The position numbers and the translations under genes were made by a program. The notes under the pieces were generated by a model. The model made no database searches, was not told the origin of the DNA, and saw nothing but the letters and a program-made list of their open reading frames with translations. Of a stretch of DNA of 64,000 nt, positions 1 to 64,000 are shown piece after piece. How positions within the stretch are numbered: position 1 is the stretch's first letter; each line of letters opens with the position of its first letter. Origin of the DNA: Tetraselmis striata (Eukaryota > Chlorophyta > Chlorodendrophyceae > Chlorodendrales > Chlorodendraceae); contig VCJN01003112.1 in the NCBI GenBank assembly GCA_006384855.1, positions 1 through 64,000 on the forward strand, read 5' to 3'.

Positions 1-520
1 GCTCATCCCTGGGTACGGTGTTGCCGAGAGGCACTGCCTGCTGGAACAAGTCATCCACCTCCCGCCGTACTGCGATACCTAGGTCGCGAACACAGTGATC
101 GCGGAAGGCATCTGCGATAGCGTCGTGCTGTACACGCCAGTGAGCGTCTCCAGGCGCCGGGAGGTTCATGAGCGCGTCGCCGTATAGATCAACAATGACA
201 GGGTTGTGCTCTGTCGAGGGCAGAATGATCTGGCACCCAACCACCGGGGCCAAGCACGGGCTAGGCAGAAAGAAGTACCCGGCAGCGACCTCCCGCAGCT
301 CATGCGGAGTCATGGCTGTCCGCGCGGTGGGGATGGCCACTGTCCACATGCCTGACGCCGCGTCGAGCTGGTTGAACAAGATCCGTTCCCTACATGTGGC
401 GGGGAGAGCGCACACCTCATTTCGAAGCCGAGAGTTGTTGGCCTGGTCTAGAAATGCCGTCAGCTCCTTTTGCGAGCCCGACGCAGCCTCCACTTCCCGC
501 TCCACGGTACTGGTAGGGGG
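1..520 (-). CDS. Retroelement-type polyprotein C-terminal region, partial
   Basis: The minus strand is open without a stop from about position 520 to the window edge, roughly 170 codons, so the 3' end lies outside. The reading has protein-like composition. Landmarks in order are a segment with 'AIPTARTAMTPHEL', a 'VDLYGDAL' segment, and 'WRVQHDAIADAFRDH' followed by 'GIAVRREVDDLF'. Arrangements of this kind (D-x-YGDxL, then RHDxI and a basic stretch before REV) are familiar to me from the region downstream of reverse transcriptase in algal and oomycete retroelements; that match is from memory and unverified. No reverse transcriptase core lies inside the window. An alternative is an unknown host gene. 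The long open frame itself is certain; the family is not. Confidence 0.45.
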
Positions 521-1017
521 TACGGTACTGGTAAAGTGTGTAGTTCTCAAATTTTCCCCATTTAATTATCTGAATATATGATCCTCATATTCGTCGTCAT
601 CGCCCTCAGCAGACCGACTGGTGTCAGTCGCAAAACAGCCAGTGCTGTTAAAATTAACCCAGCGCAGAAGCAGCAAACAGTGGCGGCTAAGGATCCTTAC
701 TGTTTTTACCATGATGAAACCAACACAAGCCGCTGGTGAAAAACGGCCCATACCATACGCGTATGGTAAGGATTACCTACCGGTACGAATGACAAATTGT
801 ATGAATGTATGTATTCACATTTATACAGGTACTGACGAGGGACATCGTCAGCATGGCAGCGAGTACCAGGGGCCGCCGCGGGGGGGGGGGGGGGGGGGGG
901 GGGCAAGACTGATTATGGGGAATATTTCCAAGTCGGCATTCAGTACATTGCGCAGCACCGGGAATCGCCCCGTGATGGTTAGTCTACTCTACAGAAAAGC
1001 TAGTAGCTATATATTTA

Positions 1018-1110
1018 CACGATCTAGCCGCAGGAGGCGATATCAGGAAATCACCATAAAAGGACAATCGGAAAGATCCGCTACAGCAACAGCGAGGTGG
1101 AAGCAGTAGT
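1018..1110 (-). repeat. Repeat family C, 3' tip
   Basis: This segment matches one near 38262-38345 closely (conserved GGCGATATC, then AAATCACCA). It is the reverse complement of the end of the family C copies at 15140-15440 and 37545-37830. It is a short truncated copy lying opposite to those. Confidence 0.6.
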
Positions 1111-1412
1111 AGGAGAAGTTGCAGAATGGGCACGAGCCCACTACCACTAGGTGGTGTAAGCACGCACACTGCACAATCATCGACCTTGGTGGCCGCAGTC
1201 ATGAAGCGCGCCGCCAATCTCACCCACCCACCCGCTGAAGTTGTCCTCGACCCCTCAACTTGTGAGACCGGAACTCATTGTTGCAAATGTGGCCATGAAA
1301 GCTAGATGATAAAAGCGAAATCGAAGAACCCTAGCTATCGGACTGCGGCCAAACCCCAAGACCATTTTTTGTGGAGTGCAACCACTTAACATAGGCTATA
1401 TCATTGGCGAGG

Positions 1413-1467
1413 ATGTCTTCATCATGTGCGTGACAATCATGTGTCTTCACGCACATGATGAAGACAT
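1413..1467. repeat. Perfect 21-bp inverted repeat (hairpin)
   Basis: The left arm at 1413-1433 is the exact reverse complement of the right arm at 1447-1467, separated by a 13-base loop. It lies in a stretch with no gene. The arms are not low-complexity sequence. It could be the tip of a foldback element, a small-RNA precursor or a transposon end-to-end junction; nothing in the sequence decides. Confidence 0.85.
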
Positions 1468-3189
1468 GATTGCACAGACGAGATAGACTACTCGTCTTTG
1501 AAGGGTGCTGACCATGATCTCTGATTTTATGTGCGCACCTGGTCGGGTGGCGCCGCTTATGTAGTGTTTTGAGAGGGCTCGTTGCCCTCGCCCGAATCGT
1601 GTAGTTGCAGCAACGTTTGATGCGGTCGCAATGGGAGGCGTTTGCGCGGCTTGTCCCGGCGCGTCTCCGGCGCCTCCTACTACTGCAACTTCGTCGTCAC
1701 AAGGGCCACGACAACCCGCAGGTGCCCGCCGGGGGGCAGCTCTACCACCTGGCGTAGCTGGCGTTTCGTGGTGGTCGTAACTACTCTTGTCCGACTCCGG
1801 GTTTGGAACCTCGGCGGCCGTCGCTGGTGCAGCGGCGGCCGCCTCGTCGTATCCCTCGCCCCGGCATCATTGGCATCGTTACGGGGCGGCATTGGCTACA
1901 AGGGCCTCTACGCCGGCCAACCCGTTCCCGACGTTACGACATCTCATATGTGACAACATGAGCTGTCCGCCGGGGGACAGCTCCGCCATCTAACGCGACT
2001 TGTGCGTTTCGTCGCGTATTCAGAAGCCCGCGACTTGTAAGGTGGTCGGCAGCCGTCGCCGGTGCAGCAACGGCGGCCGCCTCACCGCACTCCACGACGC
2101 AAGACCCGCGGCGACAGCTTACCGAGTCGGCGGGTCTTCTGCGACGTCGCCGACAACCGACCCTGAGACACCTAACACCCGGTACGATACGACCACACTG
2201 GGTCCCACGTTCTCGCGCCCCTAGCTAGGCGTCGTACGTTTCACCCGCCGCCCTTCACGCGAGGCGGCGAGACGGCCACCGCTGGTGAGGGCAACGGGCT
2301 TTCACCGTTGTCATCGCGCGTGCTGGTTGCGTGTCCACCCCTCGTATACCATGCATCGCTCTTACATGTGCAATTGCCATCGCGTCGCGTGCAGCATGCC
2401 AATATATTCACATGGTTGTACGCGGCGCGCTCGCGCGCCCGTGCACGCAGCTGTACTCGTCATGTTGGTGCTTGTGCCGCTACTCTGCTCGGCACTCATC
2501 GCCAACTTTGCCGCTTCTACTGGCATGCAATTCCGGCTCGTGCCGCACGCCACTACGGCGCGTTGCAAATAATATAGGGCACCGTCGGGAGACGGCGCCT
2601 TAATTCCGCGACACGTCCGGCCTTTGTCGCGCCGGCGTTCGCGCCGTCAACATCTCCCGACCGCGTATATTGTATATTATGCGCCTGCGCCTCGAGCGGG
2701 GTTCCTAACCTCTCTGCGCGAGACCCCTTCTAAAACTTGACATCTAACTTCCGCCTTCGGCTAGAAACTTCGCCCACGCTCGCAGTAGTCATGAACGAAC
2801 CGCGTGTAAACTGGCAAAACCATACTCGATTGCATGTTGAAATGTTCTAAACGTGTTTATGGGGGTTAACAATTTGACTTCCTATTGCAACCCGTACGGT
2901 ACGTTGGTGGTTTCAGCCGGTTAGGTTTCCGGTACCATCGGGTTTCAGTACGGGCAAACCCACCGCCCGCAAGCCCTGCGCTACCGGCCGGGGAGGTGCT
3001 TAGGACAGCCACCAGCAGCTTGTCTGCCATCTTCCAGCTCGCTCCTATTTTTGCAAACCAGACTCGATTGCATGTTGAAACTGGTGTGAATTACAAAAGG
3101 TCAGCAAGAAATGCACTACCGCCGCTGAAAGCAGCGCTACGAGTACCGATACCAGTGGGCGGCATGTCCTCGGTATTCTTAGAACACGT

Positions 3190-3447
3190 TTTACACATCA
3201 CGAAGTAAAGTAAAGTTCGCCCCGGGACATCGGCCGAAGCCGCCCCAGCACTTGACCTCTTGCGCCAACTGCAGTCGTAGGTCTGGCATAGCCCGTAGAC
3301 CATTACCTCATTCGAACCCCGAAGGGCTAATGCATCAACCGCGGAAACCCAGGACACGCCGGGACAATATTGCTGAAAATACATCGGCCAGGAATCGAAC
3401 CCGGTACCTCTCGCGTACGAGACGACCGCTCAACCGAGCGGACAAGG
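3190..3447 (-). mobile_element. tRNA-derived SINE, copy 1
   Basis: On the minus strand the element begins at the right with a tRNA-like head. An A-box-like stretch is followed by an exact B box, GGTTCGATTCC, at 3391-3401, as needed for RNA polymerase III. It then runs through a conserved body to a tail of repeated TTTAC at the left end. The same head, body and tail recur at 37135-37410, 38069-38230 and 38495-38745, with partial plus-strand copies near 38868 and 39900. Dispersed copies, a pol III promoter and a simple-repeat tail make a SINE the best reading. The anticodon arm is too degenerate to name the parent tRNA. Confidence 0.8.
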
Positions 3448-3449
3448 GA

Positions 3450-4930
3450 TGTACCTTGTTCCACAGCACCATCATGGTCATCGTCATCGGTGGTAAGTTT
3501 CCGTACGGGTACCGTATACTGCCGATGACGCGATGACGCGCTACGGACATGTCAAACGCGAACAAGCCATAAATTTGTGACGTCATGTGACATAACAATC
3601 GTCATCGCGTCATCTTGTCACCGCGTGGTGGAGGCGGGACCATGCGCACGGTTCGGACGGCATGCGCACCACGTACGTACGTGATGCACAACCACCCATT
3701 TCAAATTCTAGCGCAACTCAACACCAACTAACTCCACGACCAATTACTCTCAGCACATCGCAAGTACCGCACTGGCGCGCGTTGTGGCGTTGTGCGACCG
3801 CGCCGCTAGCGTTGGATATGGCCCCGTGTGGCGGTAGGTCAACGCCCCATGGTCGGGGTGTTGCAAGGGTAGAGGCAACTAGTAGCGCAACACGGGAACA
3901 TTATCGGTAGCTACGTCGGAGCGAGGGGCTCACAACGAGAGCACTCCGGAGGGGGGATGAGAGGTCCGGTGGCGGCTCTATGCTTCTGCGTCAATGCGCT
4001 ATACAAGAGGTTTTGGGGAGCTGTGTTTTTCACCAAGGGTTGGGAGGAAGCGGAGGCATATCATCGGCTGTCGCTCCTAAAAGCCCGCCATGGCGTCCAG
4101 GAGCGACAGCCGGGTTGGTCACTTAGTGAAAATATGTTGTCTCCGTTGCATGTTGGAACTCAATAATCCGGGCAGGTGGGCGGGTGGGTCGTGCCCCGTG
4201 CGATAGCGGGTGGGCACGGCAGTGCCGTGGCGTGGGCGGCGTAGGACGAGATCTCGCCGGATGCCCCGCAAGGCCCGGTGACGCGGTGACCGTCTTGTTT
4301 CTAACAATTTTCCCGTCATCGCAGAAGAAATAGATTTCACGTACTATGTCCACGTACCACCGATGACGATGATGAAGACGGTATCGCGCCATGTATTGAA
4401 TGTCCCTTAGCGCTATAAGTGGAGTGCGCGCGTGGCCCGGACTCTGAACCGGGCGCGCATCCCTCATCGTCCATCCACTTGTCTACCGGACCACCTCGTA
4501 ACTAGCATGTAATACCCTACATTTACCCCGTAATCTTGCTAGTATTATGACACTCGTCTCGTAATAAACTCCATTGGGCACATATCACACGTCATCACGA
4601 CGCTATATCCGCGGTAGACTAGTGTGCTTTTGGCTCTAGAAGCCCGGCAATCTCGCGGCATGATGTTGTATATCGCCGAGCGATAACGCGATAGCGCGCG
4701 GCAACTGGCGAGATTGTGGGCGCAGTGGGCGGGCGGAAAAAAACATTTACATCCGGTTTCGGCCATGACAGCCTCAAGTCGTGCCACGGCGGCGGGCCCG
4801 CTCGCGGGTGGCGGCAGCGGCTACCTCCATGGCGGTGTGGCAGCCGGCCCGCGACCCGAACGGCCCACTGCTCGCCTTGGCTCCAGCACCGCCCCGGCCC
4901 CGGGGCGGCACTCCAGCCCCCGGCTTGGCG
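3450..4930. other. No gene recognised
   Basis: GC-rich sequence with several short overlapping open frames and no splice-supported or family-like coding signal. I see no repeat shared with the rest of the window. Confidence 0.4.
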
Positions 4931-4932
4931 GG

Positions 4933-6579
4933 CTACTTGGCCTTCTTGGCCGGGGGCTTTGGGCTACCTCCCTCTTCGACGTTGTCGCCGGGGAAGGCAT
5001 GTGTGGCGGCCCGGTTCTTGACCGCGTTGGTGTTTTGCTTGATTATGCCGCCCACCTTCTTATGATGATGCTTCAGCACGCCCATCAAGCCGCCGTGGAG
5101 CTCTGGCGACGCGGCGGTGCCCGCCATCGGCAGCACGACCCGCCTTACCGCGGCCGGACATGTCGAAGCCGATCGACGAGCGCTGAACACTCGATACGAT
5201 ATATAGGCTTACCGCCAAACGTAGGGATTGAGCGGGGGTCTGACACAACAACTGCGAAGTTGGTATGCGTGTTGATTGTTTGTCGCTGCGGTGGCTGTGT
5301 TATCGAACAAGTGCGAAAACAAGGAACGCGACTCACCTGCGGCTTCCGAGTGCGGCGTCACTTCGCAGACCGACTCGCCCTTGAACACCACGTTAGAATA
5401 GGGGGGGGGGGGGGGGGGGGGGGGCATGCCGGCTTGGTTGTACACTTCCCGAGCTCGCTTTGCTCCCATGCCTTTGCAAGGTCGTCGAGGGCCTTCGCGA
5501 GTCGGTCCTCGCTCGGCAATGGTCGAGTTTTCCTACCTTGGGCGTCCTTGCCCAAATCCCGGAGGTAGTACCGAGCGAGGTAGTTCCTCACGTTCCCCTG
5601 CTAACTAGATAGCACAAAAAGGTGCACCGTCAGCAACCCACAAGGATGGTCGCAGTGGGGTTGGGAGGAAGGGGGAGGGGGTGTACTCTCTGAACGCGGC
5701 AATGATGGTCTCCTTGGCGTAGCAATGGTTTTCGGTTGTGTAGCCGGCACGGAAGTTGAAGGTAGCGTAGCATATCGGCTCGGTGTACGGGGGCGCGGCG
5801 ATGGAAAACCTCGGCGTCTTCTTCAAAGGGGAAGGGATACCCGTAGTCTCAGTGTCACGGGCAACATGTGTCAAAGGCAGTCGGCAGCAACGCCTTGTCC
5901 TCAGCTGCGGGAGCAATATCAAAAACGCAACACGGGGCGGTCAATGCCTGTGAAATTTAAATCCTCTATGCAGTCATGTCAGCCACCCGCCGACTCACTG
6001 TACCTTTCAGCTGAAACATCGCCCCCCCCCCCCCCCCCCCCGCTCGTGAGAAGACGGAGGGGTCCTTAACGCCAGTGCCCATGTCAGATCCCGCGGGGGA
6101 GAAGAGGGGGGCGCCGCGTTGGGTGCTGGGTTCAAGATCTAGACACGCAACGCGTCGGGTACGGACGAGGTAAAATACAGCGAGACGACATCATCATTGG
6201 ACACTTGAGAACCTGCGGCACGCAGGTTATCCTTCCCGGCTTCGTCGTATTGCTTCCGCTCAGCGCAATTGTCCAATACGTGCCCGACAGCATAGCCGAA
6301 AGCATCGCGGCCCTGGGGTTGCGCTGGGTGAACGCGGATATCGCGGACGGTCGCCTGACCCGGGAACAATGATTGCCGCACGCCCGCATGGATGCGTTCC
6401 TTGCTGCACATATCACCGAGTGGTATGGTCAGGCCTTGGGGCCTCAAAGCTTTGCCCAAGGGGATACATGGAAGTAGCTTGGCATGCTTGGCCATGATGG
6501 AATACGGGTCCACCGATTCAATGATGGACCCTCTGATGAGCGTTAGTGAGAGCGTTATAAAAAGGGTCCACCGATTCAA
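4933..6579 (-). pseudogene. Decayed multi-exon coding region, unrecognised
   Basis: Several protein-like minus-strand stretches follow one another: 6579-6139 (147 codons), 5922-5640, 5597-5446, 5395-5337, 5251-5149 and 5102-4933. Some joins behave like real introns. The exon ending at 5337 has donor GTGAGT and leaves one base. The next exon begins at 5251 after CAG and supplies two bases, so the frame is kept. The 5446 end has a GTGTAC donor, and the intron after it holds a 24-base C run (sense). Near 5149 the frame is lost by one base, and 6139 ends in an in-frame TAG, so the gene looks broken or the assembly has errors. The last exon ends in a Lys/Pro-rich tail. I do not recognise the family; a transposon protein and a host gene are both possible. 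Confidence 0.4.
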
Positions 6580-7859
6580 GAAGGAATCAAATAGCTTTGT
6601 TTCCTTATCGGCGGTCGGCAGGTATCTTCATGTTTGGCCGATGACACACGATAAGACTCATGTGACTAAATTTCAGCTTACTGAACATCGCGGGAAAGCA
6701 TCACCCTTACGGGGCGCACGGACGGCTCTCATCGCGTTAGCAGTATATTTGAAAGCACATATAGCCCGTCACCGCGCGGCGGTGCGGGAGCGTCGGAAGG
6801 TCATCCGTGTGCCCCACCTGCAGCATGACTCGGGAGCGAGATCTCGACCAGGCGGGCGCATTGGCACGCTAGCCGCCCAAAACCGGCCTACGGGCATGAA
6901 CAAGGGGCATACCCGTGGCAGCTCGTGACTCGGCCATATGCCATGCGTTCACCATAGTTGTGAGCGGGGCGCAGATGGCGCCCGGAATGGCGCGGCCGCC
7001 GTATTGCTTCCCACACCACGACCCCCGCCCGAGCTACGACTATTCCCGCCCATACGGCCGCCCATGGCTCGCTCGACGCGTGAGATGCCTACCGGCAATG
7101 CAGATGGTGGGACACAATGCGGGAACCATGTGGCGTCAACTTGGCGTGTTGTCCACCCCGCTCGTCGCTTTGCTTCGGCACCGCTAGACAATACGGGAGG
7201 CTGATGGTCAAAAGCGAGAAGAAACCCCGTTGTGGGCAGCACATACCCCGTAGACGGCTAAATGACTATCGAAGATGATATCCGCGAAATATAAATTGAA
7301 ATTAAAATTTAAATTGATTACAACTTCTAGTATGATGCATCAACTCGCAAGACCGAGTTGTTCCTAGGACATGCTATCTCAACCCACAGTGGGGAACATG
7401 AAGTGTTATCAAAGCTCAAGCTATCGGCCATCCTCCTATGCTTCCTGCTAGCCCCTCCTCCGTCCAGTGGGCTATAGCTAAGACAGCAGCGCCGCCATGC
7501 TGTCCCTACCTAAGTCAGACCCGTCCCATCGAGAGCTCAACAGGCACGCTAAGGCAGCCAGAGGCATCCCGCCTGCTAGTGAGGTGTGATGGGGGAGGGG
7601 AGCTAAATAACCGGTAAAGCTGCACGGTGCTCAATATTTATGTACCGCTGAGCCGGCTAGCTTGGTGGGGTGGGGGCTACAATGCCCTCTATCTCTAATA
7701 TTTTTGGCACATACAATATCCTACGTTTAATGGCATGATGACTTCGTCTCGTGCATGTACCAAGCCCGCGGAGGGGGGGGGGGGGGGGGGCTCTGCCTGG
7801 GGTCGGCGTCCTGGCTCTGACTCATGCTTGCCTACAACGCGGCGGACCAGCAAGGCACC
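6580..7859. other. No gene recognised
   Basis: A 16-base direct repeat (GGGTCCACCGATTCAA) occurs at about 6507 and 6564, just left of this stretch. The rest has only short overlapping frames. An AT-rich patch lies around 7280-7330, and an 18-base G run at 7773-7790 sits just upstream of the importin-like exon. Confidence 0.4.
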
Positions 7860-8090
7860 ATGGCGCGGGCTGTGGACATATCCTCGCTGCTGGCGAGCAC
7901 GCAGAACGCGGACGCTGCGGTGCGCACCCAGGTTGAGCATGCGCTGGCGGAGTTCAGCCGCACTAACGTGCCGGGCTTCCTGCTCAGCCTGTCCACGGAG
8001 CTGGCCAACGCGGAGAAAGCACCGGACTCGCGCAAGATGGCGGGTATCATCCTCAAAAACCAACTGGATGCGAAGGATGAGGCCAAGCGG
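7860..8090 (+). CDS. Importin subunit beta-1, first exon only
   Basis: This 77-codon exon matches the N terminus of plant-type importin beta (KPNB1 family), the nuclear import carrier that binds importin alpha and Ran. The diagnostic run is 'GFLLSLSTELANAEK' followed by 'DSRKMAGIILKNQLDAKD', the first HEAT repeats and the start of the Ran-binding region. The ATG at 7860 is chosen because homology begins there; an upstream in-frame ATG at 7824 adds residues unlike the family. The exon ends in phase 0 at a GTGCGG donor (8091). The full protein is about 870 residues, yet I find no second exon downstream. The next legible sequence is the probable transposon at 8913-13261. It is therefore an isolated exon: a truncated duplicate, or a gene split by a very long intron running out of the window. 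Confidence 0.75.
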
Positions 8091-8912
8091 GTGCGGGCGA
8101 TACACTGTCTGTAATATACTTGCGGGGAAAAGTGATGGTAAATTCGAAATCATGCATTCTGGGCGTATCGGCTAAAAACGTCCGTAGTTCTTGGGTTGAG
8201 GCGTTGATAGTCGCGGGCGTGCGTCCGGCTTGGGGTTGGGTGTCTTGCCGGCGGAGAGTATCCGCAGACGGCCCACCTGCGGCTGCAAGAGGGTCGTCCG
8301 GCGTGGGGGGCGATGGGGCCGGTGAGCCTCTGCCGCGAGCTGGACCAGGCGGGACGCCTGGGCTGGCGTGCAGGTTGTGGAGGTATGCTCAAGTGGGGCG
8401 GTGGCCTCCGAGGCCTCTCCTGTCACAGCACATTTCCGCTATAGTACGCGCGCGGGGGACACGAGTGTAAAAAGCCGCGTCAGCGAGACGCCCCGCCCAA
8501 CCGCCTCACCCATTGCAGGGCCATCCTGGTCCGGCCCACCGTGCGCACCAGCTACCCGCTCTCGACCAGCGCCCTTCCAGGGTAGTGCACCCATAGCGTT
8601 GACCGACTTGTAGGTGGGAGCATAGGCGCCGAGGGCGCCCCATCTGCCTGCGAGACCGGCACCTCCAGGTGGGCTTGGGTTGGGTGTGGCTCGCAACCAC
8701 CCACTCACTCACCCACTCGCTGCCACGGGGATGAACACGCCTCCATCGCCATCCCCGTTCGCGTGGCCGTTTTTCGCCCATCGTGTTCCTTAGGACCAGC
8801 TGCATGAACGCACACGGGGGTTTGTCGAGTTTTTCCCTGTCAAAGAAGTTACAAGCGTTCTCCTCACTGCCCCTCTGCTGCACATGTGCCGCCCGTCACA
8901 TAGGGAGGGCTA

Positions 8913-10273
8913 ATGGCGGCCGTAAATCGGCGGAGCCGCGTCCTAGAGGGCGAGTGCCTAGAGTGCGTGGTGGAGTGCTTCGAGGAGGCATACGCCTCGG
9001 AGCCGCAGCGCTACAAGAACACCGCCTGCACATCCTGCTTCGGCCCTCTCCTGGCCCCGGTGGCGGTCGTGTAGCGGGCAACGTGGGAGGCGCAGTTCCC
9101 ATTGGCCGCGTGGAATGAGCTCGCCGGGACTGGCGGCTCTCGAATGCCGCCAAGTCCTTCAAGCTTTGCGGCTTCCCCTCGGCGCTGCTTGCCAGTTGGG
9201 TCAACGACATCGTCAAGAAGTGTCGGGAGCCGAGCCTGGAGGCGTGGGACCGGGGGTATTCCTCGGTCAAGTACTGCGAGCGCGGCGACAGCGAGAAGCC
9301 CGGAGTCGGCCGCCTCGTGCGTGGCTACGTCATCCTCACAATGCGCGCGATGGAGCTCATGTTTGGGCTGCACAACGTGCGGCAAGGCGGGAAGGACGTC
9401 GGCTACGGCAACATCAGGCGGCGGAAGAACTCACTAAAGCTCGCCGTCCCCCCCGCCACGCTCGTGGAGACGGTGGAGCGGTAGCCCAACGGAGCTGTCA
9501 CGACCGAGTTGGTCGTCACCTTTAGCACAGCCAAGGCGTCAGTGACATCCGACCCTCCCAGCTCGTGCCGGCCCAAGATGTCGAGCGCCCACCCCGTGGA
9601 TACCTCGCCCGTTGCTGTGCCAGACGATGAGGACCCCATCCAACAGGCGAAGTTGACCAGGTATCCCCACATCCCCCCATGGGCGTGTGACCAGCGCGAG
9701 TATGTGCAGTACAAGTTCCAGCAGTCGGTGCTGGAGGAGCCGGAGATATACAGGGATAAGCTGCAATTGCCAGACGTGGAGCAGCTCGTCCAGCATGCTG
9801 GCACGTGGGGCTTTCGTAAGCCCGCCCTGAGGCCAGGTTGGGGTCACCAAGGGCACATTAACTACTATCTAGTCACTGCCAGGAGGTATCAGCACCCGGC
9901 GCTGACGAAGGCTGTGGCCGGCTTCGTCACATACGGGGATCATGCGGCGTGGCTGGAGAAGCAAGCTAAGGCTCGTGCTAAGTGGGAAGCGCAACAAGAG
10001 AGGAAGGCGTTGGAGGAGGACTACCTTGCCAAGCGCAATGAGCGTCTTCGGATGCTCGTTGTGCCAGGTGGGCGTCAGAGGCTGGCTGCCAACGGCAACT
10101 ATTCCCCCAGCCGCGATCCCATGTTTAATGGGCAGGATAAGGCAGCTGGCGGTAAATATGCCATGGACCTGTCTGAGGTGCCGCCACCAGCTAGGGGGGT
10201 GTATGATTATGATGCATGGGTGACAGATTTTCTGGGGCAGTTCAGGAAGCCGGGGAAAAGGCGGCGTCGCTGA
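8913..10273 (+). pseudogene. Unrecognised ORF with two internal stops, convergent with transposase
   Basis: A protein-like reading runs from the ATG at 8913 to the stop after 10273, about 450 codons, broken by TAG at 9072, a one-frame shift near 9118 and TAG at 9482. The piece before 9072 (53 codons) has a Cys-rich start ('ECLECVVECFEEAY'). The middle piece, 9119-9481, has 'FKLCGFPSALLASWVNDIV'. After 9482 the same frame continues and stays open to 10273. That part is acidic at first, then rich in Lys/Arg/Glu, and ends in a run of arginines like a nuclear localisation signal. The stop at 10273 is only 67 bases from the stop of the facing transposase-like gene, a tail-to-tail layout typical of two-gene DNA transposons. 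I do not recognise a family. It could be an accessory DNA-binding protein of the element. Confidence 0.5.
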
Positions 10274-10339
10274 TAGTCACCAACATGCATAGACGGCATT
10301 GCGGGAGGATGCCAGCATGTTTGTAATTACATTTCCAAC

Positions 10340-13261
10340 CTATTTCTTTGCCGCACGGAATGTGTTAAAGGTGTGCTCTGGGAACTTGCGCTTCAGGCTA
10401 GCCTGTGTCTGCTCATGCTTCTCTCGCTTTACCTTAGGCACATGCCCAGTGCCTAGGACAGGTTTGCCTACATGTCTTGGCCGCACCCTGCGGGATGGCT
10501 TGCTGTGCATCTTAAGCAGCATGTGCAGTATAGACAACACCACCTCAGACACCTTCCCTTTCCTAGCTGATCGTTTTCTGGCAAAAAACTTAGTCATCTG
10601 ATGCATGGCCTCAGCCCCCTGGCTGCACCATTTCATCAGCCCTCCCCACTGCCTAACCAGGTCGCCCATGTGACATGCCATCAAGTGCATGTAGACAGTT
10701 ACATTCTCATCAGTGGCTGTCTCTAGAAAGGCTGCCATGAAGGTAGCTCCCAGCTGCTCCAACTCCTTGGCGTGCGCCTCTATGGCAGCAGGGTCGCTGT
10801 CATCACAGCCCCTGGTGACTGCATCGTTGAACAAAAAGAAAGCCTCCCACACAGCAAGGGCCTCAAGGTATAACTCCTCATTCTTCTGACCATGCTTGTG
10901 ATGAGGGATGGCCTTCTGCAGGAGGGTGTCGTAGTTGTCCAGCAGGGTTCGGCATGTCGCTCCAGGCAAGCTCTCAGCAGCGACGTTCAACTTCTTCACT
11001 CCCTTCTCCGTCTGGAGGTAGATGTCCTCGCTGATGATGAGCTTCAGGTGATCGTAGCAATACTGCCCAACCACCTGCAGCTGCTCCTTGTCGCAGTTCT
11101 CGGACACCGTGTGCAGGAAGATTTGCGGCACAACCCTGAGCAGGTTGTGCAGGATGTCGGCGATGTAGAACAGCACGCTGGGCAGGGTGACATAGGGAGG
11201 GCGCCCTCGACACTGTCCCCAGTGCTCCTGTTGCAACTTGCGTCGCTTGTCGTTGCTCATGCCGGTGGTGGAAGACGCAGCATCAGTGGACTTCATTCTG
11301 TCCGGGCAGTCTACATCGTGCATACACATTTATGTATATTATTCGCATGCCCGTGCTGCCACAAGAGAATATGAGGCATAATATGATGGGGGCTCACCTG
11401 GAGAAGGGCAGTCGTAGTCGTAGTCTAAGATGGCATGGGCCAGCTCCTTCATCTCCGCGATCTCTCTCATTGGCAGTCCTCCAGCAGCATCCCACCCTGC
11501 CTTGGTGCGGTGCAGCACGCCCTTCTTTACCTTGCAGTAAATGCAAGGGAATAAGGAGGAGCAACCACAGAGGCCCATCCAGCTACTGAGCAACTTCAGG
11601 TCCCCTCCCATGCAGCCTTGCACAGGGTGGTTCGCGCCGTCCACCATGAGACCGCTGCGCTGCAGCTCCTGCATCACCACAGGAATGCTAGGGCAGCTTC
11701 CGCTTGATGTCGTCGTAGCAGTCGTCCCGCAGGAAGAAAGCGCAAGGCAGGTTGTTTTGCAGTGAGTTGACCTGGAAGCCCTCTTTCCCTCTCACACCAA
11801 CCACCGATGTGTCGTCATAGACAATCTGCGCAGCCATAACATCACCATCCCTTTTAATGACATGTAGTGTAGACACGATGACAATAAATGACATCAAACT
11901 ATGATTGCAGCATACCTTCAGCACCACAATTGTGCCATTTGTCCTTGTGGCATTGAAGATTCCTGTGGCATCAGCAACTATCTGGATGCGGAGAGACTCC
12001 CCGGGTTTGATGAGCCCCTCCTTCAGCAGTAGCCTGGCACGGTGCTGAAGCACCAGCTTGAGATCCAGTATGCTTGATATCATGTCCTCCGTAGTGCTGA
12101 GCCCCACAGCAGCCAGCTCCTCCCCTTGCCCTTTCAGCATGTCCTCCACTGATGGCCACTTGATCATCAAGTTGCCATATGGCAGCACCATTTGCACCAG
12201 CTTCTCCATGTCCGCGTCCCACTTGGAGCTGCTGAGGTTGATGAGACGCTGAAAGGCATCTTGAGATAGCTTCAGGTCAGTGTAGACCTGCACAGCGTTG
12301 TGCTCCCACAGCTTTCTAATGGCCAGCAGGGTACGCCTCTCTGCTGTTTTCAAGTGATGCTTAAACTGCTTAGACTCCAATATGGAGGCCAACAACTCGG
12401 GGTAGTTGGCTAGGAGGGCGCCTAGGATAAGCGGGGGGTGTGCGCTGCTCGCACATCCGCTGGCTGGCCCACCAGGTCCGCCTCCTCCACGATGCCCGCC
12501 TCCTCCCCGTCAGCTCCATTCGCGTCGACATCGCCCCGCTGCTGCTGCTGCTGCTCCGCTCCACCGTCACCGCCGGAAGGGGCTCCGAACTGTGCGCCGG
12601 GCCCGCCCTCCGCATACACAGACTGCCAGCTGTCGTCGTCTCCGACTGCGTGGGTGAGCCACGCCTCCAGCTGCTCGGCCTTGCGGCCGATGACCTTGCG
12701 CACCGTCGCTCGGGTCGTCGCCTCCCGCAGCTTGTAGGACAGGCCTGCCGGCCGCTCCCTCCCCGGCTTCTGGCTCCCGACCTCCTCGCCACTGCCGCTG
12801 CCCTCACTGCCAGCTGATTCGGCCTCGCTGCCATTTGACTCAAACATGAGCTGTATCTTGGCTTTTAAGCGCGCTGCCTTCTTGTCGCGCTTCCGGCGCA
12901 GGATGTCCGCCTCCACTCGCGCCCTCTCCGCCGCCGCAAGTTGGGACCGCAGCTCCTTCTCCACTTCTTCCTGCCTGTCGACAACCTCCCTCCAGCAACG
13001 CTCCGCCTCCTCCGAGGCCGTCGCTCTCTTCAGCAGGTACTTGACCTCCGACTCGAGGTTTTGCAGCTGGGTCGACACACGAGTCGTCGCCGCTGATGCC
13101 TGCGAAGACGGCCCGGCCGGCATGCCGCTGCCGCTAGCACCCGCCCCGCCTCCTCCATCACCACCGGCATCGCCCCTAGTAGGCGCCGCGGCTTTCTTAG
13201 ACTGCCGTTTCTTTGACTTGTAGCCCATGGTACCCGGACGGGGGACGGCGGAAGGGGGCAA
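10340..13261 (-). pseudogene. Transposase-like protein, multi-exon, two frameshifts
   Basis: Read on the minus strand, the gene starts at 13261 or, more plausibly, at the ATG at 13228 (lysine-rich start 'MGYKSKKRQSKK'). It continues with a Gly/Ser linker, a coiled coil rich in Glu/Arg/Lys, an acidic region, and then a catalytic-type region with 'VADATGIFNATRTNGTI'. Next come 'GGDLKLLSSW' with a CIYC and nearby H, a zinc-like knuckle, and finally a region with 'CSQGAEAMHQMTKFFARK'. Two introns fit in phase: 11826-11915 (GT...CAG, 90 bp) and 11311-11397 (GTGAGC...TAG, phase 1). The frame slips twice, at a six-base G run (plus strand) at 12433-12438 and near 11690. The order D-rich core, GGD...CxxC, QG.E resembles uncharacterised transposase-like proteins I recall from cnidarians and sponges; the superfamily is unverified. 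A proline-rich frame at about 13662-13510 may be an upstream exon. Confidence 0.6.
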
Positions 13262-13269
13262 AAGACGTT

Positions 13270-14384
13270 GCTCTTGTAAGCACAGGTGCTATACAAGCTG
13301 CTGTGACATGCCGTGGAGTGGCAGATGTTGCATCCCGATTGTACGCGGCCGCCAGGTCGCCCCCACCGCCTGCGCACCAGCCGCCTCCCGACACCGCTAC
13401 CCCCAAAGGGCTTGGCAGAGGTACCTACAAGGTCTCTAGACATAGGTCGAGCACTACGGTGACTGCTAGTACGGCCAGAGGTAATGGAGGGCGCGTACGC
13501 GTACGCGCACGTTAAAATGTCCGATTTTCGGGGCCGGAACTGCGCTGTGGTCGCGGTGGGGGCTTGGGCTGCGGCCGGTGGAGCCGACTCCGGGTGCGGG
13601 CGGGCTGGATCGACGCTTGTCGACGGCTGATTGATTTCCGGTGGCGAGTCGTCGCCGTCCATCTCCGTGTCTTGAGGGGCTGCTGCGGCCGGGGGTGGGC
13701 CACTTGTAGCTGGCTAGTTGGTGGTGGCGGGAGCTCCCGGGGGAGTTGGCCGTGGTGCATCGCCCACTGGTCGGCTGTAGTCGGCGCCGGTTGGTGAATA
13801 GTTGCCATCCTCTCCCGCCCATGTAGGTGCATGGTACTGGCTGCGACGAGTTTTGCGTCAGATCCCGTGTTAGTGGCGAGTCCAGCTCTGCTCACCCCTG
13901 CCGGAGCGGCGGCATCCGGCATAGGGGCGCGTCGGGTCACCGCCCGGACGTCGTGAGTTGATGGGTATGCCCCGAGCTTGGGCCGAGGGTACGGATCGGG
14001 TTCAGAAACATACGGCTGCGGCGCAGGTCGACCCCCATCGCACGGTTGCGGGCCGCCAGGCCGCTGCATAGCATGGCGACTTGTGAGGCACAATCGGTAC
14101 CAGGGACAGTCTAGTAACCGGCGCGTACTTGAAATACGGCGTGGTTTCTTGTGTCATGTAGCCGCGTTGGCGTACTAGTTAATTTGAATTCCAAAATCCC
14201 ATTAATAACTATTGTACAAATCCACCGCTGATAAAAGCTGCAGTACGAGCATAAAAGATAAACATATCCGGCCGTAGTAGCAGCAATAAAGAATTAAACC
14301 CCCTCGCGCCAACTCGCATTACTCGAACGGGCCGACGCCCAAACGGGTAGGGCGCAGCTTTCGCGGTCAGTGCCGGGTACTCGT
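13270..14384. other. GC-rich, Pro-rich frames; no confident gene
   Basis: Several minus-strand frames are open and rich in proline, alanine and threonine, but they overlap each other and share no family signal. One beginning at 13662 could encode an N-terminal extension of the transposase-like gene; no clear splice junction connects them. Confidence 0.3.
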
Positions 14385-14612
14385 ATTTTGATGGCAGTGT
14401 TCTTTTAGACGGTGATCCAACAGTGTTGGGAATTCTGTCACTAGCCTTCAATTAGTCTTGCATATTGCTTCGGCAATTTGCTTGTTGAATATGACCGAGC
14501 GTCGCCTACCCAGGGCCTTCCGAAACTGGATCGCTGCCTAAATGGCCGTTGTAGAGACACTGCAACAGTTTCACTGGTGCCAGTCCTGTCCCGGGGGCGA
14601 AAAAAACAAAAA
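14385..14612 (-). mobile_element. Repeat family B, truncated poly-A retroelement end
   Basis: Read on the minus strand from the right, this copy carries a conserved core ending in CCCGGGGGCG followed by an A-rich tail. Wait-free comparison with 46455-46705 and 20935-21130 shows the same order of blocks in the opposite direction. Here the A-rich tail appears at about 14600-14616 on the plus strand, so the element reads left to right as drawn and its coding direction corresponds to the plus strand of this copy. A short frame, 'RRLPRAFRNWIAA', is shared with the 46.5-kb copy, which suggests a 5'-truncated LINE 3' end. Confidence 0.55.
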
Positions 14613-14739
14613 AAGATTTAACGCTCTCGTACTCGTAAACATGTACGTGTACAAAGTTATATATACCTCTAGCGACATACCTATAGTCGCTGCTACATAC
14701 GGGTACCGCGTTGTCACCGATATTTGGCACCGCTCGGGA

Positions 14740-15440
14740 TTCGGCGACTTGACCCTTGAGACGAGTGGGCTGCGCCCAATGGACCGCTTGCGTCCGTCAG
14801 ATTTGACGCTGGCGGGGTGGGGTGGGGGGGGGGGGGGCGTGCGATTACATGATCGTTTTCGCGTGCGTGTCCTCCACGATCCCCACTTGGGGCAACGACC
14901 CCCGCTGGTGCACCCCGGGGATCACGGCGACCGAGGCGGTGGCACAAGCTGGCGGCGGACCGGGAGTCTTCCGGCCCAGTGCAGGTTGTTCACTGGTACT
15001 ATCCTTTTGTGGTTGAGGACCGCGGCCGACTCGGGAAATCCGCTTTAACGGCGGTCTACATCTTCGCGGTGTTAATTGCTATGCGCAACTTCCCTGGCGG
15101 TCCTTCCGCCCCGATTTCATGCTTCCTTTGTGGTCGGTCCGTCCAGGCTCTTCGGAAATTTGTTGCCAGCCAGCCCGCTAATTCTGCCATCACCTGTCAC
15201 GCACGCGGCGGGGAGTGCTGCAGGAAGTCTCTGCTTGCGTGCATGGTACCTTGGGCGTCATTCTCTCTGCCGGAGTGCATACGACCAAGTCTGATGCGTC
15301 TGCCCGTGATCCTTCCGCATCCTCTTTTGGTGATGCTTCCACCGCGGAATTGCCGTTGTGGACGTTTCCTATTTCTTTTCGGCTGGTTTCCTGATCGCCT
15401 TTTGCAGCTAGCTCATGTAACTATATATATATATATGTAT
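14740..15440 (+). mobile_element. Retroelement coding fragment and 3' end (family C, longest copy)
   Basis: Protein-like frames are seen at 14850-14950 ('TWGNDPRWCTPGITATEAV') and 14982-15110 ('PFVVEDRGRLGKSALTAVY'), then a further open stretch to about 15440. The segment from 15140 on recurs at 37545-37830 and 46820-46990. All three end in GATCGCCTTTTGCAGCT, here followed by an ATGTAA and a TA/TG microsatellite tail. Common 3' ends with variable 5' truncation are the mark of target-primed retrotransposition. 'PFVVEDxGRLG' recalls a segment seen after reverse transcriptase in algal retroelements (memory only). The frames are broken, so this is a dead copy. Confidence 0.5.
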
Positions 15441-15728
15441 GTATGTATGCATATATATAGACCGAGGTACCATTTCTACTCGGGACTGATGTTATGATGT
15501 AAAGTACGTGATTACACGTGGTAGCCATCGATTTTCGAGGACTTGATGAAGGACTACGAACGTCGCGTCTTCGACGGGACGGTCGCTAGCAGCGCGAAAG
15601 CTACCGCTACTGCTCGGGTGGCGGTAGCGGCTGCCGGTACTCTACAATCTGCCGGGCGTTAATCCTATAGGATGTCAATTTTTGGAGCTCCGATACAAGC
15701 CTTTCCTCCTCTTGCATAATCAGCATTG

Positions 15729-15730
<2 letters not shown>

Positions 15731-15771
<41 letters not shown>

Positions 15772-15775
15772 TATG
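15731..15775. repeat. (TA)n microsatellite
   Basis: An uninterrupted TA dinucleotide tract of about 34 bases is followed by a slightly degenerate continuation. It lies between the family C retroelement end and the composite element. Confidence 0.95.
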
Positions 15776-15859
15776 ACATTGCCGTGTCTCGCGCTCACGT
15801 CTGTCGACGAATGCCGCATGGTCGCTAATTTGTTTACTACTAGTACTAGTAGTTGGGGT

Positions 15860-17640
15860 TTTCTCTTCCCTTGCTTGTCTCAGAGCAAGCGATGTACGGC
15901 ACCAATACGGTGCTAATCTGTCCACGTGACGTGCCCGTACCGCCCGAGGAGTTGCATCGACCCAACATCCCCTCAACAATTTCATCGTCCGGCGGAAGTT
16001 GCCGTACGCCCGTTTGGCACCACCCCGCGCGCGGTTACCGACGTAGCCATCCCGGTTAGCGCCGCTCCCGCATGCTGCTTCCGTGTGCTTAAAAGCATCA
16101 GGGGGCTTATCTATCTAGCTTGTCGGCGCGATTAGGCCGCCGCTGCACACAGTGCCCCGGCATCTTACGCAGCCATGGCACGCAGCTCGTGGGCGCCATC
16201 GGACCGCCACTGCACATTGTGCCCCGGCAGCTTCCGCGGCCCATGCACGCAATTGGTCATCGGCGCCAACGGGCCGCCGTTGCACATTGTGCCCCGGGTG
16301 CTTCCGCGACCCGGGCTCGCAGTTGGTTGGCGCCACCGGGCCGCGCCACTGCGCAATGTGCCCCAGCCCGGGCCCGCTGCTCGTTGGCGCTTTCGCAGCC
16401 CGGGCACGCAGCCGGTGTGCGCCGTCACGCATCCGCTGCATCATGCCATCGCTGCACCCTGTGCCACGGCAGATTTCGCATTCCGGGCATGCAAGCGGTC
16501 TGCGTCACCATGATGTCACTACATCCAGTGCCCCGGTTGCTTCCGCGGCACGGGCATGCAGCTGGTCGGCGCCAACGGGCCGCCGCTACACATTATGGCC
16601 CGGTTGCTTCCACGACCCGGGCACGTAGCTGGTCGGTACCACCGGCTCGCCGATGCACATTGTGGCCCGGTTGCATTCGCGACCCGGGCACGCAAGTGGT
16701 CGGCGCCATCACGCCGCCACTGCACCTTGTGCCCCGCCAGTTTTCGCAGTCCGGGCACGCAGCTAGTTGGCGCCATCGGGCCGCCACTGCACCAATGCTC
16801 CGGTCGCTTTCGCGGCTTGGGGATGCGGCAGGTCGTCGCCAACAGGCCGCCGCTGCACATTGTGCCCCGGTTGCTTCCGCGGCCCGGTCACGCAGGTGGT
16901 CGGCGCCAACGGGCCGCCACTGCACAGTGTGCTTCGGTTGCTTTCGCAGCCTCGGGCCCTCCGTTGATGGGTGCCATCATGCCTTGGATGCACGCTGGGT
17001 TGCCGGGCTTCCCCTGGCGTGGCTCCCCCATGCGCGGAGCTGGCTACATACTGCATCATCCGCTTCCCCCCGCCCGCCCATAGCACGCCTCGCCCTACGA
17101 CGATAGCCAGAGCGGTCGCGGCTCTCCCGTCCGGCCTCCGCCATGCGGCCGGCGCCCAAGATTGTCCGGCAATGTGCATCATGCGAGCCTTCCCTCGAAA
17201 GGTGTATTGCTATAGTAATCATGGTTTTCTCTTCCCTTGTCTACTTAGCAAGCACGCGGTACGGCACCAATGCGGGACTAGTTCTCTGTCCATGTTGCGT
17301 GCCCGTACCGCCAGAGGAGCTGCATCGATCCAGCAGTCCCTCCGCAAGTTCATCGTCCGGCGGAAGTTGGCGACCGTACGCCCGTATGCCAGCACCCAGC
17401 GGGCGGTTACCGCCGACGCAACCATCCCGGGTAGCGTTGCTCCTGCATGCTGCTTCGTCGTGTGCTTAAAAGCACCAGGGGGCGTGCGTGTCTGTCCCCA
17501 TCCACCTTTGCCGCGGCGCACTCACCATGAGGTCGCGCCGCAACAGCCACACCCACCCTCCCTTCACTTCGGGCCTGCCTCTGAGGCTTTACTCTGCCCC
17601 CTCCCAAAGGTTTGTAATGATGCCAAAGCAACGTTTCGGC
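15860..17640 (+). mobile_element. Composite element 1: direct repeats around a 67-bp minisatellite
   Basis: A block at about 15865-16115 recurs at about 17220-17490. Both copies contain, in order, TCTCTTCCCTTG, TACGGCACCAAT, GTGCCCGTACCG, CATCGTCCGGCGGAAGTTG, CGGTTACCG, CATCCCGG and GTGCTTAAAAGCA. Between them lies a tandem array (listed separately). The right copy continues into about 150 bases that are shared with the right flank of the second element (62300-62440). The layout is like a non-autonomous LTR element with a minisatellite inside, but I see no primer-binding site or polypurine tract, and the repeat ends are not clearly TG...CA. Confidence 0.65.
16130..16980. repeat. 67-bp tandem array 1, about 13 units
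   Basis: Units of 66-70 bases repeat with a core of GGGCCGCCACTGCAC, then TGTGCCCCGG, CTTCCGCGGCCCGGGCACGC and GTCGGCGCCA. Copies differ by scattered substitutions and one- to three-base indels, so long open frames appear on several strands. These are artefacts of GC-rich repetition, not genes. Confidence 0.9.
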
Positions 17641-17800
17641 AATCTGCCTTCGTCCCCTCCCACTTAGTATGCCTGAAATACCTGTACCTGGTACTTGTAC
17701 TGATATCGACCACAAAAAGCTCGCTCGTCTGACGAGATCCGATACCAGCAGCAACACAACGATCAACCTTAACTTGTAACCTCAACCCTCGAGAGCTAAC

Positions 17801-18277
17801 GTGCAGTACCGCACCTATATCGCCTTCGCCATGTCTCTCCACAAGGGCAAGAGGAAGCTCAGCGCCGGGTCGCAACTCCTAAGCTCGCTGGCGCGGATGC
17901 TGCCAAGGTTCAGGCGGCACCCTCGTGACGATTCGCACCTGTCAACGACTTCGGGAGCGGTAGAGTTCCATAGTTTGGAAGCGCCTCACTCGCGCTCCGA
18001 CGACGGTGGCGAGTCGCTCACTCGTTTCCACCATTTCCTGGACCACAACAGCAGCATCGATGGAGTTAATACTACCGCATCAACCCAAACCACACATGGT
18101 ATGTCTCTCCAGGACTACGCACGGGCGAAGAGCGAACTGGTCGCCGAGTGCAACGCCGCCATTCTAAGTGGAGCAGCTGGAAACGAACACGTTGTGTGGA
18201 TGAAATTCACCAAGAGGCTGCGCACCCTCACTCCTATCTCAATGCAGAGCTCGAACGACCTGACGCCATACATGTAA
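17801..18277 (+). CDS. Hypothetical protein, single ORF
   Basis: An open frame of 158 codons; an internal ATG at 17831 ('MSLHKGKRKLSAG') is an equally good start. The composition is mixed and polar, with a basic N-terminal third, a Ser/His-rich middle and a helix-like C-terminal third ('LQDYARAKSELVAECNAAI'). No family is recognised. It begins about 150 bases beyond the right edge of composite element 1, so it may belong to a larger version of that element (a capsid-like ORF would be one guess), but no homologous ORF follows the second element. It may equally be chance. Confidence 0.3.
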   Translation: MQYRTYIAFAMSLHKGKRKLSAGSQLLSSLARMLPRFRRHPRDDSHLSTTSGAVEFHSLEAPHSRSDDGGESLTRFHHFLDHNSSIDGVNTTASTQTTHGMSLQDYARAKSELVAECNAAILSGAAGNEHVVWMKFTKRLRTLTPISMQSSNDLTPYM

Positions 18278-18279
18278 TT

Positions 18280-18986
18280 CCCCGAAATAGTCCTTCGGGG
18301 TCTCGCTGGGTCATCATGCAGTCGACGACGTTGTGCCTGGAACCTCGTCGACAGCCTGGTGTTTTACCTTCATGCTCGTCGTGGGTGTCTCAAATTTGCC
18401 GAGTACAGTACTCGCGAAAGTTGCACCGGTTTCGCCAGCTGACCATCAGGGTTCAGCAGTCACGGTTTGAAGCAACGTGTCGCCCGCCATATGGACCTCA
18501 CCGGCATCACCTTGTCTTATCCCTGCGAGTACTAAAACTGAGGCTATGGCGATGTGTATATGTAGAGTTTACGCGGACACCGAGCCAGGTGTTGTCGCTC
18601 CTTATAAAGCATGCATATTTTTTATTTTAGTGTTCTCAATGAGTATATATTCATTGATGCGAACTGCAGATATCCAGTAAAATACACTGGCAGTAGAAGT
18701 ATTTGTAAGCGATTCTGAGATGACAAGGACTTGTATCAACACCAGCTCCAAACCCAGACCAGCTTCACGCACCACTGACTCCTGCTGGCCAGCTCTTGCG
18801 CTCTTAAGTGCGGCTGTACAACGCACCATCATCCAAAGGGTATACTGTCTCTTGACAGCAACATCTGTAAAAAGACCTGACAAAGCACAACCACCGCAGC
18901 TTATTGGATCATCAAATAATTGTCACTCGTGTGTGCCAGTCCGTCACTATGCGCGCCTCTGTGCTGGGATGTATGGTGTAGAGGGT
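18280..18986. other. No gene recognised
   Basis: Mixed-composition sequence with short frames only and no shared repeat. Confidence 0.35.
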
Positions 18987-20281
18987 TTAATCGCTGCTGC
19001 GCTTTCGCGGGTTGTGCGTTCCTTGGTGTGCATTTGGTGCTAGCGAGTACATGGGAAAGCGATCGGCTACCTGTGCCATGCTTGCCATCGCCCTCTGCGA
19101 AGTCAGGAATGCAAACTTGCCTCGTCCTGTGACTCCGCCCGCCTGCGGTTCAGCAGACCTATCCCACTGTGGTATGCAGAGTGCCCTGCAATAGGCGGTT
19201 GTCTTCCTGTAGTTCTCCGCCTGGGCAGTGATGAGGGGAGACCGCTCACTGCATGCCCAACCTCCGGCAACAGCTGCCTTGACGTTCCAGTCCCGCAGCC
19301 CTTGAAGATGTCTGTTAGACACCCCCGCTGACCCAGCCACCGCCGCTACTGGTTTTGTTTCATTCAGGCAGTACATGCAGGCATTGGCATGTTCCTCCCA
19401 CTGGTAGGCGGTCCCATGCATCAGTGACTGGGAGGCTGCCCGGCAGGATATATCCGGGACAGATCTCTTACAGTCAGGAGAGATGATTAACTACAGGATT
19501 GGCCAAGCTGCACCAGGAACCCCACCCCACCGCCAAGTTGCCGCACATTGGGATTGGGCGTGGTCCTGGTAATAGCCTGCCCTGCGGAGCCTTGAGAGCT
19601 GGTCGAGAGGTGCGGCCGCCGTGGGTGGCAGGGATTTGAGCCGCGGCCTCTGTCATGCCGCAGGAGCAGGCGTCTTCCACTCAGCGGAGCGCAGCGTCCG
19701 CCGGTATGTTCTGGCGCCTGTCACCGGGGTGTTTCCTAGCGGGGCACACAACCGCACGTCAGATCACCTCCGCGACAACTACAGGCTCCACAGTCGAGGA
19801 GTCAAGGGAGTGCCAACTTACAGGGGCGACGCATTCAAGGCGGATGGGGGGCGGGGGGGGGGGGGGGGGGGGCACCTCGCAGTCAGCGAGCGTGCGCTGA
19901 GTGACCTGGAAGACGCTGTGCACTTTCGTGCGCTCCGGCGGATTCACCATCCCCAGGAACTAGGGACACGCACACAGCTTGCCTCAGAACTACCCTGTGG
20001 GTTCATTGGTGCTGTATGTGGGCTCAGTCTGACATCGGAAGCGAAAGATGGCGGGGATGGGGGGAGACAGGCGCTAGTAGGACCCTCGCGCGCAGGCACC
20101 CAGGCAAGCCTTGAGCTGACGCATCGCGAACCTGCTTCCAGGTGTTTTTCAGTCAGTCTTTGTGCTCCTCCGGAGAGGCTTCCACAAACTCCTTGACGTG
20201 CGTCTTGAAGCTCTGCCAGCTGGAGGACTCCGCCGCCTGGGGATTCTCGGCTGCGGCCGGGGAGGGGTCGCGCTCTGACAT
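18987..20281 (-). pseudogene. Decayed minus-strand gene, N-terminal exon with in-frame TGA
   Basis: An ATG at 20281 opens a protein-like exon down to 20132, where a GTTCGC donor follows CAG. It reads 'WQSFKTHVKEFVEASPEEH' and then an in-frame TGA at 20153-20155, after which the reading resumes 'LKNTWKQ'. A second protein-like block at about 19480-19320 contains 'DCKRSVPDISCRAASQSL' and later 'HANACMYCLNET', with several cysteines. Between them lies a G run (19853-19872, a C run in sense), as in introns elsewhere in this window. The blocks may be exons of one small Cys-containing protein. I do not recognise it. The TGA means a broken copy, a sequencing error or, least likely, recoding. Confidence 0.35.
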
Positions 20282-20299
20282 GGCTACCTACCGGCGGCT

Positions 20300-20934
20300 G
20301 GTGAGCGGCGGTGGGTATTGCTGTGGGTGTAGATTGTAGGTGTACCGGTATGGGCTACAAGATACTGGCTGAGCCGGCAAGGCGTGCTGTGCTGTACCCG
20401 TAAGGATTGCACGTCAAGGGGGACAGCCAGTGTAGATGGGTTTGGCTACATGGGACGAGCCAGTCGCCTCACGACGACACCACATACTCGACGCAGCGCA
20501 CCGTGTAGCGGCTCTGTGGCCGCTGCAAAAGCTGCTGCGCTTAGAACACGGCTACTCCCCGTGGTAGTTCCGTGGTTCTGTGTTACCCGTGACTTAACCC
20601 CCGCGGAATCAGTTCTGCCGTCATTATAGACGAAACTGGGGCCAAGATCAGCCTTAACTAATTCAAGAGTCGAGACACGGAAACAGCACGCAACTGCTGC
20701 TGAATTTATCCGTTTCGTTATTCGCTGCTCCGCGGGTCACTGTACGGCGCGCTGCCAATTTATCGAGATACGATGTCAGGCGTCATCAGCCGTATCCGAG
20801 TGGATATATATAATACTCGAAATCCATACGACATAGGCTCCCTCACCTGCGCCGGCGAGCGAGGATACCGCGCACATTTAAAATGTGCAATTTCTGTCAA
20901 CTATTTTGTTCCGCCTGCTGAGTCGTATTCCGAA
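20300..20934. other. No gene recognised
   Basis: No coding signal beyond short overlapping frames. Confidence 0.35.
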
Positions 20935-21105
20935 GTCTTAGTCTTTTTCTTCGCCCCCGGGAAAGGACTGGCAATAGTGAAACCCTTGCAGCGTCTTTAC
21001 GGCGGCCGCTTAGGCAGCGATCCAGTTACGCGACGCTCCGTTAGTCATCAAGCAAATCGCTAAAGCATTCTCCAAGACAGCCTAAAGGTCAGTGATGGAA
21101 TTTGC
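20935..21105 (+). mobile_element. Repeat family B, copy
   Basis: Contains the family B blocks TTCGCCCCCGGG, then AGTGAAACCCTTGCAGCGTC, GGCAGCGATCCAG and GACGCTCCG. It is oriented like the 46.5-kb copy and opposite to the 14.4-kb copy. It abuts the degenerate LINE. Confidence 0.7.
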
Positions 21106-22745
21106 AACATTTTTGGATCTCCGTCTCAACACCGCCATCAACATACCATGCACTGACCACGTCTGCCCTACCCGCTTGGGCGCGCCGGTCCATTTGAGTA
21201 AGGCGAGTTGGGGCAAGCCCCATCCCGCGCAGCAAAGCAACTCGGGAGTGCGATACATTCGGGAGTGCAACAAAAAGGCAATGAGAGGGAGGCCAGACGC
21301 CAAAACCAAAATTTCCCATTCCCACTAAAATCCGGCGGGGCGCCGTGAAGGGAGTAGGGAGGGACTCCGCCCAGAATAAAGACAATTAAGTCAGACTACT
21401 CGGGTGTTGACGCAAAAAATCCCTACTAATAAAATCCGTAAACTCCGAAACCGCCGCCAACCCCAAATTGTGATGGTGATACCCCCACCGCGGGCACTCC
21501 ACCAACATATGTTCGATAGTCTCAGATTCACCTCCGCCACATGCGGGGCAGTGTTCAAGGCACCGCTCAGGCATGGCATGAATCCGGGCCAATCGGCGGG
21601 CGGTGGGAAATACTTGGGTGCTTAATTGTATCATAAAGTGCAGCCCGGTCACAACCACCGCGGGGACACCCGTACCGTACTAGAAACGGGTTTGACGCAA
21701 TAAACGCCAGGATATACATATCCCATGTGTTAGTACGGGCAAACGCTACCGACGATTCGTAATAAACGCGCCCACACCGATGCCTTTATCAGTTTGGCGG
21801 CCTCGTGCGCGGCTAGTCCACTCAATGATTCAAGTGGAAGGCGCGCCTCCTCAGCAAGCCTACGCTCGCCCTAGCTAGTCGACCTAACCACCGCACAGCC
21901 CCCGACGTCAAGCACGTGTTAGGGCGCGCCCGACCTGGCTGATATGCAAAATGGGTCATACATTATTGTGTTCTCGTCGTCGGATACTTTAAGAAACGCC
22001 CTAGCCCGTGCCGTGGCTGCTGTAGCCTCTATGGGCACAATATCCTATTCCCGCATCATCGGTGCACTGGCCACCCCAGGGGAGCTTTTACCCACCCCAG
22101 GTAGCAGTGCAAGCACTGGTTGAGTACGGTTTGTGATTTATTTGCGCCGCGCTAGTTCCCTGTAGTACTTCACACCCGTTAATTAAAACCGGTAATAATA
22201 AACATGGTTTTTTAGAAAATACATGCACATTATATGGATTATACCCCTTCGTCCACCGACTAATACCGAATCGAGCGCCTCAATGGCGCGCTTACCCTTA
22301 TTAACCCGGTCGACTACTATGTGCCGTATACGTAAATCCGAGTTAATGACCGTACTCAAATACCTATATTCATGTACAGCCGGTATACCAGTTCCCCCCC
22401 AAGCTGCCATAGGGCAGCTCGTTCGCGTAACGCGGTCTTGTCCGAATATCGGCATAGTGCCATCACCCCACACTCAAGTACCCCAAACCCCATAAAATGG
22501 CCCTCCGCCCATTGGGGAAAGTGATGGGCGAACATGGCATGCATGTTATCGAACGAGCCTGTGAAACCAACAGCGTCGTCCGCGTACATCTGCCTTCCCG
22601 CGAATGTGTCGGTGCACCTTGTCCATCACACCCTACTAGATGTTATTCCCCATCGAATATATACTGCCAATGATGTTGGACCGACAGAGGCAGCGGCATC
22701 TTGGCCCAAGGTACTGTTTGATTATGGCCCCAAACACGGGTAACC
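21106..22745 (-). pseudogene. Degenerate non-LTR retrotransposon (LINE) reverse transcriptase
   Basis: The minus strand carries the C-terminal half of a LINE-type ORF2 in several frames. At 22589-22578 is YADD, the reverse transcriptase catalytic box. It is followed by 'FGVLECGVM', and, after a frameshift, 'GIPAVHEYRYLSTVINSDL', the usual thumb-region Y-x-YLGxxI signature. A further shift gives a stretch before about 22140 that reads 'LLLPVLINGCEV'. The region then decays until 21661-21386, which ends the ORF with the zinc knuckle 'CPACGGGESETIEHMLVEC' (CCHC type, typical after LINE reverse transcriptases). At least three frame changes and stops make it inactive. No endonuclease domain is visible upstream. 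Confidence 0.85.
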
Positions 22746-25700
22746 GAGCCGCCCTATGCTAGGCGGATCGCAGCCACTGGCTATGCGGTACTGTAGCACC
22801 GAAGCTCGGGATGAGCTAGCTGAGGCATGAAAGGATGACGGAGGGTTGACACTGGTTGGGTTCGGGGATTCTGCCCAATATCCCATGAAGGCTCACTGTA
22901 CTTGAGCGGATAGACAACCAGATACGCGACCACTGCTGCGTATGATTAAGCTCATGCATGACCGGCCGCCTCTGCGTGCTTCACAGTAAGCCGCGCCCCC
23001 TTGAACAAAAGGAAAACAAAAACATCAGTCATCAGGACGAAGCGGAGTTGCTGAACGTGTAGGGGCAGGCCCCACCGCTGCATGATGGATGATGGGAGTA
23101 CGAGGGGCAGCTGCAGCATGCGGCGAGGTGATGCAAGGAACAATTTGTAACTGCAACACTCAGGCTACTGCCGGCCATGGACAATTGATCGAGCATGGCC
23201 CCTTCTGCTGGCTTAGCACCAAAACCTCCTCACGCTATGTTGCTGCCGTTGACCCTCAGACAAGGCGTCATTTATTGGTGTGGGATTCGGTGTGGGATTG
23301 GGTCGAGCACCATGCAGCACACAACGTGGCGGTTATGAACCAGGATGTTCCATGTGGTAGCTGAGCCGGCCAAACTGCGCGCCAATGACTGTTCCTCGTG
23401 CGCCGCGCCGACACGATGGATGCGATGTAGGTCCCACTACTAGGCAACACTATGGTCAACATCGCTGGCCACCGCTGGATATGATGCCCCCCCCCCATAT
23501 GACGACATGATGCAACGCTGCAGATGCTAGCACCCGGCCAATCCGGCCAACAACGCGGCCTAGCGGTGACCACTGCTGATAAATAATGCGATATCACAAT
23601 CATGTGGTATCGCGCGCCAGCTGGGAGGGCGGTGCGGTGTCAAGCCGACCGCTGCAGCCCATAAAGAAGGCACGTCACGACCAGTGCTCTGGCCTCTGGC
23701 AGGATACAGGGGGCATGGCATTGCATGCCATGAAAATGACATAACGCAATGCGTAGTGGCAGAGACAGCCAAGCACCCGATAAGCGGCAGAATGTGAGCC
23801 CCTGCCTGCCATTTGCCGGGGTTGCTGATGAGTGGCTGTAAATCTTGGACATGCGGAGCGTCATGATGTGCCCCCAGCGATGTACGTGGGCAGCAAGCGT
23901 TGTGCATGGGTGTGTCGCAAATAAGCATGCTACCCATCGACCAGGACGACACCGGTCTCTAGTTAGTTTGCTTGGAGCATGATCACCTTATGGAAGTGTT
24001 TCAACCATGAGGCCGCTACCATGAGGCCGGTTGCACAGGGATAATTCCAAATACTGTGCCTGGTTCCGCTGCCTCAGACTGCGACCGCAATCTGTCAAAT
24101 CCTGTCAAACCTGTTGCGAATGTAGGACGCGAGGCCAGTTGCTCCCGCCACAAGCAAGCTATGTATGTGCTGCCGTAGCTCTTCCAGATGAGTGTACTAT
24201 TTCCTCTGGTGCGGCAGGGGGTGCTCAAGTTGCTTCCGACGAGGTGAACTCAGTCATGGGCTGCTAACCTTGGGTTGGTATGCTGCCCATCCAGCCGTGG
24301 CAGACTGGCACTTAAATGCAGACTGCGCGAGAAGCCCTGGCGGTGATGGTGCTCCCGTGCCCGCGGCAACGCGCTAGTCGGTATCACGTTTGCACAGCGA
24401 ATCGAAAGTGACATGAGCGGCAATTTCAGTTCAAAAAATGAAGGTATGAGCTGCATCATAGCTTCTCGTCACATAAATGGCAAGCTATGTCGCACGCTGC
24501 TCCTTTGCCGCCGGAAGTCGGGCTGATAAATCTCAGACAAACTTATGTGGGGGCTTGCAAAGATGATGCGCGCAGTGCGAGCCTGCCTCCGGAGATTTTG
24601 CGTGGAGCTTCCGCGCGAGCGGCGCTATCTGCAAAAAATGTCGCCACGCTAATGGGATCAAGTTTGAATTATATACAATTTTTACCCAAGGCAAGGCGAA
24701 GCGGAGCAATCTATGCGCGCATTGATGAAGATGCAGCGCATGGGCGGGTGGAGCGCGGAACAGATATACTGTCGCTGATATCCAGCAAGCCGCGATCCCT
24801 CAGACGCGTCCGGGGTGTGTGTTTGATCTATCACTGTGGCAGTAAGGTTCCACGCGCTACTCCTATCATGGGAGGTTGTGGATAGGTGACTGCCCTCCGA
24901 CTCCAACTTATGGCGGGAACGTGGTCATCAAGCTATGTATCCGCCACAGCAACCACTGTTGCTGCAGCTGCTTTTGCCGCCGTAATGCACATATATGGCT
25001 TCCGTGCGGCGAGAATTCTGCCGCAGCACTGTGCGGCATCGCCGACGCCGCTGCAGTCCGGCACTGAGTTTGTCGGCGCTGTGGTGGATGTGGGCTTACG
25101 GAACCACAGCCGCTGGCTGGGGTGCCAGCAATTTGGAATGGCTATGTGTTGGACCCTCGCCGCGAGGCCGGCCTTCCAGCAAGTAGCCCCCCCCATGCGT
25201 GGCATGGCAGTCAGCGGAGAGCGTGACCAGTTTTGCAATGCGTTGGGACGCCGTTATCATGCTTGTCGGAGACAGTGTATGCGGCGAAACCTCGAGGGGC
25301 TAGCGTGAGGTTGAGCTGTTGCGCACCATAGAACACCACACAGCTACTTTAAGGTTGTCTCGGCGGGGGCAGTGCAGATACACTGTGGCTGAGGCTCAGC
25401 TATGGCTGCCTTGTAGCTATGGCTGCCCTGAGGCTCAGGTATGGATGTAAACAACGCGCCACCATACTGTTTAGATACACACGCGCATAGGCCCTGGGCA
25501 TCGCGGCTGCGTAGGCGTCACATACATGTGGTGAAGGTGCTGGGCGCAGATGGTGCTGCCGCCACTGCTGAGGGCGAGCTACCCGTACCTGCATGATGCA
25601 TCCGGCGCAGGGCTGCACCACTGTATGCAGGCATGTCATGCGTGGGTAGTCACTGCACCGGGTGCCCTTGTTGTCACTGCTTGCGTACCAGCAATGGGCA

Positions 25701-27854
25701 ATCAAGAGCCGGTAGATTGCGGGCGCATGGCAACTGCCTAGACGAGGCCGCCACGCCTTATGATTTGCACTGGGCCGACTAGCAGAAGCCCTGCACAGCG
25801 CCGGCGTTGCATGCTTTTCCGCCATTGTTATGCGTGCAACTGCATGCGAGTGTCGCGCCGCCACCGCAACATGGAAACATACCCACACTAACGATGTGGC
25901 GGAGCGAATTCACATTGAGCTGCCGCTTCATGCAGAGCGTTCCAGCACCGCCGCAGTCGGAGCTGCCGCAACTCTTACATGTCAGGCGTGCCAATGTCAA
26001 AGCTACTGAGTACGCCCCGCTTCCACCTCTAGGGATACAAGCCGTTGCGCGCGCTGGTGATTCCTTAGTATGGGCGCGGTGTGGGGCTGCCCACATGGCT
26101 GGCGCTGATTCCCGGCGGCTACACCTGGGCTGGCATGTTGCAAGGTGCTGCAATATGCCCTGCAGGCAAGCCACTTCCCATCTTCCGCAGTCAAGCGGGC
26201 TGGCGGCAGTACATCACCATGCTGACCGTTGCGCCGGCATCGGCACGCGTAGGGCCAGAACATCTACATGAGAATAATGGCGCGATAAATCACATGAGTG
26301 TGATAGGCCAGGCTGATGGCGACTGAGCCAGTCAAGGCAGCATCAGCTTGGCGGACCAATGAAGGCGCTGCCGGAGGTTGGGCAAGCTGCTTCCACCGCT
26401 GGTGGTGTCTGTACATCTCAGTGAGCGTGATTATTGAATGTTATTCCCGGCTTCCCGCCGGCGCCGTCATTCGCCGCTGAGACCCCCTCTAAGGGTGGCA
26501 AGTGACGGGATTGCCAAAACCATTATGACGAGGCTATAGTGCCGCTGGTGTGAGAGGGCTGAGGTAGAGCGAGGTGTCATCAATGGCAATGGATGGGTGG
26601 CTCGGGGCAGACGTGCGGAATGCACCCAAGAAATGCCCTGGGGCTTCGAGGGCCCACCAGCCGCGTCAGTGTCATGTTTCCAAATGGGTGGCTGACGTGA
26701 GGTTGCTTCCCTCATGGATGGACCTGCTACACCGACCTCGGTTCTCCGATGCATCGGGGTGAGTCCATTTACAAGATCCCAGTTTTAGCTAGGCCCATGC
26801 TGTCCTATGATATGATCATCTCTACTGGAACCCCGCGAGTGCCCCATGATGATAAACATAAAACTGCAAAACGGGAGTTACGCAACCATCCACCTCGACG
26901 GCGAGAAGCCATGGCCCGGCGAGCAGAGCGGAGACTGCCGTGCTGTGATGAACCTGCATGCTACACATCACCACAGTTGCCCAACCTTGGGGTCGCGATT
27001 TCGTGGATGCATCTTCACGATTATTGAATGTGCCGCGCTGATCTGTCAGGATATTTGAGTGCTGGATGTTCTCCCACAGGATGTGCCCCACTAGGCTGAA
27101 TTCGTAATTGCAAACTGGCTTGGATTAATATTCGTGATCATTGGCGGCATCACTGTATGGGGTTAGCGCTAAGCCGTAGGTGAGCTATTCCAACCTGTGG
27201 CCCATGCGGGAGGTCACACTCTCGAGAGATGGTCATCAATTGGCCAAAATATGTTCCCTGCACGTATAATGGTCCGCTGCTGATGCTTTGTAACAATGTA
27301 TAGTGCCGGCACGACGCAGCGACACCTCAGCCGGGGCGTCAATGCCTAGTCTTCCACGGATATCACTGATGAGTTAGACCGGTTTATTAATTTGTCCCTA
27401 AATCTATATCAAGGGCGCGGGATCTTAAAGTGTATAGTACCTGTTAAAAACAGGTCCAGCCAATAAAGTGCCCTAAGCCATAACGACCATTCTCGCACCC
27501 TAATTATGCATGCATGTTGCTGTCCAGGCACGCGCCTAGCTGTCATCATTTCAGAGCACAATGTACTAGCGTGCTGTGTCATGCTTTTGAAATGAGCCCT
27601 ATTTAAGATTGTCCGGTCAAATAACGTACCATTCTTGACTACTCGTACCGGTACCATACCGTACTGATTTATAAGCCCTAAACCCTACACCTGCTGTACG
27701 TCAATGTTTTACCGTACTGGTACGGGTACTGATATGCTGCTGGTGCAGTCATCGCCGTTTCGCGTGGCGACGCTTCGTTCGTCATTTATTTTTGTGGCCG
27801 TAGTCTGCTGGGTGTAGCGACGACTAGCGACTACTCTATCAGGAAATCCCTGTC
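22746..27854. other. 5-kb stretch without recognisable genes
   Basis: Many short frames exist on both strands, but none shows a family motif, a splice-linked continuation or codon-like regularity. CATG- and GCATGC-rich words are frequent. I found no repeat shared with the rest of the window apart from family B at its right edge. It may be old decayed transposon sequence. Confidence 0.4.
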
Positions 27855-27945
27855 GTTGTTTTTTTTTCGCCCCGGGGACAGGACTGGCACCAGTGAAACC
27901 CTTGCAGCGTCTCTACGACGGCCGTTTAGGCAGCAATCCCTTGTC
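27855..27945 (+). mobile_element. Repeat family B, short copy
   Basis: Begins with a T run and CGCCCCGGGGACAGGACTGG, then AGTGAAACCCTTGCAGCGTC and GGCAGC. It is the 3' tip only, in the orientation of the 20.9-kb and 46.5-kb copies. Confidence 0.75.
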
Positions 27946-28142
27946 GTATTGCCAGCCACCATCGGCCAAGCGGGGTTGTGCTGCGCCGAGTATCGAAGGC
28001 AGGCGCCGACTCACTCGAGGACGAGCCGCAGAAACTAAGAGGATACAAACGCGTGGGGGGCCCAGGTGACAGGTGTGCGCCGCGTTCACCGAGAGGGGGG
28101 AAAGGGTGGGGTGGGAGGGGGCGGGGGGCGGGGTTTTTTTTT

Positions 28143-28313
28143 GGGGGGGGGGGGGGGGGGGGGCGCTATCGCGAGTGGGCGCAGTCCGGTAATCGGTCGA
28201 CGATCGCAGAGGACCAGCGCGCTTTGCGCTTCAGTGGAAGGAGCAGACACCGGAGCACTGGCGAGCCCCTCTGGGGCCGGAAAGAGTGGATGTTTCCTCG
28301 TATTGCAGCCACT

Positions 28314-28344
<31 letters not shown>
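28143..28344. repeat. Two long G runs upstream of the phospholipase gene
   Basis: G21 at 28143-28163 and G30 at 28315-28344 lie 370-570 bases upstream of the start codon, on the coding strand. Runs of this length can form G-quadruplexes. Whether they belong to the promoter, the 5' leader or neither cannot be told. Confidence 0.9.
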
Positions 28345-28345
<1 letters not shown>

Positions 28346-28711
28346 CACACGCTGCACCCCGGTGGGTGCCCGGGCATGGATCGGCGCCTCTATCCGGCGA
28401 GGCGCGAAATTTTACCGCAGCGTCGAAGCGCTGCACGCCCGCTTGGGGGAGAGAGGCCTTCACGCAAGCGATGGTTGGAGGGACAGGGGAAAGAGGGCCG
28501 CTGTGGCCGCGCACCCCTAGCTTGGCTGTTGCCCGCTTGGAGCTTATCCCTCTCTTTCTCACCCGCCCTTTCCGTCCGCCCCCTTCTTATGTATCGGCTA
28601 TCCCTGTGCGGGTGTGTGCCCAGGCAGGAAGCTTTTGGGAGGTGGCAGAGGTAGGCAACCCCAGGGACAGCCGGCAGGGCGAGCGGAGGCCCGCCTACTC
28701 GCAGCGCCAAG

Positions 28712-31700
28712 ATGTCCTTCTTCAGCGGCTCCTTTGGCGGCTCGCGGAAGGGTTTGTTCGGCGGCACACCCGACTCCTTCCGGCTCGCGCTGGTCTACCA
28801 GGCGCGCGACACCCGTCAGGAGGCAGGCACCGCGTCGGAGCTGCGGGCCACCGCGCAGGAGGCCGCGGCACCGGGCAGCGCGAGCGGCGTGGGGGCAGAC
28901 GAGGAGCAGGCGGGCAGCCGGGTGTCTGCGGGCGCGCAGCTGCTGTCGCCCGGCGGCAGCACGGTCAACGTGGACTGGACGGCCGACGACAGCGAGGGCG
29001 AGGTGCTGGAGCGCCTGAAGGACGTGCAGCGCGCGGTGGTCAGCATCGCAAGCAAGGTGCGCCCTGCCCCCTTTGACCTGCTCTGCGGGGACGGAGGCGC
29101 GTGGGGATGGCAGGGACGCGCCCGTAGTGCCGACCTCCGTTTACTCAGCAGCGGATCCCCGCGCGCCCCCCGACCTGGCCCCCATGCCCTGCAGGAGGTG
29201 GTGCACCTCCGCACGCAGATGCTGCAGCCGGAGGACAAAGTCCAGGCGGACATAGTGACCGCATCTCACTGGGAGAAGGTGCCCCCACCCTCCTGCCGCT
29301 CGCCGCGTCCTTCATGTGTGCGCAATCCCGTGCCCAAACGGCGCAATGCATGCAACCGCATTAGGTGCCAGGCGTGCGGGGCGCTGGGACAGGGCCGGGC
29401 GGGGGCAATGAGTGCCCGCAGTCAGCGGGTGCATGCGTGATTGCCGACACGCTGCTGCTTCTGCGCGCGCTCAGGATGTGCGTGCCTGGCTGGAGGTGGA
29501 GACGGTGGTGCCTCACCTGCGCGCCATCACGGTGGGTGCATCCCAGAGCATGGCCCAAGGCGGAGAAGGGGGGGGGGGGGGGGGGGGGGGGCTTAAGGTG
29601 GTCCTCCTTACGAGTGCTGTGGCGTTTGATTGGATTAACGAGGCGCCTTCGAGTCGGAGATTCTGTGCGATATTTGTGGTGTGTTCCGATATAGATTTCC
29701 AGATGGATATAGTTTTCAGTCTTTGCGGGAGGGGGGGGGGAGTCAAGAACAAAGATATACAGCCGAACAAACTGTGGGTGCGTCATGTGCATGCGTGTGT
29801 GTTTGTCCTTTTCATCTGTGGGTGTGGGTGTGGGTGTGGGTGCATGCAGAGGGGGGGGGGGGGTGGGGGGGGGGGGTATTTCTCGATGGGCGCTTGGACT
29901 GCTCAGGCAGGGTTTGCTGAGCGCGCACTCGCGTACGGGCCGCCTCAACAGGCATCCCGCTTGTCGGCCTCCGGGGCAGCGCCGCCCCGACTGCTGGCCA
30001 GCCTTCTAGAGGTGTGCCCCGTCGAGAAGGTGGTGACCATCAACTGCTGCGAGGGGATGAGCAACATCTGGTGCGTGCAGCTCTTCCCCCCCCCCCCCCC
30101 CCCCCCCTCCAGTCTCCTCCGCTTTCCGGCCGGCAAGGTGCGTACCACCATCTGGCCCCTGGGGTGAGCGCCGAGTCGTGTGGGGCTGTGGCAGGGAGGT
30201 CGCACTGCCCCGCTGGGCAACGCTGCAGCAGCTGGACCTCAGCGCCTGCGCGCTCACTTCATTGCCGCCAAGCATCGGCAAGCTCCGGACCCTCCGGGAG
30301 CTGCGGCTAAACGGCAACAGACTCTCGGCAGTGCCCAAGGAGCTGGGCCGGTGTGCCCCCCCTCTCCCTTCTTCTCTATGCCACGCTGCCCCGGCTGACG
30401 CCTGGCATTTGTTTCCAAATCGAGCCATCATGAGCTACCCGCCCCGTGGCGGCGCAGGCTCACGGCGCTGGAGGTGCTCACCGTGGACGACAACCAGCTG
30501 GCCGGGCTTCCCGGCGAGCTGCGCCTGTGCAGCAGCCTGCGCCACCTGTCGCTGGAGGGCAACAAGCTTGTCGCGCCCGTGCTGGACCTGCGGTGCGTGC
30601 TGCCCTCCGCGCCATGTCCGGGGCGCATGCTGATTGAGTTCCAGAGGAATGCAGCTTTTCCTTCTTCAGGATGGAGTCCACAGCATGGTTGCAGTGGATT
30701 GTCCTCCCCCTCCCCCCAAAGTAGTCCCATGTGCGGGTGTTGCTCTGGCGCAGGGCGCTGACGTGCCTGGAGGTGCTGCGGCTACACGGCAACCCGCTGG
30801 AGTACCTGCCGGAGCTGTCCCCTGCGCACAGCCTGCGGCGGCTGACGCTCGCCAACGTGCGCATCACCGCGGACGCCGCGATGGACGACATCCAGGTGTC
30901 GGTGACGGGCGCGGGCGCCAACGCCGCGAAAAACGCCAAGTTGGTGCTGCCGCTTTTCCAGCTGCTGTTCCGCCGCTCCTCCTGCCAGCATCCGCTGCTG
31001 GCCGGCGCCATCGGCACACTGGCGGAGGGGGATTACTGCAGCGTGATCGCGCAAGAGCCGGGGGCTGTCCAGCAGGTGCGCCGGCCCTCCCAATCACCTC
31101 CCCCCTGTGGCATCGGCAACGCGCGTGCGGCATAGCGTGGCGTACAGTGTCTTTCTGCACACTGGTCGAGCAGGTACATAGCTGCGCATGATGAAGGGCG
31201 CAATCATGTGAACCTGTACTCTTATCTCCCTCGACGCAACATAATGCAACTCGCGATCCGGGCAGGTTGTCCTCATGGCGCTGAGCGACAGCGAGCTGGT
31301 GGCGCGCCACGCATGTCGCACGCTTGCTCTTCTGGGCAGCGCCGACGCGGCGACCGTGAAGAAGCTGCTGCACAGCGACATCCTCCAGGTGCGCCGCAGA
31401 GGGCTGCCGAGCTGGCTGGCTGGCAGAGGGCGCCGCGCATGCGGCTGACGTGCGGCCGGGACGGCGCGGGGGCGCAGGCAATGCTGACGCTGATGGACAC
31501 CGTCGGGAATACGCCCATCACGCTGGCGTCCCTGCGCGTCGTGGCCAACATGGCTTTCACCAATGAGGCGGCTGCACGGGAGCTGCTCGTGCCGGAGCTG
31601 CTGGAGCGCTTGCTGGTGCTCATACAGCACGACACCACGGAGGTGCAGGTGGGGCAAGCCCCCCCCCCCCCCCCCCCCTCCCCCCCCCCCCCCCGCCCCC

Positions 31701-33030
31701 CCGCCCATCCTCGCCGCAAGGGGCGCGCGCGGACCTCCTCTTGCTGACGCTGATGCTTTGCCCTGGCCTGTGCCTGTGTGCAGGCTCTGGCACTCCAAGC
31801 GCTCGGTAACCTGGCCTTTGCGGAGAGCAACCGCCCCAAGATCACGCAGTGCGCCGGGATGCTGAAGCTGCTGGCTGGCTTGGCCTCCAGCGGCCGACCT
31901 GTCCCTCGGCGCCGCCCACGGGAAACCCCGAATGTGGAGCCCACTCTCTCGTTCTTGCTGACAGCACGCCCCTCACTGCTTGTCGTTTGCAATGTCTTGC
32001 ATGCCGCATGAGTCACTCACCCCCCCCCCCCCCCCTCTCCCCCCCCACAACCCCCGCAATCCCCCCATTGCCAGCCTCCGCCAGCAGCGGACACCGTTGC
32101 GGACAGCGCCCTGCGCGCTCTGGCCATCCTGGGCGAAAATGCCGAGGTGGAGAGCGCCCGCTTCCCCCTGCCACACCATAGCGGCCGGCAAGCGTGGGGC
32201 TGGCCGCCCAGCCGCATAGTTCAGCTGCCCCTCTGCGGTGCGCCGTCTGAGGTTGGCGTGCCGGATCGCGGCAGGTGCACCGCTGCCTTGGGAAGCCGCC
32301 GCTGGGCTCGCGCCGAGGGCTGAGGATCCTGTCCATGGACGGCGGCGGCATGCGCGGCATCGTTACCGTGCGCATGCTGAAGGAGTTGGAGGTGAGGAGG
32401 TGGCTGCTTACGGGAGGGAAGCGTTTGGTCGGCAAGTTTTCAGAGGAGAAAGAAGCTAGAGGCGGCACAGCGTCTGATACTGTGTGTGACTGGCCGCCAG
32501 GCGCGCACTGGGCGCAGCGTGTATGAGATGTTCGACTTGATCGGGGGCACCTCCACGGGTGGCATCCTCGCCACCGCGCTGGGGGTGAAGGACTACACCC
32601 TCACGCAGTGCGACGCCATGTACTCGAACCTTGGCCACAAGGTCAGCCGCCCGCGTTTCCGATGCCTCTCCGCACTGCCCCGTAGTCGTGTCCACACTGC
32701 AATCCAACCCCTCACATGTATTCCTTTGTTTAGTGTATTTCCCGTCCGTCTTCTCTTGTTACTATTGTATATGTTCATATATACTGCGGTACATGCATCA
32801 TGTGTGTGTGAGATTTATAAGCAAATTTTCCAATAAAAAATTGCATGCCGAAACGGAGAAGCTGAAGGCGGCCATTAAGCTGGGATTCCTGCATTACGAG
32901 CAGCTCGCCGAGAATCGCGTCACAGTGATTTGAAGCACTGTTGTGTGTCTCAGCGCGTGCGCCGCTATTTGTATACAGCCCTAAGAATTGGCGCCCAATG
33001 GAGAAGCCCGCCATGACATCCACGCAATCA

Positions 33031-33095
<65 letters not shown>

Positions 33096-33865
33096 CTCTA
33101 TGCGTCTGCCTCTGCGGCAATTGTATATGTCTGTACGGGTGTGGTGTCGCCGGCAACTTTAAGGGGTGAGGGAGGGATATGCATAACACTTGGTCATCGC
33201 TTGGTAACCCACTACGGTTATCAACTGGAGACTCAGTGGACTTCTGGGGCACTCAACACCCTCACTTCAAACAGTCGTTTTGGCCTTTTGAGGTGTTTTG
33301 AGCCACTTTCTATTCCAACTCACCGACATTTGTAGTTTAATTGTCCAAGTGGCCACAGTTTGGGCAATTTGTGGTGTAGTGATTACCCGGGTATTACGCT
33401 CGACTAAACAAATTGGTGGCTTCGAGATAATAATGAGAAGCTGGTCGTATTGGCATGCCATGGCGCCATTACGTATTTGGCCTTGGCGCTTGATAGCCTT
33501 TCAAAAGAATAATTCGTACTACCATAGCATACTGCTTGTATGGCGTGTGTAAAGGATCCGTTATGGCCATGCGACATATATATATGTATATACGTGATAC
33601 ATATATATAATCCATATGATACATATCCGTATGATATATATCCGACATATATTTGACATGATACATATATGAAAGCAGGCCTTTTGCCCGGGGAGCGGTG
33701 CCATGCCATGCCGCATCCCATGTTGCATCTCGACTCATATGGCTTGAAGTAGATGGCCCCCAATGCACCACGACCAAGGTCCCCAAGGTGGCCTCAAACC
33801 GGTCCACTGCCTTGGCGGCTGAGTGCTTTCTAGCCGACTATTCGTGGCTGGCTGCTAGTCCTTAG

Positions 33866-33921
<56 letters not shown>

Positions 33922-36900
33922 TTATTATGTGCCGGTAGAAGCTGCAGGTTTTTTGTGTTTAGCGATGTTGTTGTGTATGATTCGTTCCTCTTTACAGTAC
34001 TATGGGCTGCTCATGCCAACTATTGTTTTGGCTACACAGATGATGAACTGATGAGCACATCGGGCATAATGGACATTGGAGAGATTATGGGCACATTCGC
34101 ATCATGGGCATATAAATCATGCGCCAACAGCGGGGAGAAATGATCGGGGAACGGCATTCGCACAGCAAGGCTGCCAGCAGCGCCATCATCAGGCGGAATG
34201 AGCAGCGAGAATAAGCAGGATCACGGTAGTATTTGTACAGGCGTACAGGTACTCGCAACCGTACTCATATGTAAAGCGCTTCAGCTTATATTGTGTGGTG
34301 CTGATGCTACCCTCACCTGCTCTCCCAATGCAGGCGCCTCTAGCGACATGCTGCATAGCAGCCAAAGGGGGGGACCGGCTACTAACCCGTACTCGTACCG
34401 ATAGCATACCGTTTTTACTACGAGCGGAACCTGCTATCAAACATTGTCAAATAATAACAGGCCAATTCTGGCCTGCGACAAAATAATGGAATACATATGA
34501 AAATATAAAAATATAAAAATAAATAGTTCATTTTGACTTTAGTAATCCGAAGCGAGATTATTACGTATCCGTGACATTCCTTCTCATTATGCCTTGATGA
34601 CAGAGCACAAAAACTGTCCCATTTCCGCCAAAGATCCTCCAAAATGGGTGGGAAATGATTATCGAGTTCATACGGGCTGAAAACTGCAAATCCCCTGATC
34701 ACCCTCCCAGCCTCATACTTCTGATACGACGACTCGGGCTGCGTAGACGACGCACATTTTAATATAAAAATAATGGTTCATTTTGACTTTAGTAGAAATA
34801 GAAAATATAAAAATAATGGTTCATTTTGACTTTAGTAATCCGAAGCGAGATTATTACGTATCCGTGACATTCCTTCTCATTATGCCTTGATGACAGAGCA
34901 CAAAAACTGTCCCATTTCCGCCAAAGATCCTCCAAAATGGGTGGGAAATGATTATCGAGTTCATACGGGCTGAAAACTGCAAATCGCCTGATCACTCTCC
35001 CAGCCTCATACTTCTGATACGACGACTCGGGCTGCGTAGACGACGCACATTTTTCGTATGGATAATCCTTACGGGCATGAATGAAACTAAAACAAGGGTC
35101 GGATTTCTCTCTATAAACCATCGTTTTCTTCCACATAGAAAACCTTGATGGTATGAAAATAAATGCGAAAACAAGCCATAGCGAGTAGTGCCTGTAGAGA
35201 AACCACCGGTGTCTTTCGCGTAACTCCTTTCGCGTTAATACCGGCTTTACTGGGTACCATACATGCCCGGAGGATAATTGCACCGCAGGCTCCGACCGGC
35301 AACCGCAGTTGGGTTTGTGGTGTTTTGGGGCGGACTTGTACGGATGATTCACGGTCGATACAAGCCTCCATTCGGTGTTTCCCAGCGCATACAAGACTCC
35401 CAGCAATCTGCCGCACTTCGCGGGCCCTCTTACCGGGCGGCTTATATGCGCCCGGAAGCACCTCCCGGTCGGCTTGCTGTATCTACCACGTGAAGACGGT
35501 ATTTACATTGAAAAGCACGAGAGAACACTTAAGATGACAAAACCTCGCAATGTGTTCTCATCTGCAGTTTTCTCTCGTGTTTTCAATGTCAATACCGCCT
35601 TCGCATGGTAGATACACGCAACTGGGAGGTGTTTCAAGGCGCATCCAGGTCGCGCGGTTAGAGGGCGCGCGAAGCGCGGCCAATCGCTGGAAGGCGTGTA
35701 TGCGCCAGGAAATAACACCGATTGGGAGCTTGTATCGACCGTGATTTATCCATACCAGTCCGCCCGGAAACACCGCGAACCCAACTGCGGTCGGAGCTGG
35801 CCGTGTAATTATCCTCCGTGAATGTATGGCTGGATACGGCACTGTAGCGTATACAACGCGTAAACGCATGAAACGAAACGCATGGACTTGTATGGATATA
35901 GTATAATTTACTATGTCAACCTACGACACCGTACTACATGGTACCTCGTACTGAGTACGCGCTTTCGGACATGTAATCCCGGTTTTCGATTACATGCCAG
36001 TTGCAACATGTTATCCTCCACCCGTGCCTAAGCCTCCAAACCATTAACAATTTCCCTTTGACCAAGGCGTAGCTCTCCCGAGACGCCCCCAAGAGTGGAG
36101 TAGATGCCCAGAACCTTTGGGGGGGAGGGGGGGTGATTTGGGGGTGGTTCATGTATTTGGTCCTGCGGACGTCAGACAAGCGGCATGACGATGGTCACTT
36201 TTGGGGACTGTTCAAGCAGCAAATTGACGCCGAGCTACTTGCCGGCGATGGGATCAACCCCATCACGGCCTTCGAGCTTGCTGCCGCGCCATTCAAGCTG
36301 CCACTATATTTAGGAAACCACGAGGTGCGCGGACTTTGTTAGGTGTGGTGGACCTGCAACGGTCGGCTGTGTGCGTTCAAGGAGAGATGCCTAGGTCGGC
36401 GACTCAATCGCCCGCGGACTGCCACATCACCACCGCCCCGTCATCAGAGGCCCACCAAAAGTGCTGGGTTTTGATTGTCCGGGTCTTAGCTGTGCAGTGA
36501 TGCTATTCGTGCAGCGAGTTGGCTTACGGACGACCGCGTTGTTATCTCCGTCTGTGGCAGCTTGCCTGCAACTGACAGGTTTCACCGTAGCAGCGGGAGT
36601 TTCCGGCTGGTCGCCACCGACGGGGGTAACAACGGGCTCGCCACCGATACAACAGGCAACGTTGGCATTGCTTAGGCTGGCGGGCAACATTGAGTCGTAT
36701 TACGATAGTTTTCCGAGGTGTACCAGGCGGTATCGTATCCGTTCCAAATATTTCCGGACTGGTTTCCTGTATTTGTAGTAGGAAATAGGGCTAGGAAACA
36801 TAGGATGGCCGATTGCTTGCGCTGTGATAACACTTCGTGTTCCTCACTATGGTTAGCATGTCCTGAGAATAACTCGGTCGGAGCGAGTGGACGCAGCAGA

Positions 36901-39900
36901 CTAGCAGTTGTAATCAATTTCAATTTAGTAGGAAATACATACCTACTGCAACGATAGGAACGTCCGCCTACGGTTTCGCGTTACGCCCTAGTTGCGAAAT
37001 AAGGATTACGCCCCGAACGTTCCATATCATTCCTGATCGGAGGCTTGACCCTGGATATAAAATTTCAAATCCCGAACGCCTCAGTACATTACGGCCATGT
37101 GAAGTTCGAGCAAATGTCAACAACGTTTCCCTGACTAAGTAGAGTAGAGTAGGGTAAAGTTCGCCGCCAGACATCGGCCGAAGCTGCCCCAACACTTGAC
37201 CTCTTCCGCCAATTGCAGTCGTAGGTCTAGCATAGCCCGTAGACCTTTGCCTGATTCTAATCTCGAAGGGCTAATGCATCAACCGGGTAGCCCTAAATCC
37301 GGGACACGCCGGGCCGATATTGCCGAAATATATTGACCAGGAACCGAACTTGGAACCTCTCGCATAGGAGACGACCGCTCAACCGAGCGGACAAGGAATG
37401 ATGTGGTACGGATTAGTAGCCGGCGGTCTTCCCGCCGGTGAGAGGGATTTTACCTGTATACGCAATTTTCGGACCCGTACCGATTATATACTGGCGGTGA
37501 TATTATTAGTAGTAAACTGTTTAATATAGTCGCTATGTAATCCGTCCAGGCTCTCCGGGAGTTTGTTGCCAGCCAGCCCGCTGAGTTCCGCCATCACCTG
37601 TCGCGCACGCGTCGGGGGTTGTTGCAGCGAGTCTCTGCTTGCGTGCATGGTACTTTGGGCGGCATTCTCTGCCGGAGTGCATACGGCCAAGTCTGAAGCG
37701 TCTGCCCGTGCTCATTCCGCACCCTCTTCTGGTGCGGCTTCCACCGCGCGCAATTGCTGTAGTGGACGTTTCTATTGCCTTTTCGTGTGGTTTACTGATC
37801 GCCTTTTGCAGCTCATAGCGAGCGGAGACAGTGGTTTGGACACCTTATAAGGGGGAAACGGCCTTGCAGGTCTCGCTATGTAATTTGTATATTCATATTC
37901 ACATTCGCTTTGAGTACAGGACTGAGAACAGCTGTTACAATATACAGCTACAGTATTTCAATGTTAGTAGTCGCGCCTGGGCCGGGGGGGGGGGGGGGGG
38001 GGGGGGGCAGCAGATATTTTATATATCGGAGTATCGTACTCGTACTCGAATATTTCATCGTTACTGTTGTAAAAGTAAAGTAAAGTTCGCCCCGGGACAT
38101 CGGCCGAAACCGCCCCAGCACTTGACCTCGTGCGCCAACTGCAGTCGTAGGTCTGGCATAGCCCATAGACCATTGCCTCATTCGAACCCCGAAGGGCTAA
38201 TGCATCAACCGAGGAAACCCGGGACACGCGTTACTGTTGTATGTGCAATTATACTTACATGAGCTAGCAGCAGAAGGCGATATCGGAAATCACCAAAGAA
38301 ACGGGCAATCAGAAAGGTCCTCTACAGCGACAGCGACTGCGACTGCGACTGCGACTGCGACTATTATATTTGGTACAATCATCGATGATTTTTATACAGT
38401 GACGTAGTCAACTGTTTGGGATCGTATACCGCCAGTCCGTCGTAATGACACCGCAATGATTATCCCTTGTCGACCATTTTCTTCTCCGTACTTGGTGGTA
38501 AAATTCGCCCCGGGTCATCGACCCGGTTCACGAAGGTCAAGTGCTGGTAAGCCGGCCCAGCACTTGACCTTGTGCTGCGCCAACTACACAGCCATAGACC
38601 ATTGCCTCATTCCAACCCCGAATGAACATCAACCGGGTAAAATCCGGGACCCGGGCCCGGACGAATTGCCCTGATTGACAGGGCCGGGAGTCGATCGGGG
38701 GACCTCCTGAGGACACCACAGCTCTACCGGGCGGACAGACATCGAGGCCGTATCTGCCGGTATCGGTAGCGACTACTGGTGATTACCGGTAAGGATTAGC
38801 GACATACCCAATGCGGCAGTACAGGTATGGTGCAAGTGGGAAGGGCCAGACCACGTGCTATTGGCGCGCACGTGGGAAGTGCTGGAGCGGCTTCGGCCGA
38901 TGGCCCTGAGCGAACTTTATTTTTACGGGTACCTGTAAATTCGTTTTATTCGTGCATTCCTGACCGACTCAAGGATGATTCACGCGCTTATTATGATTCC
39001 GTAATAAACCCTGTAGACGCGCGTACTGTTCATTGGTCGTTAATCCACGCGCTCATACCTGTACGGGTAGTCCTCAAAATATACTCTTGATACAGCAAGA
39101 GGAAAATCTACTCGTAAAATTGGTGACGCGGTGACGCAGCGAGCATGAATACGGCATGAGATATATTTGCAATGTTTTAAATATCGCAATTTTTTTACGG
39201 TCTGATACATGCGACGGTCCCATAAACTTGACAAGTATTTGTATGTTAAAAAAAATTGATAGACGGGGATGCCCTCTACAGCTCCGCATTCATAGTTGCA
39301 TGAGCTAGCTGCAAAAGGGTACCTCCGTGTCATCGCTACCGGTCAGGTTTATCCTCTGCCTTCTACCACTGTAGCACTAGTTGTTAACGTCTTTATTAGA
39401 GCAAACTAAAGCAAATATTTACCATTTGTTTAAGCTTGTTTAAGCCCTGCTTCCTCGGCCGATGTACGAGTACAACCGTAGGGTCTGATTCTATTCTTTA
39501 TTTCTTTAATTCTCTGAGCTCATCTAATTAGCGACTGGCGACTATGCTATCCTTTATCGAGGAAAAATCTTCGATTTTATTGTAATCTCACACTGGTACC
39601 AGCACCATATAAACACAAACGGTCATCTTCGGATAAGCAAGGTTTTTTGACCCCCGCATAGAGGAAAAATGTCGAAAGAAAACTTCCGAATACAGCAAGA
39701 ATACATCACATACATTTCACACCAGTGTGCAAAACAATTCAGTATTAAAGCCCCGCGGACCGTATTTATTCAAGTGTACGGCATTTATATATTATTTTAC
39801 TCTATTTGCAACGAGCAATGCATTCGGTTCTACTCTGGATAGGTCTAGCCTGCCATAGGACGAGTGCGGGCGGCATAATGAATATGACGTTATCAATGCC

Positions 39901-42900
39901 CTCGGGGCATTGAATGGGGCAACGGTCTAATGGCTATGCCAGACCTACGACTGCAGTTGGCGCCCGCGATTAAGTGCTGCGGCGGCGGATCTGGCCGACC
40001 CGGCCTGGACTGGGCGAACTTCACTTTTTTTTAATGATTTGAAATGACTTCTGCCGGAAATGACGACGAATATTATCGGCCCGTGCGGATAGTACAGGTA
40101 TATTAATACTAACCGCTATATCCCGTATACTGTACTGGCTGTACCAGTAGTGTTCCAAAATACCCCGCAAATATCATCGCTAAATAGGATATTTGAGACG
40201 AATATCGGATATTTTATGCTGCTGATTTCTCGCATGCAGCCATCTTGATACTCGTATACCCGCACTCGTACTCGCGCGACGGTCGGTCATAATGGCACGT
40301 TAGTATTAGCTACCCGGTATTTCATTCGGTAATTCTCTCATAATTCCGCCTCAGCGGCTCCGCCTGTATATCGCGTTGTGCCTGCACAGGTATCCGCTAG
40401 CTCCTGTAAATATTACATTATTCCACGGACGTGAGGGGCGCCGGCATAGGTAAGAGCAAATAAGTAAAAGTGTCAATATACCCTGAAGACACCTGCGCTG
40501 GTTGTCGCATATTTTTGTGTGCGATGCAGACTTGCCTCTTATGGCTGATATGATACAGCTGATTATTGCCCGTGACAGGGCATTGCGCCTCCACTTTTCA
40601 ATGTTTGAATGGTACAGTTGGGTCATATACCAATATGCCATGCATGGTATGTCGGCTTGTTGGTTACGGGGCCCACCCCATGAGTCATCACTGCATCGCG
40701 CTGCTTGCCACAGGTGTTTTCACGGCCAAACCAAAAGGTGGCAGAGGACGCGTCCTGGAAAGAATCGTTGTACTCCATGTATAACAGCAGTGCTCAGAGC
40801 ATGCGCATCGCCATGTACGGCTGCAAACATGACGCGAGCGCCTTTGAAGTACTCCTCAAGGTGCGGCCAGCGCATCAAGGCAGGGCAGGCTGGGTGAGCG
40901 CGCGTGGGCCTACCCTCTGATGTGGTGCTGCTTCGCCTCGCCCAGGGAACCTGCAACATGACCGAGATTGGAGCGCTGAGCGATAGCTTCATCGACACCG
41001 CAGCTCTGGGCGGGCCCAAGGTCCTCAACCCCGCCTTGTGTACATGTATATAAGGCGTATACCTGTGGTTCGAGTCACTACAGCTTGATTGAGCATGCAG
41101 ATGGCGCATGTGGGTGCAGCTGCGGTTGTAGGGCATGCTGCCTGAGGCCCGCTCCCTCTGCCTCAGGTGTTTGTGGTGTCAACGTTGGTGAGCGTGACGC
41201 CAGCCAGCCCCTATCTCTTCCGAAACTACGAGTACCCGCCCGAAGGCAGCCAGCAGCGCGCCGCCATGGGCATTGAGTTTGGCTCCTCGAAGCATGAGGT
41301 GTGGAAGGCGATCCGCGCCTCCTCTGCGGCGCCGTACTACCTGGATGACTTTGCAAGTGGGGACGAGCGCTGGCAAGATGGCGCCGTTACGGCCAACAAC
41401 CCCGCGCTTTTATGCATCCGGGTCCGCCCCACCTCCTAGCCTGTACTGCCCTGTCATCTATGCCTGGCTTACGCCCATTGCGCCTTTCTACCTTTCCCCT
41501 GTTGCTGGAGCCTGAGGCTGCGCGCGCTGTACCACACAGGAGGCGCGTGCTCTCTGGCCAGACACGCCCATCGAGTGCGTGGTGAGCCTGGGGGCAGGGA
41601 CCGTACCGGCAGTGAAGCGGCCGAAGAGCATGTCGTCCTACCTGGACACCGGCAATGTACTGATCGAGAATGCCTGCAAGTGAGGGCGGCCCAGGCCCTG
41701 GACATGATAACCACATGCCTCACCAGCATGCCGTCTTGGGTGACATACATTCAGGGCCTGGGGTATGCGGGCTACCAAAAGTGGAGGGGGGGGGGGGGGG
41801 GGGGGGGGCTGAGGGGGGAGTGTGTGTGGATGCACAGTGTGGAACGGGCGGCGGAAGGCCTGGCAGCGCTGTGCCCCCTCATCCCGGGCATGCAGTACTT
41901 CCGCTTCAACCCTGTGGACGAAGCTAACCTCATGGAGCTGGACTCCATCGATCCAGCGGAGCACGAGAAGATTTTGCACGTTGCGGAGCGCTACATCGAC
42001 GAGGAGCGCCTGCGCTTCGAGGCGGCCGCCGCGGCGCTCAACTCTGGTCTCGAGGTGCGTAGCAGCCACACGGCGCGCCCTGGGAGTCAACATAGCTCCA
42101 ATATCAATTTACGTACCCCGGTACGATGGCTCTAGAAGGCTGCGAACAGACGGAACGGAAGCAGTGACCGTTTCGATGCTGCATAGTGTATCAAAAAGCT
42201 AGCGGTCCCAATGATACCATGCCCTTCTACCCAATCTACCTCTGATATGTGCCTATGGTCTGCTGCCTTGCAGGGCATGGAGTGCCGCATCGCTCACGAG
42301 GGGCTGGGCATGGCTAAGGGGCTGGTCGTCGTCGAATGCCCACATGCGCAGGCCACCTGCTCCGCTCCGGCTAGCCACCGAGAGGTGCGCCGCGCTGCAG
42401 CATCATGCCTGCCCCTCACTCCCGCAAATGCCCACCTGAGTGCTGTGAGGGATAAGGAGTACGGTTGTGATGTCCTGATCAGGTTACCAGCATCGAGTTG
42501 CTATGCTGGTCCCCCAGCAAGAGGCAGTTATGGTATTAGGTCTGGGGAATCAGGGCGATGAAACCCTGAGTGCAGGCAACGTTGCTTCCTCCCCTGCTGG
42601 CCAGCTTGCCCCCAAGTCTCCCGGAAGAACACCACAAGGTTTCAGAGTTTAGGTTGTGCGTTGTAGACCTAGCTGTGACTTTACCCCAGCTGACATCCCC
42701 TGTGTCACCAGGCCACCGCAGACGTGTGCGCCGCGCAGCCGCGCTTTCTCAAGCGGCTGCAACTCAAGGTGCAAGAGACAGACCTGCCCCCAGTGCCCAA
42801 GCTTGAGGAGCGAGTGCACCGGGGTACCCTCCCCCCCTCCCCGTCCTGTTCGATGCTGTCTCTCACCACCACCGTGCCCCATCCACATGTGCCAAACACT

Positions 42901-45900
42901 GGATGCCAGTGAAGCCCCCCCCCCCCCCCCCCCCCCCTCCTCTCCCCTCTTCTCACCCTGCTTCTACCTCCACAGCGTCCTTTGACTACCGGAGACGAAG
43001 CGGCAATGCGCCGGTTGGAGCCAGCCCTGAGGTGTGGTGTGTGATATCCCCCCCCCCCTCCCCCAATGAGTCCAGACACTTCAGCCGTCTGACCCCAGCA
43101 ATAGGCTGTCTGATTGCCTGTCGCTCCGTGTGCACGCTGAGTTGCCATGCTCCGGAACCCTTCTTCATTTCAGGCTCAGCACGTGTTTCCAGGACTAACT
43201 ACACTCACAAATCTTCCCAAGTGAGCTCAGCCGCGTGATGCTAGGCCAAGGAGGCCGGGCTGATCTCACCGGCTGCCGGTGCCCATGCCAGGTGACCAAG
43301 CTGATGCAATGCGCACGGCAGTATAGCGGCCAGATGGGCGTGCTCCACCTTGCGCTGCACTCAACGGAGGCCGGCGCAGTCACTCGCTGGCGGCACAAGG
43401 TGGGGAGCTCCGCGCCAGTGGGCCGATCCGGGCCCAGCCACACGGCGCCCAGTGGCGGGGCCTAATCACTGCGTGCCTATGCGCAGGTGGAGGCAGTCGC
43501 GGAGCCGTCACGCGAAGCGGCAGAGATCGCGCAGGCTGTGGGTCTCCCACCAGGGGAGAGCTTGAGCGAGGTATGCCGACCGGATGCCCAGCTAATGACG
43601 GTGAACGTAGAACTCCACTGGATTCGCGCTGTACTGCAGTGGCTTTTCCTTTTAGTTGCGTGGAACTATTCTTGGGGACTCAGCTAGTTGTATCTTGGTA
43701 AAGGTGGTTTCTGGCCCGGGTGTTGTTTAGGCTGATTTGTGTCAGTGTCAGTGTCAGTGTGGCAGTGTTGAATACCATAGTAGCAGCAACAGCCAGCTCG
43801 GCATGTGCAGTGCATGCGTGTTTGCGTCACGCGCTCGGCCGGCTGGGCTGCACCACAGGCGTTTGCGGCCGTGGACAGCGTGGAGGTGGACGGCCGGCAG
43901 CTCATGCTGCTTGGCAAGCAGTCGCAGCGTGTGGAGGGGGAGCTGGTCAGCAGCTACATGCTCCGAACCAGCGTGCCGGACAGCTTCCTGACGCCCAGTG
44001 AGGTGCTGGCGTCGCAGGTGAGGCACGCAGGAAGACTCCATGGCGCTGCTATTATCAGAGCATTCTATCTCGGCCACCACTGACCCCTATGACACCCCAA
44101 CACCCAGAGTAGTAATACTGTTATTGTTTTCGACGCATCATGTATGTCCAAATCCAGTGTGGATCAGCAGTAGTGTTTCCAGAAACTATGGCTGAACTAG
44201 TTGAATGCAGCAGTGCAGCTGTTTTCACCCCTGGGCATGCAAGTCTGACAAGCTGTGACTCTGAGAGTTGGCGAATTGGTTATTTGTAGCTGCACCGCCG
44301 TGTTTAAAACTCGGTTCATTTTCTTATAATAAGGATTGTGCATTTGTATAACAAGGTTGTATAATAAGGATTGTGTAATTTAGTATCTATCATGAGCTAA
44401 ACCCTAATGACATCGATTGTTCGTTCTTTGCCAGCTTTCCAGCAGAATACAGACAGACACATGGAATAGACACATAGACAATGTTACGCACTTCCCGCAT
44501 GTAATCGGGATAGTTCTGGGTGGAACTAAAATAGACCCGCATTTAATTACTTTGGTGGTTTTTGTACTGTGTTTTAGTGTTCATTCTTATGTTGTTTCAC
44601 AGAGAATACAGTGGCTCTCATGCCGAGTTTACACCAGGAAAAAAATCACTTGCTTTACTTCTAGACTGCCCAAGTCCTGTACAGCAAACCCGGTATAGAC
44701 TGCGCGGGTATGGAAGAATACAACTTTTGCAACACGGGAGACGACTCTCGACCTAGCGGCAAGGAGGATTTGCGAGTTTCGCCAACAACCCAACGGGGAC
44801 ATCGGGAGGGCCAGAACTCAGGTTGATCAGGGATCGCGTGAGGGTTTCCTCGCTGTATGTGGTTCAGGGGGTTGCCAAGTCCCAGGGGGTTGCCGATGCG
44901 CACGAGCGGTGGGTTGGAGAGGATCGGGGGTTATATCACCGCTGACCCTCTACCAAGCGGTCCCTGATTGCGAATCAACCCCCCCCCCCCCCCCCCGCCC
45001 CCAACCACCACCACCTCACAAAGCAATGGCTTCCCAGATAGCCAACGATTAAACCTGCTCGACCCCCTACTTCGAGGAGCCTGCGGGAAAACTTAAGGGA
45101 GATATTGTTGTTTCCGTGGCGATGTCGGCGGAAATATGGAATGGCGAAAATAGCGACGACTACAAATCTACAATCCTCATAGCTTGTAGTTAGTGCTCAT
45201 ACAGTACCAGCTCTACTGCTACAAGGTACCACTACAAGGAACAACTTATAATATTAAGTTGTAAACAAGCCAGCACTGAAAATACACACTCATTCCGCCT
45301 GACACTTCCTGACTCGTTAAAAAAAATACCGGGCGGGCGAAATCCTATGTAAGAAGTAGTTGCTACAACAGGGAGTGTGCAGCATTTTTTGCACATATAT
45401 GATATATATCTATTATCTATTATCTATATACATGATATATTTCTATTAGATAAAAAATTATCTCTATATATTTTCATATTTTGTATACAACGCATATAAC
45501 TATGTGTGTTAATCATCTTTTTATATATGTTATGCATATTTATATGTACATATGTAGTATTCACATTGCCAGTCCCGTTTTGCCAAAGGAGCGTGTGACA
45601 TTATTACAAGGCACCCGCCACGCTAATTAAAAAGAGTTAGGTGAGGTGGGAAGCGTGCGAGCATAAGCGCCAGTAGCGACTACAGCAAAAGGAATGAGAG
45701 CAGTGGCACCTCGAGCACCACTTACGTAGTGCTGGAAGCTCGGGACTGTGCGCTCGGGATTACGTGCTGGATGACGTAGTGCTGGAAGCTCGGGACTGTG
45801 CGGTCGGGAGCTGTCGAAGGTCAGCTGGCACAGCTGCCAGCCGCCGCCACTCTAGAAACTTCAAGAAAGTCCGGCGCGTCGTGTTATGTAGCAGATTTTA

Positions 45901-48900
45901 GGGTTTAAAACCCTTAACCCTTAACGTTGCTAAGGATTAGCAGCGACAGCTGGCAGAAAAGTTTTAAATTCAAGTTCCCGCGCCACTGGCTGAATAACCC
46001 CAGTTAAGTGCTGAACAATGACATACATACATACATACATACATACAGAAGTAGGCCGTACTACTGTAGGAGTACTCGCGGTAGTCGCCGACTAATGACG
46101 ACTCGTGGCACGGCGTAGGATACTCGCAGCAGGCGCGGTACTGATCGGAGTAGTGGCGCAGCACGATGATGCTGAGTCGTGGTATCAGCAGGGTGAGTCG
46201 TACGATGAGTGTAGTATTAGTATCTACTGCTGAGTTGAGTAGCTATCCCCATACGGTCTGGCGCAACTCATGCGCTGGGTACAGGTAGTATATGCGGTGC
46301 CGCCGATGCAGCGCATGCTGGCAGGTACATGTACTGTAGTTTAGGTAGAACACCATTACAGCAGGCCTGCTGGTACAGGTAGTGTTTACCCGTACGTCCG
46401 TACCGTAGTAGTACGATATGTAGCTACGATATGTAGCGGCTTCGGCGGGATATCGATATTTTCTTTCTCCCGCCCCCGGGACAGTACAGACACCAGTGAA
46501 ACCCTTGCAGCGTCCCTAAGACGGCCGTTCCAGGCAGCGATCCAGTCACGGAAAGCCTTGGGTACCTGTAGGCGACGCTCCGACACAGTATGTCGTCATC
46601 AAGCGAATTGCCGGAGCATTCTGCAAAACCAACTGGAGGCTAGTGACAGAAGTTCCAACACTGTTGGATCACCGTCCATAAAGCGCTGCCATCAAAATAC
46701 CCGGCAGTATACTGATATATGTGTACTTATTTGCGACTATTGAATGATAATATATACCGCTACCGCTATAGTACTGATGTAAAAAATGGATTATACACCG
46801 CTATACTCTACAGTATAGTAGCTCTACTTCGAAGTCTTCCGTGTGCTCCATCATTTCATATGGTCAATTTGGATTCCGCATCCTCCTCTGTTGCTGCTTC
46901 CACTTTATATTTCGCAGTTGCTCCTGTAGTGGACATTTTCTATTGCCGTTTCGGGTGAATTTCCTGGTCGCCTTTTGCAGCTATTGTCTTCTAGTAGGAT
47001 TAAAGGGCGGCCGGGCAGCAGGGCAGGTAGGGCTCTTCTGGTCGCGCCGGCACCCCCCGTATAGGGTACCAGGCACGCGACGGCACCCGTAGTCGCTACC
47101 AGTACCACAGTACCTCCTACCGTAGGGCAGGAGTAGACTCTCTACTGTGTATATAGACTGTATAGACTCTAGGGTATATTAAGGATTGCCCTATCCGTGT
47201 GATCCTTATATCTGTACCCTGTAGTAACCATTTATTACACTCGCTGCTACGGGTGCCTGCGCGCGGCTCTAAGAATGAATAAGGTGTGTGTAAAAGAGGC
47301 TTTTTGGGGGTCGCCAGGCAAACCCCTGAAAGTTCATGATTTATCAAAAAAGGCGGGGCTTTTTTTCTTGGTGGTGAACTTCCTAGCGGTGCGCCGCCCG
47401 GGCGCCGCCCGTATATTATTGGGTACATGAGCTGGCTGCAAAAGGCGACACCGGAGAAGTGACAGAATAGCCCGTGTAGATCCTTACTACGGATACTGGA
47501 CTACTGGTCGCATCTACGGCACCGGTATCATGTACTGACGGTAAGGATTAGTCCTGCTGCTGCTGATCATACGAATCTCAGCGCGTTCCGCCACCGACTA
47601 CCGACTACACCTGTATTATTGTACCCCCCTGCTGGCGTCCATGTATCCTCGTATACACGGCGATTCTAGGTGTCAATTACAAAAAGGCCAGTAACTTGAT
47701 AAAAGGTCGTACTGGTGTGAATTACTAAACGGGCAGTAACAAATCCACCTACTACAAAAGGTCGTACCAGTGCTATGTGTATCATTTTCTTATGATTTTT
47801 TGCTGGATTTCTGTATGGATTTCTTGAATGTTGACTACAGATAAGGATAGTAAAAGAACAACCCAACTACCTTTTCCCCGGAGTGAGAAAGAAAGACCCA
47901 ACCTTTCACAAGGAACGTCTGGTCTGCCGTAAAATGCCAGGTCTGGTTACATATTGGGCGGATAATCAGGAATTTGCAGACAAACAAGCCCACGAAGAGG
48001 GGGGATGGGCAAGCTGTGGTGCGGTCGATTGATGGAGCTACAGTAAAGGAGAGTGGACCAGCCGGCCGCCATGGAGGCAGGGGGTGGTCATGACCGGCCC
48101 CCGTAAACTTGCGTCCTCCAGGCCCGGGCCAAGGCCACAGTGAGAGAAACCACATCAACTATAGTTTAGAACAACATTTCACAAGGAGCGTCTGGTTTGC
48201 CGACTAGACAATGCTTGGCGCAGCAGGTCAATGGCGGGGGCCAGGGGCAAAAATGTGGAAGGCAACGACATTCCACCGAGGCGTGCCAATGGGAATGCGG
48301 TCGCCAGTGCGGCCTGGAAGGAAGAGGTCGCGCACGAGCGCGTGTCGGAGTACATCACTGAGAGGAGCTGGTACCGAGCTTTATAAGACAAGTAGGGAAC
48401 AATGTCGATGGAATTCCATGCAAGGGGGTTACACCAGTTACGTTCGAAGCGCCATGCGGCGTCGAAGAGGCGCAAGGCGTCGACGGCTTCGCACCGCTGA
48501 TCATGCGAGCGGGCGTTGGAGCGGGGCAGGAGGGCGTTTCTTGGACAAAATCGTGCTCACCTTCATGATCGTGATCCATATCACAGTGCAAGTCATGGAT
48601 GAATCACGGGGGATGGTGGTAATGTAGTAGTATATGTCGTCCGGGGGGTAGCCGTCGTACTTCACACAGGTGAGGTGATACTTGAGGAGCATGTCGGGCT
48701 TCTCAGTCTTGGGGATGCAAACCCAGTGACTCAGTGAGGCAACAGGGTTTGCGCGGGACGTCGCGAAGCGCTCGATGGTACATGCGCCTCTCTCAGCAGA
48801 GAGCGAGGCTAATCAACGCGGATCGAACCGCCAGTCGTCGCAGTCTATCTTGAGACTGCGGAGGTCATCCCAGGTATTCGTAGCAAAATGGATGTAGCGC

Positions 48901-51176
48901 ACAGAAAGGGTAATGCCTTGCGTGTCCATGAGGTGCCATGTTTTGTGCAACTCAGCCATGAGGCGCGGGGACCGAGAGGTGAGGCTGGTGAGGACGCCAA
49001 CAACCGCTTGCTTACCCTCGTGCAAGCGGATGTGACAATTGCGGAGCATGAGGAAGGACGCAACAGCCAGACGGACGGCTTTGAGCTCTTTCAGGGCAAT
49101 GTGCGCAGAGCAATCATCGTCGTACCAAAAACCCCGAGCCTCGCGGTGTTCGGTCAGAACGGCGCCCCAACTGTACGACAAACTGTACGAACGGCGACAA
49201 CTGTTGACGTGCAAGTAACCAGTTTCGACAGATCGGTTAGTGGGGCGGCCGTTGTGTTTGTTGGGCACGCCCACCCACGTTGAATGTCACATTCGAGCTG
49301 ACGGGTGATCTTGACGTGGCCGGACCAAGAGTGCACGCGCGCTACGGGCGCCGCACCCGGGCTACCCCGTGAAGTGAGAGAAACCACATGAACTAGTTTA
49401 GAACATAGTGGTGGGATTGGTTACACGGGGAAGAGCCGACGTCGGAAGACAACGTGTACCTACTGGCAGGCGAAACGATCATAAGGACATCACAAAGTTC
49501 GCTTGCAACCATGTCTGGGAGCGAAAATGTATGTTTGGCCGGTTTTAATTTCCCGTTGCAGCGACTCGACGTGCAATTTCTTATTGGATATATTTAGCTC
49601 CCAGTTTCACCGAGTCAGTTTGCAATTTCTTATTGAATTATACCGGTACATGTCATAGGCTTTAGCGACCACTCTTCCGGCGCTACTCAGTAGTTATATA
49701 AAATAGAGGACTTCCATGCTTGGGAAATTGAATATAAATGGAAGTCTTCGTAGAGCGTAGTGGGCAGCTCAGACCTCCGTTTTGCTCGGGGTGGCGTGCA
49801 TGTGGTCGCACAACAATCTAGTTTATTCATTTACACTGTGAAGACCTGGCAAAGGGATACACGCGGGATGAATTAGTGGACGGACCTTTTTTATCTATAA
49901 GAAAATAATCACAGTCGGATTGTTTTTCTAGCCTTGAGCAACATGTACTCTATGTAGTCCCCCTATGTAATTCTTACTCTGCAGATGGTCGTGCGGCCCG
50001 ATTATTTATGATACGATTGGTATGAGTATGATACAGTTCATATGTGACAATTGTCCGTGTTGTCACAAATACGTGTTTTCCGCATATCCATGCTACTTTG
50101 TGACTACGTGTTGGATAATCGCCGCAATTCCGATTACCTCTGGGGATAACCCACCCGCCACTGACCACTGTTGCCAAGTGCGTGTGGGGTGGGGGGGGGG
50201 GGGGGGGGGGCTTGTGGTGCCCAGCCTGCCCCGCCAGTATATACCGCGCAGAGCCCTTCTTAGAAGGATTGTTTTATATGTAGCGTTATGTATCCGGTAT
50301 TTTGACACGTGCCATAGATGGATAGAATTCATGTACTTCAAGATGAGATGTAAGTATGGTGCCTTGAGCAGTCACGTGTGGCAGGTAATTTTCCAGCACC
50401 TAAATTGTGACATTCCAAATCTCATGTGCTCATCCATTGATATTGGGTTGTAGCATCCAGCTGCAATTATTCCCTCCGAACCTTTTGTTGTCAGGGGCAA
50501 GGTGATTTGAGTCATCTCTGGAGTCTCCCAAGTGTCGCCTCTTCTTTGGCTGCGTGGGGGGAACTGAGTCAGCCGGTGGTACGACAGGTGGCGTGGCGTG
50601 GCCAGCTGGTGGTGCTGTCGGCGCCGGTGGCAGGTGATGTGGTGGAGGCCATGCTCGAAAGCCGCGCCAAGGCGGTGCTCGCCCCTGCGTACCCCTTGCA
50701 CGCACAGGACCCAGACGGTGAGCAGTGCTGCACGACACGCACTTCACCCTTGTGTGCCCGCGCTGTATAGCGACAAGTGTTGCTTGTGCATAGCAGATAG
50801 AAGAAAGTCTCGGTGAGGGACTAAGGGAATATGCATAAGTATACGTATGTGTGTGCTCCTTTCGAATGCCGTCCATTCTCTTGGTGCTCCTACGGATGCC
50901 TGCAGAATCTGTCGCCCCCGTCTCTCATTGTTACCTCTCCCGTAGCCCCGCTGTCCCCGTTTCACTCCACCTTGAGTGTGCGGTGAGCCCTCATGCTGTG
51001 CTCGGGATGCTGCAGAAGCGGCTTCCTTCTTCCAGGCGTTTTACGCCGCGCTCTACAAGGGCCACACCCTCCTGCGCTCTCTCCGCCTGGCGGAAGGCAC
51101 TGTCCCAGCCCTCAGGGACGCCTTCACGCTGAACCACATGCAGGTGACGGCAACATGCCCAAACAGCAATTCATAG
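28712..51176 (+). CDS. Patatin-related phospholipase pPLA-I (LRR-ARM-patatin)
   Basis: Homologue of Arabidopsis phospholipase A I (At1g61850 type), a lipid acyl hydrolase of membrane glycerolipids. Exons by eye: 28712-29056, 29195-29278, 29475-29531, 29952-30070, 30195-30350, 30458-30592, 30754-31075, 31266-31388, 31478-31648, 31784-31900, 32075-32146, 32275-32391, 32501-32641, 40714-40860, 40946-41020, 41167-41421, 41540-41679, 41838-42054, 42274-42384, 42712-42768, 42976-43031, 43193-43220, 43292-43399, 43487-43570, 43859-44017, 50495-50717, 51016-51176. Phases agree throughout, giving about 1,259 residues, close to the plant protein. An N-terminal 'VDWTADDSE' block precedes leucine-rich repeats (about 203-330) and armadillo-like helices (about 330-565). 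The patatin domain has the oxyanion loop DGGGMRG (about 589), GTSTG with nucleophile Ser about 624, and catalytic Asp about 798 in DGA. No frameshift is seen. Least sure are the ends of exons 9-11, exon 22 and the stop. Confidence 0.93.
32830..32934 (+). other. Coding-like fragment inside intron 13
   Basis: A 30-codon protein-like stretch ('KLKAAIKLGFLHYEQLAEN') ends in a stop at 32934, within the 8.1-kb intron. It does not fit the phospholipase, whose next exon is at 40714 with perfect family continuity. It is probably the tail of an inserted gene or transposon. No upstream continuation was found. Confidence 0.3.
33032..33095. repeat. C30 run followed by (CA)n microsatellite
   Basis: Thirty C residues (33032-33061) run directly into about 16 CA units, inside the long intron 13. 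Confidence 0.97.
33867..33918. repeat. (CA)n microsatellite
   Basis: About 25 uninterrupted CA units within intron 13. Confidence 0.97.
33955..34143 (+). other. Short coding-like ORF in intron 13
   Basis: About 60 codons with protein-like composition ('YTDDELMSTSGIMDIGEIM') ending in TGA. No family is recognised and no ATG starts it. It is likely a relic of an inserted element, given its setting. Confidence 0.25.
34527..35053. repeat. Recent local duplication, 234-bp copies at 293-bp offset
   Basis: The segment 34527-34760 is repeated at 34820-35053 with only two differences that I can see (CCCCTGATCACC against CGCCTGATCACT). The spacer contains a further partial copy of the start (TTCATTTTGACTTTAGTA). 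On the minus strand both copies are open and read 'FAVFSPYELDNHFPPILED', part of an open frame at 35406-34789. The near identity implies a recent event. Confidence 0.9.
35240..35840. mobile_element. Large foldback element (inverted-repeat arms near 300 bp)
   Basis: The left arm (about 35240-35535) and the right arm (about 35565-35840) are imperfect reverse complements. Landmarks on the left, in order: GGAGGATAATTGCACCG, CACGGTCGATACAAGC, GCGCATACA, CACCTCCC, GTATCTACCA, GGTATTTACATTGAAAA and CACGAGAGAA. The right arm has the mirror set: TTCTCTCGTGTTTTCAATG, GGTAGATACACGC, GGGAGGTGTTTC, TGTATGCGCC, GCTTGTATCGACCGTG and AATTATCCTCC. The centre is only about 30 bases. It resembles a MITE or foldback element with arms diverged by perhaps a fifth. 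No ORF spans it. Confidence 0.8.
36060..37130. other. Intronic stretch, no element recognised
   Basis: A plus frame at 36133-36342 reads 'FKQQIDAELLAGDG' and looks faintly coding-like, but nothing continues it. The rest of this part of intron 13 shows no shared repeat. Confidence 0.25.
37135..37410 (-). mobile_element. tRNA-derived SINE, copy 2
   Basis: Full-length relative of the 3.2-kb SINE in the same orientation. It has a tRNA-like head at the right with a mutated B box near 37341-37351 (AGTTCGGTTCC), the same body and a degenerate TAC-type tail at the left. It lies in intron 13, antisense to the phospholipase. Confidence 0.8.
37545..37830 (+). mobile_element. Repeat family C, truncated retroelement 3' end
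   Basis: Aligns with 15140-15425 along its length (GTTTGTTGCCAGCCAGCCCGC, CATCACCTGTC, TCTCTGCTTGCGTGCATGGTA, GATCGCCTTTTGCAGCT). It has no coding region of its own beyond the shared frame and is a 5'-truncated insertion in intron 13. Confidence 0.8.
38069..38230 (-). mobile_element. tRNA-derived SINE, headless copy 3
   Basis: The body and TTTAC tail of the SINE are present, but the tRNA-like head is missing: similarity stops at about 38230, where the other copies continue into the head. The body is very close to the 3.2-kb copy. A 24-base G run (37984-38007) precedes it. Confidence 0.8.
38255..38345 (-). repeat. Repeat family C, 3' tip, then (GCGACT)n
   Basis: Reverse-complement copy of the family C end, most like the 1018-1110 copy, running into a short GCGACT-type hexamer repeat at about 38333-38365. 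Confidence 0.6.
38495..38745 (-). mobile_element. tRNA-derived SINE, divergent copy 4
   Basis: Shares GTAAAATTCGCCCCGGG, CCCAGCACTTGACC and GACCATTGCCTCATTC with the other copies. It ends in a tRNA-like head whose B box reads GATCGACTCC. It carries a small internal insertion, with CACTTGACC and its complement flanking a hairpin. It is a separate subfamily by its sequence. Confidence 0.75.
38865..38925 (+). mobile_element. tRNA-derived SINE, 3' fragment
   Basis: GGAGCGGCTTCGGCCGATGG followed by GCGAACTTTATTTTTAC is the tail end of the SINE in the opposite orientation to the copies just upstream. Confidence 0.65.
39900..40035 (+). mobile_element. tRNA-derived SINE, 3' half, plus orientation
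   Basis: Carries CATTGAATGGGGCAACGGTC, ATGCCAGACCTACGACTGCAG and GGGCGAACTTCAC followed by a T-rich tail. These are the complement of the SINE body and tail. The head is absent, as in 5'-truncated insertions. Confidence 0.7.
44018..46454. other. Left part of intron 25, no element recognised
   Basis: Holds a C18 run at 44979-44996, an AT-rich patch at about 45390-45560 with ATATAT words, a direct repeat around 45725-45800 (GTAGTGCTGGAAGCTCGGGAC twice, 48 bases apart) and a (CATA)n tract at 46020-46045. A TTTAGGGTTT word near 45897 looks like a single telomere-type unit. No coding signal. Confidence 0.45.
46455..46705 (+). mobile_element. Repeat family B, longest copy
   Basis: Contains CCCGCCCCCGGGACAG, AGTGAAACCCTTGCAGCGTC, GGCAGCGATCCAG, GGCGACGCTCCGACACAG and GTTGGATCACCGTCC. 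Read on the minus strand it ends in GGGGGCGGGAGAAAG, A-rich like a poly-A tail, and contains a short open frame ('ERRLQVPKAFRDWIAAW'). It is therefore probably a 5'-truncated LINE 3' end whose sense strand is the minus strand here. Confidence 0.65.
46820..46990 (+). mobile_element. Repeat family C, short copy
   Basis: The last 170 bases of family C (GTAGTGGACATTTTCTATTGCC, then GGTCGCCTTTTGCAGCT). It lies 115 bases from a family B copy. Shorter fragments of the same 3' tip occur near 39295 and 47428, on the opposite strand. Confidence 0.7.
47880..48175 (-). mobile_element. Repeat family E copy
   Basis: On the minus strand this matches two segments at the right end of the window (62690-62960 and 63150-63460). 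Shared landmarks are TTTAGAAC/GTTCTAAA, GTGGTTTCTCT, a GGGGGCCG block, a TCACTTTCC-like block and CTTGTGAAA near the end. It abuts the DIRS-like relic. Confidence 0.6.
48179..49400 (-). pseudogene. DIRS/Ngaro-like retrotransposon RNase H relic
   Basis: On the minus strand, 49274-48813 reads a ribonuclease H domain as found after reverse transcriptase in tyrosine-recombinase (DIRS/Ngaro) retroelements. It has 'SWGAVLTEHREARGFW', 'HIALKELKAVRLAV', 'SLTSRSPRLMAELHK', 'RYIHFATNTWDDLRS' and 'DCDDWRFDPR'. Upstream, in another frame (about 49350-49280), 'VHSWSGHVKITRQLECDI' continues the usual order. After the stop at 48813 the next frame gives 'ACTIERFATSRAN', again the expected following motif. 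A later frame, 48475-48179, may come from the region before the recombinase. Stops and frameshifts make it dead. Direct copies of a GAGAGAAACCACAT block flank it at about 48140 and 49378. Confidence 0.75.
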
Positions 51177-52841
51177 CATCGCAGCCTTTATCAGGGATAG
51201 CCAGGCCATATGTGCCAAGTCTGCTATGTTTTTAAACGGTATGTTTGAAGCCGGAATATTTTGCTGGTTGGCGCCATGTCTCTGCGCAGGGCGGCTCCAT
51301 GATACGTGCGGACTCGCTTGTGGAGGGGCGAGTGTGACCAACAAACATAGCACTTGCTATGGAACGTCTAAGCCAATGAAGATTGTCTACATGCATTGGC
51401 TGGAGACACAAGCGCGCATTGCCAGCAAGGAGTTGAGCACAGGAGAATGCAGTGTCAAATGGCACAGTGTTGCCGTATTGAAATGTGGCCGCATCGGTAG
51501 ACTGAGAGCAATCACACAGCAATGTGGACGGCATGCAGCTGTAGCTCAGCACCAGCGTTGCGGGCTAGCGCTTCCACATCAAGCGGCACGAATAAGAGTA
51601 ATTACAACGAATTCGAATATGCACGCCTCGCATCGCATGATGGCAATCGCCCTGGCGCCCGTGGCCAGTGGCTAGTGATGAGTACTAAGGAGAGTCACTG
51701 GAAGACTGCAGCTCCAATAATTTGCGCTTCACCTGTTGGTTGACTTGAGAGCTTGTCGGCATCGTGATGGTGATGCCATTACAGGCGAATGAGCGTTGTG
51801 CATCGGGCAGTTTGTATTGGTATGGACGCCAGTTGTATGGGGAGTTTTTGGTATATGCACACCGTTAACAGGGCGCCATACCTGGCGGCCGTGTAAACAA
51901 GCGCTTGCTTTCATAAAATACACTGGCGACATCGTAAAACAAGCTGTCCTACTATTACCTTGGAGTTCGAGCCCGTGCAGAAGAGATGCGAAAGTTTCAC
52001 AGAAATTTGCACATACTGTAAACATTGAAGCAAGCCGGGATAGGCTGAGCTGCACCCACCGTGTTGGTGTCCTTGCGGTAGTCGCCGGAGCAACCGCGAC
52101 CCGGCGCTTTGTTGTGTTCTTCGAACATGGCAGCGTGCTGTGCCCGCAGCCCGCCGGTTTATTCATGTCATCGTGCGTAATACACATTCAACGCTAGCAA
52201 GCAACTGATAACACGGCGTGCCATGAAACCGGGTGGCCGACGGAACTCTTTATCAAGACTTGCCTCGACATTTGAGCGTTGACCAAGCCGCCGAGACTAA
52301 CGTTGACCCAGTCGAGCCACGGCGGTGCAAAAATACTATCAGCGGTGCTGCTTGGCAAGGAAAACGTATGCGAGGGAAACGACGCGTAGTGTCATGAATG
52401 GCGAACTGCATCATCGTGCTTCCTCCCGTCCTTGACAGGAGTATGAAGCGTCATCCGTCGCGCAGCTGCATTTTCATGGAAAACAGTAGGCCAGGAAGCG
52501 GCTAAAGTGGCCGTTCAATACCTCGAGCTGCGTATCGCTCGATGGGCCACCGGCAAATGGGCGTTGTGGTCTGTCGCAGCCTGCTTCGGCGCTGGTATGA
52601 TGCATCTACGGACATAAGGGCGAGGAGGTTTGGTCGGCGCATTTATTCATTTTTATATACAACAACGACTATACAGCTCTGCCCGAGCCGCGATAGCAGC
52701 CGTTGGCTGGAAAGAAACGTCTCAAGGAGGGTGGGAGCGGGATCTATCTACCGTTGTTAAGACATGATTCCAACATTTGCGCCCACAGTAGCAGCGCAGC
52801 GGCGAAATGCCGTGTGGTTCGCGTTGCGTACTGGCAAGCAC
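51177..52841. other. No gene recognised between phospholipase and cyclin genes
   Basis: Contains short overlapping frames only. The 3' untranslated region of the phospholipase should lie at its left end and the 3' end of the minus-strand cyclin-like gene at its right end. No clear polyadenylation signal can be singled out. Confidence 0.4.
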
Positions 52842-53930
52842 CTATAATTTATTCCAGTTGCTGAGGGGCGCCCAGCTGAGCCAGCCCATCACGGTCTTCT
52901 CCGCTCTCCGCAGCTCACCGACGGGCACACCCGAGAGACAAGATATCGTCGCGGCTCCAGGGACGAACATTCGGAGCTCCTGAAGTTTGCAGGCAATCCA
53001 CAGGCAGGCTCCCAGGAGGGCATCGAGCGGCAGCCGGTTCTGGGCGGAGGCTTGGCAGGCGACACGACACCACAGGTGAAAGCCAAACGGCACGGTGGAC
53101 GGGTCCTCGATGGGAAGCGCAGCCCCCCAGCGACCGAGCAGATCCGTTGCTTGAGAGTAACTATCGGCCTGCGACAGGCCAACGTCGGGCGCGATGCAAC
53201 ACTGGCGTGCCGCGTGCGCGTGTACGTAGAGGGGCAGGTCGTCCGTGGTGCTACGCGCTGCATAGTCGTGCTGCCCTGAGCGCATCTGCGGGGCGTAGGC
53301 CGGAAAGTGCTGCCAAGTATGCCCCTCTTGCTGGGAAGCATCGACCCGCAGTCTCTTCAAGGGGCTCGGCAAATCGTATTGCCAGCCGGAATGCCCTTCA
53401 ATAACTGGCGCCGAAGGTGCCCAAGCGCCGAGGTAGGCGGCGTCCGGGGTGGAGCACATTGAGGAGGCGCGAGAAGGGAAGACGTCGAGCACAGCTGTCG
53501 GGCTGCAGGCCGACGAGGCGCTCGGACACTTCCCATATTGCATGTAGCGCGCATGCAGCGCGTGAACGAACACGCCAAGCGCCGCGTCCTGGGAGACGGG
53601 CTCCCCGAAGTGTGTCGTGTTGTGTATGTCGGAAGGAGTTTCGGGACGCCCAGGAAGGCAATCACCGCAGCCGCGCGTGCGCTTCAGCCCGGCGGCGGGT
53701 GTATAGCTGCACCCTGTCCACCCGAGGTCCTGCCGCCCATGATGAAGCTGCTGCTCGTATGCAAGCTGGCTGCCCCCCAGTTGCTGCTGCCAGGCAGCGG
53801 CCTCTGCAAGGACAAACTCGTCGAAGGCCAAGGCCTGTCCAGACACGGGGGGTGCTCCACCCATGGAACGCCGCCGGGCGAGTAGAGGTTGCACAGATTC
53901 GCTATGGTAAAGCGAACCGAGCGACTGCAT
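52842..53930 (-). CDS. Cyclin-box protein
   Basis: A single open frame of 362 codons without introns. Residues 1-270 have low similarity to anything I know and are rich in Ala, Ser, Pro and His. The last 90 residues form a cyclin box: 'LPLDALLGACLWIACKLQE' matches the helix that carries the kinase-contacting lysine in cyclins. 'GELRRAEKTVMGWLSW' matches the helix with the partner glutamate. Lys 315 and Glu 344 are 29 residues apart, exactly as Lys266 and Glu295 in cyclin A. Only the first cyclin fold is present and the protein stops right after it, so it resembles short single-box cyclins rather than A/B types. Its predicted role is to bind and activate a cyclin-dependent kinase; which one is unknown. 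It is convergent with the phospholipase gene. A downstream exon cannot be excluded. Confidence 0.72.
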   Translation of the reverse strand: MQSLGSLYHSESVQPLLARRRSMGGAPPVSGQALAFDEFVLAEAAAWQQQLGGSQLAYEQQLHHGRQDLGWTGCSYTPAAGLKRTRGCGDCLPGRPETPSDIHNTTHFGEPVSQDAALGVFVHALHARYMQYGKCPSASSACSPTAVLDVFPSRASSMCSTPDAAYLGAWAPSAPVIEGHSGWQYDLPSPLKRLRVDASQQEGHTWQHFPAYAPQMRSGQHDYAARSTTDDLPLYVHAHAARQCCIAPDVGLSQADSYSQATDLLGRWGAALPIEDPSTVPFGFHLWCRVACQASAQNRLPLDALLGACLWIACKLQELRMFVPGAATISCLSGVPVGELRRAEKTVMGWLSWAPLSNWNKL

Positions 53931-55825
53931 GACGGCTATCCGGCGGGATCTTGGTCCAAAGCCTCTACCTGAACTGGCTGGCGCCAGTGCTGAGGCGAGT
54001 CAACGCCCGATGTCACGAGGCGGCAAGGCAGCCGCTTTTGTATTTCTAGCGGGTTGCCGCGCACGAGCTGGCCAAGGGACGGGGGGCGTTTCAAGTCCTT
54101 GAGTCAGTTGAACGCACAACGCCGGGTCCGCGTGGGATGCACACGCCTGTCTCCGCCGCAGAAGTAGATAACACGATAGCTCCGATGTGGTGTTGCCGCG
54201 GTGTATATGAAGCCCCGCGTGCTGCACGCCAGCGCAGAATGGCAAGAGTTGTGCAACTGCCTGAAGGGGTCGAGGTGTGTTGTGCGGGGGTGCCGCGAAG
54301 CGCCTCTGATGATATTATGCTGATACTCGCACCAGCAGCGACGACGTGTACTGGCTTATTTTGTAATTCGCACCAGTAGCGACGAAGGATCGTCATCCGT
54401 CGCTTTTTTTTTCGCCCCCTTGACGACAGGACCGGCAGCAAACTGCTGCGCTGAGGTAGTCGCTGGAAAACCTTACACGTACCGCTACTCGTTTATTATG
54501 ATCCAATCCTGCTTGTACTGCAGCAGCAAGTGAAGAACTGATGGATTCAAGATGCGCACGTGCGGCAACTTATCGCGATGTAGTCGCTATGGGCGCGTCG
54601 TTGTCGTCGGATCATGCTGGGGCGGTGACTAATCCTTATTCATGTTTACGGTGTTATATTCGGTGATTTCAACACATACAACAGCTACGGGTACCTGTAC
54701 TGGTACTGATAAAATCATATATAAAATTACACTAGCTACAAAAGCAATATATCATCAGCCGATACCGTACGGTTACCGTTGAGAATAACAACGATAATAA
54801 TAACAAAATAAGGTAGTACGCGGGGCCCGAAAATAAGGAATTGTTTCACACCTTCGCGTCGGTTTATTCGTGCTATATTCTTTTTCTTTTTTCTCTGCGA
54901 AGGTGTCGAAAACGGTATTTATAGCGACTATACACACATGTAATCATCATATATCCGCCGTCCACATCATCAGCGCACAGTGTATCGTATACGGGTACGG
55001 GCGACGAAAACTACAGTATATATTTCCGGCGACAACCATGATGATGACGCGGGACTACCAACAGCGGGTACCGGACCTGATCCGAGCGTAATGCCACCAG
55101 CTGATGATGACTACTGCCGTACATAAATCTCCAGCTATCCGGCTATCCCATCTGCTGCTGCGTGCGACGAGGATGATCAGCACAGACTACGAGATGCGAG
55201 TAGCGACTACACGGTATCAGGCCCTTGCCTTGGGATGGAGGCGCGTTTTTCCGCCGGCGGCTTCACCTTGCTCTTGGTTGATATTATATCGGATGTAATA
55301 CTTTTTTTTGCACCAGGGCTTTAAAAAATGCGCCCTACAAACAGAACTAGCAGCAACTACTGTATATCGGATGTAACGGTCGCTGTTTATGGAGCTGTGC
55401 CTGTACTGTCTCTGTGTGTCGCTGCACCACTAGTTTCAAACACTTGGCCGGGGGCGCGGGGCCGGGGGTGTGCGGGATCTGCCCATACATAAGAAAGCTT
55501 CGATCATATTGCCGCCCATACAATATCAGCCATCTGGCGTGGCTTCACTACAGCTGCAACGCGGTAGCGACAGGGTTATGAGATAGCGACTACTGCTGAT
55601 GCTACTTGTGACCGTACAGGCGGCTTGCTGTGTTGATTTTCTAATTCTGGGGAACTGCCCTTTTTGTAATTCACACAGGTACCTTGAATTAGTGATTACA
55701 TGAGCCAGCTGCAAAATTCAAGAAATCCACACAGAAATTCAGAAGAAAATCCAGCTACGGGCCCCCAGAGGCGGGAACCACCATGACAGCCACCGACCAG
55801 GCATCGCCACCAGCCAGCCGCCACG
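53931..55825. other. No gene recognised; upstream of the cyclin-like gene
   Basis: The first few hundred bases should hold the promoter of the minus-strand cyclin-like gene; no TATA-like or other element stands out. A family B tip lies at about 54400-54435 (T run then TCGCCCCC). A minus-strand family C tip lies near 55700. The rest is short frames. Confidence 0.4.
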
Positions 55826-55829
55826 CCAC

Positions 55830-56400
55830 GCAGTAGGGACGCTCTCCCCAGCACACAATCCCGGGCCACTCCAATAGCGGCACTAGGCCGAATGTGATGT
55901 GAAGGCGCCGAGCGACAGGAAAGGAGCTTCGAAGTAGTGGTCTCGCAGCAAGGAGCAGAAGTGGGGGGGGGGGGGGGGGGGTCCAACCCAGAACGGGGCG
56001 CCACGGGCGTGTAACAGACGCATGCCACCCAACGCCAAATCCGCCGCCAGCTCGGCCGCGTCCTTTTCCGTCAAACGTAGAACGCCTTTCCCTAGCACAA
56101 CATCCCGGGCCACTCCAATAGCGGCGCTGAGCCGAATGTGATGTGGAGGCGCCAACAGGACAGGAAGGGGGAAGTGCTCAATGAGTAGGGAATGGAGAGC
56201 CGACCGGGCCAGCAACGACGTAAGACCGTGGCGCGCATTGTTCCGCCCGACGCGAGATCCGCCGCCAACTCGGTCGCGTCCCCTTCTGCCGAACGTAGAA
56301 CTCCCTTCCCAGCACAACATCCCGGGCCACTCCAATATAATAGCGGCACTAGGCCGAATGTGATGTGGAGGCGCCGACAGGACGGGAAGGGAGAGGGTGC
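55830..56400. repeat. Tandem repeat, about 230 bp, three units
   Basis: CCCGGGCCACTCCAATA followed by GCCGAATGTGATGTG and AGGCGCC occurs at about 55860, 56106 and 56322. The units also share CCAGCACA upstream and a CCAGCAACGA block downstream. A 19-base G run (55963-55981) splits the first and second units. The long minus-strand frame across this region (56785-55883) follows from the repetition and is not a supported gene. Confidence 0.8.
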
Positions 56401-56659
56401 TCAAAGAACAGCCAACGGGGACTTGACCGGACCAGCAACGATGTGAGACGCCGGTGTCCAGCTCACACTGCTCCTCCGCGGCAGCACGGGCGGGGCCAAG
56501 GCTACCAAGGCGCCACCCGTGCACGATCCCCGCCCCGCCCATCGTCCCCAGCCGGGGTTGGAGGCGGAGGAAGGGCCCGCGATTCCGAGGGCCGAGGACG
56601 GTCGTCGGGCCCGCCCAGGCGGAGGGTGGGTGGGTTCTTGAATGGGTCGTTCCCGTTGG

Positions 56660-56722
56660 TGGTACTCCGTGACGAGACGCTGCTAGGGTTTCACTGTTTC
56701 CAGTCCTGTCTCGGAGGCGAAA
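56660..56722 (-). mobile_element. Repeat family B, 3' tip
   Basis: GACGCTGCTAGGGTTTCACTG, then CCAGTCCTGTC and GGCGAAAAAAG, is the family B end in the 14.4-kb orientation. It closes the right side of the tandem repeat region. Confidence 0.65.
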
Positions 56723-56822
56723 AAAGCCACCTGTTATTGCTGCGGAGTCCTGCCTGCTGCTACACCTCGTGGCTACTGTATGCATCGTCAGGTATGGGGG
56801 ATTACGTGTACTGTTAATCCTT

Positions 56823-57630
56823 GCCCGCCTACCAGTACCAGTAGGATCGTGCTTATGCCCCGCCTTAAGTAGCAGGTAAGGAGGGGTCCTCAGCAGGGGT
56901 TAATAGATTAGGAGAAATAAAGAATTATGTTGGTGCAGGTCATAGACTCATAGTACAAGGATTTGTACTTTATGAGGATTACTGTCGTCCCTACTAGTAC
57001 ACGAATACCCTGTACGAATGCATGAAACTAGTACTAGGTACTAGATACTGGGCACTAGCGACTAGGAGGTGCAGTACTAGTACTTCGCCCGTATCATCCT
57101 GCATACCGAGGTACCAGGACGAGGTACGAGCCGAGGTGAGTCTGTTTGTCTATCTGTGAGTATCTGTCGCCAAATTTCGGAACGGCTTCGCATATATTAC
57201 TAGAGAGATTGAAAATGTATCCGTTAAAGATTCCGTCATAATTCCGCAAAGGTCAAAATACCCGTCGCGCTTTCCTGCGCTGGCTACTGTACCTGCATCG
57301 GTACGGGTACCGATCGGCCGGCCTGCCTGCCACCCGACCGCCGCGGGTAGTCGGTCGTCGCCGTTCGTCAGGTCTACGGGGCGGGCACGGCGCGAAGCGC
57401 CGAGCCCGCCGCGTGGACCGGACCCGGACGCTTGATGCCGTCGTTCGTCCGTCGCCGGACGGCGGACGACCGTCGCCCGTCCGCCTCGCCGCCCGTTACT
57501 CGACGGACGCCGGGCCCCGGGTCGGCGGGTAGGCGGACGCGGGGATGTACAATGTAGCGACTACTACGATTGATCCTTGCGGCTCTCTGGAGTCCACAAT
57601 CCTGCAACGGGTCCACTTTATATGTGTATT
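56823..57630. other. No gene; GC-rich hairpin at 57381-57409
   Basis: Short frames only. At 57381-57409 a GC-only stem of 12 pairs with one mismatch closes on a GAA loop. It is terminator-shaped, but that has no known meaning in a nuclear genome. Confidence 0.5.
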
Positions 57631-58329
57631 CACTACTAATAGATGGGGCTCCTCTTCCCTTGTCTACTTAACACGAACGGTACGGCACCATCATGTCCAC
57701 GTGGCGTGCGCCCGTACCGCCCAAGGAGCTGCATCGACCCAATAACACCTCAGCAGTGCCATCGTCCGACGTCCGACTTCCGACGTCGGATTGGTGTACG
57801 CCCGTACGGCACTAGCCCGCAAGCGGTTACCCAAAGCAGCCATCCCGGGTTGTGCTGCTCCCGCGAGGTGCTTCGACGTGTTATTAAAAGCATCATGGGG
57901 CTTGTGTGCCTCCATCTTCCTTTGCCGTGGCGCACCCACCATGGGTCGCGCCGCGACAGAGCTCGTGTCCTCATGACATGCAAGGTCATATTTTGTGTAC
58001 AAGCCACTGATAGTGATGCCCCGTGCCCAACTCGAGCACATGTCTCGCTATAGCGGGGAAGCGGTCTACGACCGCCCAGAGGGCACCGTGCGCCGGCTCT
58101 GCAAGATCGATGAGCCGACAACTAGACGAGTCTCCCGCAGACGGCCGTTCGACTCATCGGAGGGAACGCTCTTCGCACCTCGCGACACAAGAGCGCCCCA
58201 TGACGCCGGCGAAGAAGACCGCCCTTTGGCTTGCCGGCGAAGAAAACCCCCATTTCCGAGCAGGGACGATCCATGCGTTGGTGGTATCTGCGGCTTCAAC
58301 GCGTAACATGGCTGCCCCTCGCAGCCCCA

Positions 58330-61300
58330 AGCACACAAGTTGTCGGCGTCGTCCGGCTCCTGTTGGTTGCGCCCCCGGAGCGTCCCACGCAGTAGGATGG
58401 CGTCATCAAGCAGCCACTGCACGCAGCTAGTAGGCACCATCAAGCCGCCACTGCACCGTGTAGTGCCCAGATTGCTTTTGCGGTCCGGGCACGCAACTAA
58501 TCGGCGTCATCATCGGGCCGCCACTGCACTTATTTGTGGCACGGTTGCATCCGCAGCCCGAGCAAGCAGGTCGTCGGCGCCAACTAATGGACCGGCACTA
58601 CACCAAGTGTCCCGGTCGCTTCAGCTGTCCATGCATGCAACATGTAGGTCAGCGCCGTCGGGTCGCCATTGCACCATCAATCTCGGCTAATTCCGCGGCC
58701 CGGGCACGCAAGTGGCCGGCGCCGACAATGAAACCGCCGCTGCGCCATGTTTGTGCCCCGGTTGCATTCGCAGCCCGAGCACGCAGTTGGTCGGCGTCAT
58801 CTGACCGCCATTGCACCCTGTGTCACGTTTGCTTCCCCGGCCCGAGCACGCGGGTGGTCATCGCCAAAGGGAGCTAGTGTGCCCCAATCGCTTCCGCAGC
58901 CCGGACACGTAGCGAGGGGGAGCCGACCGGCCACAGCCGCGCCGTGTGCCACGGTTGCATCCGCATCCCGAGCACGCGGTTGGTCTACTTACGCCATCAC
59001 ACAACCAACGCACCATGTGATCCGGTCGCTTGCGCGGCCTGGGCACACAGCCGGTCGGCGTCATCATCGGGCCGCCACTGCACATTGTGCCACGGTTGCA
59101 TCCGCATCCCAGGTTCGTTGGCGGCAACAAGCCGCCATAGCACGATGTGTCCCGGTCGCTTCCGTGCTCCGCGCACGCAGTTGGTCGGCGCCATCAGGCC
59201 GCCGCTGCGCCATGTGCCACGGTTAGATCCGCAGACCGCAGTTCGTCGACGCCAACTACGGCCCCCCATTGCACGCTTTGTCCCGGCTGCTTCCGCAGCC
59301 CGGGCACGCAGCTTATCGGCGCCGACGGGCAACCACTACACCATGTGCTCCAGTCGCTTCCGTGGCCCGGGCACGCGGTTGGTCGGCGCCAACGGGCCGC
59401 CGCTGCGCCATTAAGCGCCATGCTGATTGCATCCGCAGCCCGGGCACGCAGATGATCGGCGCCATCAAGCCGCCACTGTCCCATGAGCTCAGTCGATTCC
59501 CCGGCCCGGGCACGCAGCTGTCGCTCGGCGCCAACGAGTCGCGAATCTGCGTTGTGCCCGGTTGCTTCCGAAGCCGGGGCATGCAGCTGGTCGGAGCCAA
59601 CGGGCCGCCGAGGCGCCATGTGCCTTGGTTGCATCCGCGGCTCGGGCAGGCGGTTGGTCGGCGCCAGCGGGCCACCATTGCGCCATATGTGCCCCGGTTG
59701 AATCCTCAGCCGAGCACACGGTTAATCGGCGCCTAGACCACCACGGCTCCAAGTGCTAAGGTCGCTTCCGCGGTCCATGCACTGAGTTGGTCAGCGACAT
59801 CATCGGGCCACCACTACACATGGTGTCCCGTTTGAATCCGCATCCCGAGCACGCAGCTGGTCGACCGCCGATCGGCGCCATCGAATTGGAGCTGCGTCAT
59901 ATGCCTCGGTTGCATCCGCGGCCCGAGCACGCAGGGACGCAGTTGGCCGGCGCCAATAGGTCGCCATTGCACCATGTGCCCCGTTTGCTTCCGATGTTCG
60001 TACACGCACCTAGTTGGCGCCATCGGGCCGCCAATGCTCCACGTGTCCCGGTCGCTTCCGCGGCCCGGGCACGCAGCTGGTCGGGCGGCGCCATCGGGCC
60101 GCCACTACACCATGTGTTCCGTATGCTTTCGCAGCCCGGCACGCAATTGGTCGGCGCCAATGGGCCGCCACTGCACTGTGTGCCCCGGTTGCTTTCTTCG
60201 CAGCCCAGGCACGCAGCTTGTCGGCGCCATTGGGCCACCAGCACCCTTATCCCCGGTGGTTTTCGGAGCCCAGGTCCTCATCTTGAATGCGCCAACGGGC
60301 CGCCAATGCACCATGTGTCCATGGTGCTCTCGCGGCCCGGGCACATATATAGATGATCGGCGTCATCGGCTTGCCAATGCAACATGTGCCCCGGTCGCTT
60401 CTCCGGGCCGGACCCGCAGCTGGTCGGCGCCAACGGGCCGTTACTGTACGTTGTAGTGCCCCGGCTGCGAACGTAGCTGGTCGCCGCCATGACCACAATA
60501 CCATGTGCCCCGGTTGCTTGCGCAACCCGGGCACGCAGCTTGGCGGTATCATCATCATCGGGCCGCCAAATCAGGATCGAGTTTGATAACGTGGGCGATA
60601 TAATACCTCCTTGTGGTACACCCTCCATAGTTTCAGAGAAATATTGTTCATTTCTATCATCCCAGCTTTAATGGATTCCTTTCAAATATATTAATGACTT
60701 TTAGCCGCTGATTGGTTAGTTAGCATCTAACAAGTTTTTGACTATAAAAAATGTTTTCGCCACTGATAAATTAAAGTTTGTTTGCCTTTAAATTACTTGA
60801 AGAAGCTAAATAAATCATCTTTGAAGATAATGAATAAAAAGGTCTGAATTTATACATTTGCTGATTCAAAATGTAAGCACGGTTGCATCCGCAGCCCGAG
60901 CAAGCAGTTGGTTGGCGCCATCGGGCCGCCACTACACCATGTGCCGTGGTCACTTTCCCGGCCCGGGCACGCAGCTAGCCGGCGCCATCATCGGGCTGCC
61001 ACTACACCATGTGTCCCGGTTGCTTTCGCAGCCGGGTTGCTTTCGCCGCCCGGCACCAACGGGCCACCAATGCACCTTGTGCCCCGGTTGCTTTCGCGAC
61101 ACGGGCCCGCAGTTGGTCGGCATCATCATTTGCCCGCTTCTGCACATCGTGCCGCAGTTCCATTCGCAGCCTGATCACGCGGGTGGTCGGCGCCAACGGG
61201 CTGCCGTTGTGCGCCGTTGTGTGCCGGTTGCTTTCGAAGCCCGGGCAAGCATCTAGTTGGCGCCAACTGTCCACCTACTACACCATGTGTCGCGGTCACT

Positions 61301-62105
61301 TCCCCGGCCCGGGCATGCTCATGGTAGGCGCCATCGGGCCACCAATGCACCATGTGCCCCGGTTGCTTTTGCGACACGGGCCCGCAGTTGGTCGGCATCA
61401 TCAACTGCCCGCTACTGCACATCGTGCCACGGTTGCATCCGCAGCCCGAGCACGCGGCTGGCCGGCGCCAACGGGCAGCCATTGTACGTTGTGTGCCGGT
61501 TTTTTTCGAAGCCCGGACACGCACCTAGTAGTTATTGGCGCCAACTGGTCACCACCACACCATGTGTCGCGGTCACTTCCCCGGCCCGGGCATGCAGCTG
61601 CTCGGCGCCATCGGGCCGCCACTGCACCATGTGTCCCGGTTGCTTTCGAAGCCCGGGCATGCACATGGTAGGCGCCATCGGGCCACCAATGCACCATGTG
61701 CCCCGTTGCTTTCGCGGCACGAGCCGGTCAGCTGGTCAGCCTCATCATCTGCCCGCTACTGCGCATCGTGCCACGGTTGCATCCGCAGCCCGAGCACGCG
61801 GATGGTCGCTCGGCGCCAACGGGCCACAACTGCACGCTTTTGTCGCGCTGTCGCTTCGCGGTCCGGGCCCGAAGTTGGTCGACACCATCGGGTCACCACT
61901 GCACCATGAGCCCCGCTCGCTTCCGCGGCCCGGGCACGCAGCTAGTCGGTGCCACCAAGCCGCCACTGCACCGTCGTATGCCCCGGTCGCTCCCGCGGTG
62001 CGGGCAAGTAGCTAGTCGGCGCCAACAGCCCGTCATTTTACCATGTGCCCCGGTTGTTTCCGCAACCCGCACACGCAATTGGCCGGCGCCATGGGGCCGC
62101 CACTG
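58330..62105. repeat. 67-bp tandem array 2, about 50 units
   Basis: Same unit as array 1 (GGGCCGCCACTGCACCATG, GCCCCGGTTGC, CCGCGGCCCGGGCACGC, GTCGGCGCCA), with units of 64-72 bases. Some stretches between about 61000 and 61800 repeat as blocks of several units, a sign of recent higher-order duplication. The array is broken by an AT-rich insert at about 60570-60876. Confidence 0.9.
60570..60876 (-). pseudogene. Group II intron reverse transcriptase fragment (possibly organellar)
   Basis: This roughly 300-base piece is clearly AT-rich, unlike the GC-rich array on both sides. On the minus strand it reads 'YFSETMEGVPQGGIISPTLSN', closely resembling the reverse transcriptase segment of group II intron-encoded proteins (the QGGIISPxLxN box that precedes the catalytic YADD). 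One frame upstream it reads 'IKAGMIE', which in that family lies just before ('W[LI]KAGxxE'). So a frameshift separates them. The composition suggests a mitochondrial or plastid source copied into the nucleus, though a bacterial source cannot be excluded. No YADD, X or endonuclease domain is left. Confidence 0.6.
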
Positions 62106-62689
62106 CGCTGTTATGCCCACGTGGCGCGCCCGTACCACCGGAGGAGTTGCATCGACCCAGTAGCACCTTGGCAGTGCCATCGTCCGACGGAATTTGCCGT
62201 ACGCCCGTACGGCACCACCCTGCGCGCGGTTACCCGACGCATCCATCCCGGGTAGCGCTGCTTGTGCGTGATGCTTCGTGGTGTGCTTAAAACAAAGTCC
62301 CCGTCTTCCTTACTCGTGGCGCACTCACCTACCATGGGGACGTGCCGTGACAGCCACATCCATCCTCCCCTCATGTTCGCGGGTCTGCCTTGAAGGCTTT
62401 TTGGCCGCCCTCCCAAAGGCATTTACGCCAAAGCACCTTGTGGATAATGTGCATGCACCACCTTTCTCGATTGAAATGGCGGTGCAACGAGTACTGGTGA
62501 GAATTACAAAAAGGCTAGGAACAAATCCACAGCTAAACGCAACAGTATTGATAAAAGATCAACAGAGCAAGCGGCCTAAAAGTGGCCCGCATCTAGCCAT
62601 CCAGCACGAGTACTGGTACCACGTACATCGCAAGCACGGGTTCATCGCTGTAGTTGCCAGTCTTGCCCCAAGGGCGAACACCGAGTACT

Positions 62690-63460
62690 GTTCTAAACTA
62701 GTTTATGTGGTTTCTCTAATTGTACGGGACAGCCTTGGCGCGGTGCATGTAGCGCGCGTGTGCGCGCACATGATTGCGGGGGCCGATTAGGGCCACCACC
62801 TCCCACCACGGCGGACCGACCGGTCACTTTCCTTTGTTGTGGCACGCTCCATCGAGCGCGCACCACATCAAATAAAGTTGCGGCATTTTTGCCGCGCATG
62901 GTGCCGGTCTTCCGGCATCGTACCATGTACGGTGAGCGAAGCCTTTAGCGGGGGGGGGGGGGGGGGGGGGGGGGGGGCGCGGGCTTGGGAGAAACCTGTT
63001 AGGGTTTGTGTGGTTAAAAATAATGGACGCGCGCCGCTTGCGACGTGCTAATTATTACTACCCGCGAACGAGCTGCTGATTACTCGCCCAACGCGAGGAG
63101 AGGACGAAGCCGCAGCGCCTCCCCATTCAGTGGAACCAAGGTCCAAGCTCTTCTTGTGAAATGTTCTAAACTTGTTTATGTGGTTTCTCTAACTGTACGG
63201 GATAGCCATGGCGCGACGCGCGCATGATTGCGGGGGGCGGTCAGGGCCACCACCTGCCACCACAGTAGACGGGCCGGTCACTTTGCTGTGGCACGCTCCA
63301 TCGAGCGCACCACAGCCCCCCCCCCCCCCCCCCCCCCCCGGGCTATGGGCTTGGTCGCCTACAAATTCCTGATTATCACAATATGTAGTAACCATACGGA
63401 AATTCTGGAATACTGGAATTCTTCGGCAAACCAGAAGTTCCTTGTGAAATGGTACCACTG
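62690..63460 (+). mobile_element. Repeat family E, two tandem copies
   Basis: A block starting TTCTAAACT(A/T)GTTTATGTGG, then TTTCTCTAA(T/C)TGTACGGGA, occurs at 62693 and 63165. Each copy continues through GATTGCGGGG, GGGCCACCACCT, CGGTCACTTT and GGCACGCTCCATCGAGCGC and meets a long G or C run (G28 at 62950-62977, C24 at 63316-63339). The second copy extends to about 63460. A minus-strand relative lies at 47880-48175 beside the DIRS-like relic, which suggests the family is a terminal part of that retroelement type. Confidence 0.65.
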
Positions 63461-64000
63461 TACCACCGCGGCTCGAGGCTACCTGTACCCTCTACAAGAG
63501 CGCGAAGAATGCCAGACTGCGCTGCAAAAATGGTACATCGTCTATTGTTGAACCTAATTGATATGCCCTTTAGTCGCGAATAGATCTGAATGATATAATA
63601 CGGACGATATATTAATTTACGACCATTAAGACAGGGTACTTGCACAGTCGCACACGCGTCATCATGTTAGCACAGCAAGCAGCACCAGGCGCCGCCGCGC
63701 GGCACCGCGGCACGAGGACGAGACAGCACATATGGCCCCGCGACTACAGTGGTACGTACGTAATCCTTGGTGAGAATTATCTCCGCCATATGCTCATATG
63801 TGAATAATGCAGTACCTCTTGTTATTACTAAAAAGGAGTCTGACCAATGAGGAAGCAGCCGTCACGCCCGGGGCTCTTGCAGCCCCTGAGCCCCCCCGAG
63901 GAGTTTTCGGGGGGCATCTTGGGGCACTAGGGCCCAAAACATGATGTAAGCAAGGGCTCCACAAAGCCCCAATGTTAGCAGACAAGTTTGGAGGCTGGTG
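63461..64000. other. Right end, no gene recognised
   Basis: Short frames only. Around 63868-63930 a purine/pyrimidine palindrome-like stretch (GCCCCTGAGCCCCCCGAG and its complement CTCGGGGGGC-like partner) could fold. No edge-crossing open frame of note. Confidence 0.35.

Follow-up and report, generated by a model that had tools for sequence, protein, structure and literature searches.

Two loci of the green alga Tetraselmis striata, in which a 67-bp tandem array is set between two related blocks, raise the question of what kind of element they represent. Both lie on the forward strand of the window, which is the whole 64,000-nucleotide stretch of DNA analysed here and a part of contig C2510. 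In agreement with a green-algal host, a 475-aa rbcL gene of this assembly resembles Rubisco chain 1gk8, that of Chlamydomonas, most closely. The original prediction of a block–array–block order with a common orientation at both loci was borne out by TRF, BLAST and a profile of the array unit. The four blocks were also said to be related, and BLAST indeed aligned block 2 with blocks 1, 3 and 4 at 81, 72 and 73% identity, respectively. The loci are real, but their limits had to be corrected, as the alignment of shared ends placed locus 1 at 15832 to ~17668, not at 15860-17640, and locus 2 at 57628 to 62475.

Window loci and their relatives in the genome

In locus 1, the left split repeat (A1) begins with GTTTACTACTAGTACTAGTAGTTGGGG and occupies 15832..16106, up to which BLAST aligned it with its internal copy (A2) at 81% identity. 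The array follows without a leader and contains 11 units at 16135..16957, as detected by TRF (rows 16135-16364 and 16528-16957) and by an nhmmer profile HMM. Alignment with other copies located B1 (CGGCAATGTGC...CCTCGAA) at 17167..17199, directly 5' of A2, which was assigned by BLAST and the same alignment to 17202..17545 with approximate limits. C, which is missing from the left block, lies between A2 and B2 at 17546..17636 according to the block alignment, and B2 forms an eroded right end at 17637..17668, the end being placed by alignment with other copies to within ~10 bases.

In locus 2, A1 comprises 57628..57959 (BLAST and end alignment) and is followed at 57960..58385 by a leader reaching to the array, which was delimited by block and left-end alignment and is alignable with most other left ends. 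The array contains 44 units at 58386..62106 (TRF and profile HMM), and TRF reported arrays of period 67-70 in several rows across 59010-62106. An AT-rich stretch of ~300 bases splits this array at ~60570-60878. A2 has lost its own start together with B1 and was aligned by BLAST to block positions 65 onward, at 62114..62350 with an approximate right limit. It is followed by C at 62351..62440 (block alignment) and by B2 with the right end (...TCTCGATTGAA) at 62441..62475 (end alignment). Elsewhere in the window, TRF detected a 293-bp tandem duplication with 98% matches at 34508-35053.

When we searched the genome (224,097,584 bases in 2903 contigs) with the first block, at least 40 matches of 79-100% identity were obtained (40 scored of 493 first-look candidates), two of which lay in the window itself, and 20 loci with such matches were fetched for analysis. 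The order of left block, array and right block was found in seven copies (L009, L014, L021, L027, L028 and both window loci), and the search of both strands revealed that blocks within one locus share their orientation. Run on both strands of 26 sequences, the unit profile counted 274 units, all in the same direction as the block and distributed over 18 of the sequences; 16 sequences had 4-44 units, two had one and eight had none. A dispersed family with a minisatellite body and shared ends, as predicted, is thus present, with many relatives in the genome.

Block and array are not always together, because eight of the 20 block-chosen loci had no unit in the stretch fetched and two had a single one, the other ten having at least four. 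The block is thus not confined to array units, a possibility raised by the original prediction. The block loci with no array or a single unit may be truncated copies or members with a different body; they include L012, L013, L016, L018, L019, L020, L022, L023 and L024, and in L012, L013 and L018 the sequence past A1 departs from the usual leader. Four other loci (L039-L042) were chosen by the array and lie on contigs absent from the first-block match list. Downstream of the array, the spacer, B1 and A2 were present in all four, and C and B2 in three of them; L042 breaks off inside A2. A1 and the leader were found 5' of the array in L041 and L042, and neither was detected in the 2.2-2.7 kb fetched upstream of the array in L039 and L040. 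The left flanks were ~98% identical within each of the pairs L012/L018, L015/L025 and L020/L023, which are probably uncollapsed haplotypes or recent duplications.

The element had been described as having no coding capacity, and none was seen; eight ORFs of the window gave no Pfam match at E up to 0.001. Among the relatives, the ~8 kb between the blocks of L028 contains two ORFs, neither with a Pfam family, and the sequence past A1 in L012 contains two more, one without a Pfam match and one with a sub-threshold match to DUF5076. A small repeat-flanked body holding tandem repeats could also belong to a retrozyme-like, ribozyme-bearing retroelement, whose arrays would arise from RNA rolling circles. 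We rejected this reading as extremely improbable, because neither a hammerhead nor any other Rfam match was found at the gathering score in the window, L009, L039, L041 and L046, or, with E values of up to 1 allowed, in the stretch 15800-17750.

Unequal blocks, shared ends and age of the copies

The alignment of the blocks revealed that left blocks end near block position 323, while complete right blocks reach ~439. The last 25-50 bases of the right-block tail, which is absent on the left, are repeated just 5' of the right block, and the copy alignment showed that the tail end CGGCAATGTGC-TGCGCCCCCTCCCTCCCTTGAA recurs directly 5' of the right block and joins GTTTACTACTAGTAGTTGGGG there. The plan of the family is A1–leader–array–spacer–B1A2–C–B2, which is an arrangement of split direct repeats, and the inequality of the left and right blocks is what a split-repeat model requires. 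The leader measures ~380-565 bases in 10 of the 12 sequences having both A1 and an array, including locus 2, and in L028 ~7 kb lie between A1 and the array instead. B is short, with 23-51 aligned columns. In 11 of 13 loci, B1 and B2 aligned with a score above the highest of 200 shuffles; this set leaves out L011, L022 and locus 2, and within it L039 and L040 are near-duplicates. The scores not above the shuffles were those of locus 1 (17, best shuffle 27) and of L042 (12, best shuffle 20), the right end of which is cut off. In the copy alignment, L022 seems to have no B1.

These features bear on the suggestion that the element is an LTR element in miniature. Direct repeats do lie near the ends, but they are split into A1, B1A2 and B2 and are not LTR-like. 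A non-autonomous LTR retrotransposon of small size, either TRIM/SMART-like or resembling Retand in its tandem repeats, would account for direct repeats of ~320 bases flanking the body, for the absence of visible coding capacity and for the many copies. However, C and B2 are missing from the left block, so that the terminal repeats are unequal (~323 versus ~439), and an internal copy of B1 lies 5' of A2.

We then compared the ends of the copies, which were aligned visually; left ends of L014, L016, L018, L021, L023, L025 and L027 and right ends of locus 1 and L042 were left out as truncated, eroded, deviating or duplicate. The left end reads GTTTAC exactly in 7 of 13 copies and as a near variant in the other 6, and 5 of the 13 stand directly after ATTTT. 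The right end stops at TTGAA in 13 of 14 copies and at TTGAC in one, with AT next in nine, and the flanks then diverge. The ends are common to copies whose flanks are otherwise unrelated and which lie on many contigs, so the borders are not without a defined end, which the original prediction had considered as an alternative.

We also looked for target-site duplications, which had been proposed as a check. The longest flank match in the four valid two-ended copies was 2 bases in L009, 2 in L041, 3 in locus 2 and 5 (ATTTT) in L028, and a long target-site duplication is absent in these four; L011 was left out of this test and of the within-locus mean given below, since its ends belong to two neighbouring elements. 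The 5-base match of L028 would suit an LTR retrotransposon, but the other two-ended copies match in 2, 2 and 3 bases only and the ends are not TG...CA. Four genome searches with the joined flanks of locus 2, L028, L041 and locus 1 gave no exact empty site. Diverged relatives of the L028 site without the insertion exist, and five of the seven fetched match across the insertion point, being diverged there.

It had further been expected that within-locus block pairs would be closer than between-locus pairs if the replication was LTR-like. The identity of A1 and A2 within a locus was 75.9-89.2% with a mean of 80.9% (7 loci), and that of blocks between loci averaged 80.4% with an SD of 4.2 (427 pairs, including three haplotype-like pairs), so the former pairs are not clearly closer. 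In the block tree, which is nearly star-shaped, two of the seven within-locus pairs are sisters. Given the age of the copies and this near-star shape, the tree neither confirms nor refutes the LTR prediction; both window copies are likewise old, decayed insertions. Based on the unequal blocks, the internal B1 and the lack of a clear target-site duplication, the LTR reading is disfavoured, and we regard it as very unlikely.

The left ends of L009, L013, L016, L041 and the window copy at 57500-57630 lie ~0-40 bases from the end of another repeat, which in L009, L013 and L016 is the right end of one of the tyrosine-recombinase elements described below. Insertion at related joints may account for left ends near other repeat ends. 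The junction of the L041 left flank with A1 was found at one other of 40 scored places (C763, 73%), and C604 and C2720 matched the flank only.

The B1A2 joint and tyrosine-recombinase elements

Split direct repeats characterise the PAT/TOC type of tyrosine-recombinase (YR) elements. When the genome was searched with a 33-base pattern of the B1A2 joint, 99 matches (43 forward and 56 reverse) were found at up to 3 mismatches, and the reversed pattern, used as a control, gave none at the same threshold. The list of 99 joints is common to at least two families, and neither window copy is among them. At least one of the joints, that in L047 (C1921:210700-214000), belongs to another family, a third one with its own B (GGCAAACCACA...CCCTCC) and the same joint core TTTGAAATGTTTACTACCAGTAGTTGGGGTTTCC; of the two ORFs upstream of this variant joint, neither has a Pfam family.

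The window contains a second, miniature split-direct-repeat element of ~0.77 kb at 62689-63451, which starts ~210 bases past locus 2 and has a joint resembling that of the YR family. Its A1 (62689-62867) and A2 (63162-63314) are identical in 139 of 179 columns, with a score of 164 versus 25 for the highest of 300 shuffles. CTTGTGAAATG occurs twice, at 63153 and at 63441, and scores 22 versus 18 for the best shuffle.

At C2083 37715-41479, three B1A2 joints are exactly 1866 bases apart, which marks a split-repeat element multimerised in tandem, as repeated insertion at the joint or multimeric circles would give. This tandem form would also suit a higher-order satellite, or a segmental duplication of a satellite-bearing region, that is not mobile, and so would the three locus pairs with 98% identical left flanks, which are probably haplotypes, and the left flank joined to A1 that L041 shares with C763. 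Ends that are common while the flanks otherwise differ, and copies spread over many contigs, speak against such an origin; as the shared ends are joined to unrelated flanks, the satellite reading is disfavoured and appears highly improbable to us.

No YR or reverse transcriptase (RT) gene bearing the A and B of the minisatellite family, and hence no autonomous partner of its own, was found in L028, in L012, in four loci with PF00589 or upstream of the L047 joint. A separate YR family was present, in which a 553-aa ORF of L029 passed the cut-off for PF02899 (6.7e-8) and did not reach that for PF00589 (2.4e-4); the L046 copy matched PF00589 at 4e-6, at the cut-off. Among the solved chains listed as matches of the YR ORF, 17 of 17 were Cre or its derivative Tre, and the best was Cre with an E of 0.0013 over residues 473-514, a stretch that holds HSLR ... 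GGW ... DYIDP. The family occupies at least 78 places (78 scored of 7696 first-look candidates), the other 77 being 92-95% identical. L029 and L046 have the plan A1 - upstream ORF - YR - B1A2 - B2 within ~3.1-3.2 kb. L045 follows this plan as well, except that its B1 is damaged, and L031 has identical A1 and A2 (188/188) and an interruption of ~5.9 kb. Of the four loci with PF00589, L045 and L046 belong to this YR family, L044 matches neither family, and L043 (C2009:40000-47000) was rejected as a partner, as by eye it looks bacterial with dense ORFs and an integrase, which suggests that this contig of the assembly is a bacterial contaminant.

The A and B bodies of the YR elements differ from those of the minisatellite family. 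The joints of the two families (that of L029 being TTGAAATGATCTAAACTAGTTTATGGGGTTTCCTC), when aligned with each other, scored above all of 2000 shuffles, with 31 versus 23 for L029, 33 versus 24 for L046 and 27 versus 25 for L045, where the alignment covers the A side only. Since the joints align above shuffles, both families share the sequence that would be the substrate of a recombinase. We therefore suggest that the YR elements are the likely helper of the minisatellite family, and we infer that one recombinase serves both families by cross-mobilisation.

Pfam detected no RT among the ORFs within the L029, L031 and L046 elements and no meaningful match for the upstream ORF of the YR elements; an RT fragment (RVT_1, PF00078, 6.9e-4, below the cut-off) lies outside the L046 element, ~335 bases past its right end. 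We also infer an RNA step in the spread of the family, which is left unproven, as no RT was found inside the YR elements read. On the - strand of L016, positions 1-2508 hold a retroelement that in Pfam matches a Dam-like methyltransferase, below the cut-off, and an aspartyl protease; its read-through piece adds matches to RVT_1 and RNase H, which makes the combination unusual.

It is conceivable that the helper is a Crypton-like YR transposon that replicates without RT and uses the split repeats only for circles, and the length of ~3.1-3.2 kb, filled by the Pfam-less upstream ORF and the YR, would agree with this. However, split direct repeats are known from RT-bearing PAT and Ngaro elements (PMC4157794), and four YR copies were read of the 78 scored, so RT-bearing members may be unsampled; we consider a DNA-only helper distinctly unlikely. 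An unlikely reading of broader scope is that YR split-repeat elements without reverse transcription drive this genome and that several families in which no recombinase is recognised share little except the joint, these being the minisatellite family, the L047 family and the 0.77-kb element at 62689-63451. If it were true, the internal B1A2 would serve circle formation at the DNA level, and minisatellites would spread as cargo.

Proposed mechanism and comparison with known systems

Based on the split repeats, the shared ends and the joint, we suggest that the minisatellite family very probably consists of mobile, non-autonomous PAT/TOC-type elements, which belong to the YR elements of the DIRS order. 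An element copy would be closed into a circle with a B–A joint, for which the internal B1A2 could be the template, by analogy with the published circle model of DIRS1-like elements, in which integration makes no target-site duplication (PMC3266345). The recombinase of the coding relative would recognise the joint (TTGAA / ATG / TTTACTACTAGTAGTTGGGGTTTCC), and strand exchange would then insert the circle, leaving no target-site duplication. As cargo under little constraint, the 67-bp array would grow and shrink; in 16 sequences it has between 4 and 44 units.

The original prediction knew of no standard class with this plan, and this part did not hold, as PAT/TOC elements have it according to PMC4157794 and PMC8969392. 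Split-repeat DIRS elements are given the order A1-internal-B1-A2-B2, and DIRS elements are described as having no target-site duplications (PMC8969392). Pat1, Toc and Kangaroo are PAT elements with split direct repeats, with Toc3 in algae and Kangaroo in Volvox (PMC4157794). PAT-like DIRS elements are known in relatives of Chlamydomonas (PMC8226300), and PMC7722844 tabulates 59 copies of TOC1, which it treats as retrotransposon-like. Among the literature matches listed, no title concerned minisatellites in DIRS elements. The minisatellite family shares the order A1-internal-B1-A2-B2 with PAT, Kangaroo and Toc3 elements, and the flank matches of 2-5 bases in its four two-ended copies may agree with their lack of target-site duplications. 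Autonomous members of the PAT/TOC group carry an RT, RNase H and a methyltransferase (MT); in the minisatellite family itself, neither an RT nor an MT nor a YR was seen.

The B1A2 joint provides a sequence criterion for non-coding members, which LTR and TIR finders would miss. A second family with a plausible helper beside it suggests that the plan is a recurring route by which a tandem array is spread by a tyrosine recombinase. Minisatellite-bearing non-autonomous elements also exist in other classes, such as Retand and the Helentron-derived DINE-TR; they are likewise mobile with a tandem array in the body, but their ends and transposition machinery are unlike those of the minisatellite family. 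TOC1 of Chlamydomonas reinhardtii, which Day and colleagues are said to have described in 1988, reportedly has split terminal repeats and an internal 76-bp tandem array, and no obvious autonomous coding. To our knowledge, no other split-repeat element with a minisatellite at its core is better known. The Tetraselmis family is TOC1-like by its architecture, not by its sequence: like TOC1 as reported, it has split repeats and an internal array, with a unit of 67 bp versus reportedly 76 bp in TOC1. The kind is rare but already known, and the minisatellite family adds a new member to it, a second TOC1-like family from a green alga and one for which the genome itself offers a plausible helper.
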